A DNA stretch of 64,000 nt, taken from Incurvaria masculella (Eukaryota > Arthropoda > Insecta > Lepidoptera > Incurvariidae). The stretch covers positions 9,563,001 to 9,627,000 of the forward strand of contig OX335656.1 of assembly GCA_946894095.1 (NCBI GenBank), given 5' to 3'. Position numbers and translations under genes: made by a program. Shown here piece by piece: positions 1 to 64,000 of the stretch. Below the pieces are notes generated by a model. That model was not told the origin of the DNA. It ran no database searches and was given only the letters and a program-made list of their open reading frames with translations. Position 1 is the first letter of the stretch, and each line of letters opens with the position of its first letter.

Positions 1-299
1 GAGGCGAGCAGCGCGCCCGCCCACGCCGCCACTAGACTGTGCCGCCACTAGACCGCGCCGCGCCCGCGCCTCGCCCGTCACGCACAGCGGCTTCGGCACC
101 GCGTAATATCTGAAACTGTCTCACCCCGCGACGTCCGGATGCTCCTCGACGTGGAAGATGCAAGCCTGCGGCACGGAGGCGAGCAGCGCGCCCGCCCACG
201 CCGCCACTAGACTGTGCCGCCACTAGACCGCGCCGCGCCCGCGCCTCGCCCGTCACGCACAGCGGCTTCGGCACCGCGTAATATCTGAAACTGTCTCAC

Positions 300-443
300 C
301 CCGCGACGTCCGGATGCTCCTCGACGTGGAAGATGCCAGCCTGCGGCACGGAGGCGAGCAGCGCGCCCGCCCACGCCGCCACTAGACTGTGCCGCGCCTG
401 CGCCTCACCCGTCACGCACAGCGGCTTCACCACCGCGTAATAT
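300..443 (-). pseudogene. Frame-preserving duplicate of AKHR exon 3 (copy c)
   Basis: Lies exactly 509 bp from copy b and appears identical in coding sequence (VVKP, QARHS, PQAGIF). Acceptor and donor dinucleotides are kept. The near identity of the 509-bp blocks points to very recent duplication or to a local assembly duplication. Confidence 0.6.
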
Positions 444-808
444 CTGAAACTGTCTCACCCCGCGACGTCCGGATGCTCCTCGACGTGGAAGATGCAAGCC
501 TGCGGTACGGAGGCGAGCAGCGCGCCCGCCCACGCCGCCACTAGACTGTGCCGCCACTAGACCGCGCCGCGCCCGCGCCTCGCCCGTCACGCACAGCGGC
601 TTCGGCACCGCGTAATATCTGAAACTGTCTCACCCCGCGACGTCCGGATGCTCCTCGACGTGGAAGATGCAAGCCTGCGGCACGGAGGCGAGCAGCGCGC
701 CCGCCCACGCCGCCACTAGACTGTGCCGCCACTAGACCGCGCCGCGCCCGCGCCTCGCCCGTCACGCACAGCGGCTTCGGCACCGCGTAATATCTGAAAC
801 TGTCTCAC

Positions 809-952
809 CCCGCGACGTCCGGATGCTCCTCGACGTGGAAGATGCCAGCCTGCGGCACGGAGGCGAGCAGCGCGCCCGCCCACGCCGCCACTAGACTGTG
901 CCGCGCCTGCGCCTCACCCGTCACGCACAGCGGCTTCACCACCGCGTAATAT
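809..952 (-). pseudogene. Frame-preserving duplicate of AKHR exon 3 (copy b)
   Basis: A 159-bp monomer without the 16-bp insertion, so the receptor frame is open from YYAV to HPDVAG. It differs from the 1318-1461 copy by VVKP for VLKP, QARHS for RARRG and PQAGIF for PQACIF. The acceptor TTTCAG and donor GTGAGA are both present. It could be an alternative exon 3 or a passive duplicate. The intron to the next copy would be only 15 nt, so copies could be chosen but not joined. Confidence 0.6.
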
Positions 953-1317
953 CTGAAACTGTCTCACCCCGCGACGTCCGGATGCTCCTCGACGTGGAAG
1001 ATGCAAGCCTGCGGTACGGAGGCGAGCAGCGCGCCCGCCCACGCCGCCACTAGACTGTGCCGCCACTAGACCGCGCCGCGCCCGCGCCTCGCCCGTCACG
1101 CACAGCGGCTTCGGCACCGCGTAATATCTGAAACTGTCTCACCCCGCGACGTCCGGATGCTCCTCGACGTGGAAGATGCAAGCCTGCGGCACGGAGGCGA
1201 GCAGCGCGCCCGCCCAGGCCGCCACTAGACTGTGCCGCCACTAGACCGCGCCGCGCCCGCGCCTCGCCCGTCACGCACAGCGGCTTCGGCACCGCGTAAT
1301 ATCTGAAACTGTCTCAC

Positions 1318-1461
1318 CCCGCGACGTCCGGATGCTCCTCGACGTGGAAGATACAAGCCTGCGGCACGGAGGCGAGCAGCGCGCCCGCCCACGCCGCCAC
1401 TAGACCGCGCCGCGCCCGCGCCTCGCCCGTCACGCACAGCGGCTTCAGCACCGCGTAATAT
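1318..1461 (-). CDS. AKHR: AKH/GnRH-type receptor (AKHR-like GPCR), exon 3
   Basis: This internal exon encodes the end of the DRY motif, ICL2, TM4 and the start of ECL2. The acceptor is ACTTTCAG and the donor is GGG|GTGAGA; the exon is 144 nt. Its first base completes the Arg codon opened by exon 2 (AG|A), giving D-R-Y-Y-A-V, then L-K-P-L, a basic ICL2, a hydrophobic TM4 (WAGALLASVPQ) and IFHVEEHPDVAG. This is the expected order in adipokinetic hormone receptors, where TM4 is followed by a PQ..FH.E.HP segment. It is the copy of a GC-rich tandem array nearest intron 2, and it lacks the 16-bp insertion that shifts the frame in most other copies. The exon ends in phase 2. Later exons (TM5-7) lie outside the window. 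Corazonin or ACP receptor is the alternative identity; the exon-1 motif favours AKHR. Confidence 0.82.
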
Positions 1462-1848
1462 CTGAAAGTGACATGGTTCTATGAAAATCCTGTCTTTCAC
1501 ATGCAGTTCAATGTAAAATATACTTTTACATTTATTTATTTATTTATTTATTTTACAAAAGGTACGCCAACAGTGTACACACGAAAACTTTATATAATAG
1601 CAAACATAGTGGGGGGCACATTCCTGGTGTGCATACCAATTATAGGCGAACACAACATTTCAGAACAGTGTCTAACACCGAGTGCACAATTTAAACATAT
1701 TTAATAAAAAAAATATATAATAAGTTGAAAACATCATAAATGAGAGAGTCTACAATATGACAACAAAAGTAAAAAAACCAAAGTAAAGGAAAAATAAAGA
1801 CAGTTGAACAGCAGTTGAATGACGGTTGAGATTTAATGATTTAATGAT

Positions 1849-4730
1849 TCACAGTAATGCCTTGTAAGTCAATGCACAACGCTTAACACTACTTAGTTGG
1901 TCTTGAAATATGTCCACATCTGTGTTATGTGTGAGTTCATTAAAATCTTTCATTATTCTAGGAAGAGTTGCATGCCGACCTAAATTGGTGTACGTTCTGG
2001 GAACTTGGAAGATTCTACTATGTGTTCTTGAATTGGTGCGTGGTACTGTAAAGTTCAGCTCAGTTACTAGATTGGGACAGTCAATAAGGTTATTAGCGAG
2101 CTTGTATAGGAAAGTCATATCCAGCATAAATCTGCGGCTAGAAAGAGTGTCAAGACCAAATCTATCCAAGCGATCATTGTAGCTTGCTCTGTGACTGATG
2201 CCCGTAGTGTGAAAAGCTAGGTGTCTTGTGAAGTCGCGTTGGAGTTTTTCTATTCTGTTCCCGTACTTCTCATAAGTCGGGTTCCAGACAACACAAGCAT
2301 ACTCCAACCTTTTGACTCCAACACACTTCTTGCATACACTTGATACAGCCTTACTTTTGTTTGAGGATTTCTAAAATCCTTGCTGTTTCGTTTGATGAAG
2401 CCAATCAATGCAGATGCTTTTTTTATAATATGTTCGATATGAGAAGAAAACCTAAGTTGACTATCTACTATGATACCTAGGTCACGAATTTCATTGACTT
2501 CTTTTATAACCTCGTTTCCAATCTTGTAACATGAGTTAATGTAGTTGCGATTGCGCGTAAACTTTATATGAAAGCATTTGCTTGCATTAAGTGACATGTC
2601 ATTTAGGGTACACCATTCGCATATTTTAATGAGATCTTCCTGCACGAGTCGAACGTCATCAGATGAACAGATTTTTCTATAGATCTTAAGATCGTCAGCA
2701 AAAACAGAGCAATTTGAGTGTTTAACAACTTCCACAATATCGTTTATAAATATTATAAACAGGATAGGACCCAGATGTGAACCTTGCGGTACCCCTGAGG
2801 TGGCAACATAGTGCATTGAGTCATACCCATTTATAACTACTTTTTGTACTCTGTTTGTGAGGCAAGATTCAAACCACCGATGAAGAGTTCCACATATGCC
2901 AAAGTTAATGAGCTTGTTCAAAAGAATTTTGTGATTTACTTTATCGAATGCACTGCTAAAGTCCGTATACACAGTGTCTACTTCAATGCGTCTGTCGACG
3001 TATTTGGTGATGCTGGCTAGGAAATTAACGAGATTTGTTGCAGTGGATTTGTGATTTTGAAAGCCATGTTGTGCAGGGTTAATTAAGTGTTTGGTGTACC
3101 AGGTTATTTTTGGACAGATGAGGGCTTCAAATAATTTTGAAAAAGTTGAGAGTATTGATATAGGCCGATAATTTTTCACTTCTTCAGCGTTTCCTTTTTT
3201 AAAATGGGCACTATTCGTGCCTCTTTCCATCTTTGAGGAAAACTTCCTGACTCGAGAGATTTATTAAATAATAATGTCAAGGGGTAGGCAAGATATTTGG
3301 CGCACCTTTTTACAAACAAGGGCGGGATATCATCGGGACCAGAACTTTTGTACACATCTAGGTTTTGTAATATTTTCAATACTTCACGCTCGTGGATCGA
3401 GATGTGATTGAGGCATATGGAGTTTGGTATATTTGGGAATGGCTCGGAGATTCTAGGGGTATTATTACCAAACGTAGAAGAGAAATGTTCTGCAAATAAG
3501 TTTGCGACACCTTCACCAGTAGATGATTTAGTTTCGTTGAAAACCATCTCGGCTGGAAACGAGTTAGATTCCTTGCGTTGACTTTTGAGGTAACCCCAAA
3601 AAGCTTTGGGGTTTTTCCCGATATCCTGTTCGATATTATCTCTGTAATTCCTGTAGCATGAGGAAAAAAGCTGATCACTACGATTTCTTAGAAGGATGTA
3701 TTCAAGTTTGTCACGCGGATTTTGGAATTTTTTAAAACGTGTCCTGACCTTCTCCTTCTCTGACAAGAGCTTTATTAATGCTTTATTAAACCAGGGTGGA
3801 TATTTTTTTGATTTTTGTTTGCGAATAGGCACGTAATTATCAATCACGCACTGAATGTTTGCATAGAATTTATCAACCATGGATTCCACATCGGGGCAAG
3901 AGGAAAACTCTTTAAGCCAGTTTAGCTGGTCTAGCTCAGAAAAGATTGATGTATAGTCAGCTCGATAATAATTGCGCCTGCTCCTTGGTGCACTATCAAG
4001 AATATTTATTCGCTCAAAGCATAAGGATAACTCTAATTGGGGATGCTGTGGGTCAAGTTTGCTGAGAGCGTCCAGCGGTTTTAGTAGTTTAACACCATCT
4101 ACAAGATTTGTCATAACAAGATCAAGGGTTCGTTCATTACAGTTCTGAATGTGATTGACTTGATGGAGATGATTAAGTGACATGAAATCGATAAGAGCAA
4201 AGCCCAATTCATTATTATAGTTATGTGGAAGGAGATAAGTAGATTTTGTTTCAGCTTTCCAAGAGATTGAACTTAAATTAAAATCGCCAAGAATAACCAT
4301 GTGGTCGCACATCTCAGATATGTTATTTGCATTTTCTAGGAATGCGTGCAATGTGTTGAGTTTAGGTGGAGGAGGAATATATACGACACCAAAAGCAATT
4401 TTTTTTTTACATCTGAATTGGAATCAACTAGAACCCACAAGTCTTCACAATCATTTTCCATGGAATGCACAGCTCTAGAAGATATATTTTTTAAGACTGC
4501 GATGAGAACTCCGCCTCCATTTTTATTATTGTTAATACTACAATTCGAGCGATCTTTGCGATAGACGTTGTACCTGGAGTCAAATAACTCACAACTAGCT
4601 ATTTCGGGTCTCACCACGTCTCTGTTAACACAATAATATCGTAACAATGTTTCAAGACTTCATGCTTAATGTTCACAGTTTTTGTCCTTGTACCTCTAAC
4701 ATTTTGATAGTAAATGTTGAATTTTGAGTA
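1849..4730 (-). pseudogene. LINE ORF2 (endonuclease-reverse transcriptase), four frameshifts
   Basis: The endonuclease begins about 4725 with NIYYQNVRGTRTK and IIVLTETW. A frameshift near 4615 leads to GGGVLIAV, and another near 4345 leads to VILGDFNLSSISW, the catalytic GDFN motif. RT follows: SSGPDDIPP, then after a shift near 3200 FSKLFEALI, YTDFSSAFDKVNHKILLNKL, SGVPQGSHLGP and the catalytic FADDLKIYR. A last shift near 2290 opens the thumb/C-terminal part (ACVVWNPTYEKYGNRIEKLQ). The FADD box and overall layout place it in the CR1/Jockey group. The breaks mean no activity. Confidence 0.93.
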
Positions 4731-4771
4731 GTAAGATCAATCAGCACGCACATTAATCGATAATAATGTTT

Positions 4772-5804
4772 TTATAACTGGTTCAAAAACTGCACACTCC
4801 GAATCTGAATGGCTTGAGAAGATTCATCCTTTCGCATGAGTATTCTACCATTACGGACCCATACATACTTGAAACCCTTTTCTCTGCCCTTAAGTCGAGC
4901 AGCGGCGTGCAGGGACTTATTGGCTGGAGATAGGTGCTCTGACAGAAATACTGGTACCCTGTCGCCGCCGATGCCAAGGTGGCTTGTGTTGAGCTTGTTG
5001 TCGGAGTTGGCCTTGTTAAAGCTAGAGACAGCAGCCAGAAGCCCGTCGCGGCAGCGGGGACTGCGCATTTTTACGACGATTGTGCGCACCCTATTGCTCT
5101 CGGTATTCACTTTAGCCACCCGTGTACACATTAGGATGTCTTCATCGGCTACTGGGTGATTAATAGCTCGGCCTAGCTGAAGGATGGTGTTTGGTAAGTT
5201 TTCGGCCTTGTGTTCTGGGAGCCCGTGGATCTCAACATTTGAGTCGCGCGAGTGCTGCTCCATCAGGCTCAGGCGAGAAGACAGGTCATTGACAGTCTTG
5301 TGAAGGCTTTCATTTTCGGAACGCAGTTTGTTGACTGTTGCTTCAGTAGACTGCAAAGTTTTTTTCAAATCTTCATACTGCGAGCAGATAAAATCGGTCG
5401 ATACCTTTAAGTCTGATAGTAGCGATAGATCTTTTTTAATGGCTGCTATGAAGTTGCGTATGGTTACGGATAACTTCGTCTGGATAGCTGATTCGATTTC
5501 AGATCGGATCGTCTCTCTGATTTTGTTGCTAATGACATCATCTCTGACCAGCAAAAGACTCTCATCTGCGAGGCAATCTCCGCTCGTGATGCCTTGGTTG
5601 TCGAATGTTAGTTAGTACTTCAGAGGATTTTCTAGTACCTTTTTTACATTGGGGACATTTCCATGAGGCTCGGACTTCTTTGGACTGCTTCTTGAAGTTT
5701 TCTAGAGTGATTTGGACGCAGTTGTGGTGAAATATTCCTTTACACCCGGAACAAGTGATTTTTTCCGTTGATGCCACCTGCTTTTTGCATTGGTCGCAGT
5801 TCAT
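4772..5804 (-). pseudogene. LINE ORF1 (PHD finger, coiled coil), frameshifted
   Basis: The first 80 residues hold a Cys-rich finger (CDQCKK, CSGCKGIFHHNC, CPQCKKG) of PHD-like spacing, as in ORF1 of CR1-clade elements. After a frameshift near 5610, the second part (about 260 codons) has heptad-like Leu/Glu/Lys sequence (KTLQSTEATVNKLRSENE) and then an RNA-binding-like C-terminal region (FLSEHLSPANKSLH, KYVWVRNGRILMRKD). ORF1 proteins of this kind coat the element RNA. The two parts read as one ancestral ORF broken once. Confidence 0.85.
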
Positions 5805-5884
5805 GCTTGCAAGATTAATGAAGCTTACAGATGTATTTTGCGATTGCGATAAATAACGATTTCATATGAAAAAATATATATATA

Positions 5885-5968
5885 GATATATTGTTCCAGT
5901 CAGGATTCGAACTTGGACCTCTCGCACCGCTTCAAGTGGAACGCCTTAACTTCTCCGCCACCGGTTCG
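5885..5968 (-). repeat. tRNA-Ser-like SINE head or tRNA relic
   Basis: Read on the minus strand it has GGTGGCGGAGAAGTTAAGGC, resembling a serine-tRNA D-arm/A-box, then GTTCCACTTGAAG with TGA in the anticodon position, and the B-box AGTTCGAATCC. The acceptor stems do not pair and no CCA-flanking structure is seen, so this is a tRNA-derived element and not a functional tRNA gene. The 5969-6338 stretch beside it holds nothing I recognise. Confidence 0.5.
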
Positions 5969-6340
5969 ATGACGTTGTTAGCATAAACATCGATCATTAC
6001 AGTCGTCCGCGCTGAAGTTTTTGAACAGAAGGCGAGGGTAGAACGTAGAAATAACGCGCCGCGAACACAGTAATTATGCTAGCGCGGTGCTAGCAATAAT
6101 TTTAATGAAGAGTTTTGCACTGTTTTTCTTGAATTCACGAAAAATACTACTGTGATTCTAACAGCTCGTTATTCAATGAACACAATAATGTAAGTTTTGT
6201 ATTGAAATATTTACTTCATACACAATTAGCAATTAGTTTTTACTGAGCACTCAATGCACACACCCACTTCTCTCGAACGAACGAACGATTATCATTGAAC
6301 TGCTAATAATATATAATAAGCTTTAGATCTATGTAGTAAG

Positions 6341-6493
6341 CCCCGATTGCACGAAGAGACCGCCGAGTTTATCAATGTTCAATCACGTCACTTTTAGTGA
6401 ACCACATGGAGTTCCTTCCATACTGTTCATGCAAAGTGACGTGTTTAATCGTACGTTGACGTTGATTTTTTGTCCTTTCGTGCACTCGGCCCT
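6341..6493. mobile_element. Short foldback MITE, family A (copy 1 of 5)
   Basis: A roughly 150-bp non-coding unit with ends GATTGCACGAAGAGAC and CTTTCGTGCACTCGGCCC, plus inner inverted blocks CACGTCACTTTTAGTG and CAAAGTGACGTGTTTAA. The same unit recurs at 11261-11378 (partial), 13009-13159, 38123-38279 and 50007-50168. Confidence 0.75.
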
Positions 6494-6699
6494 AAGCAAG
6501 TAGGTCGATTTTTTAAACGAATTGATTTTTATCGTGAATCGATCGTAGACGGGCTTAGCCCTACCACCTAGAATGGAATATATAGAAATGGCTACCGCAG
6601 AATGGGGTAGCTCGCATTTATGACGAAATACACATGTCCAACTCAGAAAGGGTAAGAAAATGATGCATACACGAGGTGGGATTAAGCCCATGAGGGTTC

Positions 6700-7110
6700 A
6701 ATCCACTTTTTTTTTTATGCGACCTGACATGGATGGCTAATACCACACAACTACCGTCATGATATTAGCCCAATACACCACATTCCCGAAGGAATTAGGT
6801 GCCATGCCAGGACCTTCCATTTATGAGCACGGCTACATTGAACTGGATGGAAAACACGGACAATTTTTCATTGCCGCTTCGACCATCTTTTCATCCAATG
6901 CGATGGTACCAACCCGGACGGGCTTAAACCCTACCACCTAGTAGGGGAAGGGGACCTACAGTTTTACATGGATTCCGAACCATGGAGGAGCTCGCATTCG
7001 TGACGAAATGCACTTATCGAACTCTGAAAGAGAAAGACAGTGGTGCAAGTTGGTATTGAACCCGGGCCTCTGGTACGCTAGGCCAGTCCCAGCGCCACTA
7101 GGCTACGAGC
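6700..7110 (-). mobile_element. SINE family S, tRNA-headed copy (full length)
   Basis: Read on the minus strand: a tRNA-like head with a Trp/Ala-like A box (GGCTCGTAGCCTAGTGG) and a B box (GGTTCAATACC region), a linker (CTTTCTCTTTCAGAGTTCGA), then a body with GTAGGTCCCCTTCC, ACCATCGCATTGGATG, GAAGCGGCAATGAAAAATTG and CCGTGTTTTCCATCCAGTTC, a tail GTGTGGTATTAGCCATCCAT and a terminal A-run. At least 15 related copies or fragments lie in this window. Confidence 0.85.
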
Positions 7111-7149
7111 CGCTCGATGATATAGATTATAGATGCACTCAAGTTATAC

Positions 7150-7412
7150 AATTTAAAAAAACAGGCCAAGTACTCGCACACGAAGGGTTCCGTACCATTA
7201 TATTTGACACAAAGAAATCAAGTTTCTTGTATGGTGGGCCCCTTTTGTATTTTGACTATTTATCGTTATTAGCGGCAAAAGAAATACACACTCTGTGACA
7301 CCTTCAGCTGTCTACCTATTACGGTTCAGGAGCCCTGTGACAGACGGACGGACAGACGGACGGACGGATAGCCAGCGGAGGCTTAGTAATAGGGTTCCGT
7401 TTGGCAACATAA
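7150..7412 (+). repeat. Interspersed repeat family G (GTACTCGCACACGAAGGGTTCC)
   Basis: Starts near GGCCAAGTACTCGCACACGA, passes GCGGCAAAAGAAATACACAC and ACCTATTACGGTTCAGGAG, has a (GACG)n-like stretch, and ends in GCTTAGTAATAGGGTTCCGT. Related copies: 33647-33950, 49715-49920, 52043-52340, and fragments at 51515-51570 and 59173-59235. It is a common lepidopteran repeat by my recollection; I do not assign a class. Confidence 0.75.
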
Positions 7413-7964
7413 AATACTCTATTCTACTCCGAGAATTGAATCAATGATCGGCGCCACGAAATCACAATACTAGAACAAACCACCATTATGTGAATGCTTA
7501 TACCGGGTTTAGTGTGGGTGGATATTTTGTGTTAGTATACTTCGCCTACCGATATTTTCGAGAGAATTTAAAGATACTTATAAATTACAATTCAAAGGGT
7601 TTCAAAGAATTACTCGGAACGAGAAAGGGACGGTCGGTTAGCCGCAAAACTTTACGAAATAATCTTTCAAGTATCGAGAAACACTCAACGTAAATGAATG
7701 AATGGTGCTTTAAAATATGGGGCTGGTAGATTGTTATTGGGAAAAATATTGTTATGATTATTATATTATTATTTTTTCGACAGCAGTTATTTTATTAAAC
7801 AGCCTACGGGCCTTTGAGGCCATGATTATGTAAATATCTTGCTGGCGACCCACGAAATAAGATCGACATTATCAGCCCCTGGGAGTCCTGAGGCGGAATG
7901 TTCGATTTGTGAAAGCTAGAAATAATACATATTTTATAAAATAAATTGCTAATCGGGTACTTAC
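7413..7964. other. Intron 2 of AKHR, no recognisable element
   Basis: AT-rich sequence between family G and the exon 2 donor. The small open frames here have no recognisable similarity. Confidence 0.6.
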
Positions 7965-8113
7965 CTGTCGACGGAGATGCAGACTAGCACGAAACTTGAC
8001 AAGTAGAGACCGAACGTTCGGGTGAACATCATGGCACGGCACATGAAGTCCCCCGCCCACCAGCTCACCGTCGCGGCCCACGCGATCTCTAGCGGCATCA
8101 TGAGGAACGTCAC
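7965..8113 (-). CDS. AKHR: AKH/GnRH-type receptor (AKHR-like GPCR), exon 2
   Basis: A 149-nt exon between the acceptor ATCACAG|GTGACG and the donor GACAG|GTAAGT. It encodes 49 residues plus two bases: the end of TM2 (VTFLMMPLEIAW), ECL1 with the conserved Trp (ATVSWWAGDF), the TM3 Cys that would bridge to ECL2 (FMCRAMMF), TM3 (FGLYLSSFVLVCISVD) and the first two bases of the DRY Arg. The order and the MPLEIAW/GLYLSS motifs match insect AKH receptors. It starts in phase 0 after exon 1 (IADLL|VTFLM) and ends in phase 2, matching exon 3. Its 5' half has been duplicated about eight times upstream in intron 1. Confidence 0.87.
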
Positions 8114-8575
8114 CTGTGATCAAATATCATTACAATGTGTATGTGGTTGGGGCGAAAGGAACATCATTCCAGGTGAAATTGAAAAATTGTTTAACATTAT
8201 AATTTAACTAGCTGCAATAAACATTTCCCCTGACACACAACACAAACATACATTTCTCAAATTAACAAATTAACTCACCATCATTTTTCACCTAACTCCC
8301 CTTCCTACCTCCTCTTACACATCCACTCATATTGGCATGACTTTATTCAGCTTGCCATATAGTAAGTGTGCGTTCACCTTTTTTTTAACAATTCTATGTC
8401 GAATTCCGCCTACTACTCAGAATTCAGTTCTTTTGTAGGCTGCAGTTATTTTATTAACTTGTTCACCCATCACATCCAATACTTGTTATTGTTAAATGTC
8501 TAATCTTAAGTTAATAATGTTTCTAATCATGTAAATGTCTGTTTGTTTGATGAAATAAAAATACTACTATACTAT
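8114..8575. other. AKHR intron 1, with possible retroelement 3' end
   Basis: The first 60 bases on the minus strand form the native sequence upstream of the exon 2 acceptor and are the source of the array spacer. About 8440-8575 reads like a LINE 3' UTR (many AATGTCTAATC and TGTAAATGTCTG words, ending AAATAAAAATACTACTA). No ORF is present. Confidence 0.45.
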
Positions 8576-9650
8576 CATGGCGCGGCACAAGAAGTCTCCG
8601 GCCCACCGGCTCACCGTAGCGGCCCACTCGATCCGTAGGGAATCATGAGGAACTTCAGTGATCAAATATAATTACAATGGTGATGTGGTTGGGGCGCAAG
8701 AAATATCAAGGTGCCGCACAAGACGTCTCCGGCCCACCGGCTCACCGTAGCGGCCCACTCGATCCGTAGGGGAATCATGAGGAACTTCAGTGATCAAATA
8801 TAATTACAATGGTGATGTGGTTGGGGCGCAAGAAATATCAAGGTGCCGCACAAGACGTCTCCGGCCCACCGGCTCACCGTAGCGGCCCACTCGATCCGTA
8901 GGGGAATAATGAGGAACGCCAGTGACCTAATATAATTACAATGTGGATGTGGTTGGGGTGCAAGGAACATCATGGCGCGACACTAGAAGTCTCCGGCCCA
9001 CCGGCTCACCGTAGCGGCCCACTCGATCCGTAGGGGAATCATGAGGAACTTCAGTGATCAAATATAATTACAATGGTGATGTGGTTGGGGCGCAAGAAAT
9101 ATCAAGGTGCCGCACAAGACGTCTCCGGCCCACCGGCTCACCGTAGCGGCCCACTCGATCCGTAGGGGAATCATGAGGAACTTCAGTGATCAAATATAAT
9201 TACAATGGTGATGTGGTTGGGGCGCAAGAAATATCAAGGTGCCGCACAAGACGTCTCCGGCCCACCGGCTCACCGTAGCGGCCCACTCGATCCGTAGGGG
9301 AATAATGAGGAACGCCAGTGACCTAATATAATTACAATGTGGATATGGTTGGGGTGCAAGGAACATCATGGCGCGACACTAGAAGTCTCCGGCCCACCGG
9401 CTCACCGTAGCAGTCCACCCGATCCATAGGGGAATCATGAGGAACGTCACAGACCAAATATAATTACAATGGTGATGTGGTTGGGGCGCAAGAAATATCA
9501 AGGTGCCGCACAAGACGTCTCCGGCCCACCGGCTTACCGTAGCGGCCCACTCGATCCATAGGGGAGTCACGAGGAATGGCACTGACCAAATTTAATTACA
9601 ATGTGGACGTGGTTGGGGCGCAAGGAACATCATGGTGCGGGATCATGAGG
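8576..9650 (-). repeat. Tandem array of truncated AKHR exon 2 copies
   Basis: Eight copies of a 129-136 bp unit; unit starts are near 8576, 8711, 8843, 8972, 9108, 9239, 9368 and 9504, and a ninth is broken at about 9632. On the sense strand each copy has intron 1 sequence (CTTGCGCCCCAACCACATC, TATTTGATCACTGAAG) and then about 65 nt of exon 2 (FLMIPL, WAATVSRWAGD) before jumping back to intron. TM3 and the donor are missing, so these cannot replace exon 2. Every third unit matches best (period about 396 bp), a higher-order pattern like that of the exon 3 array. Confidence 0.93.
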
Positions 9651-9865
9651 TTTCATATCTTAATTTTTTTATAAAAAAGATTTTATGATCATACGCTGCG
9701 TTTGCATTGTTCGGAAATTACCGTCTTCATCACTACATAGTATAAAACAAAGTCGCTTTCTCTGTCCCTATATCCCTATATCCCTATGTATGCTTAAATC
9801 TTTAAAACTACGCAACGGATTTTGATGCAGATAGAGATAGAGAGAGATAGAGTGATTGAAGAGAA

Positions 9866-10386
9866 ATGTTTATATGTATAATAACATCCATTAACGTCCT
9901 TATATATAACGTGAGGAAGACAGAGGTCGTCCTCTTCAAATACAGAGGCGGCCCTGACAATATCCCGCCAATAATTTTGCGTGATTCTCCATTGAGAATT
10001 ACTACAAAATTCAAATATTTAGGGCACGTAATTACAGACAGACTGACAGACAATGAAGATATAGAACGACAGCACCGCGCAATTGCGATGAGAAGCAATA
10101 TGCTCGCCCGTCGTTTCTCGCAATGCTCCAGGCGTTCTATACCGCCGCATTATGGTGCCAGTACACGCAGCGTGCACTGCACTCGCTGTGGGTGCAGTAT
10201 AATAACGCTCTGCGCAGCTTGCTGCGCCTGCCGTGGCGGTGTAGTGCGTCTGGCATGTTCGCAGAAAACTGGCTTGACGACTTCTTTGCCATCGTCCGCA
10301 AATCCAAAGCGTCTCTTCTGGAGCGTGTGGCATCATCTCTTCTCTACTTATATAAAAGGGAACGTCTGTCTACATGTGAGAGGTAA
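9866..10386 (+). pseudogene. Non-LTR reverse transcriptase C-terminal fragment
   Basis: One frame gives KTEVVLFKYRGG, then TTKFKYLGHVITDRLTDNED and AIAMRSNMLARRF. After a frameshift near 10110 a second frame gives AFYTAALWCQYTQRALHSL and NNALRSLLRLPWRCSASGMF. The KYLGHVI motif and following helical thumb are typical of the region after the RT catalytic core in LINEs. The N-terminal RT is absent, so this is a 5'-truncated relic. Confidence 0.72.
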
Positions 10387-10690
10387 TCTCCGTAACTACA
10401 AAACAGATCAAGATGTGATTTAAACCAATTTAAAGAGCACATCGCTGGGAACGCTTTAGTGTACAAACCATCACGCTAAATATCCAAAGGGCTGAGCAAT
10501 ATCTATGAAATTACTCTCAAACAAAATTAATACCACGCCGTGGCGTATGGTGGCGTTACTTGCGACGTCATTCAACGATTCACTATTTTCGCACTGTTCA
10601 GAAAGCGGATGGCGCAGGGCGGAATAACGACTCTTCTATGCGTATTTTGTTCGGGAGGCTGTAGGTTCGAATCCTGATAGCCTCAATTTT
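10345..10690 (+). repeat. tRNA-like-ended repeat family T, copy 1
   Basis: Shares with copy 2 the order TTATATAAAAGGGAACGTCTG, GGTAATCTCCGTAA, AGGGCTGAGCAATATC, GAAATTACTC and TGGCGTA, and a 3' tRNA-like module (GGATGGCGCAGGGCGG as A box, GTAGGTTCGAATCCTG as B box) followed by a T-run. Confidence 0.65.
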
Positions 10691-10751
10691 TTTTTCGTTT
10701 TTTTACAGTTTATTGTTTATGTTTATAATAATTATAGCATGGATTAGACTT

Positions 10752-11110
10752 ATCTCAACTTATATAAAAGAGAACATCTGTCCACATGTTCGAGGTAAAC
10801 TCCGTAATAAATATTATATATTATATAAAAGGGAACGTCTGTCTACATGCGTTTACACATGCAAGAGTTTACAGAAAATATCGCTGGGCTCACTCTAGGA
10901 TACATACCATCACGCTAAATATTCTAAGGGCTGAGCAATATCAATGAAATTACTCCATCCCGTGGCGCATGACGGCGTAATTTTGCCAGAACCGATTAAC
11001 ATGGAAAGCCGGTTGGCATAGCGCGAATAATCGACTGTTTCGAATATATTTTGTTCGAGGGAGGGTTCACGTTCGAATCCTGAAATCTCAATATGTTTTT
11101 CTGTTTTTTT
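10752..11110 (+). repeat. tRNA-like-ended repeat family T, copy 2
   Basis: A direct repeat of copy 1 at about 410 bp distance: TTATATAAAAGAGAACATCTG, GGGCTGAGCAATATCAATGA, GGTTGGCATAGCGCGAATAA and the B box ACGTTCGAATCCTG, then T-rich sequence. The leading motif is itself repeated at 10818. Confidence 0.65.
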
Positions 11111-11260
11111 TTATCTCGCATATAATTATAACATGGATTCGACATAATAGATCTAATTTTTTTTTCTGGTTTTTTTACGTAATAGTTTAATAGCAAAACT
11201 ATTTTCCTAAGGAACAATTTTAATTCATGGTAGTCAGTGCGAGAAATTTTGTTCCCGAGT

Positions 11261-11378
11261 ACGGCTGAGTTAATCAATGTTCAAACACGTCACTTTTAGC
11301 GAACCGCATGGAGTTCCTTTAATACTGTCCATACAAAGTGACGTGTTTAATCATACGCTGACGTTGATATTGATATGC
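11261..11378. mobile_element. MITE family A (copy 2, 5' part lost)
   Basis: Keeps AATCAATGTTCAAACACGTC and CATACAAAGTGACGTGTTTA. The outer GCACGAAGAG end is missing on the left. To the right, 11380-11650 carries CGATTAGAAGTTGTACACCG and GTATGGGCCAGAACAG, words shared with the palindrome at 24988-25342. Confidence 0.6.
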
Positions 11379-11789
11379 AATTCCTTTCGAAACTTTGGGC
11401 GAAGACGTTGGATTTATAGCGCCATCTCTACCCGGATAGAGGCGTTTATTTAGTTCATTAGTATTAGCGATTAGAAGTTGTACACCGTTATATTGGTTAT
11501 ATCGTAGATGGCGCTGTAAATTCTGCAAATATTTTCGCCGCAACTATTTACTATGGCATTATATAACTTTATAATTATATTATTTGCTTTTGTGTACAAA
11601 CACTTTGTATGGGCCAGAACAGGATTAAATTAGGCATAACTATCTTTTGTCTGAAAGAAAATCTTGAAACGTATAAAAATGTGTATGGGTAACCCATTAT
11701 ATCTTCAAACTAGGTATAAGGAAACGCACCTGTTTTTTAATTAATAGTTTCTATGGTTTGGTCAAGAAAATATAATTATAATTAGTTGA

Positions 11790-11817
11790 TATATATATAT
11801 ATATTTAGTTGGAAAGG

Positions 11818-11852
<35 letters not shown>
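11790..11852. repeat. (TA)n microsatellite
   Basis: Two uninterrupted TA runs separated by TTTAGTTGGAAAGGATTT. Confidence 0.9.
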
Positions 11853-11855
<3 letters not shown>

Positions 11856-12116
11856 GTAGTAGGAAATATATAATTAGTTGATATTTAACGACGAATTCGA
11901 TCTCACTCTTACTTGAATGGGCCCCCTTGCAAAATTAAGAGAGTGGTGTGCAAATAAGCAGTGGTATGAAATGCTTATAAAAGTTCCACGTCTAGCCTGA
12001 TTCTGCTCACAACTTAAAAGCTACATGAAATAACTCTTAATTACCAGAGCGGTGAGCATTAGGGTGAAATGCTTATAACTTGAGAACCACTCACCCGATT
12101 TATATGCGAATTGTAT

Positions 12117-12400
12117 CTACGTTTGGCATCTCTGAGTGCACTCGAGTTACGGATGGGTGACCGTTTTAGGTGTTGAGGCTGGCTGTGTTTTGTATAGAGG
12201 CGTATGTCCAGCAGTGGACGCAATCATACTGACTGACTGACTGACTGACTGACTGTGTTTTGTATGCCACGTAAAACTTTTGTTCACCTTTCGTAGGGTT
12301 AATTCCACCTGGGATGGGATGATACATACCATCGTATTGAAGGAATGCATAATCGGGGCATGAATATTGTCGTGTTTTAGATCCATTTGAATGTGGAAGT
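12117..12400 (+). mobile_element. SINE family S, old 5S-headed copy with nested insertion
   Basis: GAGTTACGGATGGGTGACCG is a decayed 5S-like head, then GAGGCTGGCTGTG. A LINE-3'-end-like piece (GCGTATGTCCAGCAGTGGAC) with (GACT)n at 12226-12255 interrupts it. The body resumes as GCCACGTAAAACTTTTGTTC, GTAGGGTTAATTCC, TACCATCGTATTGAAGG and GATCCATTTGAATGTGG. Confidence 0.6.
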
Positions 12401-12401
12401 G

Positions 12402-12758
12402 TCATTGCGGGAAGATCCTGGTGAACCTAGTACTCTTCGACAGCCTCTTCTGGTGATGACAATCGTTGGCCACGTATTGGTTAATACATTTTGGGAACAG
12501 AATAATGTCACAAGGTGCCAGGTCGGGACTGTATGCAGGATAACTCATAAGTTCTACGTTTTTTACCTTTGAAAATTCGTATGTCTGCATGGCCGTCTGA
12601 GAACTGGCATTGTTGTGATGCAAGATGGTGCTGCGTTTACTGTTATTTTTACGGAGTTCGTCATTTACTTCCATCAAACAGATGGTGTTCTTCAAATCAC
12701 TATTCACAGTCTCCAAAGCAACAGTCTGCATGCCTGTCTGTTTCATTTTACGGCGCAC
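12402..12758 (-). pseudogene. mariner transposase C-terminal relic
   Basis: The frame shows HHNNASSQTAMQTYEF and then YPAYSPDLAPCDIILFPKC, the last catalytic region of mariner (DD34D) transposases. The usual HDNA Asp is Asn here (HNNA), and the N-terminal DNA-binding domain and first catalytic Asp are absent. It is a dead fragment. No paired TIRs could be placed. Confidence 0.75.
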
Positions 12759-13008
12759 ATCATTTATCTTTTTGTTGTATAAAGCTTACTATCACAAAAT
12801 TAGTCACAAGATTGACGTGATAGTCGCCTTTCATAGTGTTTCATCGCCAAAAGCAGTTTGAAGCCGAGCAAGGCTTTGTAAACTGTCAAATTACCCTTAA
12901 AATCGTATAAAATCATACTACGAAAATTTTCATAAGTTAATACCATGGTGATATAGACACGCATTTTTCGCCACAATGCAAAAACAAACAAGACAAAACA
13001 GCCTAAGA

Positions 13009-13159
13009 ACCGATTGCACGAAGAGAGGGATAAATAAACAATGTTCAAACACGTCACTTTTAGTGAACCGCATAGAGTTCCTTCCATACTCTCTATGCAA
13101 AGTGACGTGTTTAAGTTGACGATGATTTAGATTTTTTGCCCTTTCGTGCGCTCGGCCCT
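13009..13159. mobile_element. MITE family A (copy 3)
   Basis: CGATTGCACGAAGAGAGGGA to CCTTTCGTGCGCTCGGCCCT, with the inner GTCACTTTTAGTGAAC and AAGTGACGTGTTTAA blocks. Confidence 0.75.
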
Positions 13160-13324
13160 TTGCGTTATAGTACCAAAATATTTAATTACTTTTTCGATAT
13201 TTTTTAGCTAAGTGGGCAGTTCCGAAAACTTATAGTGTGCCCTATGTATTATAAATGAAAATGTTATAATTTTTCTTATTTAATTAAGCTATATCGGCTC
13301 CATCCGTTATGATTAAAAAGTAGC

Positions 13325-13445
13325 AGATAAATTACATCGCTAGCCTTTTCGACTAGCCATTTGGGCTACTTTTTATCTTCTAGGAAATAATTCAGTTCGG
13401 CATCAGTGTAAAACGACATGGACCCGAGCGGAGCCGGGTACCGCA
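13325..13445 (-). repeat. Interspersed repeat family C (CCCGGCTCCGCTCGG)
   Basis: On the minus strand it starts TAGCTGCGGTACCCGGCTCC and continues to GAATTATTTCCTAG. The same lead occurs at 25499-25615 and 51348-51485. Confidence 0.65.
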
Positions 13446-13800
13446 GCTATCTAATAATAAAATTGTTAAATGTATTTCTGATTATTTATATTATTGTGAT
13501 TTTATTTTGGTTTGATCTGTTAATGCATGCTTTAATGTAATTTTAAATGTAAAATTTTAATATAAACATAGAACTATGTATTTTAATCTCTTTCTTGACA
13601 TTTTATAAATTTTATAGACATTTTATAACTCTATTTTATTTCGATTTGTTTGATTTTGTCTGTTTTACTTGAATTTGAATTTTTTTATAAATCATGTAAA
13701 TACATTTTTTAGGTCTATTATGTTGATGAATTACTGTTTATTTCATGTATTTAGGACTGTGTGCCTCAATAAAACATTATTATTATTATTATTATTTTGA
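13446..13800 (+). repeat. Probable LINE 3' UTR with (ATT)n tail
   Basis: AT-rich, non-coding, with a polyadenylation-like CAATAAAACATT directly before (ATT)6. I cannot assign the parent element. Confidence 0.45.
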
Positions 13801-14639
13801 ATGATTAAATGGTATTAATTTATTTGATAACATTAACAAATGAAAATTATATCATTATTAAATAATGGAGAAATACTATTATTTTTGAGGTTTCCAATGT
13901 GATGTCGTAAAAAAATATTTTTTTTCCGCTTACATTGCAAACGCAGGCTGAACCCTTCGAGATTTATCAAAATAATGTACTAAGTATTGTACACATTGAA
14001 AAGGTCTACAGAAAACTCCGCGATGGTATATGTCTATCTCTTATGGATATCCCACAATAACATTTTTTGTCATTTACTTTTTACAACAAATAATGGCTAA
14101 TTTTCGAAGCGATTTTAACCAATACAGCATTCATCATTATACAATTAAATACCTTAAATACATTGTTGATTTAATATAGAACTATATGGCCCGTTACAAC
14201 ATATGATTTAAATGAATATTTTCAAAGATATTACAGATTTAAAAATTGCGGGAAGTAGCGTTTGCGGCGGTACCGACCGGCCGGCCGGGGAGGCAGGAGC
14301 GTGCCTATAAATGGTACGTCGGAGGCCGCGGTTCTCCCTATAGCACTTTGAATTTAGCAGCGATCGGACGCGTTTATTATCAGAGCTCTCTAATATTTAA
14401 TAATCATCTAATAATAACATCTAAGATTTTTTTTATTTCAAATATTTCAATGTAGGACTAGGTTAGGTAGGAAAAGGGTTTATTTGTGTATCATTGTGTC
14501 AAAATAATATTTTGTTAAATGATATTATGCCCGTGCAAAGCCGAGACGTGCTGCTAGTACTATTATACAAGGCTTAAAAACGACACTAAATTGGCAATCA
14601 AATAATCTGGATTAGAAACTCCGACATTCGAATTGCATA
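13801..14639. other. AKHR intron 1, unannotated stretch
   Basis: Mostly AT-rich. A small GC-rich patch at 14260-14340 (GGTACCGACCGGCCGGCCGG) has no recognisable coding content. Confidence 0.5.
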
Positions 14640-15527
14640 ATGTACGACGCTCATGCGTCGAATTGTCCGGGTGCATCCCTAATATTAGGACTATCCGGTT
14701 TATGGAACGTCATCTATTAACAAAACATACCAATCGATCGGCAATCGCCAAATGCATCAGCCAGAAGTCGAGCCTGGAGGCGCGTGCCGCCCGCCTCCGG
14801 CGCAGCAGCAGCGACAGCACCGTGAGGTTGCCCACCGCCGACATCAGCATCAACACAGAGTACACGCCGATAGACACCACGTGCCGTGGTTGAACTGCAT
14901 GTTGATGGGCAGCTCATGCATCGAGCTGTTCGGGTGCGTTACTTCTCCAAATACTATCCGGCTACAAGGAACATCATTCATTAACGGAACATACCAACAG
15001 ATCGGCGATAGCCAAATGCATCAGCAAGAAGTCGAGCCTGGAGGCGCGTGCCGCCCGCCGCCGGCGCAGCAGCAGCGACAGCACCGTGAGGTTGCCCACC
15101 GCCGACATCAGCATCAGCACAGAGTACACGCCGATAGACACCACGTGCCGTGGTTGAACTGCATGTTGATGGGCAGCTCATGCATCGAGCTGTTCGGGTG
15201 CGTTACTTCTCCAAAGACTATCCGGCTACAAGGAACATCATTCATTAACGGAACATACCAACAGATCGGCGATAGCCAAATGCATCAGCAAGAAGTCGAG
15301 CCTGGAGGCGCGTGCCGCCCGCCGCCGGCGCAGCAGCAGCGACAGCACCGTGAGGTTGCCCACCGCCGACACCAGCATCAGCACAGAGAGAGTACACGCT
15401 GATGGACACCACGTGGCCGTGGTTGATCTGCATGTTGATGGGCAGCTCGTGTGTCGCGCTGTTCGGGTGGATTACTACTACAAAGACTATCCGGCTACAA
15501 GGAACGACATCCATTATCGAAACATAC
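14640..15527 (-). repeat. Tandem array of AKHR exon 1 copies
   Basis: Three copies of a 264-266 bp unit (donor-side markers AACATACC at about 14724, 14988 and 15252) plus a decayed fifth fragment at 14640-14720. A unit starts at the HPN..THELP codons, runs through TM1 and IADLL, keeps the donor GGTATGTT, and adds about 70 nt of intron before the next copy. The copies at 14750-14940 and 15014-15205 lack one base (CACGGCACGTG for CACGGCCACGTG). The copy at 15278-15465 has an extra TCTC after GTGTACTC. All are therefore frameshifted. Confidence 0.93.
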
Positions 15528-15788
15528 CAACAGGTCGGCGATCGCCAAATGCATCAGCAAGAAGTCGAGCCTGGAGGCGCGTGCCGCCCGCCGCCGGCGC
15601 AGCAACAGCGACAGCACCGTGAGGTTGCCCACCGCCGACACCAGCATCAGCACAGAGTACACGCTGATGGACACCACGTGGCCGTGGTTGAACTGCATGT
15701 TGATGGGCAACTCGTGCGTCGTGTTGTTCGGGTGCATCCATTCCTTCTGCGCGGCCCCGCCGGTGCCGGCCAGTTTGTCGTTGTCCAT
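15528..15788 (-). CDS. AKHR: AKH/GnRH-type receptor (AKHR-like GPCR), exon 1 with start codon
   Basis: 87 codons from ATG (context GCGAAGATGG) to IADLL, ending at the donor TTG|GTATGT in phase 0. The N-terminus has an NNTT glycosylation sequon, then the AKH-receptor signature HELPINMQFNHGHVVSISVY. TM1 follows with the class-A GN..V motif (SAVGNLTVLSLLL), then a very basic ICL1 (RRRRAARASR) and the start of TM2 (FLLMHLAIADLL, containing the conserved LAxAD). The product would be a plasma-membrane receptor for adipokinetic hormone, which mobilises fat-body stores. It is the only undamaged copy at this locus. An upstream non-coding exon cannot be excluded. I am confident of the AKH/corazonin/GnRH family and fairly confident of AKHR itself. 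Confidence 0.85.
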
Positions 15789-16260
15789 CTTCGCTTCAAT
15801 TCCAACTTTCGCACTTCACTTCAATGGTATTGCACTCTTTCCGTATCGTCTTGGACAGTTTGATATGCAATTCATGTTTACTGATTCGCGTAGCACGCCT
15901 ACTTTTGCTTGAGGTCACCACAAGTATTTCTCGAGGCAGTAGTTTATTCACCCATGAGATTTTCATTCACAAACTATTGGGCAGTTTAATTGGAATTCCG
16001 TAATGTTGTTTCGGAAGGTTGCTGGTTGCGAGCAGCATCGGCAGGGTCCTGCATCCTCGCGCTAGGGCACGATCCCTTGTCAACCCCCGGGGACGCCTGG
16101 AAAGAAAAACAATTTCTGTTGAGAAATAAACTTCAAATTTCCTTAACCTTTTCCAATAACGTTAAGATCGTCAAATGGCATGGCTGATTAGGTAGGTGTG
16201 TAGACAGTCTTTTGTATGTAGAGAAACATAGTATTTTGTTAACGTTAACGTATTTTTTGT
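15789..16260. other. 5' flank of AKHR
   Basis: Expected 5' UTR or promoter on the minus strand. No clear TATA box at a sensible distance and no other gene. Confidence 0.4.
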
Positions 16261-16264
16261 CAGC

Positions 16265-16640
16265 GTCAGTGGCCCAGTGGCGCGACACTTCGGCGATCGC
16301 TCTCCGAGTTTAAGCAACGCTGGGTCCGGTCTGGTCTTGGATGGGTGACCATTCGACCGTTGAGAGAGGCTGGCCGTGGTTCGGATTCCACGTTAAGCTG
16401 TAGGTCCCCTTCCTTACTTACTAGGTGGTAGGGTTCATCCCGCCCGGGTTGGTACCATCGCTTGGGTGAACGATGGTCGAAGCGGCAATGATAATTGTCC
16501 GTGTTTTCCATCCAGTTCAATGTAGCCGTGCAATATAAGGAAGGTCCCTGGCATGGCACCTAGTTCCCATGTGGTGTGTTGGGCTAATACCATGACTGAA
16601 CTTGTGGTATTAGCCATCCATGTCCAGTCACATAAAAAAA
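16265..16640 (+). mobile_element. SINE family S, 5S-rRNA-headed copy
   Basis: The head resembles the 5S rRNA internal promoter: GGCGATCGCTCTCCGAG, TTAAGCAACGCTGGGTCCGG, then GGTCTTGGATGGGTGACC. The body (GTAGGTCCCCTTCC, GTTGGTACCATCG, GAAGCGGCAATG, CCGTGTTTTCCATCCAGTTC) and tail (TATTAGCCATCCATGTCCAG, then an A-run) are the same as in the tRNA-headed copies. Confidence 0.88.
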
Positions 16641-17079
16641 AAAATTGTCCCAAAGACATCCGCGACCTCTATTGACCGTTGTTTGCAAACAATTGACAGA
16701 CAAATACAATTAGTAAGCCCGGGGCACACAAAGATCCGGCATTCTCATACAAAACAATATTTAATTGCTTATATCAGAGCTATCGAGGCGATGCCTACTG
16801 AATTAATTTAACTATAAAAACTTATCTTTTCGCCTTCAACTTCTGACCTGGCCCGACTTTTGACTAGTGCCAGATTTGTGTGCCGCCACAGATTTTCAGC
16901 GCCAGACCAGTGACCACGTCAGCGCCGGACTTAAACTTTTGTTAAGTACTAGGCCATTTCACTTTGTAAGTTTAAAAATGAAATGGCAATATTTGTTCTT
17001 AATAAACTGATTGGCTATTAACGAGCGATCTCACTGGCTGACACCGTCTGTATATCATCTAAAATAATAAACTCTCATA

Positions 17080-17194
17080 AAGGGAAACTCCTGGGATGGC
17101 ACCTAATTCCTTCGGGAATGTGGTGTATTGGGCTAGTAGCGTAACGGTAGTTTGTGTGGTATTAGCCATCCATGTCAGGTTCCATAAAAAAAAT
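17080..17194 (+). mobile_element. SINE family S, tail fragment
   Basis: From TCATAAAGGGAAACTCCTGG through TTCGGGAATGTGGTGTATTG to TATTAGCCATCCATGTCAGG and an A-run. A second, shorter tail (AATATCATGACGGTCGG to the A-run) lies at 17405-17478. Confidence 0.75.
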
Positions 17195-17479
17195 AACGAA
17201 ATTATGCCCATAAAAGTTAAATCTTCAAAAAAGCATACATTTACATAATCATAAGCTCTGTTATTCATTTCAGAAGCGTCCATATGTCACGAAAATGTCA
17301 CTCGGTAGCAGCGCCGCGAAAACTTGCGGTTCGATATGCTGGGATAAACAAGTGAGCGCGGTTGGGTACTAGCATAGACCTAGCATGCGCGCGCAGGTAC
17401 TAGATGGGTTTTCCATGTTACCCTAATATCATGACGGTCGGTTTGGTATTGCTATCCATGTCCAGTTACATAAAAAAAT

Positions 17480-18421
17480 AGCAATGGAAGGGTTAGCGTG
17501 AGATGGGTCACAGCGAGTAATTACAAATGAAGTTTATCAGTGAATATTATCATTACCACGCTTCCACCGACCCGTTGTACGTACAAGCCTCTTCCTTGTG
17601 TTAGTAGGAGACGAAATACTATTTATTATATTTTGCACTAGATTTCGGCCGTTCATTTTTTAACTGTGTACCGATGATAACAGGTATCTAATTAGAATCT
17701 GCGTGTTACATGTTAGATTGAATGAAAAGTGCTCTTCAAAAGACCATTTAGTAACAAAAATATTATAAGGACCTCACATAAGAGGTGTCCGATGACGCCC
17801 ATTGAATTTTCAACCGATTTGACACCATGTTTGAACCTCGGTTTGAACGACCTCGGCAAGGAATATAAATTAATACATTGGTTTTATGGTCAACAAATAC
17901 AAAAATAAAAAACCTGTTAAGAACTTCTACGAAACCTTCAAGTAGTCTACAGGAAGTTTAATAATCTGGGTCTGACAAAAATAAAAATAGAAAACGTGCT
18001 GCATCATACCTACATAGTTGTTGGACCTTGCTAAATAATTTATTAATATTTTTTCCTAGCTACTGCACTGTTAAGAAATAAGTGACATGTAATAGTTTTA
18101 ATTTTTTTCATTAAGAAATCAAACAGTATTACAAAATACAATTTACAGCTATAAATAACTACCAACTTAATACGACAAAAAAATAAGAAGTAATCGTATA
18201 AAAAAAAACAGAACTTGATACAAAACCTCAATATCGAGAGGTTATTTTCTCGTTGGATCCGTAAGTACCTTTGAATCGATTGAAGGTCATATTGGTAGCA
18301 CAGCTGAATGCGAGGATCCGACCGCGTCAAAGTTCAACGAAACGAATTAGCTTTTTGCCGACTTCTGTCATATTTAACCCTACTGCGTACCCCTCATGTA
18401 ATTAAGCGTGATGTAAAGTGG
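17480..18421. other. No recognisable feature
   Basis: AT-rich, no coding frame or repeat that I can place. Confidence 0.5.
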
Positions 18422-20250
18422 CATAGCCTGCTGTATTGTTTTGTGTTTGTGTGTGTGTTACAAGCCGTGAAGTAGAAATTCGGTAACGTCAAGTCGTAGG
18501 CCGACACGCAGGTAGCTCCGACATTGTACCGGCCCGCCTTTCAGTATGCTTAGTGCCGCCAGCTATGAAGTGCGCTTGATTTGTTCGTTCGTGATTTGAC
18601 TCAAATGTGTTGATTTGGTTGTTAATATGTAAATAAGTGGTGTTTCTACAAGCAGTGAACCTCTAAAAATCATACACAAGAAAGTTAGTGAAGTGTGTGC
18701 GCCAAAATATGTGTGACAGTGACTGGATTTAAATGTTTCCGAGTATAGTCCCATTATGTTAAATAAAAGAGCTAGTTTAGTTATAAGAAATAATTTAAGT
18801 GGTTTTATTTTCTTCAAGAATTATTTTGGTTCACACTGTATGCATTATTTGATTATATAAAATTCGATCTATATAATTAAGAATATTTTTAATGTAGATT
18901 TCTATATATAATGTCGATATCTATTCTGAAAGTCCAATTTAGCAGCATATTTAAGTGAAAACGTGTTTAGACATGGCAACAGATTAAACGATAAAGATAT
19001 GTATTTTAAAATGCCTCCTTTCTGAAGCTTCATATACCTACGTACATATTGAACTAAACATATTACATTATCATTAGTCAAGATAGCTCAACATCATTGA
19101 GCTCAACACAGCAAATAGTATTTAGGAGCTATTCCAGGGCCTGCCTTAATCGCGGAAAATTTGTTATTGATAAATATGTAGTAGATATGAATTTCCTTGT
19201 GTTTGAGGTAGGTTCTATTACATAAAGAAATTATATTTATGTTATGTCTGCCTACAGAACCAATGCGGTAAAAATAACTAAATAAGTAAATAAACAAATA
19301 AAATAGTAAATAAATAAGAAAAACAGCTAATCTGGTTGAATGTAGCTGAACGCCCCCTCTTGTGTCCCGCGCCGCCGTCTCTATGCGGATCGGGTAGCGC
19401 AAGCCGCGCCCCTGGACACAAGAAGGGGCGTTCAGCTACATTCAACCAGATTAGCTGTTTTTCTTATTTATTTACTATTTTATTTATTTATTTACTTATT
19501 TAGTTATTTTTACCGCATTGGTTCTGTAGGCAGACATAATATTAATAACAACGATTGTTGTTTTTGTGTTTGTTGTAGAGACAGCACCATAACCATAAAG
19601 AAATTATGCCATTTTCGTAGATATATCTAGCAAATATGATGTCCTCTATGTTTTTCTACTAAATAATGTTTACTAATGAAAACATTAATTCAAGTGATAA
19701 CATGTTCAGTTGTATATGTTTGCAGATTATTTGTAGTAAATATTATATTTTATGTGTCTTAGATAGTTGCGTCAATAATTGAAAATGAATGTTTGAATAT
19801 CTATCTATGTTTGGAGATATTTGTGCTTAGAAAATAAGAACAAATAAACTAAACATAAATAATGCATATATTTTATTTTAGCTCCACTCCCAAAGTAATG
19901 CACATTTTTCACAGTAACAAATGAATTATAACGTATTAATAAAATGATTAATTTGTTACATTAATTCCAATCACGAAATAGCAAACAATTTATGATCATT
20001 CACTCATAAAAACGATTGCTAAAAGATACAGTTGCATTAATTAAGTAAGAAAAGCCTAATTAATACCTATAACAAGGTTAGAATCAGCGTCTTTCGATAA
20101 TATCTTAACCTCAGCTCGATAAGATAGAAAGAGCCTTCATATAAAGCTAAGATATCGGTCGGCCTACCACTACCTGAAAATGGGACGCTGCTAATCCTAC
20201 TTCACGGCTTGTAACACACACACAAACACAAAACAATACAGCAGGCTATG
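18422..20250. mobile_element. 1.8 kb inverted-repeat element, unclassified
   Basis: The ends are a nearly perfect inverted repeat of about 54 bp: CATAGCCTGCTGTATTGTTT...GTGAAGTAG at 18422-18475 and its complement at 20199-20250. AAAGTGG lies just outside the left end and GAAGTGG just outside the right, a possible imperfect target duplication. A second inverted repeat with arms of about 126 bp (19242-19367 and 19414-19540) sits near the middle. No transposase frame is visible. Confidence 0.6.
19242..19540. repeat. Central long palindrome, arms about 126 bp, loop 46 bp
   Basis: The left arm runs TTATGTCTGCCTACAGAACC to CCTCTTGTGTCC; the right arm runs GGACACAAGAAGGGGCG to GGTTCTGTAGGCAGACATAA. 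Only a few mismatches are seen. The loop is GC-rich (GCGCCGCCGTCTCTATGCGG). Confidence 0.93.
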
Positions 20251-20360
20251 GAAGTGGCCTACAAGTTGCAGAGAAAATCAAGCTATATACATAATGAACA
20301 AAGCGCATCGACATTGGGTGAGTAGTTCTCTAGTTATAAACGAACAGACTGACCTACCTA

Positions 20361-20630
20361 AGTTGCAAGTTCTCAGCACCTAAATTGACGTTTACGAAAC
20401 TTCAAAGTTACAACTTCAACCTGTCAAAAAAAAGTCGGACAACCAAAGAGTTCGAAGAAGTCGCTACGCACCGATTTGTATAGAAACATGAAGACAGCGA
20501 CAGAAGATGCGTGAGCTGTCAAATCAAATTCGGACTCGCAAATAGTTCGCTTAGCGCCTACTGCGGCGCTTTTCGATTCTACGCTAGTCGCTCGGTATGG
20601 CGTAAATTCCAATTTAAGTGACAAGTCGGA
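20361..20630. mobile_element. MITE family B (diverged copy)
   Basis: Ends AGCACCTAAATTGACGTTTACG and CGTAAATTCCAATTTAAGTGAC are inverted relatives of the clean family B element at 37112-37474. The interior word GCTGTCAAATCAAATTCGGACT is also shared. Confidence 0.65.
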
Positions 20631-20826
20631 CAAGGGGCTCTGATAGGTAAAATATGGTAAAGAATAGAATAGATAAACGTTGGGGTTTGCAGATTCGTAG
20701 GGCACCAGGACCAAATTTTATTAAAGGACTGGACTGAATCACTGTGAACCGAAAACAAAGTAGTTACATATATTCGTCGGAATCTTTTTTTTATACATCT
20801 TCACCGATTACTCGAAGACCCCTGAA

Positions 20827-20860
20827 CATGGAGGTGAAGAAATAACTCTTCACCTCCATA
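20827..20860. mobile_element. 34-bp palindrome with 8-bp target duplication (copy 1)
   Basis: CATGGAGGTGAAG...CTTCACCTCCATA, bounded by CCCCTGAA at 20819-20826 and again at 20861-20868. See the copies at 31405 and 48068. Confidence 0.85.
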
Positions 20861-21383
20861 CCCCTGAACCGATTTGAAAAATTCTTTTTTGTTCGAAAGG
20901 TACTTTCTAGTTGATCCCATATTGTTTTTATTTACCTACACAATTCTTGTCCAAACTGAAGACGAAATCCAGGCTAGAGGATTAACTTACGCCTGTGTTT
21001 TTGTAAACTTACAGAGCTCTACCGTCTCTCCTGTGTGGACCCTTGCCTATTACTGTGCACCATTTATTAAAAACCAAATTCTTTGCTTAGCGAAACTGGG
21101 AGAGGTCAGAGGTGCATCTACCCACACGACAAGGGGCGCGGGGGTTAGGCGACGCCGGGGGCCGCTGCTGTGGCAATTTGTGCTCGGAGCGTGTGAATTG
21201 GTTCGAGTTAGCTTCGTCGACCACCGCTGAGCGTCGGAGGCGGCAGGGCTAATGGGAAATCAATAGCAGCCGGGACCACATGGGAACCAACATGAGTGCA
21301 ACAGGCACGAGGTCAGGCACCGCTGCACTGCAGCCGCGCCTCCACCGTCTTAACCTGAGATAAATAATCGTAACAGAAACTAG

Positions 21384-21552
21384 GGCTGAGACAAATAGAC
21401 GTAACAGAAACTAAGACTAACGGAAAGTAGTACTTTGTGACGTCACTTTGACACATTTTGTATGGACGCAATCTCAAAGTAATGCAAATTGACGTCACAA
21501 AGTACTACTTTTCGTTATTCTTAGTTTCTGTTACGACTATTTATCTCAGCCT
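21384..21552. mobile_element. MITE family D (copy 1), palindromic
   Basis: GGCTGAGACAAATAGACGTA...AGTAGTACTTTGTGACGTC mirrored by GACGTCACAAAGTACTACTT...CTATTTATCTCAGCC. A half copy precedes it (21355-21383) and another follows (21553-21575). Confidence 0.85.
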
Positions 21553-21739
21553 AAGACTAACAAAAAGTAGTACTTTGCAGTGGCGTAGCATAGGTCACTA
21601 GCACCCGGTGCGGATCTCAAATTTTCCGCCCTGTTATTTTTGTGATTGATTATAAAATATGCCTATTTACCCGCATTTTTTTCCGCCACCTGTGAAATGC
21701 CGCCCGATGCGGACTGCACATAGAATAATCACACACACT

Positions 21740-21908
21740 GGCTGAGACAAATAGTCGCAACAGAAACTAAGACTAACGGAAAGTAGTACTTTGTGACGTC
21801 AATTTGCATTACTTTGAGATTTCGTCCATACAAAATGTGTCAAAGTGACGTCACAAAGTACTACTTTTCGTTACTCTTAGTTTTTGTCACGACTATTTAT
21901 TTCAGCCT
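21740..21908. mobile_element. MITE family D (copy 2), palindromic
   Basis: Same 169-bp palindrome with its asymmetric centre inverted relative to copy 1. The 21576-21739 spacer (CAGTGGCGTAGCATAGGTCA...) is a different, unplaced sequence. Confidence 0.85.
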
Positions 21909-21979
21909 AAGAGTGGTAGGTATTACCAATTCATGGGTAATGACCACGTAGAGATCATAAAGAAAAAGCGAAGCAACAA

Positions 21980-22500
21980 ATCAAATTCAAATTCAAATAT
22001 TTTATTGCAAGACATTTTTCATGCATTGTACACCTACAGTATGAACACATGGTAAAATGACTAACACCGTTTTAAAAAATGCTACCTAAACATAGGTTTG
22101 GCAATGTGTGAAATGCTGTTTTGTTTGCAACAAGCCCTTATAAATATCAAAACACAACAAAGAAAAAAAAAACAAACTTTTTTATATAAAAAATAATAAT
22201 TTACAGACAAATATAGTACCCTAAATCATCCCTTATTTTCTTTTACAAAATTCCTCTAAGTTATAATATGTTTTTGAAAAAAAGCCATTCCTTCAGATTT
22301 TGTTTAAAAGTTTTTATGTTTACAGTTCTTTTTAGATTGTCTGATAGTCTATTATATAATAATATAGCTGACTGGGTATTGCTTTTTGAAACTAATGTGG
22401 TGCGCATAGGCAATTTGTATAAATTTCCAGCTATATTATGTCGTGTTTTATAAGGCATTATATCTGAAACAAGCGTGTGATGAAATAATTTTGGAATTCA
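21980..22500 (-). pseudogene. LINE 3' fragment with RT C-terminus
   Basis: 22261-22458 on the minus strand encodes a LINE-like C-terminal end (YKTRHNIAGNLYKLP, AILLYNRLSDNLKR, FKQNLKEWLFF). The 3' end is a (TTGAAT)n-like tail near 21982-22005. The rest of the element is missing. Confidence 0.65.
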
Positions 22501-23350
22501 AGCGACGACGTACATTATCAATAGCACCCTGCGTCATCGTTTTGAGTAAAAATTAAAACCTGACACACACTTATTTCGGTAACGATGTCTGTTAGTCATT
22601 CCGGTGTTATTTTATTTGGTGCAACCACAGAAAGTTTCCGATTTCTGTGGGTGCAACCAGCTTCGCTCGGGACAATATCGACAAAAAACATGTTTCATCA
22701 ACAGACACTCTTTTGCATTCATAATATAAGAAGGGATAATAAATATATAAGATATATGTTACAGCTGTATAGCTAGTTTAGGGGAGAGAGATCGCATAAT
22801 TTGTGTATAAATGTTGCATCTAATAAACATTTCTTGATTTTTGGAGTATTTATAGTGACAAGAGGATATAAGGAGCAATCCGCTTAATTGAATAGTCAGT
22901 CTCATTTCTTAGAACTCCGAACAATAAAAGATTCAGTAATAACGGAAGTTCCCGATATTTTAATCCCCATTTCCCGAAGTAAGTGAAACCGAACAAATGT
23001 GAGAAGAATACGCCGAGGGTTCCGTGCGATTAATCATAGTAATCGAATGCAATTTGTTTACCTAAGACACTATACATTTAAATTTACTTTCATTAAAGAT
23101 TTGTATAAAAGTGTTTAGGGGCGTATATTATGGATACAATTTAAGTTATAAAAAAAACGTACAGACGTAGCTATCAGTTGATTTATTTAAAATTTCAGAA
23201 AAATATTTATTAACATGACTCAGGAATCAGGCACGAGCCATTGTATGAATCTCGATTACCTCATTATCCTCTTTACTTCTTGTAACGGCAATGCCGGCCG
23301 TGTGGATATAAGGGTAGTAGGTACTACGCCTGTACTAGGCCTGTACTTGG
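22500..23350. other. No recognisable feature
   Basis: AT-rich, with no supported gene. The words AGGAATCAGGCACGAG near 23220 hint at a decayed family E end. Confidence 0.45.
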
Positions 23351-23351
23351 A

Positions 23352-23532
23352 ATTCCGTCCTCAGGAATCAGGAATCTTTCAGTCGAGAAAATCGATTTTA
23401 TAGCGGTTGTAATAGATTTTTTGTCGACGGATAGATTCCGCGTTCAATGATTAAAGGTATTCCGCCGAGAAAATAGATTTGACAAAAGCGATTATATCGA
23501 CTGAAATACTCCTAATTTCTGGGCACGGAATC
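23352..23532. mobile_element. Foldback element family E (decayed copy)
   Basis: TCAGGAATCAGGAATC, GAGAAAATCGATTTTATAGC and an inverted second half; more diverged than the copies at 26702, 27690 and 60410. Confidence 0.5.
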
Positions 23533-23539
23533 CTAAGAA

Positions 23540-24985
23540 TAGACACACTAGATCCTGGTAAGGTTAGGGTTCCCACCAGCGTAACTCATCTCATACCCCC
23601 ATAACATTTGGATTTTTTCATTTCGATAGGACACTGGAGACCAGCGTATCCCGGCTATATACCTCAGGTAAACGATGATCTTGGCCATCCAGGAAATGCT
23701 TCTTCCGTGAACGGAATAATCGATTATTCAAATGCAAGACTTTATTAGTGTTCAACTTAATTATAAATTTAAATGTAATATAGGTGCCCACACGGGCCAT
23801 AAAAGCCCTGCTTTCCCCATTGTTTTTTTATGTACTTGCACGAATATCGTCTATCGCAACAGGTGATATTATATTTTTTTTAAATCATCGTTGAAAAATT
23901 ATTTTAGCTTATAAGATTAAATCCCAGATGGTCAAACGATTTTGGACAAGATTTGTTTTGCAAGGCGGATATGGAATCCGTCGTTGGAGGCGAATCATGT
24001 CGGTACGGCATTGCACACCGGGAAATAGTAAGTTTTGAACACATTATGTACAGCGAAAGTCTGAACGTAAAAATCTATTTGATGATGTTACCCTGAGAAC
24101 TCTGAACTTTTTTAATCTGCCCATTTCCTTTTCTTTTCACGATATCAGTCGAGACATTTCTGTTAAATTCGCCTTTTGCAAAGTACAAAGGAGCCCGAAA
24201 TAGTCTACCGGAAAATACTGAAGAAGGTCAAAGAGTAAATCAGATTATATTCTATCAATATTTCCAAGATTTCAGATCTTTTAAGAGCATCTATCTGTCT
24301 GTCCGCCTAGAACTTGTGAACTTATTAGACTTTTTTTACGAGAATTATTTGATTCTGTTCTAGTGATACTGATACTGATCTACTATCACCATAACGCTAA
24401 ACTACCTGATTGGTAAAAAGTAGGGGTAATTGTACGTTGGAGTATTATAAAACTGAGTCATGTCAGACTGTTAGAATTTGTATTTCAATAATATCTACGA
24501 AGAGTAAGTATCGAAAATTCGGAATATTTTTTTTCCACTGGGCAAATTTCTAGTTTACCTATTGTTTAAGCTCCTAAGCTCAAGAAATATGAGGGATGGT
24601 AATTTTATTGTAAGTTTCATAACTCGGTTTATTATCCCAAATATATGATCCCAACAGGAAATACTTAGATTGAGGCAAAACAGTTTAAGTTTATAGAGTT
24701 GAGTAAACACTTGGAAGTTGTGGTCTTCGGGTATTGATCTTTGAAAGCTGTGGGAGTTGCTGAATTCCGTGAATACGAAATGCCAACAAAACCCTTTATT
24801 TCCCTTCTAGTTTGTTGATTTTTCTTAGCCACAGGAATCTGATCGACCTATAATATAAATGAAACCCACGTATTATCTATTATATTACGAATTAGTGGAT
24901 AACCTATAATATTTTTCTGTGACCCTACATGGTCACGTAAGATAAAATTCGTAACTAAGGAAAACACAAATCTTAATCTGTTTAA
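23540..24985. other. No recognisable feature
   Basis: AT-rich, only short random frames. Confidence 0.5.
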
Positions 24986-24987
24986 GG

Positions 24988-25342
24988 CTGTTCCGACCCA
25001 TATAAAGTTGTTTGCACACATATCGTAAAAAGTATTGCATTTTAAGCCACGAATTAATAATAAAAGTTTAATGTAGTCATATTACTTGCAGCGAAAACAA
25101 TTTCACAATTTCAGGATTATTGGTTTTGTTACAATTTATTTGAATACGATTTTTATTTAACAGCGCCATCTAACGGTGTAAAACTTCTAATCGGCAATTA
25201 CAACGAAACCATTAAACCTGAAATTGTGAATATGTTTTCGCTGCAACTACTATGGCTATTTTAATATTTTTGACGAATTCGTGCCTTAAAGTGCAATACT
25301 TTTTGCGTTCTGTGTAAAAAAACATTGTATGGGTCGGAACAT
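24988..25342. mobile_element. Palindromic MITE (TGTTCCGACCCAT ends)
   Basis: The left end TGTTCCGACCCATATAAAGT is mirrored by ACATTGTATGGGTCGGAACA. Inner blocks AAAAAGTATTGCATTTTAAG and CTTAAAGTGCAATACTTTTT, and TCACAATTTCAGG and CCTGAAATTGTGA, are also mirrored. Confidence 0.85.
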
Positions 25343-25498
25343 CCACGGTTGATCGAATCACAGGATCGAATTATCGCGTGACCAGAGGGCTGGCTGGTAG
25401 CTATCCAGAGAGGGAATGCGGCCAGTTAGTCTTTTAGGCACCCTGTCGCCTATTACAAAAATGTGTAATTTTAGGGATACTTGAATAATTTATTAATT

Positions 25499-26545
25499 TA
25501 ACTAGCTGCGGTACCCGGCTCCGCTCGGTTTAATGTCGTGTTGAATTAATTTCGGTCTGAATTATTTCCTGGATAAAAAGTAACCGTCCAAAAGGCTGGT
25601 CCAGGACTATGTATCCATCTACCATATTTAATCAAAATTGTTTGAACCGATATGGCATGATTTTATGATAAACATCGACATGTTCCCATTTAGAGTTTCG
25701 TAAACATTTGGGAGCGAATTTTAAAAGTATGCGCCGCCAGACCCATGCCAGACATGCTGCACTGGCACTGCTACATATAAATTGATACAAAACCAACAAA
25801 GGCAGGATTAACCCTACCACCTTCCTTACTTTTACCAAGTTTAATGAGGAATACGAACCACAGCCACCTTCAACATTGAAAACGGTAACCCATCCGGAAT
25901 CTGACTGCGCCCAGAGTTGCTATACGTTGATAAAATACGCAAATAAATCGGGCGGGGGGGTCGAAGTTATCGCTCTACATGATATCGTGGAACTTTCTGT
26001 AGTCCTTTTTACTACAATTTTCAAGTACATAGTTTTCAATTTTCTCTTAAGGTTTGTATTAAATATTTAAAAATTGCATACGCAATCCTTGCTCGTTGAT
26101 CGCACCTTATATTAATGAAAACTGTATCAAAAAGTCCGTTTCGTGGCTTGTAAGAAGTAAACGAAGAAATAAAGGCAGATAGTGATTAAAAAGTAAGCGC
26201 CGACCCCCCCTCCCCCCCTAGAGCCGCGGTCCTCCCGCCAAGCCGCGCGGAGAATTCCGGTTTGTATGACAGCTACATCTTAACGTTAGCGGAACTGAAT
26301 TATATATAGCCTATACTGTGTCCCGGATATTAACATATACATATAAGTTTCATCAAATTCGGATGATCGGTTTAATAGTTATGGAGGAACATACATACAT
26401 ACATACATACATACAGAACTGATTTCTAAAAATCATCAATTTAGTCTTAGTATCATACATAAAGTCTATAAACGAAGTATCTTAGAAAACAAAGAAACTT
26501 AGCCCATGAACACCCCTTACAGATTTATTATTAGTATAGATAACT
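25499..26545 (+). repeat. Interspersed repeat family C, long copy
   Basis: Leads with ACTAGCTGCGGTACCCGGCT and GAATTATTTCCTGG. The far end has GTTATGGAGGAACATACATA with (ACAT)n at 26388-26414 and finishes near TTTATTATTAGTATAG, a termination style I associate with lepidopteran RTE-like repeats. A SINE S relic sits inside it at 25790-25930, so the two ends may belong to different elements. Confidence 0.45.
25790..25930 (-). mobile_element. SINE family S, old 5S-headed fragment
   Basis: On the minus strand: AGCAACTCTGGGCGCAGTCA, GGATGGGTTACCG, GGTGGCTGTGGTTCGTATTC, then AAGGAAGGTGGTAGGGTTAA. This is a decayed version of the 5S-headed copies at 16265 and 48357. Confidence 0.65.
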
Positions 26546-26701
26546 ATACGCATCAACCTTATTGGAAACATTCACATTTGACGGAATTATCACAGACTTG
26601 AAATATATCGCATTTTTTAAAGTTAGTAAGATAGAAATATTTGTGTTTTTATCCCTGTGTTGAATGAATGCGCGAAATCCATTTACGAACTAGCGATCTG
26701 A

Positions 26702-26937
26702 CCAGCAGGCCTATTCCTGGCATTCCTTAATCAGCAATCAGGAATCCTGAGACTCGGAAACAGCTTTTATAGCAGTTTTCAAAGCGATTTTCTTGACGAA
26801 AAGATTCCGGAGCATAGTTTTATGAATTAATCAAGGTTTCCGTCGTAGAAATCGCTTTCACAACAGCTATAAAAGGGGTTTTATAGACTCAGGATTCCTG
26901 ATTCCTGATTACGGAATTGCAGGAATATACATGCAGA
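26702..26937. mobile_element. Foldback element family E
   Basis: CAGGCCTATTCCTGGCATTC...CAGGAATCCTGAG on the left and CTCAGGATTCCTGATTCCTG...GGAATATACATGCAG on the right. The centre contains GCATAGTTTTATGAATTAAT. Confidence 0.85.
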
Positions 26938-27689
26938 TTACAACGACCCACCGATCAGCGAAAAGGATACCCTTAAAAATACATTCAATATTGGATCAAG
27001 TCTTGTTTATATTTGACCTTAAAATAATAATAATGAAGGTACGGATTCTCGTGAAATCTGACGTACATGTTTAGAACACAATTCTGGAAGTTTAGGAAAT
27101 AGATTGATGAGCAGCCCGAGAATGTGGGGGCGGCTCTAACATATAAGGTTTGGTTGAATTGACGAAACTTACATGTATATACCATGGTAAATACAGGAAG
27201 GGTGATATTGATATTGAATAAAGACATTTAGTATAAGTTATTAGTTGAAAATATCAACGTTTTGAACATTTGAAGATATACATATTTGAACATATTTATA
27301 TTGTACGCTATAGGCACCTAATTGAGCAATAACTTAGTTTTGAAACTACGAATTGACCTATACATTTGTATAATTAATCTGTGGATTTTAAAATAACTGT
27401 GTCCATTCCTATTGCCGAATCTACACCTAATCAAATCGCACCTAATCAAATCGCACCTAATTTCCGAAGGAAAACAGTGTTATAAATTATTAATCACTTA
27501 CATTACATACGAATAGTTCGAGCCAATAGATCACAGAAATATAAATACACGGAAGTTACATTTTTTATGACGCCGTACCTTGTCTTGTAAAAACACTCTG
27601 CATCTACTGCGTGCTTATTACACTTACATTACTCTTGTGCTTCTTCTGCCATACCCAAGCCGGCGATTGGAAACAGCACACTGTTCTGC
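26938..27689. other. No recognisable feature
   Basis: AT-rich, no supported gene. Confidence 0.5.
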
Positions 27690-27905
27690 AGATCTATTCC
27701 TGGCATTAATCAGGAATCAGGAATCCTGAGTCTAGAAAACCGCTTTTTAAAGCGATTTTCTTGACGAAAATGATAAGGGCCATAGTTTTGTTTAATTAAT
27801 CAAGGTTTTCCGTCGAAAAACACGCTTTGAAAATCGCTATAAAAGCGGATTTCTAGACTCAGGATTCCTGATTTCTGATTACTGAATGCCAGGAATAGAC
27901 CTGCT
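27690..27905. mobile_element. Foldback element family E
   Basis: GCAGATCTATTCCTGGCATT to AATGCCAGGAATAGACCTGC, fully mirrored, about 215 bp. Confidence 0.88.
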
Positions 27906-28707
27906 GAACTGCATGATAGCTAAGATTATGTGTAGGCAAATATACATATTTTTTTAATATAGATTGAGAGATTTCAACATTCGTCTGGAGCAGGATTGGC
28001 ACCAAGGATTAGAATAGCAAATTGGAGAGCAGTGGATATGTGATCAAAAGGTCGCAGGAATTAATCCTGCTTTAGACGAATGTCCAGACCAAAACTGTTT
28101 CTGATTATTTTCAAAATCGGACGTATATAGATGTCACAAGAGATAACCTTAAATTTAAGCACGTATCTAACCACTCAGATTGGAAATAAAAACGAGATAC
28201 ATAACACAGATACCATTATTATCGATGTATCATTATTAATTTTGTTCCCATGTATGTTGTAAAAAGAAAATAGACATAATTCCGCGTAGAGACAAACAAG
28301 TCACTCAATTTTTTTATGGAGGTCCTGTGACAGGTATGAAAGCCTTTTATTTTGGAAATAAACGTTACGTTTTGCTACTTCGTTACCAACCGAAGTGGGT
28401 ATATGGGGCTAAATTTAGTATTTTATTATTATAGAAAACTTGTAAGTTTCCTGATATTATGAATAAAAATTTAAAAACAAATCCGGAAGATATGAGAAAA
28501 ACTTGTAAGTTGAGATATTTTTACATCTTTACGACCATAGATCTGTGGTTTCAGTTTTTTAACTTTCCTGCCATATATATTGTCGATCCTTTTTTTATAA
28601 ATACAAAATAAGTACTAAAAAAATGTCTTAAAAGATAAACAAAGCCAATAAATGTGGCGGTGTTTATAATTGTCTATAAACGAACCCTTACGTACAAACT
28701 TTCTCTC
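27906..28707. other. No recognisable feature
   Basis: AT-rich, no supported gene. Confidence 0.5.
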
Positions 28708-28711
28708 TTAA

Positions 28712-29253
28712 GGTGGCCCAACCCGGCGGGCCTAACTCATTCCCGGGCACGGTACAAAACCGTGCTGTTACGCTCTGGGACCTTCTCTGTTTCAAAGAAT
28801 AAGACAGGCTCCGTGATGAGGAAGATGCAACATGTCCACATAAAAGACAATGTGCATAGTGTATGATCTGGTAAGATTTACGAAAAATTTTATTTCAAAA
28901 CGACTTATAACTAAAAGTAAACCACGACCGCTGTAGTCAAAAATCTAACAAAAACCCAATAGATTATAAATCTTGATTAAATAAGCTATGTCTGATGACT
29001 AATCTTTTTACGATGTTCTTACTTTATCATTGCGTAATCTACCTCCAAAGTTATTGTATAAAACGCGCGAAAAATTCGAACTTTCGGACCTTATAACTTA
29101 TAAACCAAACACAATTTTACAATGACAATGGTCATCAGATATCTAGTTCAATCAAATAAAGCTATTTTGAGCAAAATGTTGGATCTCTGACAAGAAATAT
29201 GGGCGTGATCTTCTTTCCCCTTTTGTATGGGGAGATGAGCGGGTTGGGCCACC
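28712..29253 (+). mobile_element. TTAA-flanked non-autonomous DNA transposon, family F (copy 1)
   Basis: 542 bp with inverted ends GGTGGCCCAACCCG and CGGGTTGGGCCACC, flanked by TTAA at 28708-28711 and 29254-29257. TTAA target duplication is the habit of piggyBac-type elements; class assignment rests on that alone. No ORF. Confidence 0.88.
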
Positions 29254-29257
29254 TTAA

Positions 29258-30160
29258 CCCTCTCCTTCACAAACATTCACTTACATACAAACAAGTCGTA
29301 TAGAAAGTTTAATTTATTTTAAACAATGAGCTTATTACGCACTTTTACTATAATCTAATTTAACCTACTATAATTCACCTATATTCGTGTCTGGTGTCTA
29401 AATATAATATAGTTAATTTTAGCGGAAATCGGTAATTGGCAACATATCCTAGCTCCAAAAATTTTTAATTTGTGTTGAACACGCTGTTGATTTCCCAAAT
29501 AAAATATGTTTGTATGTACGGTTATGTACCTTAATTTTTTCATCTTTGTAATATTTTTTTGCATATAAATGTGAACTGAAAGAAATAAAACTCCAATTGA
29601 AATCTCACTGATGGATAATAAGTTAAAAAGGATAGTAAGTTTGTGCTAAAAAACTAACCTTTTCGTCCTGCGTTGCTATTTTTGGAGCAGTCTTAAGTTT
29701 CCCAAATATCCATTTTTGTAAATTGTTTAAATTTCTTAGTTTACGCAAAATGTGTCACTTGAGAACGTTGTGCTCCACTACGTAGTGAGTCTTGCCTGAG
29801 AGTAGTACTTACTTACATAAATTAAAGCAAATCTTATTTTAACGCAAATTAACATTACACTCTGCAGAAAGCGAGTAAGGATTTGTAGTCATCTTTATTA
29901 TTTTATGACTCAAGCAAAAGTGTATTCACCTTGCTGCGGCGGCGTTACCATGGTAAACTTAGTCTCCATCAGATGAATTGACAAGTGAGTGATTAAATCG
30001 GATGTTTAGTTGCTTTAGTACCATGCTAACTATCATGCGAAAAAAATTACAAGTTACCGTGGATGAAATGAAACTAAAAGTCATATTTAGTTTACCATGG
30101 CAAACCCCAGGTCTGCATAATAAAAAACCTTTTTAAGGGGTCCGTACGAAAGGGTGCCAA
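29258..30160. other. Spacer between two family F copies
   Basis: AT-rich, no supported gene. Confidence 0.5.
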
Positions 30161-30168
30161 CGGTAATA

Positions 30169-30710
30169 GGTGGCCCATCCCGCTCATCTCCCCATACAAA
30201 AGGGGAAAGAAGATCACGGCCATATTTCTTGTCAGAGATCCAAAATTTTGTTCAAAATTGCTTTATTTGATCGAACTAGATGTCTGATGACCATTGGCAT
30301 TGTAAAGTTATGTTTGGTTTCTAAGTTATAAGGTCCGAAAGTTCGAATTTTTCGCGCGTTTTATACAATAACTTTGGAGGTGGATTACGCAATGATAAAG
30401 TAAGAACATCGTAAAAATATTAGTCATCAGACATAGCTTATTTAATCAAGATGTATAGTCTATTTGGTTTTTGTTAGATTTTTCACTACAGCGGTCGTGG
30501 TTTACTTTTAGCTATAAGTTGTTTTGAAATTAAAATTTTCGTAAATCTTACCAAATCATACACTATGCACATAGTCTTTTTTGTGGACATGTTGCATCTT
30601 CCTCATCACGGAGCCTGTCTTATTCTTTGAAACAGAGAAGGTCCCAGAGCGCAACAGCACGGTTTTGTACCGAGCCCGCGAATGAGTTAGGCCCGCCGGG
30701 TTGGGCCACC
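30169..30710 (-). mobile_element. Family F transposon (copy 2, inverted)
   Basis: 542 bp, the same sequence as copy 1 in opposite orientation. The right flank is TTAA (30711-30714); the left flank reads AATA, probably mutated. Confidence 0.88.
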
Positions 30711-30714
30711 TTAA

Positions 30715-31404
30715 GACTGCGCTGAAAGTAATTGGAGAGTCGTGAAGTCACAGGAAATGTAAGATTTGAAAAATTTTAGAAATGCGCCATGTCCATTGGA
30801 CAAGGTGCCACGTGGTGGATTTTTGGTAAGCCACTAAGTGGCGTGTGATGACGTGGACGGGGCCTCCGTAAAAAGCGAGGGCTTCGGACTAACGTCACAA
30901 AGGTCACGATTTTGAAGGCGGCTGCCATTAAACTAACAAAAATTCAGACCCTATCTACCCCTAAAAGTTGTCAGATTTTTATCACTTGAGAACGTACTTT
31001 TCATTAAAAAAAATCGAAAATTAACGAAAAAAAAAACAACTTTTTTCCAATGTTTATTAGTCAATATTTTCCAACCTTAAAGCATATATCACGCGGGGTC
31101 CATTAGTGAGACAGCAGCAAGAGTGAAAATATAAAAGTACAAGAAAATTATTTACTAAAATTATAACTTTATCCCTATCGCAATAGAGACGCTAGGGCCC
31201 GTTTGCGCAGCCGGAAAACAATTGTTGAGCTAGCTGAATAACAGGCTGCGCGAAACGAATCGTCCGGAGACAGTCCAGCCGGGTCGTTCCTCCTCCAGCA
31301 CATCAGCCTGAGGAGATTTTTATATAGTTTAATGGGCACCGCTAAAAATTTCAGAATGTTCAAATTTTCAGTCCATCTTTTGTTTATTATTTATTGTTCA
31401 AAAT
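30715..31404. other. No recognisable gene
   Basis: GCCCGTTTGCGCAGCC and GGCTGCGCGAAACG at 31198-31256 form a short inverted repeat. Nothing else placed. Confidence 0.45.
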
Positions 31405-31432
31405 CATGGAGGTGATTTTCCTCACCTCCATG
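31405..31432. mobile_element. 28-bp palindrome with 8-bp target duplication (copy 2)
   Basis: CATGGAGGTGA-TTTTCC-TCACCTCCATG, flanked by TTCAAAAT on the left and CTCAAAAT on the right (7 of 8 match). Confidence 0.82.
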
Positions 31433-32894
31433 CTCAAAATGTTATTTCATACATAATGTTATGTGTACACAATAAATATGTACTTATTAACTTCAATAAT
31501 TTAATTAAAAACGTTTTTAAAAAATAGTAAAAAAAGGTAGAGATCGAAATTATATTTAATAATCCAAAATCAGTTATCGCCCGTAGTGTGGGGAATTGAT
31601 AGCGTAACGGCTCTCTTAACACCCAAAACAGGTTTTTATAATTGCAGATTTAATCCAAACTTTTACCTCAGCGAAGATTTTCCCTTTGGAATGGTGTAAG
31701 CACGCCATGTGTACGCGCCAATGCCAAGGTCATGCGTTTGCTGTCTCGCAATTAAATGCGCTCCGCCCGCCAATTGAATCGCGTCGATCCGAATGTAAAT
31801 TTTCACATTTATTTTAAAAAATGTCCTACTTTAGAACTTTTTATGAATGCAGTGCGATTCCTATTACGAAATACTATGTTTTCATACTAGTATTAGAAAT
31901 AGAAAATTTTAAAACAAAAGCTCAAAACAAGAAAAATCCTTCGTTTTCGGAATCAGTATGCTACCCAAAATAACCCCCTTTCGGGAATGTCGCGAACTTG
32001 TTTAACACCGTGTATAAATAGATATAAATAGTTTCATGTTATGGCGCGATGGTCGCACTGGTTTCTGAAGACCATAGAGTTGCATCCTCTGTTCCACATT
32101 CATTTTTTCTTTCTCCGATAAGGAATGCTTTGATCTCAACCGCTTTCATGTCAATGTTGTTATTTGATATTGGATCCCCAAAAATAATTCGAGTTTCATT
32201 TTAGGGGCGGGAGGGGGCTATTATAAGCGCTGATTTGTACAATCAGCAAGGAAAACGAGAAATGTGCGCAGTACTGCAGACGAAAACAACAACAATCGCG
32301 CCAAGAAATCCGCCGGTGGCTGACGATGTCATTAGTAGAGCAGTGTCACTCACGCCGCTATCGCTGCGGCGCATCGGTCTTGGAGGTCGACGAGTGACCT
32401 GCACGCATCCCTCACCGGCGTGGAGTCCCCTCCGCTCGCCCGCCGGGGTAAAGGTCACCCCTGCCGGGCCCACGCGGCCCCATGGCCGATGACCTTCTGG
32501 AAGGTCCTGGACTGCGTGGGTGAGATGGCCATCGTCACAGCGAAGAACGTTTAAAAGGAATGGACTAGATACCACGCCACAGAGAGATGTCATAGACCAT
32601 GCCATAGACAGTTTTGTGTTGAGTTATAAAATGAATATCATCGGATTCAAAGCCTTGAAAAATAATCTATATTTTAGACGAAATCGTAAGTTTTTGTACC
32701 TCGTGTGAACACACGGTTGTAATTGAACACACTCTTGTCGACTGGCAACCTAATTGGAGATTACTAACACAATTGGAGTTTAAGCACGTTAATGATCGTC
32801 GATCTCCGTGCAGCTAACCGTGGTTAAATTTAGTATTAATTTTGTTAATTAACCGGAGATTTGGTGGTAAGGGATTCGTAAAACATAGGGCCCA
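31433..32894. other. No recognisable gene; small GC-rich patch
   Basis: 32330-32530 is GC-rich and open on both strands, but no domain is seen and no intron boundaries stand out. Confidence 0.45.
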
Positions 32895-33095
32895 TTCTTT
32901 ATTTATTGTGTGGTAGGGTTAGTTCATGCATACCATCGCATTGACTTCTGTCGAAATGGACCTTAAAATTGTCCCTGTTTTCCACCTGGTTCAATGTAGT
33001 CGTGCAGTATAAGGAAAGTCGCATCCTGACATGGAACCTGGTTCGAATGTGGTCTTTGTGCCAATATCATTATAGTAGGTATTCAGTTACATAAA
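32895..33095 (+). mobile_element. SINE family S, headless diverged copy
   Basis: GTGGTAGGGTTAGTTCATGC, ACCATCGCATTGAC, CCTGTTTTCCACCTGGTTCA, TAGTCGTGCAGTATAAGGAA, ending AGTTACATAAA. Confidence 0.7.
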
Positions 33096-33379
33096 CTACA
33101 TTTCTTATGTTATGGTCAATAGGAATAGAAGTCTGCTCAAAGAGAAAGCTCGTCCACAGGAGCATTATACTGGCTAAATGTTTTTCTATACTAAAATAAT
33201 ATTTCAACGAAAAATGGTAATTCTGCGACATTTTAATATATGCAAATAGCCAGAATTCGTATGTGAATGTGTGATGTAGATGATGACGGTGTGCCATGGA
33301 ATCACGCCAGAGTTAAACATGGTTTGATAGTCAGATAAAAAATGAAGGAGATTTGCTATCTAGCGTGCCTGAAATTAGA

Positions 33380-34365
33380 CCCGCTGTCGCCAAATTTTTT
33401 ACCGACTTTAAAAAAAGGAGGAGGTTCTCAATTCATTTGTTAACTCAGATCTCTCGCCTGGACGAACCGATTTTGATAATATTTTTTTTATTTGAAATCT
33501 GGTGCTTCCCGTGTAGTCCCAATTCAATTTGGTTTAGTTCTGACAATGATATCCATGAGAAAATCATATGTCTTAAATTTACATTAAGCGCTACAAATGG
33601 ACGAGTAACTCAATATCAGGCCAACCGATTTCGATGATTCTTTTTTAGGGTTCCGTACCAAAAGGGTGAAAACGGAACCCTATTACTAAGCCTCCGCTGT
33701 CCGTCCGTCCGTCCATCTGTCACAGGGCTGTATCTCGTGAACCGTAATAGGTAGGCAGCTGAAATTTTCACGGAGTGTGTATTTATTTTGCCGCTACAAG
33801 AAATAATAGGTAAAGTAAAAAATAATAAAAATTCAAGTCGTTTAAATTAAATAAAAAAAATACTACAAAAAAACTGATTTTTTTGTGTTAAATCTGGTAC
33901 GATGGTACGAAACCCTTCGTGTGCGAGTCTGAATCGCACTTGACCGGTTTTTATTGGAAAGGACGTGTACAATTAGTTAGTGTACTTCAGATTCACTAAA
34001 AATAAACAAATGAACAAACATTTTAACGAAAAAAACCGACTTCAAAGAAAATGTATTCCAAAACCAATGCACTAAAGAGTAAAAAAATAATTACCATTTT
34101 TGTAGTTACGATTATTGTTATTTTTTGAGTCGGTGTCAGCCAAGGTAGCCAAGGTTCTCTTGACTGGCGCAGCGCGTGCCCGGCAATACAAGCTATGGTA
34201 ATACGATGCCACGTTCAAATGTTGTCGCATTAGAGGGTTTGTATTGGTGGGAACCACGGAGGATAGAGGGAGAGGTGGGAACTGACTTGGCGAACGTATT
34301 TTGAAAGCTAATTCGCGCGCGGCGCACAGTGAGGTTCCCCGGCTTTCCATAGTTGCACTAAAGTA
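33380..34365. repeat. Repeat family H (GAAGTCGG type), copy interrupted by family G
   Basis: ACCGACTTTAAAAAAAGGAG...TGATATCCATGAGAAAATCA...CGATTTCGATGATTC, then the family G insertion, then GGAAAGGACGTGTACAATTA, AAACCGACTTCAAAGAAAAT, TTTTTTGAGTCGGTGTCAGC. It parallels the uninterrupted copy at 46740-47285. Confidence 0.75.
33647..33950 (-). mobile_element. Family G repeat inserted in family H
   Basis: AGGGTTCCGTACCAAAAGGG to CGCACTTGACCGGTTT on the plus strand. The uninterrupted relative at 46940-46970 lacks it. Confidence 0.8.
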
Positions 34366-34724
34366 AAAAAAAAATCAGCTTTCTTTCATTAATGTGTCCT
34401 TGCCTCACGGTCGATTCTACTCTGCTATTATGTTTAGTTAAGTTAGTACATGCGCCAAAAGGTTTTTAATACAGCCATGGCAAGTCTTGGTTGGTGATTA
34501 CGTGGTGCGTGTAGTTTAATAAATAAAGCAAAGACTCATTAGATATAACAATGAGGTAAATACAAAATGAGAACTTTTAAGTGCAATAACACCCCAATAA
34601 TCTTACATTTTGATTGCCAGTTAGCGAATACACTAATTGGCAATCCATAAAGTTCGGGGAGCCGAATTGAGTGCTACGTAAGGGCTATCATGCTCTACGC
34701 GCTATCGATTTACATTCACTTACG

Positions 34725-34852
34725 CCCGGTTCCACCACCTCCAGTTACAAAAATGTTAAAGTTATCTTTCAGTTACACCATACAAATATACAATGTAACC
34801 AAAAGTTAACTATCAGATTTCAGGTAACTGGAGGTGGTGGAAACAGGGGTTA
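34725..34852. mobile_element. Short palindromic MITE
   Basis: GGTTCCACCACCTCCAGTTAC mirrored by GTAACTGGAGGTGGTGGAAAC, total about 128 bp. Confidence 0.85.
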
Positions 34853-36639
34853 GTGAAGTGGCTATATTAACATCGAAGGGTTGATTGAGGGGGTAAACAT
34901 GAGCAAAATGTCCTGGGTCTAGGTTCTTAAAATCTCAATAAGTTGTTTTTTTTGGTCAAGTGTTTTGAATGTAATACATGGATAGGGGGTCATTGTTAGT
35001 CACCCCGGAAAATATTTGCAGTTACTAAATTAACTAGACATGACAGGTATTTCGCCAAAACTCATGGAGAATTTATTAAAAATAAAATGTCTGATTTTAG
35101 CTGATCCTTATCTTCATCCGTCACCGCTACGTGTAAAAATATTATTTCGCGAGCCAAGATGTTGCCCTGAAATGTTGTTTCATTATAGCTTTATTAGTTA
35201 CAAATGATGTTTATTAGTTACAAGAGATAATTAAAAAACGTCCAAAAAGATAACTAATCACAATAACAATGCAGTCGCTACTAATCCCTATCTCTACTAA
35301 TATTATAAATGCGAAAGTTTGTTTTGTCAGTTTGTCCTACTTGCACGCAGCAAAGAAGCAACGGATCAATGTGACCTGTAAGCAATTTTTTATTGAATTT
35401 TGTTTCGATATTGTTATAGTGCTAGTAATATTTTAATAAGTGGTTGTATGTATGTTGTAAGTATTTTTATATTTTGCTTTAAATATTAGTAAAAATACAT
35501 TTATATTAAGGGCTTTCAACGTTAAATGTATCTTTTAATAGACTAGAAGGTCGCGACGAAAAGGGAACAATAAGTAAATATACTTTTTCGTACTAAGCAG
35601 GTACGTCGCTTATTCCAAAGAATGTGATTTGTGTGTGTGTATAATTGACGTTAAGCAAGAACACATGAATTGAAGAAAGAGCCCAGTAAAACTACCACAA
35701 CATAACTGAAATTGGGTTCGCAGGATAAAGAACAACCCTCTGAAGCCAAATGTATCAGCCTGCCTGCGCCAAGCATGCAACAATTGTGAAAAAATATATA
35801 TTTAATAATGTAAATTACTGGGAATAACGAAGCATGAAAGTTTTAGTACAAACTTGCTTAGCAATACCAAAACTGAACAAATCTTAGGTTGCATTTCGTA
35901 GTTATAGGCGATTTTGGTTACAAATATAACTTTAACCATAAAATTAAATAATATATTTATTAATTTTATTAATTAATAAATTTAATAAAAAAACCGACTG
36001 GTTATTGTTGTGTTATGGTATTGTATTGCTGGTTACTGTATCAATATTTCTACACACTCAGAAATATATCAGCAGGTACATACCAACATCTATTTTATAT
36101 AGCCAATCAAGATAACGCGACCACTTGGTGCAGGCAGACCGACATATTTAGCATCTGAAGATTAGGCTCTTAAATGTGAAGCCAGATTCAGCCATTTATA
36201 TTATCGTGACCAAAAATGTCGTAATATAAAATTTTCTGATTTGTTACTTTTCCAGAAACGAATTAATTTCTAAATTTAATGCCATTCATTCCACGTTTCT
36301 GTACATCATACATTAAAGAGGATGCGGAAAATTGGATGCCTGGATCACGTAATTTTCCCATCAACGAAATCACATATGAAGGTTTCTCGTAAAACAATTT
36401 TTTGAGAATTATTAAATATAATTAGCCAAAAAATCAAATGATTTTTTATTTTATTGAAAACACCAGAGAACCTGGTACGAAACTTTTTACCCCAAATAAC
36501 AGACGAATGCAATTGTTTTTAATCGTGATGGCTTGTTAATTAATTATGTATGATTTAATAGCGTTAGTATATTTACAATGGTGCAGAAACATTTCACCTC
36601 TCAAATATATTAGGACATCGAATGGATGGAATGTAAGAT
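34853..36639. other. No recognisable gene
   Basis: AT-rich. 35289-35330 (TCTACTAATATTATAAATGC) matches a common lepidopteran repeat end also hinted at on the opposite strand near 42660-42705. Confidence 0.45.
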
Positions 36640-37600
36640 TATAAGAAATATGTCTAATACCACAACCACAGTCATGATATTAGCCCAGCACACTAAAATC
36701 CCGAAGGACTTAGGTGCCATGCCAGGACCTTCCCTTTATGAGCTCAGCTACAGTTTCGACCATCGTCCAATGCAATGGTACCAGTTCGGGCGGACTAAAC
36801 CCTACCATCCCAAGTAGGGTAAGGAAACCAACAGTTCTACATGGATTCCGAACTGAAATAAGTTATTAAGGCTCCAACTGAGTCCAGCAAGTACCGATAC
36901 CTTGCATATCTGTAAGCAGTGGCAAACGCGTTGACTAAGAGCACGTTGAAAAAATTACCAGCGGAGTTTCTTGCCAGTTCTTCTTCGCTGGGATTGCTGA
37001 ACTGGCTAATGATAAAATATGACAAATCTGAGTGCAGTGTGCTGGGACGATGAATAAACAATAAACATGGAACAGCTTGCATGAATGGTCAAATGCACTT
37101 ATCCAACTCAGAGCCTGTAGTCCCAGTTGTCACCTAAATTGGCGTTTACGGCAAACCGATCGACTGGCGTTTTCAAATGTATGGTTAAATTGAAGAGCGC
37201 GCGTAGTGGGCGGTAATCGAACTAATATTTGTGAGTCCGAGTTTGATTTGACAGCTTACTCAACGTTGCCGTAAATACGTCGACGTTGGCGTTTACGCTG
37301 ACTCCGCGTTTTCATACAAATCGGAAGTCCGAGTTTTACTTTGACAGCGTGAAGAAGTAGAACCACAGAAAATCTAGTAAAAACTTGTATGGAGTTTGAC
37401 GTTTTTTTACGGAAAACGCCAGTCGATCGGTTTGCCGTAAACGCCAATTTAGGTGACAACTGGGACTACATGCTCTGAATTAGAAAAAACGCAGTGTATG
37501 AACGAGGCGGGGTTTTGAACCCACTCCTCTTGCAAGGCGAATTCTTGCCGGCCGAGGCTTTGTCTCTCGTCAAGGACTTGGGGCGCCGTTTGCGCTCGGT
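36640..37600 (-). mobile_element. SINE family S, tRNA-headed copy with two insertions
   Basis: The tail and body lie at 36640-36852. The middle resumes at 37067-37111 (ATGGAACAGCTTGCATG, TATCCAACTCAG), and the head at 37475-37600 (CTGAATTAG..., TTTTGAACCCACTC as B box, CTTGCAAGGCGAATTCTTGC). The gap at 36853-37066 is a retroelement-like piece ending AATAAACAATAAAC. The gap at 37112-37474 is a family B MITE. Confidence 0.75.
37112..37474. mobile_element. MITE family B (clean copy)
   Basis: Ends AGCCTGTAGTCCCAGTTGTC and GACAACTGGGACTACATGCT, with inverted arms of about 60 bp running in to TCGACTGGCGTTTT. 363 bp, no ORF. Confidence 0.9.
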
Positions 37601-38122
37601 GTCCGGTGATAGTCGGGCTGGGGCATATAAACATACCTCAAACAAAGTATAAGGCATAGACCTAGCATACCGCGTTGTGCTAACAAGACGAACAAAGTTT
37701 GGGAGTGAGACGTAAACTCAAGTACCACTACCGCGAGTTAAAGGGAGATGAAACACATCTGGCCGATGATTCATCTCAAATCGTTATCAGTACATACATT
37801 GGAGTCGCGCTCATGGAATGTGAAATGTTTTTTTGTGAAATCTCTATGATTTCTCTAGTTTTCCCTAAATAAAGCATGGTGACCTTATAGATTGTGCATT
37901 TATAGATTGTTAAGTGAAAGGGAAAACCCTTTTTTTATGTAAAATAAGGGGTTTTTGTCGATAAAATTTCTTAACTTTTCCTCAATGTTTCAAAGCAACA
38001 CATAACTTCAGAACATTATTTTGAAGCTACATAGCGATTGAGAAAACAAAATCCGTTAAAAAATAAATTTCAGTACCATTTGTATGAAACGATTTTGGTC
38101 TCATCCGTCGGTGGACATTCTA
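37601..38122. other. No recognisable feature
   Basis: AT-rich, no supported gene. Confidence 0.5.
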
Positions 38123-38279
38123 ACCGAGTGCACGAAAAGACAAAAAATCTAAATCATCTTCAACGTGAGATTAAACACGTCTGTTTGTATGGACGTATGG
38201 AAGGAACTCAATGCGGTTCACTAAAAGTGACGTGTTTGAACATTGATTAACTCGGCCGTCTCTTCGTGCAGTCGGGGCC
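38123..38279. mobile_element. MITE family A (copy 4)
   Basis: CCGAGTGCACGAAAAGAC to CCGTCTCTTCGTGCAGTCGG, in opposite orientation to the copy at 6341. Confidence 0.75.
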
Positions 38280-39179
38280 ATGGTATAATCAAATAAAACC
38301 CACTGTAGAGGATAGTCATACAGTGAGACAATTTGACTAGCGTTGTAGGCTTATTAGCGGCATCGACGGGAACATATTTTTAATTTAGGTGTCTACTATT
38401 AGGATTACAGATTTTGATTTCTTGAACTGTGATTATAAAAATATTTTACGGTATATATTATTATATACAGTATTCAATATTAGGTTGTGTTTTAGATTAT
38501 TAATCTGTAGTTATTTAGTTATTTACAATTCGTGTTCGTAAAAGTAGTTCATAAAAACGCTCTGAAGCAAATTCATTTCATTTATATTTTTTGCAGATAT
38601 GTTAGTTTTTGTTTTATATTATTATTCTGTCTTTATGTAGTTACATTGCGCAGTCGTAAAATTGGTAACACGTTCGAGCTAATTAATATCCTTCACTATT
38701 TTTGCAGATATAACGCAATTACAGTATGTTGATAAAGGTACGGATAGGAAGTAATAAAACGTATTCAGTACCTAATAAAAACAACATGGCCGAACTCCGG
38801 AGGGAACGGTGTTTATGTCGACTTGTTGACTTCGTCGTAAAACTCTTTCCTTTTCCAATGAACTACAAGTCCGAAGATAAATCCATCAACTCGACACTTA
38901 GCCGTGAAACATTTCGGACTCGTGTTACAATCAGTCGAGATACTGATTGAAGGAAATGGGAAGTCCTGAAGAGTAGTGATCAACAGTTGGTTGATCAGAA
39001 ATTGTATTTTATCAGTGAAATACCCCGAGATATTAGAGTGGGCAAATAATTTCTCAGAACTCTCGGGTACGGATAAAATTAGCTTAATGTGAACATCAAA
39101 CTCGGGCCAAGGGATTGTCAATAATAATTTTCGTAATCATAATTGCATGGCTACTGATGAAATTCCGAACATTTTTTGC
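38280..39179. other. No recognisable feature
   Basis: Short frames on both strands near 38730-39120 have no recognisable domain. Confidence 0.45.
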
Positions 39180-39282
39180 CACTTTTCGCACAAACCCTAC
39201 CATCTAGTAGGGGAAGGGTACATACAGTTTTTACATGTATTCCGAACCATGGAACAGCTTGCATTGGTGATGAAATGCATTA

Positions 39283-40302
39283 CTATAAAAAAAAAGGACT
39301 AGCCGAGACACGGGCGACACCGCCCAGTTCGGCTATACTATACTTTTAATCCTGAAAAGTGTATAGTAGCATCATACACCCGCTCACTCACACCACTGAT
39401 GCACGACTACCGCCTGGGTGCTATAGGAATTCCCAGGGCGACAGAAGTTAAAGACCTCGGTGTTGTTTTTGATGCACACCTCACCTTCAATCCTCACATA
39501 CGAGCATTAACAAAAGCCTCATTTGGCAAGCTGGGTTTCGTACTGCGAAATGCCAAAGAGTTTAAGGATCCGATCGCACTAAAATTATTGTTTAATACGC
39601 TTGTCAGATCTAAGCTAGAAGCGGGGGCAATAGTCTGGTCTCCACATGAGGATCACTATATTCTCATGCTGGAGAAAATTCAAAAAAGGTTCCTGAGATT
39701 TTTATATACTCAGATAAACGGGTATTACCCTTATTTGTACCCAACAGCATTTTTACTCGGGATTCTGGGCTTCAACTCACTTGAACTTCGGAGATCCCGG
39801 GCATTAATGCTGTTTGGTTTCAAAATTTTGATCGGGAAAGTTGATTCGCAAGCTTTACTACAACTGGTACTAGCACTGAACGTGCCTGATGGTTACGCTC
39901 GACGGCGGAACGCACGTCTGTTTGCCGAGATCGTGACGCGCACCCGCTCTCACTACTGGTCGCCCATATGTCTCGTCCTGAGGCTGTTCAATGCGATGCA
40001 TCTGTCAACACCAGAATGTGATGTGTTTGTAAATCTGAGAAGGACGTTTGAGAGAGTGTGCACGACATTTTTGGAAGGCTATTTGAAAGTTAACTCATCC
40101 ATAGTTAATTAAATGTCTGTTTTTTTTTTCTTTTCCATATTGAAATTAAGTTTGCTACATTTCTACGCCTTGGTTTTCTGTTATGTAAAATGTATGTATT
40201 TGTCAAATAAATAAATAAATATGTATATTGAATATGTGTAAATTGTACAATTTAAAGGAAATAAATAAATAAATAAAAATAAATATTAAAAATATAAAAA
40301 AA
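39283..40302 (+). mobile_element. 5'-truncated CR1/Jockey-type LINE
   Basis: Inserted into the SINE above. It contains the end of ORF2 (39399-40112), a short 3' UTR and an (AAAT)n tail at 40205-40300. TTA sits at both junctions, compatible with a short target duplication. Confidence 0.85.
39399..40112 (+). pseudogene. RT C-terminal region of truncated LINE
   Basis: An open frame of 237 codons covering the sequence after the RT catalytic box: VKDLGVVFDAHLTFNPHI, FGKLGFVLRNAKEF, LFNTLVRSKLEAGAIVWSPH and EKIQKRFLRFLY. Jockey/CR1 ORF2 proteins show this thumb region after FADD. The frame is intact to its stop, so the copy is fairly young, but the N-terminal three quarters of ORF2 are missing through 5' truncation. 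Confidence 0.85.
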
Positions 40303-40529
40303 AAATTATCCAACTCAGAAAAATAAAGACAGTCGTGACAGGGCAAGGATCGAACCCATGGCCTCTGGCATGCAAGGCAAGTTACCGTGCTACTGAGCTT
40401 ACGAGTCTAGTTTTGTTACGTTAGTGGACATAGGGTAGGTGGAAAACATGTGTGTATTTGGATTTTAGGGGGAGGGGGGGAACTCTGTCAGCTTATGGGT
40501 TACCGATATAGTAACCCATAAGATGACTA

Positions 40530-40790
40530 TTAATTGACAGTGAGCTGACCATGTCTGCCGCAAAACCGATGGCCGATGGAGCCGACGAGATCTCGGGTGG
40601 ATACCACGCACCGGCAAATATATGGATGGTAGGGTGCCCAGGGGTTTGTCAGGAGGTAAAAGTGATAGCTGCTGGGGGCAGATGAATCGCAGCCGAGGTC
40701 ACGCGATCGAGCCAAAATGCGCGCGTTGGAGGAGGGCGTCGCTGAGCAGTGGATGGACTGCAAAGGCTAATAAAGATGAACAAGATGAAC
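40530..40790 (+). pseudogene. RTE-type LINE C-terminal relic
   Basis: The plus frame beginning near 40546 reads DHVCRKTDGRWSRRDLGW, IPRTGKYMDGRVPRG, then CARWRRASLSSGWTA. This matches the Arg/Trp-rich end of RTE ORF2 proteins as I remember them (H..R..D.RW...L.W.PR.GKR..GRP...W). No RT core is present. Confidence 0.55.
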
Positions 40791-43664
40791 GGATAGATCC
40801 GGCGAGCAAATATTATAGTCGTTTGGGTCGCTTTCCGCCCTTGAAGTTTAAATTGACGGTTATTACAATTCTGATGTGCGTAGAAAGTACACAGAGCGTA
40901 CCTAACCCAAATTATATTGGCTCTTGCTTTGTGAATTTCAATTCCATTTAAATGGGTACGTGATTTAATTATAAAGGTATTCCTACCTTAACCAACGCTA
41001 TTTAATTCCAACCTAGCTCAAATCGTCGTCACCTTTATCTGCAGCAAAGTGTTTAAATCATCCGATCTGTGCCTAATTTTTATTCTGTAGCATACTGTGG
41101 TTACGTTTACTTTTTCGTCGTTAAAATTATACGTTTTAACACCGGTGAAAATAGTTTTATTGACTATCCGTAAAAAGTATTTTCCGGGATAGGCATTGAC
41201 TGCAAAGATTGACATTCAAACATATTGCAGTCGTCAACAAAATCGTATCTTGCATCAAATAGAGCCAGTCCCAGGTTTATTTACGTAAATTTTCTTTTTC
41301 GTACTAAGATAGTATGTAAAATCGACCATGAAGCAAAAATAACTACGAAAGGTTGGACAGTGCTGCCACCTGCTCTATAACCATTTTTTTTCAAGCATTT
41401 ACAGTTATGACATATATAAAAAGTGTATTTAAAACCAATAAAAAAATTCCACTAATTCAATTGAAATATAGTATAACAAGTACTCTAACCTAAAACCTAA
41501 AAACTGCAGACTTGACATATAGGGCTGCTACCGAGGTTGTAATGTAACTTTTCCCGCTTCCACAGTTGCTATTTTACCTTGCTTCGTGGTTGGAAAGTAC
41601 GTAGGTATAAACGTAGTTGTTCGCGTGCTTTAAAAATGGTGGATATTTAGAATTCTCCTGATTTCATTTTCTCCTTGGATTCGACCAATCACATTCGTCG
41701 AGAAAAACAGTGTTTCTTCCAGTTGCTTCGTGAATGCGATATTTTTTTAGGAGAGCAGTTATATTGGCCGTAGTCGCCATCATATCCTGGGAGCGTGTCA
41801 GTGCGATCACAGGCGAGCGACTTATCGGCTGCTGGGTCAGCGGCTGCCGCGATAGCGCGACCTGCCCATGATGCTCCGCGCTGGTGATCTCGCGCCCGCC
41901 CCGTGTTGCCACCATACCGCGTCATATCTTTAGTATGGTTTTTCGGGAGTCGACAGTCGTTACCCTATATACCAAATTTCTATACCATATAATACCCATA
42001 CTTCGGGCGGTAACAGTTTACATGCTCTAAATGTGCTAATAGGATTCCGTACAAAATGCCTAATAACATGTTTTATGGTTTAATTTTACACTTAACACGC
42101 CCCTTTAATTTGTTATATGTTTTAACAGAAATGCTATAAAAATTCAACTATATATACCTATTATAAAGAACCTCTTTAACGTTCTTACCTATTATGATTC
42201 ATGACAAACAGCCCGCAGATAGATGAAAGCAAGGACAGAAGAACAGCGGAGACTGTAGTAATGGTCCCTTTGGCACACTTTAGGTATTGAACCCTAAAAA
42301 TTGACTCGCGCCTGAGGGGACCGTGCAATCTTAATAATTTATGTAGATGTCAACAGGAAGTTCCTGAAAAAAAGGGTATTCACAAACGGAAGGCGGATAA
42401 TTTCGATTTTTTTCCTTCGCTTGTGCTGAGAGGGTTTTTTGGTCCAAATTTCATGATTCTAGGTCAACGGCAAACACCCTAAATGTTTTGATAAGTTACG
42501 ACGTTAGAAGTTTTAGGTACGGCACCCTAAAAAAAGAACGGCTACAGCTTTTATTTTCAAATAGCAGTTATAACAAGAGAAGTTACCGATTATCCTAAAC
42601 TATCTATGCGCTAAATTTTATCCAAATCCGTTTACCGTGTTTGCGTGATTGAGTTACAAAAATCCAAACATACAAATTTTCACATTTATATTAGTAGGAT
42701 TATCGCTTCCACAGCAGAAACTTTGCCCGATATTCATTTTATATTTCTTGTTAAAATTGCTCACTTCACCCTGAAGAGCCGATTCTTTTGAAATAAATAA
42801 ACAATGGTTTAATGGCAGCAGAACAAAGGAATCGAATGAAATTAAAATTCGCAAATGATTCGGCATTTCACACAGACAATCCCTAATAGCTTGAGCCTAC
42901 CGAAATAGCTTAATTATATTTTAAACAATCAATAACTTATTTTAGACTAGAAAACAACCGGCTCAGACTGTACCAAATCAAAGGAATTCAACCTAAATAT
43001 TGGTTAAGAAATTAATATAGTATATAATACTAGCTGAGGTAATCCTGCACTGGTGAATGTTGGAGCTTTGCGGAGGTACGGACAGCTCACCAAAGTTTCA
43101 TTACAATCGCTTGAGATGAACAAACAAAGATGATGATGACTGTCATGAAATAAGCCCTATACCACATTTTGTCATTAAACATGTTTTTTAGGGTTGATTC
43201 AGCATCTGAAACTAACAACTTTAGAAAAGTTATAAAACCCCTATATAACGTCGCACACGCTGTTTATTGCATAACCTTCGAAGCTGGGGACACCGATCAT
43301 TTTACTGATAAGACATATGTTTGTCAACATATTTGTGGTGTGGTGTTTACTGGATTATTGATCATTTTGACATACACCTAGAGTCTTAAATTGATTGAGA
43401 GGACGTTAGTCTAGTTAAGGTTGATAATGGAACGCACTACTTGACCCGGTGCAGGTTGGGAGATAATATCACTTGTTTTTGTTAATGAACTAACTTACAT
43501 TTGACTAAGCCGCAAATTATTAAGATTTCCGAGCTCGCAGATCAGGAGGCCAATTCTGCGAATTCTGAGTTGATGAATCAGGAGTGTTCTAAGATGAGGA
43601 ACTTGGACATTACTTTGGTATTCGGCTAATCAAACGCAACGCCACATGGAATGACATTGTTTTA
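40791..43664. other. No confident gene
   Basis: A GC-richer patch at 41664-41925 is open on the minus strand (83 codons) with no recognisable domain. The rest is AT-rich. 42600-42705 resembles the end of a common lepidopteran repeat. Confidence 0.4.
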
Positions 43665-43800
43665 TGTGACTGGACATGGATTGCTACCACAAGCACCGTC
43701 ATGATATTAGCCCAACATACCGCATTGCCGAAGAAATTAAGCGTCATGCCAGGAACTTCCATTTATGAGCACGGCTGCTGGATGGAAAATCCATCCAGCT
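43665..43800 (-). mobile_element. SINE family S, tail half
   Basis: Plus strand: TGACTGGACATGGATTGCTA, ATGATATTAGCCCAACATAC, CATTTATGAGCACGGCTG, ending in the small hairpin GCTGGATGGAAAATCCATCCAGC. Confidence 0.75.
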
Positions 43801-44394
43801 ATTATCCATTCATATATCCAGTATCCATCTATTAGCGGCCTTAGGTTTCTAAGCCACGAATCGCTCTAAGACTGGCACGAAATGAAACATTTCCAAGTGT
43901 TTCCAAATTTATCGCTAACGAAAAATTACATATCCTTTTCAGAGCAATCCAGTAACACACCGAATAGGTTGGAAGGTATTTACCCATTCAGTGAGGATTC
44001 AGGAGCATATATTCCGTATGTAAACTAATTAGGGTAAGATTCGATCTCCTGACCTCATATGTCGTCGTTGAGTCAGGAATCCTTGATATTACCCCTCCTC
44101 GTTTTGTAAATTCTGACAAAATAGAGCTTTTGCTGCTCGCGTAAGCGATCTTGGAAAGCCTATTTTAGTATTTCCAAAATTTCAAAATGTATATTACCTG
44201 AAATGTAATGCGCCCTCGTTAAACCGGCTTTTCTTTGGCATCACTTGTCAATTAACCGTCTCTCATTAGACTCGAAAAGCGAAACCCCTGACAAAGGCGT
44301 CAATTTGTAAGTGAAGATATTTTTTTACGCAAAACTTTATCTGAACTAGAGAATGTGGGGGAATTTTAGCTAAAGATAAATGTTGTTTTTATAT
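43801..44394. other. No recognisable feature
   Basis: AT-rich, no supported gene. Confidence 0.5.
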
Positions 44395-44600
44395 AACTGG
44401 TTATGGATGACTAATAAACACCAAATCTAGTCATAAGAACTATAGGCGCCATGGTCGGACGATATTGCACGGCTACATTTAACTGAATGGAAAACATAAA
44501 ACATTCTTATTGCCTCTTCAATAGGATAGTACCAACCCTACCGCCTAGTAAGTAAGGAAGGTGAGCTACAGTTTTACGTGAAATTCAAACCACTGGCGAC
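44395..44600 (-). mobile_element. SINE family S, diverged copy
   Basis: Plus strand: GGTTATGGATGACTAATA, TTGCACGGCTACATTTAACT, CTACCGCCTAGTAAGTAAGG, GAGCTACAGTTTTACGTG. Confidence 0.7.
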
Positions 44601-44610
44601 GAAGCTATGC

Positions 44611-44909
44611 TCCCCATACAAACGTAGTTTACTAATCATTTGGAAACCGCTATTCCAATTGAATTGATATTTAATATATAATATCAGGTAACTAATATGT
44701 GTGTCTTTTGTTTTTTTGAAAAATCCATACCGAATGAAATGAAAGCGAAAAGAAAATCTTCATACGAATTTTGTTTTCTCCCAGAATACTTTTATCGAAA
44801 AAACAAAGGCATGCAGACACAGATATTTGTAGCCTAATATTAGATACCAAATATCAAGTATGTTGGAATAGTGGTTTTCAAATTATTAGTAAACTACGTT
44901 TGTATGGGA
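44611..44909. mobile_element. Foldback element family K (copy 1)
   Basis: TCCCCATACAAACGTAGTTT...TTACTAAT mirrored by ATTAGTAAACTACGTTTGTA. Related copies flank the SINE at 48357 and lie at 59735-60075. Confidence 0.78.
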
Positions 44910-46739
44910 GGCGAAATTTTCTGATGCTTACGGGCCGACCTTAAGTCGCCTTTTACAGCATGCACGGCAAGAAATTCAGTGGACCTTATTGTATTAATTT
45001 TACGTACCGGAATTGACATAGCACAACGTGTTTCATCATTGATCTGATTTAGGTATGTGCAGCTGTTTTCTTTTATCATTCTTGAAGCATAAAAATCGCG
45101 TCAACTATTTCCAAATATAATTGTCTAACACCAATTCGATAAGAGTTTTCATGGCCATCGTCACCAGTTACTGTTAAGTGGATTGATGCCATATGTCACA
45201 TCGTATAACAAAATACAATTGGTATAATTTGTGTTATGAAGCGAGTGACGTGACCCTCTGGTGACGTCGTTAGTGGCGAGCCTCCAGCGGGGCATCTCGT
45301 TCAAGAAAATATAAAGTTTATGGCTCAGCAATAGATTTCTTTTTTGCGCAACAACACTAAGGGTCGGAGGAAGGAAGGACCAAAATGTACTATTTATATT
45401 CTCGTAATTCGCTCGAATTCGTAAACCCATCACACCGAAGTGCTGTCTTCAGTTGACCGTTGATAATCAATCAATCATTACGACTTATCTCAACTCAAAA
45501 TGGAAATGGGAAAATTAATCTGCCAATTATTGTTTATAATCCATACATTATGTGGAAATCTTTTAATTGAAAAAAAAAAGTTTAGGCAATCAAAACGTGA
45601 TTGAGTTCCAACTATTATACATTCCAATGTATTTTATCTATCTATCTGTGTGACAGACTGTCTGTCTGTATGTCTGTTAAGCTGTCTCTCTGTCCACTTA
45701 CGCGGATGATGCGGTCTTTAATGGTGGAAGACCACGGGTTCAAAACTACTTTTTTAATGTGCAATTTAATTGAGAATTCGTGTTACTTTATAAAGAAATA
45801 GTATAGTCGTAGTTTGCCCTATTTACAGGTTCAGATTCGGATGGATATATTTTATTGGTGTTTGCACATTTATGATTTTTTATTTGAATTCCATTAAAAT
45901 TTCATTTAACTTATTTCGACGCTTTAGTCAAAATACATTGTGTGTTACGTCACAAACTGATGATTTGATACGCGGACTGGACTAACTCAGCGGAGAAAGT
46001 TTTTCAAAGGCTCTTAAATGGTCTATAATATTATTAATTTCCGTAACTTAGACTTGTCGTTAAAGAGGTCAAGGTAAATAACAACAAGAATGAATGAAAA
46101 AAATATGCTGTATATTTAATGAAATGTTGCATCAAACGGTTTGGTACAGTCTGATTACTTTATAGTACATATATATAAAAATCTTTTAAATCTTAAAAAT
46201 GGCTAAAATCTTCATTTCTGTCGGGTGTCCCACGAAACATCACGTACTTTTTTAATATTTCATGTTTTATATTGTTAGACGGAAATAATAATTTCAAAAT
46301 ACCCTCATAATACACATAATGAAAAGTAAAAAAGGTTTAAGATTCAAACAAAAAATGTTTTTTAAAAGATTGTGAAATCTTGTCATGCAATATTGTAAGA
46401 TTTCCAACTATTTTCGTAGAAGATTATGTCATTGTGATTTATTTTGATTTTGTATTTTTGTTTTATTAAAAAATTAAGAAAGTATTTTAATTCAAATTTT
46501 CCCTCTCAGATTTGTTTACCACCGCGTGCGATCAATTTATATCCATTTTTTTTAAAAATAAACCACAAAAGTTAGATCTTAGAATATTTCATGATTTCAT
46601 TCCTAACTATCCTCTTATCCTAGAGGACATGCTCGTCAAAAAATGTCAACCGAAGTGCGGACTAAATTACGTCACCGACTTCGTCTCCGAAACGAAAAGC
46701 GAACTCTCTAACACTGTTCCATAGCGTTTGTAATTTATG
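44910..46739. other. No recognisable gene
   Basis: AT-rich, with a CTGTCTGT-rich low-complexity stretch at 45650-45695. Confidence 0.5.
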
Positions 46740-47285
46740 TTTGTTACCTCATAACTTTCGCCTGGGTGAACCGATTTTGATTATTATTTTTTCATTTGAA
46801 AGTTGGTGTTTCCCGTGTGATCCCATTTTAATTTGGTTTAGTTCTGACAATGATATCTATGAGAAAAGTGATATCTATTGAAAAAAGTCTTAAAGTATGT
46901 GCGCGAAAAAAGGACCAATAACTTTATATAATGCCAACCGATTTCGATGATTCTTTTAATTTTTTTGGAAGGTACATGTACAAATTAGTAAGTCTACTTC
47001 ATATTCACTAAAAATAAATAAATAAAAAAAAATAACAAAAAAAATAACCGACTTCAAAGAAATAGCATTAAATAGTAAAACAATATTTCCATATCTGTAG
47101 TTACGATTATTGTTATTTTTTGAGTCGGTGTCAGCCAAGGTTGCCAAGGTTCAAGGTTCAAAGTTCACGCAGCGCGTGCCCGGCCGACGCCGACTCAAAA
47201 AATTACATTAATCGTAACTACAGATATCGCAATTATTTTTAATTTTTAGTGCTATTTTTTTGAAGTCGGTTTTTTTTTGTCGTAT
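46740..47285. repeat. Repeat family H, uninterrupted copy
   Basis: GGGTGAACCGATTTTGATTA, TTCTGACAATGATATCTATG, GGAAGGTACATGTACAAATT, then AAAATAACCGACTTCAAAG mirrored at the end by TTTTTTGAAGTCGGTTTTTT. The TTTTTGAGTCGGTGTCAGCC word is shared with 34110. Confidence 0.72.
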
Positions 47286-47322
47286 TAAAGTGAGAGAACA
47301 CGCGTTGGTATGACTCTATGTC

Positions 47323-47730
47323 GGCTCGTAGCCCAGTGGAGCGGGGATTTGCCTAGCGTACCAGAGGTCACGGTTCAAAGCTTCGTTCCGACATGCACCA
47401 CTTTCTTTCTCTTTCTGAGTTCGATAAGTGCATTTCGTCACGAATACGAGCTGCTCCATGGTTCGGAATCCATGTAAAACCGTAGGTCCCCTTCCCTTAC
47501 TAGGTGGTAGGGTTTAAGCTCGCCCGGTTTGGTACCATCGCATTGGATGAAAAGATGGTCGAAGCGGCAATGAAAAATTGTCCGTGTTTTCCATCCGGTT
47601 CAATGTAGCCGTGATCATAAAGGGAAGGTCCTGGCATGTCACCTAATTCCTTCGGGAATGTGGTGTATTGGGCTAATATCATAACGGTAGTTGTGTGGTA
47701 TTAGCCATCCATGTGAAGTTGCATAAAAAA
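47323..47730 (+). mobile_element. SINE family S, tRNA-headed copy (full length)
   Basis: The head GGCTCGTAGCCCAGTGGAGC (A box) and CACGGTTCAAAGCTTCG (B-box region) is followed by the linker CTTTCTTTCTCTTTCTGAGT, body CGTAGGTCCCCTTCCCTTAC, GAAGCGGCAATGAAAAATTG, CCGTGTTTTCCATCCGGTTC and tail TATTAGCCATCCATGTGAAG with an A-run. Confidence 0.88.
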
Positions 47731-48067
47731 ACCAACTACAAATTGTTCGGGTTAAGAGAAGCTTTTCTTGATTAAAACGCATGAATAACTATTAAAGATC
47801 TACCTTAGGCCAAGAAAAACTACACGCCTTAGCTTTATTGTGCATAGATTCAGAACTCAATGACGATATAATTGATGATTTTGCGAATAGAAAATTGCGC
47901 AAAATCTTTTATTGTGTAAGTAGTATTTACGCATACCTTACCCCGCATTATTAGTAGTGCCATGACTGAGCTTTTATTACCTCAGAAATATACCCAAAAA
48001 CGATTTCTTGAGAAATCTTGGTTGTAAAAATATTTTTGGTCACAATCATATTAATTACGGAAAAGAG
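47731..48067. other. No recognisable feature
   Basis: AT-rich. Confidence 0.5.
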
Positions 48068-48113
48068 CATGGAGGTGAAGAAATAAGAAATAAGTAATTT
48101 CCTCACCTCCATG
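48068..48113. mobile_element. 46-bp palindrome with 8-bp target duplication (copy 3)
   Basis: CATGGAGGTGAAGAAATAAG...TTTCCTCACCTCCATG, flanked by GAAAAGAG at 48060-48067 and 48114-48121, an exact 8-bp match. Confidence 0.9.
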
Positions 48114-48284
48114 GAAAAGAGGCTGTGTAATTAGAACGATAGTGCACAAATAAAAAAGTTAAAAGTTCATTGACAAATACATCTCAGAGAGAAAGAGCAA
48201 ATGGCGGAAAATGTGTGAATCTACCGCTGGGCGTGATATACTTACTAAACTGCGAGTAAAATCCCTTCTCAGAGTTCTCACCTA

Positions 48285-48965
48285 AAACCTATATTCCCCA
48301 AAACAACGTAGTTTTAATAATAGTTTTAAAACCGCTGTTCTAATTCAAACAGCCTCAGTCAGCCTCAGTGGTCCAGTGGCGCGACACTTCGGCGATCGCT
48401 CTCCGAAGTTAAGCAACGCTGGGTCCGGTCTGGTCTTGAATGGGTGACCATTCGACCGTCGAGAGAGGCTGGCCGTGGTTCGGATTCCACGATAAACTGT
48501 AGGTCCCCTTCCTTACTTACTAGGTGGTAGGGTTTATCCCGCCCGGGTTGGTACCATCGCATTGAATGAACGATGGTCGAAGCGGCAATGAAAATTGTCC
48601 GTGTTTTCCATCCAGTTCAATGTAGCCGTGCAATATAAGGATGGTCCTGGCATGGCACCTAGTTCCCACGTGGTGTGTTGGGCTAATACCATGACAGAAG
48701 GTGTGGTATTAGTCATCCATGTCCCGTCACATAAAAAAAAATGTACTTGACATTTGTGTGATATCGCGCAACCGGGTCAAATGACAGCAAAAGAAAGTCC
48801 TGATTTTTTTTCATTTCCCGGTTCAAACCATTTTTTTTTCCAAATAATAGAAACGTGCGGACATAAATTTTCTGGCCTAAGTTACACCATGTATTAAGTA
48901 AATTGGAACGGTGCTTTTAATAAACTACGTTTTTATGCGGAGCGTAATTTTCTGATGCTTACTTT
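48285..48965. mobile_element. Foldback family K (copy 2), split by a SINE
   Basis: Left part TTCCCCAAAACAACGTAGTT...AAACCGCTGTTCTAATT, right part AAATTGGAACGGTGCTTTTA, ATAAACTACGTTTTTATGC, CTGATGCTTAC. The 5S-headed SINE S occupies the middle. Confidence 0.68.
48357..48740 (+). mobile_element. SINE family S, 5S-rRNA-headed copy (full length)
   Basis: The head GGCGATCGCTCTCCGAAGTT, AAGCAACGCTGGGTCCGGTC, GGTCTTGAATGGGTGACC carries recognisable 5S A-box, intermediate and C-box-like blocks in order. It is followed by GAGAGAGGCTGGCCGTGG, then the shared body and tail to an A-run. Confidence 0.92.
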
Positions 48966-49363
48966 GCGCCCCGCAATTGCGTCATAATGCCTAAAACGTC
49001 TTCAAACGGCACTTCCTTTAGAATCCCCTTTGATACGCGCACTTCGAGGATTTCCCCATTATTATTGAAATTAAGGGGACGTTATGTTTGCTCGGGGAAT
49101 ATTTATGCCCGAAGGACCGATTGATTTAATCAAAAGGTTTGTTTGTGCAGACGCATCTATAAAGGCACGGGTTAGTGTACCACACTGTTACCGGGTATCA
49201 GCGATTGGAGCTAGTCTATTATCAGGTGAGGCTTAAACAGGGAGCACGTGTTCTAACAACATCAAGTTTGATCAGAAGGGGGGTAGGAGCTTTTTAGAAA
49301 ATATCAAGTGAATTTTCGCTATAGCATTTAGGGCCGATTCGTCGGCAGCGCGATACGACGTTT

Positions 49364-49442
49364 AGGTGCTGCACCCCAAACTGACAGCTTTCGCATACAA
49401 AATCTTAAATATGCTGTCAGATTGGGGTAGGTGCAGCCACCT
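49364..49442. repeat. Short palindrome
   Basis: AGGTGCTGCACCCCAAACTG...GACAGC mirrored by GCTGTCAGATTGGGGTAGGT. Probably a MITE core. Confidence 0.7.
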
Positions 49443-49714
49443 CATATCACGTTTATATATCACGCATATAACAATAAATCCGCATAAATAACAAACCCGA
49501 ATATGTACAAAATTTTTATGAAAAAATAATCACGGGTATCCTTGAACCTCACCACGTAACATCAGAGGGGAGAGGAAGGGGTTGCAAATGTTGCCTAAGA
49601 TATATTATATATTATTAAAGATAAGCCATTGCATATGTCTATTTCTCCTGTGTATACATGTTAAATATGTAATTTCTGAAAAGGAAAAAATGAAAAATCT
49701 AAATCTTTGGAAAA

Positions 49715-49920
49715 AACTGGCCGGCAAGTGCGAGTCGGACTCGCACACGAAGGGTTCCGTACCCTCGTACAAGATTTAACACAAAATCTCACGTCTTTTG
49801 CCCCCCATTTAAAACATACTCTGTGAAAGTGTCAGCTGCCTACCTATTACGGTTCATGAGACGGACGGTCCATCCGTCTGTTTGGGGTCGTAACAGGGTT
49901 CTGTTGGCACCCGCCAAACT
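49715..49920 (+). repeat. Repeat family G, 3'-shortened copy
   Basis: GGCCGGCAAGTGCGAGTCGG, CACGAAGGGTTCCGTACCCT, CTACCTATTACGGTTCATGA. Confidence 0.75.
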
Positions 49921-50006
49921 TATATGCGCATCGCGCGTACAAAAAACTCTCTTGAGACAAGGGCATAGTCTACTCTATCCCGCATAGGTTGCGACGTGCG
50001 AGATTT

Positions 50007-50168
50007 AGGGCCGAGTGCACGAAAGGACAAACAATCAAAATGAACGTCAAAGTATGATCAAACACGTCACTTTGTGTGGACAGTATGGATGTAACTCTAT
50101 GCGGATCACTTAAAGTGACGTGTTTGAACAATGATTAAATCGGCCGTCTCTTCGTGCAACCGGGGCTT
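50007..50168. mobile_element. MITE family A (copy 5)
   Basis: GGGCCGAGTGCACGAAAGGA to CGTCTCTTCGTGCAACCGGG, with the inner CACGTCACTTTGTGTGG. Confidence 0.75.
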
Positions 50169-51347
50169 AGAGGCACATTTAAGTTTGGCGCGAACTGCCG
50201 GTTCCAGGACTTCGCGGAAGAGGCTCATCAGTGCTTCCGGGAGAGGCGGACGAGATACTGTATAGGCTTGAAGAGCCTTTTGGTTGGGCTCCAGATTTCT
50301 AAAGAAACACTTTATGATACGGAACCACTTGTATTGATAATAATAATTTCAAGTTAAAAAATTCCCAAAATTCGAGAATCGATAGAGGGTGGTGTCGGAC
50401 ATCTTGTTTTTCATTTATTCCTTTTCAGAAACATTTTAAATATAATGGTGCAAGCCAGCATTACACTAGCTAGGCTAGACTAGACTTGACCGCTAGATTA
50501 GACTCGATAGGATAAACTTGGTCAAAATGTTAAACCCTTTTTAAATTAACTGTATGAGGTACTGTATACAGTTAAATTAGAAATGTATTTTAGCTGCGTG
50601 TGATTTTAAAACCCACTCGAAATTCACTAAATATTTATTAAGGAATCCAATCTTCTTTTAATAAGGTATCACATATATTTTAAAAATATGAACTAAATAC
50701 AACTCTGGCAGCAACAGTTGATTTGTTCACAAACTTTGGGCCAGTAACTAATTACAGTATTTAAGTCTATTAAGGAATTTAGATAAGTTTATTCTTACTT
50801 ATTCTTGTCTAAACAAGATTCTTAATACACGATACATAAATGAAAATATTTTTTCATGTTACTGATTTCCTTAATCCGCCTACACGACGAATTCACCAAA
50901 ATTATCGGAAATTACCTTTGCTGACCTTCAGTAATATTTGGTAATTTCTTCAAATGTAAAGCAAATTGCTATTCCGTTGCCTTCCTGATAATAAAGTATC
51001 TTTATATTGTTTCGTGTAACATTTGCTTATTTAGAAATATCCATTTTTTTGACTATCTCACAAACCCACGATCTCGTTACAAAACTAAGTACAAGCGGCA
51101 TCACCCTAACCGCCACACATTGGACTTTGATCCAGATACGTTTACCTTGCAAATGCGAATGCCTTATGTGGCGTCGTGGTTGATGCGCTACTTACATACT
51201 CCTAATAATTAAAATATGTCATACAAATAGAAACAAAGTCTAAAATTTATTATGTCGACCACGCTGTGCGCAGTTGGGTTGATCGTAACCTAATATATCA
51301 AAAACACTCACTCTCGGAACATTATCAATCTATAAGTTATCAATTTA
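50169..51347. other. No recognisable gene
   Basis: AT-rich. The 50154-50357 open frame overlaps MITE A and is not credible. Confidence 0.5.
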
Positions 51348-51570
51348 CTAGCTGATGTACCCGGCTCCGCTCGGGTCAATATAGTGTTGGACTGATGTTG
51401 GCATATATTAGTATATTTTATAAATTGTTTATTGGATATCGGGCTGAATTATTTCCTGAATAGAGTCGTCCAAAAGGCCCGCATCACGTGGAAAATGTGA
51501 TTTTTGTGTTAAATATTTTACGATTTTACGGAACCCTTCGTGTTCGAGTTCGACTCACACTTGGGCGGTT
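51348..51570 (+). repeat. Repeat family C fragment followed by family G end
   Basis: ACTAGCTGATGTACCCGGCT, GAATTATTTCCTGAATAG, then GAACCCTTCGTGTTCGAGTT on the opposite sense. Confidence 0.6.
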
Positions 51571-52042
51571 TTTTGACATACCCTTCCCCATTGTATCTCG
51601 TTATCTATACTTATTCCAATATTTTTTTAATTCCAATAATGTAGGTACACAGAATTTCTTTAACTTTTTGCGAATTGGTTGTTTTACTGATGTTTTTTCA
51701 AAGCTTACAGCCACAGCGATATGTTTGTTACTGCTAGCATAACCGAAACTGACGCAAAACTGCGTTGTTGTTCACATACTCTGACGACACGGGCCTGCGA
51801 AAATATTGGCTGTTGGCCACGTTTGGAGGACCTCAGCGGATCTTCTCGGGAGATTCTCGATTGTGGGTGAGTCACTGGTGACTCACATAACTTACTTCTT
51901 GGGTCTCATTTCAAGAGTACGATAGTATTGTGACTAACCGGTGTCACAGGTGAGAATCTCATAAGTAGATCCGCGGGCTGTACCTTGCGGCAAATACCTC
52001 AGCAGGAAGTCCATTCCACAGTTTACAGACGCTAAAGATGAA

Positions 52043-52340
52043 AAATCGGCCAAGTGCGAGTCGCACTCGCACACGAAGGGTTCCGTACCATCAACACCAA
52101 AAAATCACGTTAAAGGATATGGGTATGGTCAGAATATGGGCCCCCTTTAATTATTATTATTATTATTTTATTTATTTGTTGTTATAGCGGCAAAATAAAT
52201 ACACACTCTGTGAAAATTTCAGCTGCCTATTATGGTTCATGAGATACAGCCCTGTGACTGACGGACGGACGGACGGACGGACGGACGGACAGATGGACAG
52301 CGGAGGATTAGTAATAGGGTTCCCTTTTCACAATTTGGGT
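52043..52340 (+). repeat. Repeat family G, near-full copy
   Basis: CGGCCAAGTGCGAGTCGCAC, an (ATT)n stretch, GCGGCAAAATAAATACACAC, ATGAGATACAGCCCTGTGAC, (GACG)n at 52258-52291, GGATTAGTAATAGGG. Confidence 0.8.
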
Positions 52341-53389
52341 ACGGAAACCTAAACACTACAGCATATCTACTCAGGGAAGCGTAATCTGGAAGTTCTCGTG
52401 TTCGGTTCCGTCAAACTCTATGTAGAAAAAAAATCAAGTCTTCTCGTGTTGGCTTTCGTAAGTACACCCCACGATCTGTTGGTGCAAATAAGAGGAGTTT
52501 GGGCTGGGTCGGCACCACCACCACCGGTGTCGCGGTAGAATAAGGAAGGAGGTAACCTAGGTCCAAAAAGCCTACTCCGTGGTACAGACGATAATACAAA
52601 TGGAAAGAGATCCTGCATTCCTTCGGAGTTGTAGGGTAACCAAATTTTGGGATTTCTCGGTGTTGTCGACTAGACGTACGGTACGGCGCTTTATAGAGTC
52701 CAAGGAATCTATTAGACACCTGCCTTAAAGGGTAAATTAACATTTTTTGGACGAGAAATGAAATTACTTTGTATAGTAGTTTTCAAAAGTTTTAAAAAAA
52801 TATGTGTTGATATGATTCCATTGATCTAGTCAAGATGTTAAAAATATTTTTATTTGGTATCGTAGCAAGACATTAAAATCGATACATAGGTACATTGTAC
52901 TATTTAAGTATATTTAAGAAACCATAGCTAGTATCTTATGAAACTTTTGTGATGTGTGCTGACAACAGAGTTGATTTGTATTACGACTGGTTTTGTAATC
53001 GTAGATAACGCTGTCACGAAAATATAATCCGTGCCAAAGAGGGGTCCGAATTTAACAATTTGTATTTTTTTTAGGAATTTTCAGGAAGTAAATTTGCCGT
53101 CACCAACGAATATTGTGGGTAAAAGTTGGTTCGCAAGATGTGTTTCCATAGAGAGTAGTAGAGATTCGCTTACCCCGTGATAATGTCCTCACACTATTCC
53201 ACTGGACTATTTGGCAATCCACACATGAACGGTAAATCACAATCGCTGTCCTGAAAGGAGAACAACAGTCTCTAACACAGATAAAAATGCTGTGAAATTT
53301 CCGGGACCTCTACAATTGGTCAGTAAGTCTCTATTTTCTTATTTGAAGAATAAACTTATCAGATGGATAATCGTGTTTCCCGCGGGAGA
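52341..53389. other. No recognisable gene
   Basis: Open frames at 52411-52743 on the minus strand have no domain I recognise. Confidence 0.45.
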
Positions 53390-53545
53390 GAAGCGATGGC
53401 GTGGCGGCGGCGGCGGCGTGGCCTGCCGGGGGATCAGCGGAAACTGTCTGACGAGTCGGCGCTCGGCGGCGCGGCGGCGAAGGCGGCGAGGCGTCGCGCG
53501 TCGGCGTTAACTTGCGACGGAGGCGTCGCGCGTCATCCGTGGACG
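53390..53545. repeat. GC-rich CGG-type low-complexity patch
   Basis: GGCGTGGCGGCGGCGGCGGC-type triplets. The Arg-rich open frames are a by-product of composition. Confidence 0.6.
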
Positions 53546-53927
53546 AAATCAACTGGACTTAGTCCCGGCTGTAGGTTATCAATGACAAAAATAAAAAGCT
53601 CGATTTTGTAAAATTATATCACAGGAAATGAGGAAAAGATGCCCTATTTGCCAATTTCACTTGTGATTATCACAATGGTATCATTATATGATAAGGTATA
53701 TTTATTTACTAATTTTATGACAGCTGATACAATATCTATCGATGTTTTTACCCTAGGAATTCGGAGTAAGAATGTTTTACTACTTGATATTAGTTCTGTA
53801 CCAAACTTGAATTTCAAAACTCGTGATAAATATAAATATTTTGTAAACAAAGATCAAGGGCGTAATATCGGATTGAATTCAGTTCGATAAGGGCGTACGT
53901 AAGACAACCTTTAATTTTATTTGTTAA

Positions 53928-54458
53928 GGTGGCCCAACCCGCTCGACTCCCCATACAAACGTGGAAAGAAGATCATGCCCATATTTCTTGTCAAAGATCC
54001 CAAATTTTGCTCAAAATTGCTTTATTTGATCTAACTAAATGTCTGATGACCGTTGGCATTGTGAAATTGTGTTTGGTTTCTAAGTTATAAGGTCCGAAAG
54101 TTCGAATTTTTCGCGCGTTTTATACAATGACTTTGGAGGTGGATTACTCAACGATAAAGTAAGAATATCTGAAAAAGATTAGTCATCAGACATAGCTTGT
54201 TTCATCAAAATATATAATCAATTTGGTTTTTGTTAGATTTTTACTACAGCAGTCGTAGTTTACTTTTAGCTATAAGTCGTTTTGTAATTAAAATGTTCAT
54301 CAATCTTACCAAATCATAAACTATGCACATTGTCTGCTTTGTGCAAATGTTGCATCTTCCTCATAACGGAGCCTGTCTTTTTCTTTGAAAAAGAGAAGGT
54401 CCCAGAGCCCAACAGCACGGTTTTGTACCATGCCCGCGAATGACCGGGTTAGGCCACC
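53928..54458 (-). mobile_element. Family F transposon (copy 3)
   Basis: 531 bp between TTAA at 53924-53927 and TTAA at 54459-54462, in the orientation of copy 2. Confidence 0.88.
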
Positions 54459-54829
54459 TTAATAGTACAACTGATTTTGATGCTAAAAAAAGTTAATTTG
54501 TAGATTGATGGTCTAGCTATAAATTAAAGGCAAAACTGTAAGACTCCGCGATGCTTCGATTGCTCAAATCATAAAAAAAGATTGAAAAGAGAAGAGGAGC
54601 CTCAGATATATTATATCCTTGCGTAACTATCTGGAACTTTCTTACTGATCTAGTCGCCTGCAGTTTGAATAATTGCCTCACTATAGCTCACGGCAGCACG
54701 AAAACTTTATAATTTTTAAAACGCACAGCGTAGAGGGGGTGGCTGAAAAACAGCGCCGCTTGTGAAGTTGCTTACTTCACGGGCAATTTTCTCGCTGAGC
54801 CTCCTAAATCATTCATACAATAACATACT

Positions 54830-55027
54830 GTTTATTATCTTAATATGTACTTTTTTGTTTTTTCAATTCATTATTAGTACCTACCTACATTATAGTTATT
54901 ATCTTCAGTTCTAAAAATAAATTTAAGATTAACTCATTTTCTGTAGAATTGTACGTAATTACGTTGTTTTAACTATGTATTTTCTGTTGTGGTCTGAATA
55001 AATTCATTTTCTTTCTTTCTTTCTTTT
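54830..55027 (+). repeat. Probable LINE 3' UTR with (TTTC)n tail
   Basis: AT-rich non-coding sequence ending TCTGAATAAATTCATTTTCT, then TTTC repeats. Confidence 0.4.
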
Positions 55028-55169
55028 ATATGAAATTGGCACTTTGTCGAACGCCATTTCTCAAATAATTTGTCAAATAGCTTGTCTATTTAGGTTTTGA
55101 ATTTAGTGATTCATATATTTTCAAACCATTTCTTTTTATTTCACATCGTTCTGTTCACAATATGGAAAA

Positions 55170-55405
55170 CTTGAAATGTAGCGTCTGGCGAATAATCTCC
55201 ACTTCTTCCACCATGGAGCCTCCGATAGTTGGAAACGCTAATCACAATGGATGAACCAAGGAGAACCGGCCATATCCTGCCCTAAATCCTGACTCAGATA
55301 TATTACTGGTCAGTGTCTGGTGGACCAGCGCTGGTGTCATCTACTTCAGCTCCCTAAGATCTGACCAGACGATTACGGCAGATCTGTATTGTCAACAATT
55401 GCAAA
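55170..55405 (+). pseudogene. mariner transposase fragment
   Basis: The frame VWWTSAGVIYFSSLRSDQTI followed by TADLYCQQLQ matches the segment around the first catalytic Asp of mariner transposases (usually WWD..G.I....L..G.TI.AD.YC..L). Thr replaces that Asp. There is no flanking continuation, so it is a dead piece. It differs in extent from the relic at 12402-12758. Confidence 0.6.
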
Positions 55406-56773
55406 TAAAACGCCAATTTAGGTTTGTAACGACCGATATATACTTATGTATTCCAAATACACCGACATAAACAATAAATCTTTTCGAGATAAAAAATCGG
55501 TTATATTTCAATTTTAAACTGTTAAAATGACGCCCTAATGGAACTGAATGCAATCAGGTGCTCTATCTCGCTTATAATATTGAAATATCTAAACGTTATG
55601 TGACAAGTGGATTAATAATTAAGATTGAAAATTTTAAAAAAATCTAACCGTGCGAACGCATTATTAAAATAAACCAGAAATTACAAATAAAACATTTATA
55701 ATCATACTAAAAAAATATAAATAAAGAGGGCGCATTCTGTATGTTTGTTTATATGTGGAGGGTAATCTCCGGAATCGCTTCACTTATTTGATAAAATATT
55801 TCACTATTTGAAAGGTACATTATTCCAAATGGACATAGGCTATATATTATCGATATTTATATAAGGTTTGCTAAGGTTGTCATGATATTTGCCAACTAAG
55901 GAAAAAGTCGCGCATCTTGAAACCTTGAAAAAACAGAGAACAGTTGCTCATATTTTTTTTCATTGTAGGACCCCGTCTCGGACGGCGTCTCAGAAGGTCT
56001 GACAATATTTCCTTCCATGTTAAGATTTAAAAAAAAATGCCTTCAGACCCGTGATTTTCGATACAAGATACCAGCAGTCATTAGCTACCCCCAATTTTAT
56101 ATTCACATAATATATTCACATTAAATAAAAAGTGCATAAATAATCTGATGAGTATTACCGAAATTTTGGAGGCGTTTACACTGTAGTACCAAGAAATTGG
56201 TCATCAAATGGAAATGTCCCTGTAGGTGAGGTCTCAACTCTGTGATGTAAGTTAACGTCACACACATCGGGAGAGTACAGGAATTGTACAGGATTTTCCT
56301 TATCCCTTGATTTAACATGCACGAAGAGGCTTGCATTTTTGATGATCAGGGATAGCTCTCGGGTCACAGCAGGTGACAGCTCAGATCTGTGTGCATAATT
56401 TACAAGATTAGTTTAAAAGTTCTGATTAACTTCATAGCTAAGTTAAGGCTGGCGCTACTCAAAGGTACACTGCTCTACTTTCAGTAAAGGTGTGCGGCTA
56501 TACTAACTATGTATGAACATAGATTGATCCCGGTGGAATGGGTAGATGGGATGGAGGACCTATCGTATTAAATCTATAAAATTTGCTGCTATGTTTTAGA
56601 TTGATTAATTATATAATTATACATACTTATAAGTGGGTGATCTTATCTTCAAAAATATTGTTAAAAATGTAAGATAAATTATGTGCCTGGTCCACTTTAA
56701 CTGAGAAACTTGAGTTGGATAGGTTCTAGTCTTTACAGCAAAATATTCCAAAGTTTGATAGTTTCTGAGTAGT
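55406..56773. other. No confident gene
   Basis: 55730-55870 (TTTATATGTGGAGGGTAATC, ATTTGAAAGGTACATTATTC) resembles a common interspersed repeat. The rest is AT-rich. Confidence 0.4.
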
Positions 56774-56826
56774 ATGATATTAGCCCAACCATGAGGTACT
56801 TACCCTCATGGTTGGACTAATATCAT
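56774..56826. repeat. Hairpin built from SINE S tail
   Basis: ATGATATTAGCCCAACCATG and its mirror CATGGTTGGACTAATATCAT, arms of 23 nt with one mismatch and a 7-nt loop. Confidence 0.85.
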
Positions 56827-58515
56827 GACAGTGGGATTGAGATGATCTTCCACATATATAGGTCCTTCCAAGACATATTCTATTCATAAAGCATTATTAT
56901 AAGCATATTCCATTATGACAATGTCATGGGAGAGGATTGTTCTCAAACATCGAAGGTTTCCGAGAATTTCATTTTCTGTATTAACAAGCAAACAAAGTCT
57001 CTGCCTTTGTATTGCTACGACCTTTGGATTGTCGAATAGGCGTGCCTTAATTCTTTACATTCCTGGGCATCCTTCCATGCCCTTAATAAAACTCACGCAG
57101 GCGTCACAATAGGGGTTGCGATTTTTGCGAACAGACGACGCTTGTCTTCGAGTTTTATTGAAGTTGTATTTGGGCATCTTTCCGCACCAATTTTTACGTA
57201 AATACAACCAGAGAGAAATGATTCAATTGCTTATGTTCAAGTTTCCTATAACTAGTTTAATATTTCTCTCGCTGCGCTATTGCATTGCAATTTGAGTATT
57301 TTTCGTCACCGAACGCCATCAAAAGGACTAAAATATACTTCTTAGCACTCATTGTCGTCAAGTTCGTTTGAAACTAGAAGAATAAATTATTATAAATTTA
57401 AATTAAAAATATAAATTTGTTGGTTTTGGTGAAATAACCCCGGATAAGACATTGAACTTTATATTTTCGTTTACAATGAAAGAAATGAGTTAGAATATAT
57501 TATTTAATTTGGTTGTTCTTAATGTGGTAATAAGTTTTTTTTTAATGTGGCTGTCATATATTTTCATATCTGGCTTTATAATAGATAGTCACCATCTCGC
57601 CTTTTTTTAACATTGGAAGTATTTTATATCATGTTAGTATTATCTTCGATACTATGTTCGTCCGGCGTAGCCAGGTAGGAACGGAACGCAACGGTGGAAA
57701 CGTACCCACCTATAATCCCCGATGCCCTCCGAAACATCCAACGGAGGGATTATTTAAAATAAAATTCCCAAGGTTTAAATAACGATTGCAATGAAACTTT
57801 GGTGAGCTATTGTGCGCACGCCTGCAAATGTTTCTGACCACATTTGGCAGTCTTCAGTCATTTTAATGTCCCTAGCTATTTCAAATCAACTTCAAAGGAA
57901 TCGACTGAATATATTTGTATGTTTGTTACGTGATTTTATCTTATTGAAAGTTATTAATTTACTAGTAGACATTAGCGTTTTGTCTAACTAGCCACTTCGC
58001 ACGAGATTTGACACAAAAATATCACTTTTTATATATGGGAACTACCCTAAAAACTGCGATTTGTGCCAATTTTCTTATCAACTCACAGAGATAGACGAGC
58101 GCTTTAAAATGTTATTTTTTCCATAATATAGATATTTCAGTTATCCCTCTCATAACTCAATGAGAATCGAACATTATCAAAAATTACCATTCTTAATTTT
58201 CATCTCCAAAACAAACATCTGAAGTATACGTGTTCTTGAACTCCTAATTGGTGTGTGCTCTGCTCTCTGCATCTGCTCCGGAGTATAGCACGGTTCCTGG
58301 TTTTCCCTAAACCAGAATATCTTTCCTGTTCTCGCTACAGATAAGTACTTCAGGCGAGACTTCAGGACCCTTAACCCGGGCTTCGGCGAAGCTGCTCGTT
58401 AACGTGCTTTGAGTGCGGTCGCAGACGCGGTTTCGCGTTATGTTCGGTACCTTCTTCAAATCCTTAAAGGGGGAGTCCGTGGGAAGAGGAACCGGAATAT
58501 TTTGTATAATAGGTT
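56827..58515. other. No recognisable gene
   Basis: AT-rich, no supported gene. A SINE S tail (minus strand, GGACATGGATGGCTAATACC) lies at 58516-58570. Confidence 0.45.
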
Positions 58516-58624
58516 TTTTTATGGGACTGGACATGGATGGCTAATACCACACCTTCTGTCATGGTACTGGATGTACAAATATGTACAATATGTAAAAAAA
58601 ATATTTAGCAACATACTTACCATC

Positions 58625-58985
58625 ATGCATTCGATACCAGTACTAGATAATCAGCAACTCAGTAACAAAGACCCTTGAAGTGACGATTAAAATAAATCAG
58701 CACTCGGTGAAAACCAAGCTAAGGGCCCATTTCACCTACTGCTGATTAGCTTATTCGCCACATATCAAGGGCCTTTCTTAGCAGCTTGCAATCAATTCCA
58801 GTACAAGATAATCAGAACTTTAGTAATAAAGGCCCTATAAGTGTCAATTAAAATAAATCAGCACTTGGTGAAAATCAGGCTTAGCAGGCCTTTATTACTG
58901 ATTTATCTTGTACTGATCTCGGTTGCAAGGTTTAATGTGAAGATTAAGCTAATCAGTACTTGGTGGAAGAGACCCTTAGCGGATT
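58625..58985. mobile_element. MITE with duplicated and inverted arms
   Basis: CAGTACTAGATAATCAGCAA and CAGTACAAGATAATCAGAAC start two direct units about 160 bp apart. AGCACTTGGTGAAAATCAGG and ATTTATCTTGTACTG provide inverted arms. Confidence 0.65.
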
Positions 58986-59449
58986 AAAATGTTTTCGGTC
59001 AAAGTTTAGACGTTACAGACAGCATTAGTAATCCACCCAAAAATTTGCATCGATGTTGAGTTGAGTATCTTCACTCAAACTTGAAGTCCCTAGCCCGAGT
59101 ACTTCGCTAATGCAAAATACCGGTCGACTGATATTTTTAAAATGTGGGTTAAATGTGTAAGACCAATTTATTTTTTAGGATTCCGTACCCAAAGGTTTCT
59201 AACGGAACCCTATTCTAAGCCTCCGCTGCCCGCATGGTTTTAGCAGACCCAATAAAGTTCAAAAGTAGCGTCGGCAGGCACTCCTAACGGTTCCCTACCC
59301 CTAAAAGTTGTCAGATTTTATTTTAAAAATCTATTGAGAAAGTTTGATTGTATGTCCGTATGTTTTAATTTTATGAAATATCCATATTTTCCACTAAAAA
59401 AATTATCTAAAATAACAGTAAAAAATACAACTCTTTGGAACCTAGATCC

Positions 59450-59520
59450 ACGTGGCGTATCAGGCTAATGTCATGACAGTAGGTGTGATATTAGCCATCC
59501 ATGTCCAAGTTCATGCAACG
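59450..59520 (+). mobile_element. SINE family S, tail fragment
   Basis: CACGTGGCGTATCAGGCTAA, TGTGATATTAGCCATCCATG. Confidence 0.65.
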
Positions 59521-59734
59521 TTCTCACGTTATTACAGAACATTCGATTATTTTTAACACTCAATTATTGAATTACCTTGCATGGAAAATCTAACTTTTTT
59601 ATTTAAAGGATATTCAGCAAAAGTTATTAAAATTTTTTGTTTGTTTCAATCCCAATAATCATTTTCCAAATTACGACACCCTGTATATTGTCAAAATGTA
59701 TATCAGTCTTAGTTAGTAGTAGTAGTCAGTAGTA

Positions 59735-60075
59735 GGTAATCATTTGAAAACCACTGTTCCAAGTTACTTGATAGTTGGTATCTAATATTGGGCAGCAAAT
59801 ATCTGTGTCTCCATGTGTTTCTTTTTAACAGACTTAAAAAAAAGGAGGTTCTCAATTTAGCTAAATATTTTTTTGGTTGTTTTTCGGTGAATGTACCACC
59901 GAGAAAACAATATGTGTTTGAATATTTTCTTTTTGCTTTCATTGTATTCGGTTTAGAATTTTAAAGCAACAAAAACGTGAAGACACAGATATTTGTGGTC
60001 TGGTTTCAATATCAATTAAATTAATACAGTGGTTTACAAATGATTAGTTAACTAAGTTTGTATGGAGAGCATAGC
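59735..60075. mobile_element. Foldback family K (copy 3, diverged)
   Basis: GGTAATCATTTGAAAACCAC and its mirror GTGGTTTACAAATGATTAGT. Inner CAGCAAATATCTGTGTCT and AGACACAGATATTTGTGG are also mirrored. Confidence 0.7.
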
Positions 60076-60109
60076 CATTTTTAACATTTAAAAAAAACGT
60101 ATGCGAAAT

Positions 60110-60305
60110 GTACCATGGTTCGGAATCTTTCCCTTGCTAGGTGCATGATAGGGTTAAAGATGGTCAAAGCGGCAATAAAAAGTTGTTCGTGTTTTTCATC
60201 CAGTTCCATCAAGATGTCATGATACCTTATTCCTTAGAAAATGCAGTGTGTTGGGCTAATATGATGGTGGATGTATCCGCATCCATATCCAGTTACATAA
60301 AAAAA
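60110..60305 (+). mobile_element. SINE family S, headless copy
   Basis: ACCATGGTTCGGAATCTTTC, TGGTCAAAGCGGCAATAAAA, GTGTTTTTCATCCAGTTCC, GTGTGTTGGGCTAATATGAT, A-run. Confidence 0.72.
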
Positions 60306-60409
60306 ATAACATAACATACCTAGGAATTTAAGCTTTGTTTGCTGATACAATTTCCTTTCATATTTTAGCAGTAGACAATCCAGCACGTCTCCACTGTTTA
60401 TACTGTAGC

Positions 60410-60632
60410 AGGTCTAATCCTGGCATTCAGTATAAGGAATCAGGAATCCTGAGTCTAGAAAATCGCTTTTATAGCTATTTTAAAAGCGAGTTTTTTCTAC
60501 GGAAAACCTTAATTGATTAAAAAACTATGCTCCGGAATATTTTCGTCAAGAAAATCGCTTTGAAAACCGCTACAAAAGCGGTTTTCTAGACTCAGGATTC
60601 CTGATTCCTGAATGCTAGGAATAGACCTGCAG
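60410..60632. mobile_element. Foldback element family E
   Basis: AGCAGGTCTAATCCTGGCAT to ATGCTAGGAATAGACCTGCA, mirrored. Confidence 0.88.
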
Positions 60633-60667
60633 CTTTCTGCTGTTGCTTTGACTGCGGAGTATATTAA

Positions 60668-61113
60668 GGTGGCCCAACCCGGCGGATGAGGAAGATGCAA
60701 CATGTACACAAAAAAGACAATGTGCATAGTGTATGATTTGGTAAGATTTACGATTTTTTTTATTTCAAAACGACTTATAGCTAAAAGTAAACCACGACCG
60801 CTGTAGTAAAAAAATCTAACAAAAAACAAATAGATTATAAATCTTGATTACATAAGCTATGTCTGATGACTAATCTTTTTAAGATATTCTTACTTTATCA
60901 TCGCGTAATCCAGCTCCAAAGTTATTGTATAAAACGCGCGAAAAATTCGAACTTTCGGACCTTATAACTTAGAAACCAAACGCAATTTTACAAATCAGAC
61001 ATCTAGTTCGACCAAATAAAGCTATTTTGAGCAAAATTTGGGATCCTTGACAAGAAATATGGGCGTGATCATTTTTACCCCTTTGTATGGGGAGTTGAGC
61101 GGGATGGGCCACC
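60668..61113 (+). mobile_element. Family F transposon (copy 4, internally deleted)
   Basis: 446 bp between TTAA at 60664-60667 and 61114-61117. The segment after GGCCCAACCCGGCGG found in copy 1 is missing. Orientation as copy 1. Confidence 0.88.
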
Positions 61114-61429
61114 TTAAGTATACCAACCGACGTTTAATTCGTTATTACAAATTCTTCTATCGATCCGATATTATTCCGATTTCGATATTATGTGCTTCAT
61201 AGAACTTGAAACATTGGTGGAACCGATCACGCCGAACACCTTTGTGGTGGTCTAGGAGTTTTAAAAGTTCATTCATTTGAGATGCCCACCTCTCAGTGAT
61301 TTTCGATAGTCGGTCTGCCTGACAGATTTTTATTTAAATTGTATGTAATAGGTACATGAATCTACAGCTTGAGCCGAACGTAATGGCCGGTGTGAACTTA
61401 TACTTGCCACGCATCGCTGCGCATTTCAG

Positions 61430-61857
61430 TTTCCATAGCGATTTTCTTGACAAAAAATCTGGAGCATAGTTTTTTTAATTAATCAAGGTTTTTTCGTACA
61501 AAAAAATCGCTTTGAAAAGCGCTTTAAAAGCGGTTTTCTAGACTCAGGATTCCTGATTCCTGAATACGGAATTCCAGCGGCCTTATTGCCGAACAGCGAC
61601 TGTCGCTGCCAGCGTCAGCGTCGCTGCTAACGAGACATCGCATACCAAATTTTGCGGCTACAGTTACTGCAGATAAAAGATAGGCAACCGCAATTAATTT
61701 TATCCTTAGCCGCCAACGACATAGTCTATGTCGTCGGTATCGGTAAGTCGATGGTAGCCGAAAAATCTTGTATGCGATGGCTCGTTAGCAGCGACACTGA
61801 CGCTGGCAGCGACTATCGCTGTTCGGCAATAAGGCCGCAGGAATAGGCCTGCTGAAC
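61430..61857. mobile_element. Foldback element family E, left-truncated, carrying a nested MITE
   Basis: CATAGCGATTTTCTTGAC...GACTCAGGATTCCTGATTCC, then the nested element, then CAGGAATAGGCCTGCTG. Confidence 0.8.
61578..61837. mobile_element. 260-bp MITE nested in family E, CAG target duplication
   Basis: CGGCCTTATTGCCGAACAGC mirrored by GCTGTTCGGCAATAAGGCCG, with inner GCGTCGCTGCTAACGAG and CTCGTTAGCAGCGACAC. CAG sits at 61575-61577 and 61838-61840. Confidence 0.88.
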
Positions 61858-62419
61858 GCGAGCGGCATGCGGCCGGCGGGGGGCGTACTTACCCCACCAT
61901 GTATATATTAAACGATGCCAAGCTTGTTGATGCCCTTGATAATGGCACAGAGAAATATGGAAAGTCTCATAAAATGGAAAGAGGCCTGTCCATATTTTTT
62001 AATTAGTTAGTATTTTGTTTGGAAGTTCTCTCCATTTATGTTATATACCTACATTAGCGATGTTTTGAATCAAGTAACCAATTCTTTGTCTACTACGTAA
62101 CGTAACGTACCTGCTACAGATGTTTATATGACTCTAGGCTAGGAAAGGCTACCTAATCGCTTTACCATCTGGGTCCATTCAGGGTAAGAGTGAGTTCGAA
62201 TACGTCTCTAAATGTCAACTCACTTTTTTAAATAGTTAATGTTTCCACACTTCTTGAACATCATTACAGTTAGGTAAAAATCTGATCTGTCCCGTAAATA
62301 CGTTGGAAGTATAAATAACGGTTCCGTTATTTAAATAATAATTTATTACCCAGCTATTTTTAGGTTAACTCACTCCCGAACTCGAACTCACTCTTACCTG
62401 AATGGGCCCCCAGGGAGCC
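61858..62419. other. No recognisable feature
   Basis: AT-rich, no supported gene. Confidence 0.5.
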
Positions 62420-62715
62420 GTCAATTCTGGTCTAACGCCAAATCAGTCGAAGCAAATTTTATGCCGCTCCTCACTTCCACCATTGAAGCAGCCGGACGAA
62501 TCACTCACTGTTTTCCGCCAAAGAGAAGGCCGACCTTCTCGTGGGTATTTTTTAAGGTGAACCCACGCCTGGATGATGGCGGCTCTATTCGGCCATCCAT
62601 TCCTGGGTGCGAATTCTCAATGCCAAGCATACAGAGCTTTCGAACTTTTAAGGGGGCTGCGAAAACCATGGCGGCCGGCCAGGTGCTTCTTCACACCATG
62701 TTTGAAGGATCATAG
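62420..62715 (+). pseudogene. Probable non-LTR RT N-terminal fragment
   Basis: Words such as FWSNAKSVEANF, PPLKQPD/ESLT in one frame and VNPRLDDGGSIRPSIPGCE in another resemble the stretch before the RT core in a common lepidopteran LINE, as I recall it. Frames switch at least once. Similarity is judged from memory only. Confidence 0.45.
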
Positions 62716-62732
62716 GTTGTAATTTAAACCAC

Positions 62733-62831
62733 AGAATATCTAGTAAAAACTTGTATGGAGTTTGACTTTTTTACGGAAAACGCCAGTCGATCGGTTTGCC
62801 GTAAACGCCAATTAAGGTGAGAACTCAGACT
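62733..62831. mobile_element. MITE family B, right end only
   Basis: TATCTAGTAAAAACTTGTAT, then AAAACGCCAGTCGATCGGTT and CGTAAACGCCAATTAAGGTG match 37370-37462. Confidence 0.8.
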
Positions 62832-63208
62832 GACCAATCTGATCTTGCTTCGGTTCCGTGTTCCAACTCGGAGAGGTGGATCAAAAAGAAGTGATTAAGA
62901 GCGATTCCGAACCGTTCTATAGTCAGCGAAAAAGGCCGAGGTAGTACACGGAACTGACATTTTGTTAGCCAAAACGCTATTTCATGCTCCTTCTTGCATC
63001 GAATGGAGCATGTTGCCCGAACACACCCGGATGCTGTCAGTCAGCATTCGTCAGCAGAAATTATAATCTGTGACGTCAAGTCAAATCAATTATTATCGGA
63101 GTTCGGTTTTGGCGGGAATCCGAACAAGTCGAGATTTTTTTGCTATCGAGTTTTTATTTGCCAATTCGTTTGTTTGTGGTCTTTCTTCGCGGAAAACCGG
63201 TCGAGAAG

Positions 63209-64000
63209 ATGAAGGCGAAGAGGAAACGGAAAAAGGAAGACAAGAGGTCTCCAGAGGAGTCACTTTCGTCCGATTTATCGGACTGTGAAAATTTGGCGGG
63301 AAAAGATGATCTTGTGGAACAGGCGGGAACTACTGAGCTCAACATCAACACCACAGCTACTACATCAAAATTGAATTCACTCGATAAGTACCAACCATTC
63401 TTCATTAAAGACTACACCCGTGCATACCCTGAGGATTCGGGAGCACTGGATTTTATCGTATTCATAGAAAGCACAGAACCTAACAAGCCGATTGGAGACA
63501 GAGATATTATGAGCTTATCAAACTCTTTCAAAAGATACATTAAGGGCATCAAACAGTTCAAGAGGATAAATCGATACAAAATAGGCGCAATATTTGAAAA
63601 ACCAGAGCTAGCCAATGCAGCTCTCGGTAACAAAACTTTTTTGGATCAATTCAAGCTTAAGGCTTCCATACCTGCATCTGCAACTGAAACCACTGGTGTC
63701 ATCACCTCGGTCCCTACCAACTTATCCAATCATAAAATTTTTACCAACATAACAAGCACAAAAAAAATTATATCAGTAAGAAGATTCATGCGTAAAGTTA
63801 AGAATGAAAATGGTTTCCAACTAGAACCCACTCCTACTATTTCCATTACATTTGCATCAAATACTCTACCGGACTATATTGACATGAACTTATGGAGATT
63901 TAGAGTGGCTCAATACATACCCCGTTTAAAACAGTGCTTCCGATGCTTGCGCTTTGGGCACATATCAAAATATTGTAAAAACGGAGAGAGGTGCTCAATA
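63209..64000 (+). CDS. Non-LTR retrotransposon ORF1 (gag-like, CCHC knuckle), runs off edge
   Basis: Open for 264 codons from ATG at 63209 to the last base, without a stop. The N-terminus is highly basic (KAKRKRKKEDKR) and Ser/Glu-rich, the middle holds KYQPFFIKDYTRAYPEDSG and a globular region, and the end has one zinc knuckle CFRCLRFGHISKYC (C-x2-C-x4-H-x4-C), with a second one apparently beginning (RC at the edge). Jockey/I-group ORF1 proteins bind element RNA with such knuckles. No frameshift is seen, unlike the other LINEs here, so this is a young copy. The likely 5' UTR starts somewhere after 62832. ORF2 would follow outside the window. Confidence 0.82.
   Translation, partial: MKAKRKRKKEDKRSPEESLSSDLSDCENLAGKDDLVEQAGTTELNINTTATTSKLNSLDKYQPFFIKDYTRAYPEDSGALDFIVFIESTEPNKPIGDRDIMSLSNSFKRYIKGIKQFKRINRYKIGAIFEKPELANAALGNKTFLDQFKLKASIPASATETTGVITSVPTNLSNHKIFTNITSTKKIISVRRFMRKVKNENGFQLEPTPTISITFASNTLPDYIDMNLWRFRVAQYIPRLKQCFRCLRFGHISKYCKNGERCSI

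What the first reader, a model, noticed from the sequence alone, without database searches (positions are those of the whole stretch)
1..15788. Three consecutive exons of one AKHR-like receptor gene have each been tandemly amplified
Exon 1, exon 2 and exon 3 of the same minus-strand GPCR gene each lie beside their own tandem array (264-266, 129-136 and 159/175 bp units), and the intervening introns are not amplified. The arrays differ in unit length and breakpoints, so they arose independently, yet all contain exon plus splice-site sequence. At least one intact copy survives for each exon. I know of no general process that targets exons this way. Possible explanations are a hotspot linked to the high GC of these exons, selection for alternative TM/loop modules, or systematic mis-assembly of a polymorphic region.
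Basis: partly seen in the sequence, partly recalled or inferred. Interest (0 to 1): 0.88.

Follow-up and report, generated by a model that had tools for sequence, protein, structure and literature searches.

The report
Exon-seeded tandem arrays in moth genes
In one moth genome, short exons of a hormone-receptor gene, of a related receptor on another chromosome and of a neighbouring transporter gene have spawned rows of decaying, mostly unusable copies right beside the working exon, which suggests that exons themselves can seed repetitive DNA.

Summary
The minus-strand gene is the only close AKHR homologue found in this genome, with an open seven-exon, 380-aa frame. Exons 1, 2 and 3 each carry their own local tandem array (264 bp x3.9, 132 bp x8.1, 159/175 bp in a 509-bp higher-order repeat). 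The exon-3 array runs 623 bp beyond the window. Exon 7 has a fourth array (~70 bp x6.3) and exon 4 one degenerate copy; none was found for exons 5 and 6. It is not AKHR-only: a related receptor on another chromosome has three exon-derived arrays (one inferred from its translation), and the neighbouring SLC1 gene has two decayed copies of one exon. Sixteen matches in other receptor genes and five in an SLC1 paralogue have none. DNA searches found the four AKHR arrays nowhere else. Most copies are frameshifted, truncated or without an acceptor, so they look like by-products, not alternative exons; mis-assembly is unlikely. Best reading: short, GC-rich exons seed minisatellites by local DNA duplication while selection keeps one intact copy. 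The trigger (recombination, replication stalling, microhomology) is not shown, and how common this is genome-wide could not be measured.

The parts
15528..15788 (-). AKHR exon 1, intact (start codon to TM2 region, donor GTATGT)
   Evidence: homologues
14649..15735 (-). Exon-1 tandem array: part of the intact exon, then 3 further copies (93-94% identical to exon 1) and one 29-bp piece; 264-bp unit; c2 has a 4-bp insertion, c3 and c4 a 1-bp deletion
7965..8113 (-). AKHR exon 2, intact (acceptor CACAG|GTGACG, donor GTAAGT)
8574..9639 (-). Exon-2 tandem array upstream of the exon: 8 units of 132 bp (first ~89 bp of exon + ~43 bp of intron 1), 76-86% identical to exon 2, 396-bp higher-order repeat, acceptor not kept
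8168..8573 (.). 406-bp stretch flanked by a 5-bp duplication (ATGAT) between the array and exon 2; read as an insertion, so that exon 2 was the last unit of the array
   Evidence: nature of the insert not tested
1318..1461 (-). AKHR exon 3, intact, 144 bp, phase 2/2
1..1467 (-). Exon-3 tandem array (continues to -623): 11 full-length further copies + one 49-bp piece in all; 8 copies carry a 16-bp internal duplication (frameshift), 3 stay open; donor and acceptor of neighbouring copies 15 bp apart

Best explanation
These are exon-seeded minisatellites. In this moth, short exons of several genes (GC-rich islands in AT-rich introns) have repeatedly undergone short local tandem duplications of about 70-265 bp whose source segment included part or all of the exon and a little intron. 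Unequal exchange then expanded and homogenised the copies into arrays with higher-order repeats. One copy, at an edge of the array, stays intact because selection on the protein keeps it; the other copies decay. SHOWN: local, co-oriented arrays of different unit length, boundary and divergence at AKHR exons 1, 2, 3 and 7; a decayed exon-4 copy; arrays at two exons, and a third exon-like array, in a receptor gene on another chromosome; two decayed copies of one SLC1 exon; mostly broken copies; an open receptor frame; no copies elsewhere for the four AKHR arrays. INFERRED: DNA-level slippage or unequal exchange as the mechanism, lack of function of the copies, and GC content or a related property (recombination, fork stalling, microhomology) as the reason why exons are the seeds.
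For: Arrays and copies. Other genes: SLC1 exon with copies at +147 and +296 bp (79% and 74%); C18 receptor with 104 bp x4.4, 139 bp x7.2 and 134 bp x4.4 arrays. Broken copies: 8 of 11 full-length E3 copies frameshifted by a 16-bp duplication, 3 of 3 longer E1 copies with a frameshifting indel, 8 of 8 E2 copies without the acceptor; the 3 open E3 copies share one set of six changed codons, 5 of which change the amino acid. Higher-order repeats of 509 and 396 bp point to unequal exchange. Open 380-aa AKHR frame, its 324-aa core 69-73% identical to moth and butterfly receptors. GC3 of exons 1-6 is 0.84 (E6 as first modelled) against 0.40 GC for the 93.8-kb region. GC of amplified vs non-amplified exons, p=0.005, 9 vs 14. 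Locus-specific arrays. Base rate: no array with period >=60 and >=3 copies in 144 kb from 26 other loci of this genome.
Against: GC-rich exons without copies exist (SLC1 n1 0.68, SLC1 d 0.67; other receptor matches at 0.62-0.63), so GC is not sufficient. No junction could be resolved to a clear microhomology: where I looked (E1, E2, E3) the flank at the array end is itself exon-like. The controls are small and mostly long receptor matches. Non-exonic tandem repeats also occur: 3 of 8 tight local duplications in the 93.8 kb are not exonic, and of all 17 local duplications within 1.5 kb only 5 are (my sorting); the controls hold arrays of shorter period (L049 50 bp x14, L047 48 bp x4, L016 40 bp x5.1). 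Of six SLC1 exons looked at, only one has copies. Three of 11 E3 copies remain open with both splice sites, and the C18 TM5 copies keep an acceptor, so some use is not excluded.
Confidence: 0.65

Rival explanations
1. Ascertainment of an ordinary background: minisatellites arise everywhere, and those at exons are noticed, or survive better because deletions that reach into the exon are selected against.
For: Other tandem duplications exist in the region and the controls. Tandem exon duplication is a long-known process (passages read in PMC6071210, which cite Kondrashov & Koonin 2001).
Against: All 4 arrays with period >=60 and >=3 copies in the 93.8-kb region involve AKHR exons; none in 144 kb of controls; copies at 5 of 7 exons of one gene and three arrays in a second gene is more than sporadic. 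The thresholds were set after seeing the arrays.
Confidence: 0.2
2. Functional alternative exon modules of Dscam type: the copies are mutually exclusive exons that diversify receptor loops or helices.
For: E3 is a symmetric 144-bp exon (phase 2/2); 3 of 11 full-length E3 copies are open with donor and acceptor. The C18 TM5 copies keep an acceptor, and 5 of the 6 further matches are 92-97% identical in protein over 37 aa.
Against: E3 copies are 15 bp apart, too short for an intron between them; read through, that gap gives a TGA in frame. E1 copies lack an acceptor, E2 copies lack theirs, E7 copies are pieces of the last exon with its stop, 8 of 11 E3 copies are frameshifted. The open E3 copies differ mostly by amino-acid-changing substitutions.
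Confidence: 0.06
3. Assembly artefact: repeated or polymorphic exon sequence falsely expanded by the assembler.
For: 509-bp units of the E3 array are nearly identical (98% matches, copies at 100%), a type that assemblers can mis-count; 8 of 11 E3 copies differ from the exon by only 2-4 substitutions plus 16 bp.
Against: E1 copies are 93-94%, E2 76-86%, E7 77-78% identical to their exon; the arrays have different unit sizes and one is separated from its exon by a stretch with a 5-bp flanking duplication; the same occurs on another chromosome. The assembly is 31 contigs of 552 Mb.
Confidence: 0.05
4. Decay of a redundant or relaxed receptor gene: AKHR is losing function here and its exons are crumbling.
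For: The protein is only 69-73% identical to other moth and butterfly AKHRs, which sit on shorter branches.
Against: A complete 380-aa frame with GT/AG splice sites and conserved receptor motifs (the E6 donor, GTGTGC, is weak and set by frame and homology); no second close copy in the genome; in the tree it branches outside the 14 other moth and butterfly sequences, as an early lineage would. The SLC1 and C18 genes show copies too.
Confidence: 0.04

Closest known systems
Tandem exon duplication / mutually exclusive exons (Dscam, srp; Kondrashov & Koonin 2001 as cited in PMC6071210, passages seen)
   Same: Local head-to-tail copies of single exons, several exons of one gene affected independently.
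   Different: Those cases are exon copies tied to mutually exclusive splicing; here most units are partial exons, with 15-bp gaps, broken frames or missing splice sites, and minisatellite-like homogenisation.
Minisatellites / internal tandem repeats in genes (PMC2812944; one-line abstract and section headings seen)
   Same: Tandem units of tens to hundreds of bp and copy-number growth within genes.
   Different: Here the unit is repeatedly founded on an exon or exon edge, at four exons of one gene and three array sites of a related gene.
CeRep25B minisatellite near alternatively spliced regions of C. elegans (PMC4039745; abstract and headings seen)
   Same: Minisatellites over-represented near exons of certain genes.
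   Different: CeRep25B is one named repeat found at many genes; here each array has its own, exon-derived, locus-specific sequence.
Insect AKH receptor genes
   Same: Protein and exon-wise homology to moth AKHRs.
   Different: I saw no report of exon arrays in AKHR; one search for AKHR with exon, intron and Lepidoptera listed 3 papers, none on this by title or abstract start.

Membership tests
Lepidopteran AKHR | Closest homologues are AKHRs, near full-length coverage | tested here: met
   the best 15 of the 120 listed hits are 14 named moth or butterfly proteins of this family and one unnamed record, 69-73% identity over 98% of the query; tree groups it with those used (14 rows, one unnamed), support 100/100
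Lepidopteran AKHR | Single intact orthologue in the genome | tested here: met
   the hits outside C16 among 53 listed are 21-56% identical; open 380-aa frame
Lepidopteran AKHR | Responds to adipokinetic hormone | not testable with these tools
   needs a receptor assay
Mutually exclusive exon cluster (Dscam type) | Copies in frame with both splice sites | tested here: not met
   E1, E2, E4 and E7 copies fail; 3 of 11 full-length E3 copies pass
Mutually exclusive exon cluster (Dscam type) | Copies separated by introns long enough to splice | tested here: not met
   E3 copies 15 bp apart; E1 spacers about 56 bp without acceptor
Mutually exclusive exon cluster (Dscam type) | One copy per mRNA | not testable with these tools
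   no RNA data
Minisatellite | Head-to-tail array with homogenised or higher-order units | tested here: met
   509-bp and 396-bp higher-order repeats
Minisatellite | Copy number varies between individuals | not testable with these tools
   one assembly only
Dispersed satellite or transposable element | Unit found at many places in the genome | tested here: not met
   only this locus for the E3, E2, E7 and E1 arrays; the tool warns that very common words are skipped and only best candidates scored; C18 and SLC1 units not searched

The most novel reading that the evidence does not exclude
Exon-seeded satellite birth is a general, ongoing process in this moth lineage: meiotic breaks (or replication stalls) concentrate at short GC-rich exons, raise their GC3 by biased gene conversion and repeatedly spin off local arrays with units near nucleosome size (most units 104-175 bp), so that exons are the nurseries of new repeats.
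Probability: 0.27. Interest if true: 0.82.

Novelty: new variant of a known kind. Interest (0 to 1): 0.66.

Why it matters
Where new minisatellites come from is an old question. A genome in which separate arrays of different divergence start from exons of several genes makes it testable: one can date births, compare exons with introns, and relate array birth to recombination maps, nucleosomes and GC-biased conversion. It also warns that gene predictors and exon-capture data may misread such genes, and it is raw material from which alternative exons could arise.

Tried and rejected
Rejected: dispersed satellite or transposon origin of the AKHR units; AKHR pseudogene; alternative exon cassettes for E1, E2, E7; artefact. 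I first read the exon-2 array junction as a 9-bp microhomology (ATGATGTTC; notebook) and withdrew it: the flank next to exon 2 is itself the end of the last array unit, cut by the 406-bp stretch, and the 5' flank of the array is also exon-like, so the ancestral junction cannot be read. A 13-mer (ATGATGTTCCTTG) shared by the E1-array and E2-array spacers is weak: random 264-bp and 132-bp segments of the region share a 13-mer in 0.36% of 20,000 draws, before counting the pairs looked at; of six array pairs, E1-E2 share five 11-mers and the other five pairs none.

Led nowhere: seven literature searches gave, in the listings I saw (some capped: 20 of 435 papers, 12 of 261, 15 of 21), no paper on exon-derived arrays at several exons of one gene. 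Of papers I saw only passages of PMC6071210, the abstract and headings of PMC4039745 and the one-line abstract and headings of PMC2812944. A genome-wide survey by protein families was planned; PF00001, PF00209 and PF00002 searches did not complete. Two families were: PF00375 (10 hits) and PF00003 (18 hits). Neither list shows two nearby hits on mostly the same profile range, but the PF00375 list also missed the known SLC1 copies, so this is no real test.
Full report
WHAT IS THERE. The window is C16:9,563,001-9,627,000 of a 552-Mb, 31-contig genome. A minus-strand gene runs from 15788 to about -4405 (left of the window; L006 position = window position + 9800). Its seven exons join into one open frame of 380 aa (exon ends set by eye from splice sites and homologues; the E6 donor is the least sure). 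The 324-aa core hits moth and butterfly AKHR-type receptors first, 69-73% identical over 98%, and sequence comparison of its first 185 aa with solved structures gives GnRH, oxytocin and vasopressin receptors first. It branches outside the 14 other moth and butterfly rows compared, one of them unnamed, so the species is probably an early-branching moth; I could not name it. No other locus of the genome matches Bombyx AKHR comparably.

THE ARRAYS. With exons as BLAST queries against 93.8 kb: E1 has 3 further copies (93-94%) and a 29-bp piece; E2 has 8 copies of its first ~89 bp (76-86%); E3 has 11 full-length copies (3 of 144 bp at 95%; 8 of 160 bp at 87-89%, that is 2-4 substitutions plus a 16-bp duplication) and a 49-bp piece; E7 gives 3 significant matches (77-78%) inside a TRF array of about 6 units of 70 bp that begins in the last codons and includes the stop; E4 has one degenerate copy in two pieces (89% and 79%), which the wider self-comparison did not list; E5 and E6 have none at this sensitivity. 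So 5 of 7 exons have local copies. Directions differ: arrays lie 3' of intact E1, E3 and E7, but 5' of intact E2. A 406-bp stretch flanked by a 5-bp duplication separates the E2 array from exon 2; if it is an insertion, exon 2 is the array's last unit. Higher-order repeats (509 bp in E3, 396 bp in E2) show later exchange among units.

ARE THE COPIES USABLE? Mostly not. E1 copies have no start codon or acceptor and carry indels. E2 copies lack the acceptor and end inside the exon. Eight of 11 full-length E3 copies have a 16-bp duplication that shifts the frame; three are open and keep both splice sites, but neighbours are only 15 bp apart and reading on through that gap meets a stop. The three open ones share the same six changed codons, five of them changing the amino acid, so they look like copies of one decaying unit.

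NOT ONLY THIS GENE. The next gene that I recognised to the left on C16 is an SLC1-type transporter (PF00375 hits). Its 192-bp exon at L008 8048-8239 is followed by two decayed copies at 147 and 296 bp (79% and 74%; the first has an in-frame TAG by my reading); five other exons of this gene that I looked at have none. On C18, a receptor whose exons match AKHR at 37-56% (that these hits are one gene is inferred from order and strand) has a TM6 exon followed by a 104-bp x4.4 array, a TM5 exon preceded by a 139-bp x7.2 array, and a further 134-bp x4.4 array. I read the last as TM4-exon units from its translation; its intact exon lies outside the DNA I hold. Two further exons of the C18 gene have no copies. 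The C18 gene is probably the ACP or corazonin receptor; that is recalled knowledge, not tested.

CONTROLS. Of 18 other receptor hits (16 from other genes, 2 from the C18 gene), none has a local copy at DNA level or protein level; most of these matches are long, 315-1014 bp in 16 of 18, and some contain stops, so they are not all single exons. An SLC1 paralogue on C1 has no copies of its five PF00375 matches; two non-coding local duplications are there. In 26 control loci, 144,233 bp, no array has period >=60 and >=3 copies, though arrays of 40-50 bp period occur; in the 93.8-kb region there are four, all at AKHR exons. The thresholds were set after seeing the arrays. In the unbiased self-comparison of the 93.8 kb there are 17 local duplications within 1.5 kb, 5 of them exonic; of the 8 with unit offset <=300 bp, the same 5 are exonic (my sorting). 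Four stretches fetched later from the same chromosome, 10 kb each (L051, L052, L056, L057), show several duplications, mostly two-copy, and one 70 bp x2.5 array, none of which I could assign to an exon.

WHY EXONS? The amplified exons are richer in GC: 9 amplified (0.57-0.72) against 14 not amplified (0.45-0.68), one-sided Mann-Whitney p=0.005 (values rounded, one amplified value measured on the array, and the 16 matches in other receptor genes left out); with the first 18 exons alone p=0.029. GC3 of AKHR exons 1-6 is 0.84 in a region of 0.40 GC. This fits recombination-linked GC enrichment with array birth by faulty repair, or fork stalling at GC islands; neither was tested. Unit sizes are mostly 104-175 bp, near nucleosome or Okazaki-fragment size; that comparison is recalled and speculative.

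VERDICT. The feature is real, unlikely to be an artefact, and seen in three genes on two chromosomes of this genome. The mechanism most likely is local tandem duplication founded on exons, followed by unequal exchange, without function for most copies. That it is a genome-wide process is possible but unmeasured here.

Noticed in passing
window 1849-5861 (minus strand): Non-LTR retrotransposon in AKHR intron 2: open frames with reverse transcriptase (PF00078), endonuclease (PF14529) and Baculo_FP_2nd domains.
   Followed up: partly
L057 4226-5023 (+): An uninterrupted reading frame that looks like a UMP-CMP/adenylate kinase directly downstream of a long LINE-like frame; possibly a retrogene (read by eye).
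   Followed up: no
L055 2569-2595: Two different exon-derived arrays (134-bp TM4-type and 139-bp TM5-type) abut each other, so the stretch between these exons seems filled by arrays.
   Followed up: partly
window 8973-9633 and 14977-15241: 13-mer ATGATGTTCCTTG occurs exactly five times in the window, all in the E1 and E2 arrays, and once with one mismatch next to exon 2 at 8167; a weak hint of relatedness.
   Followed up: yes
L049 5458-6155: 50-bp x14 tandem array, 95% matches, on C18, not checked for coding origin.
   Followed up: no
L008 2785-5664 (minus): 959-aa open frame that looks like a retroelement reverse transcriptase, between the two genes (by eye).
   Followed up: no
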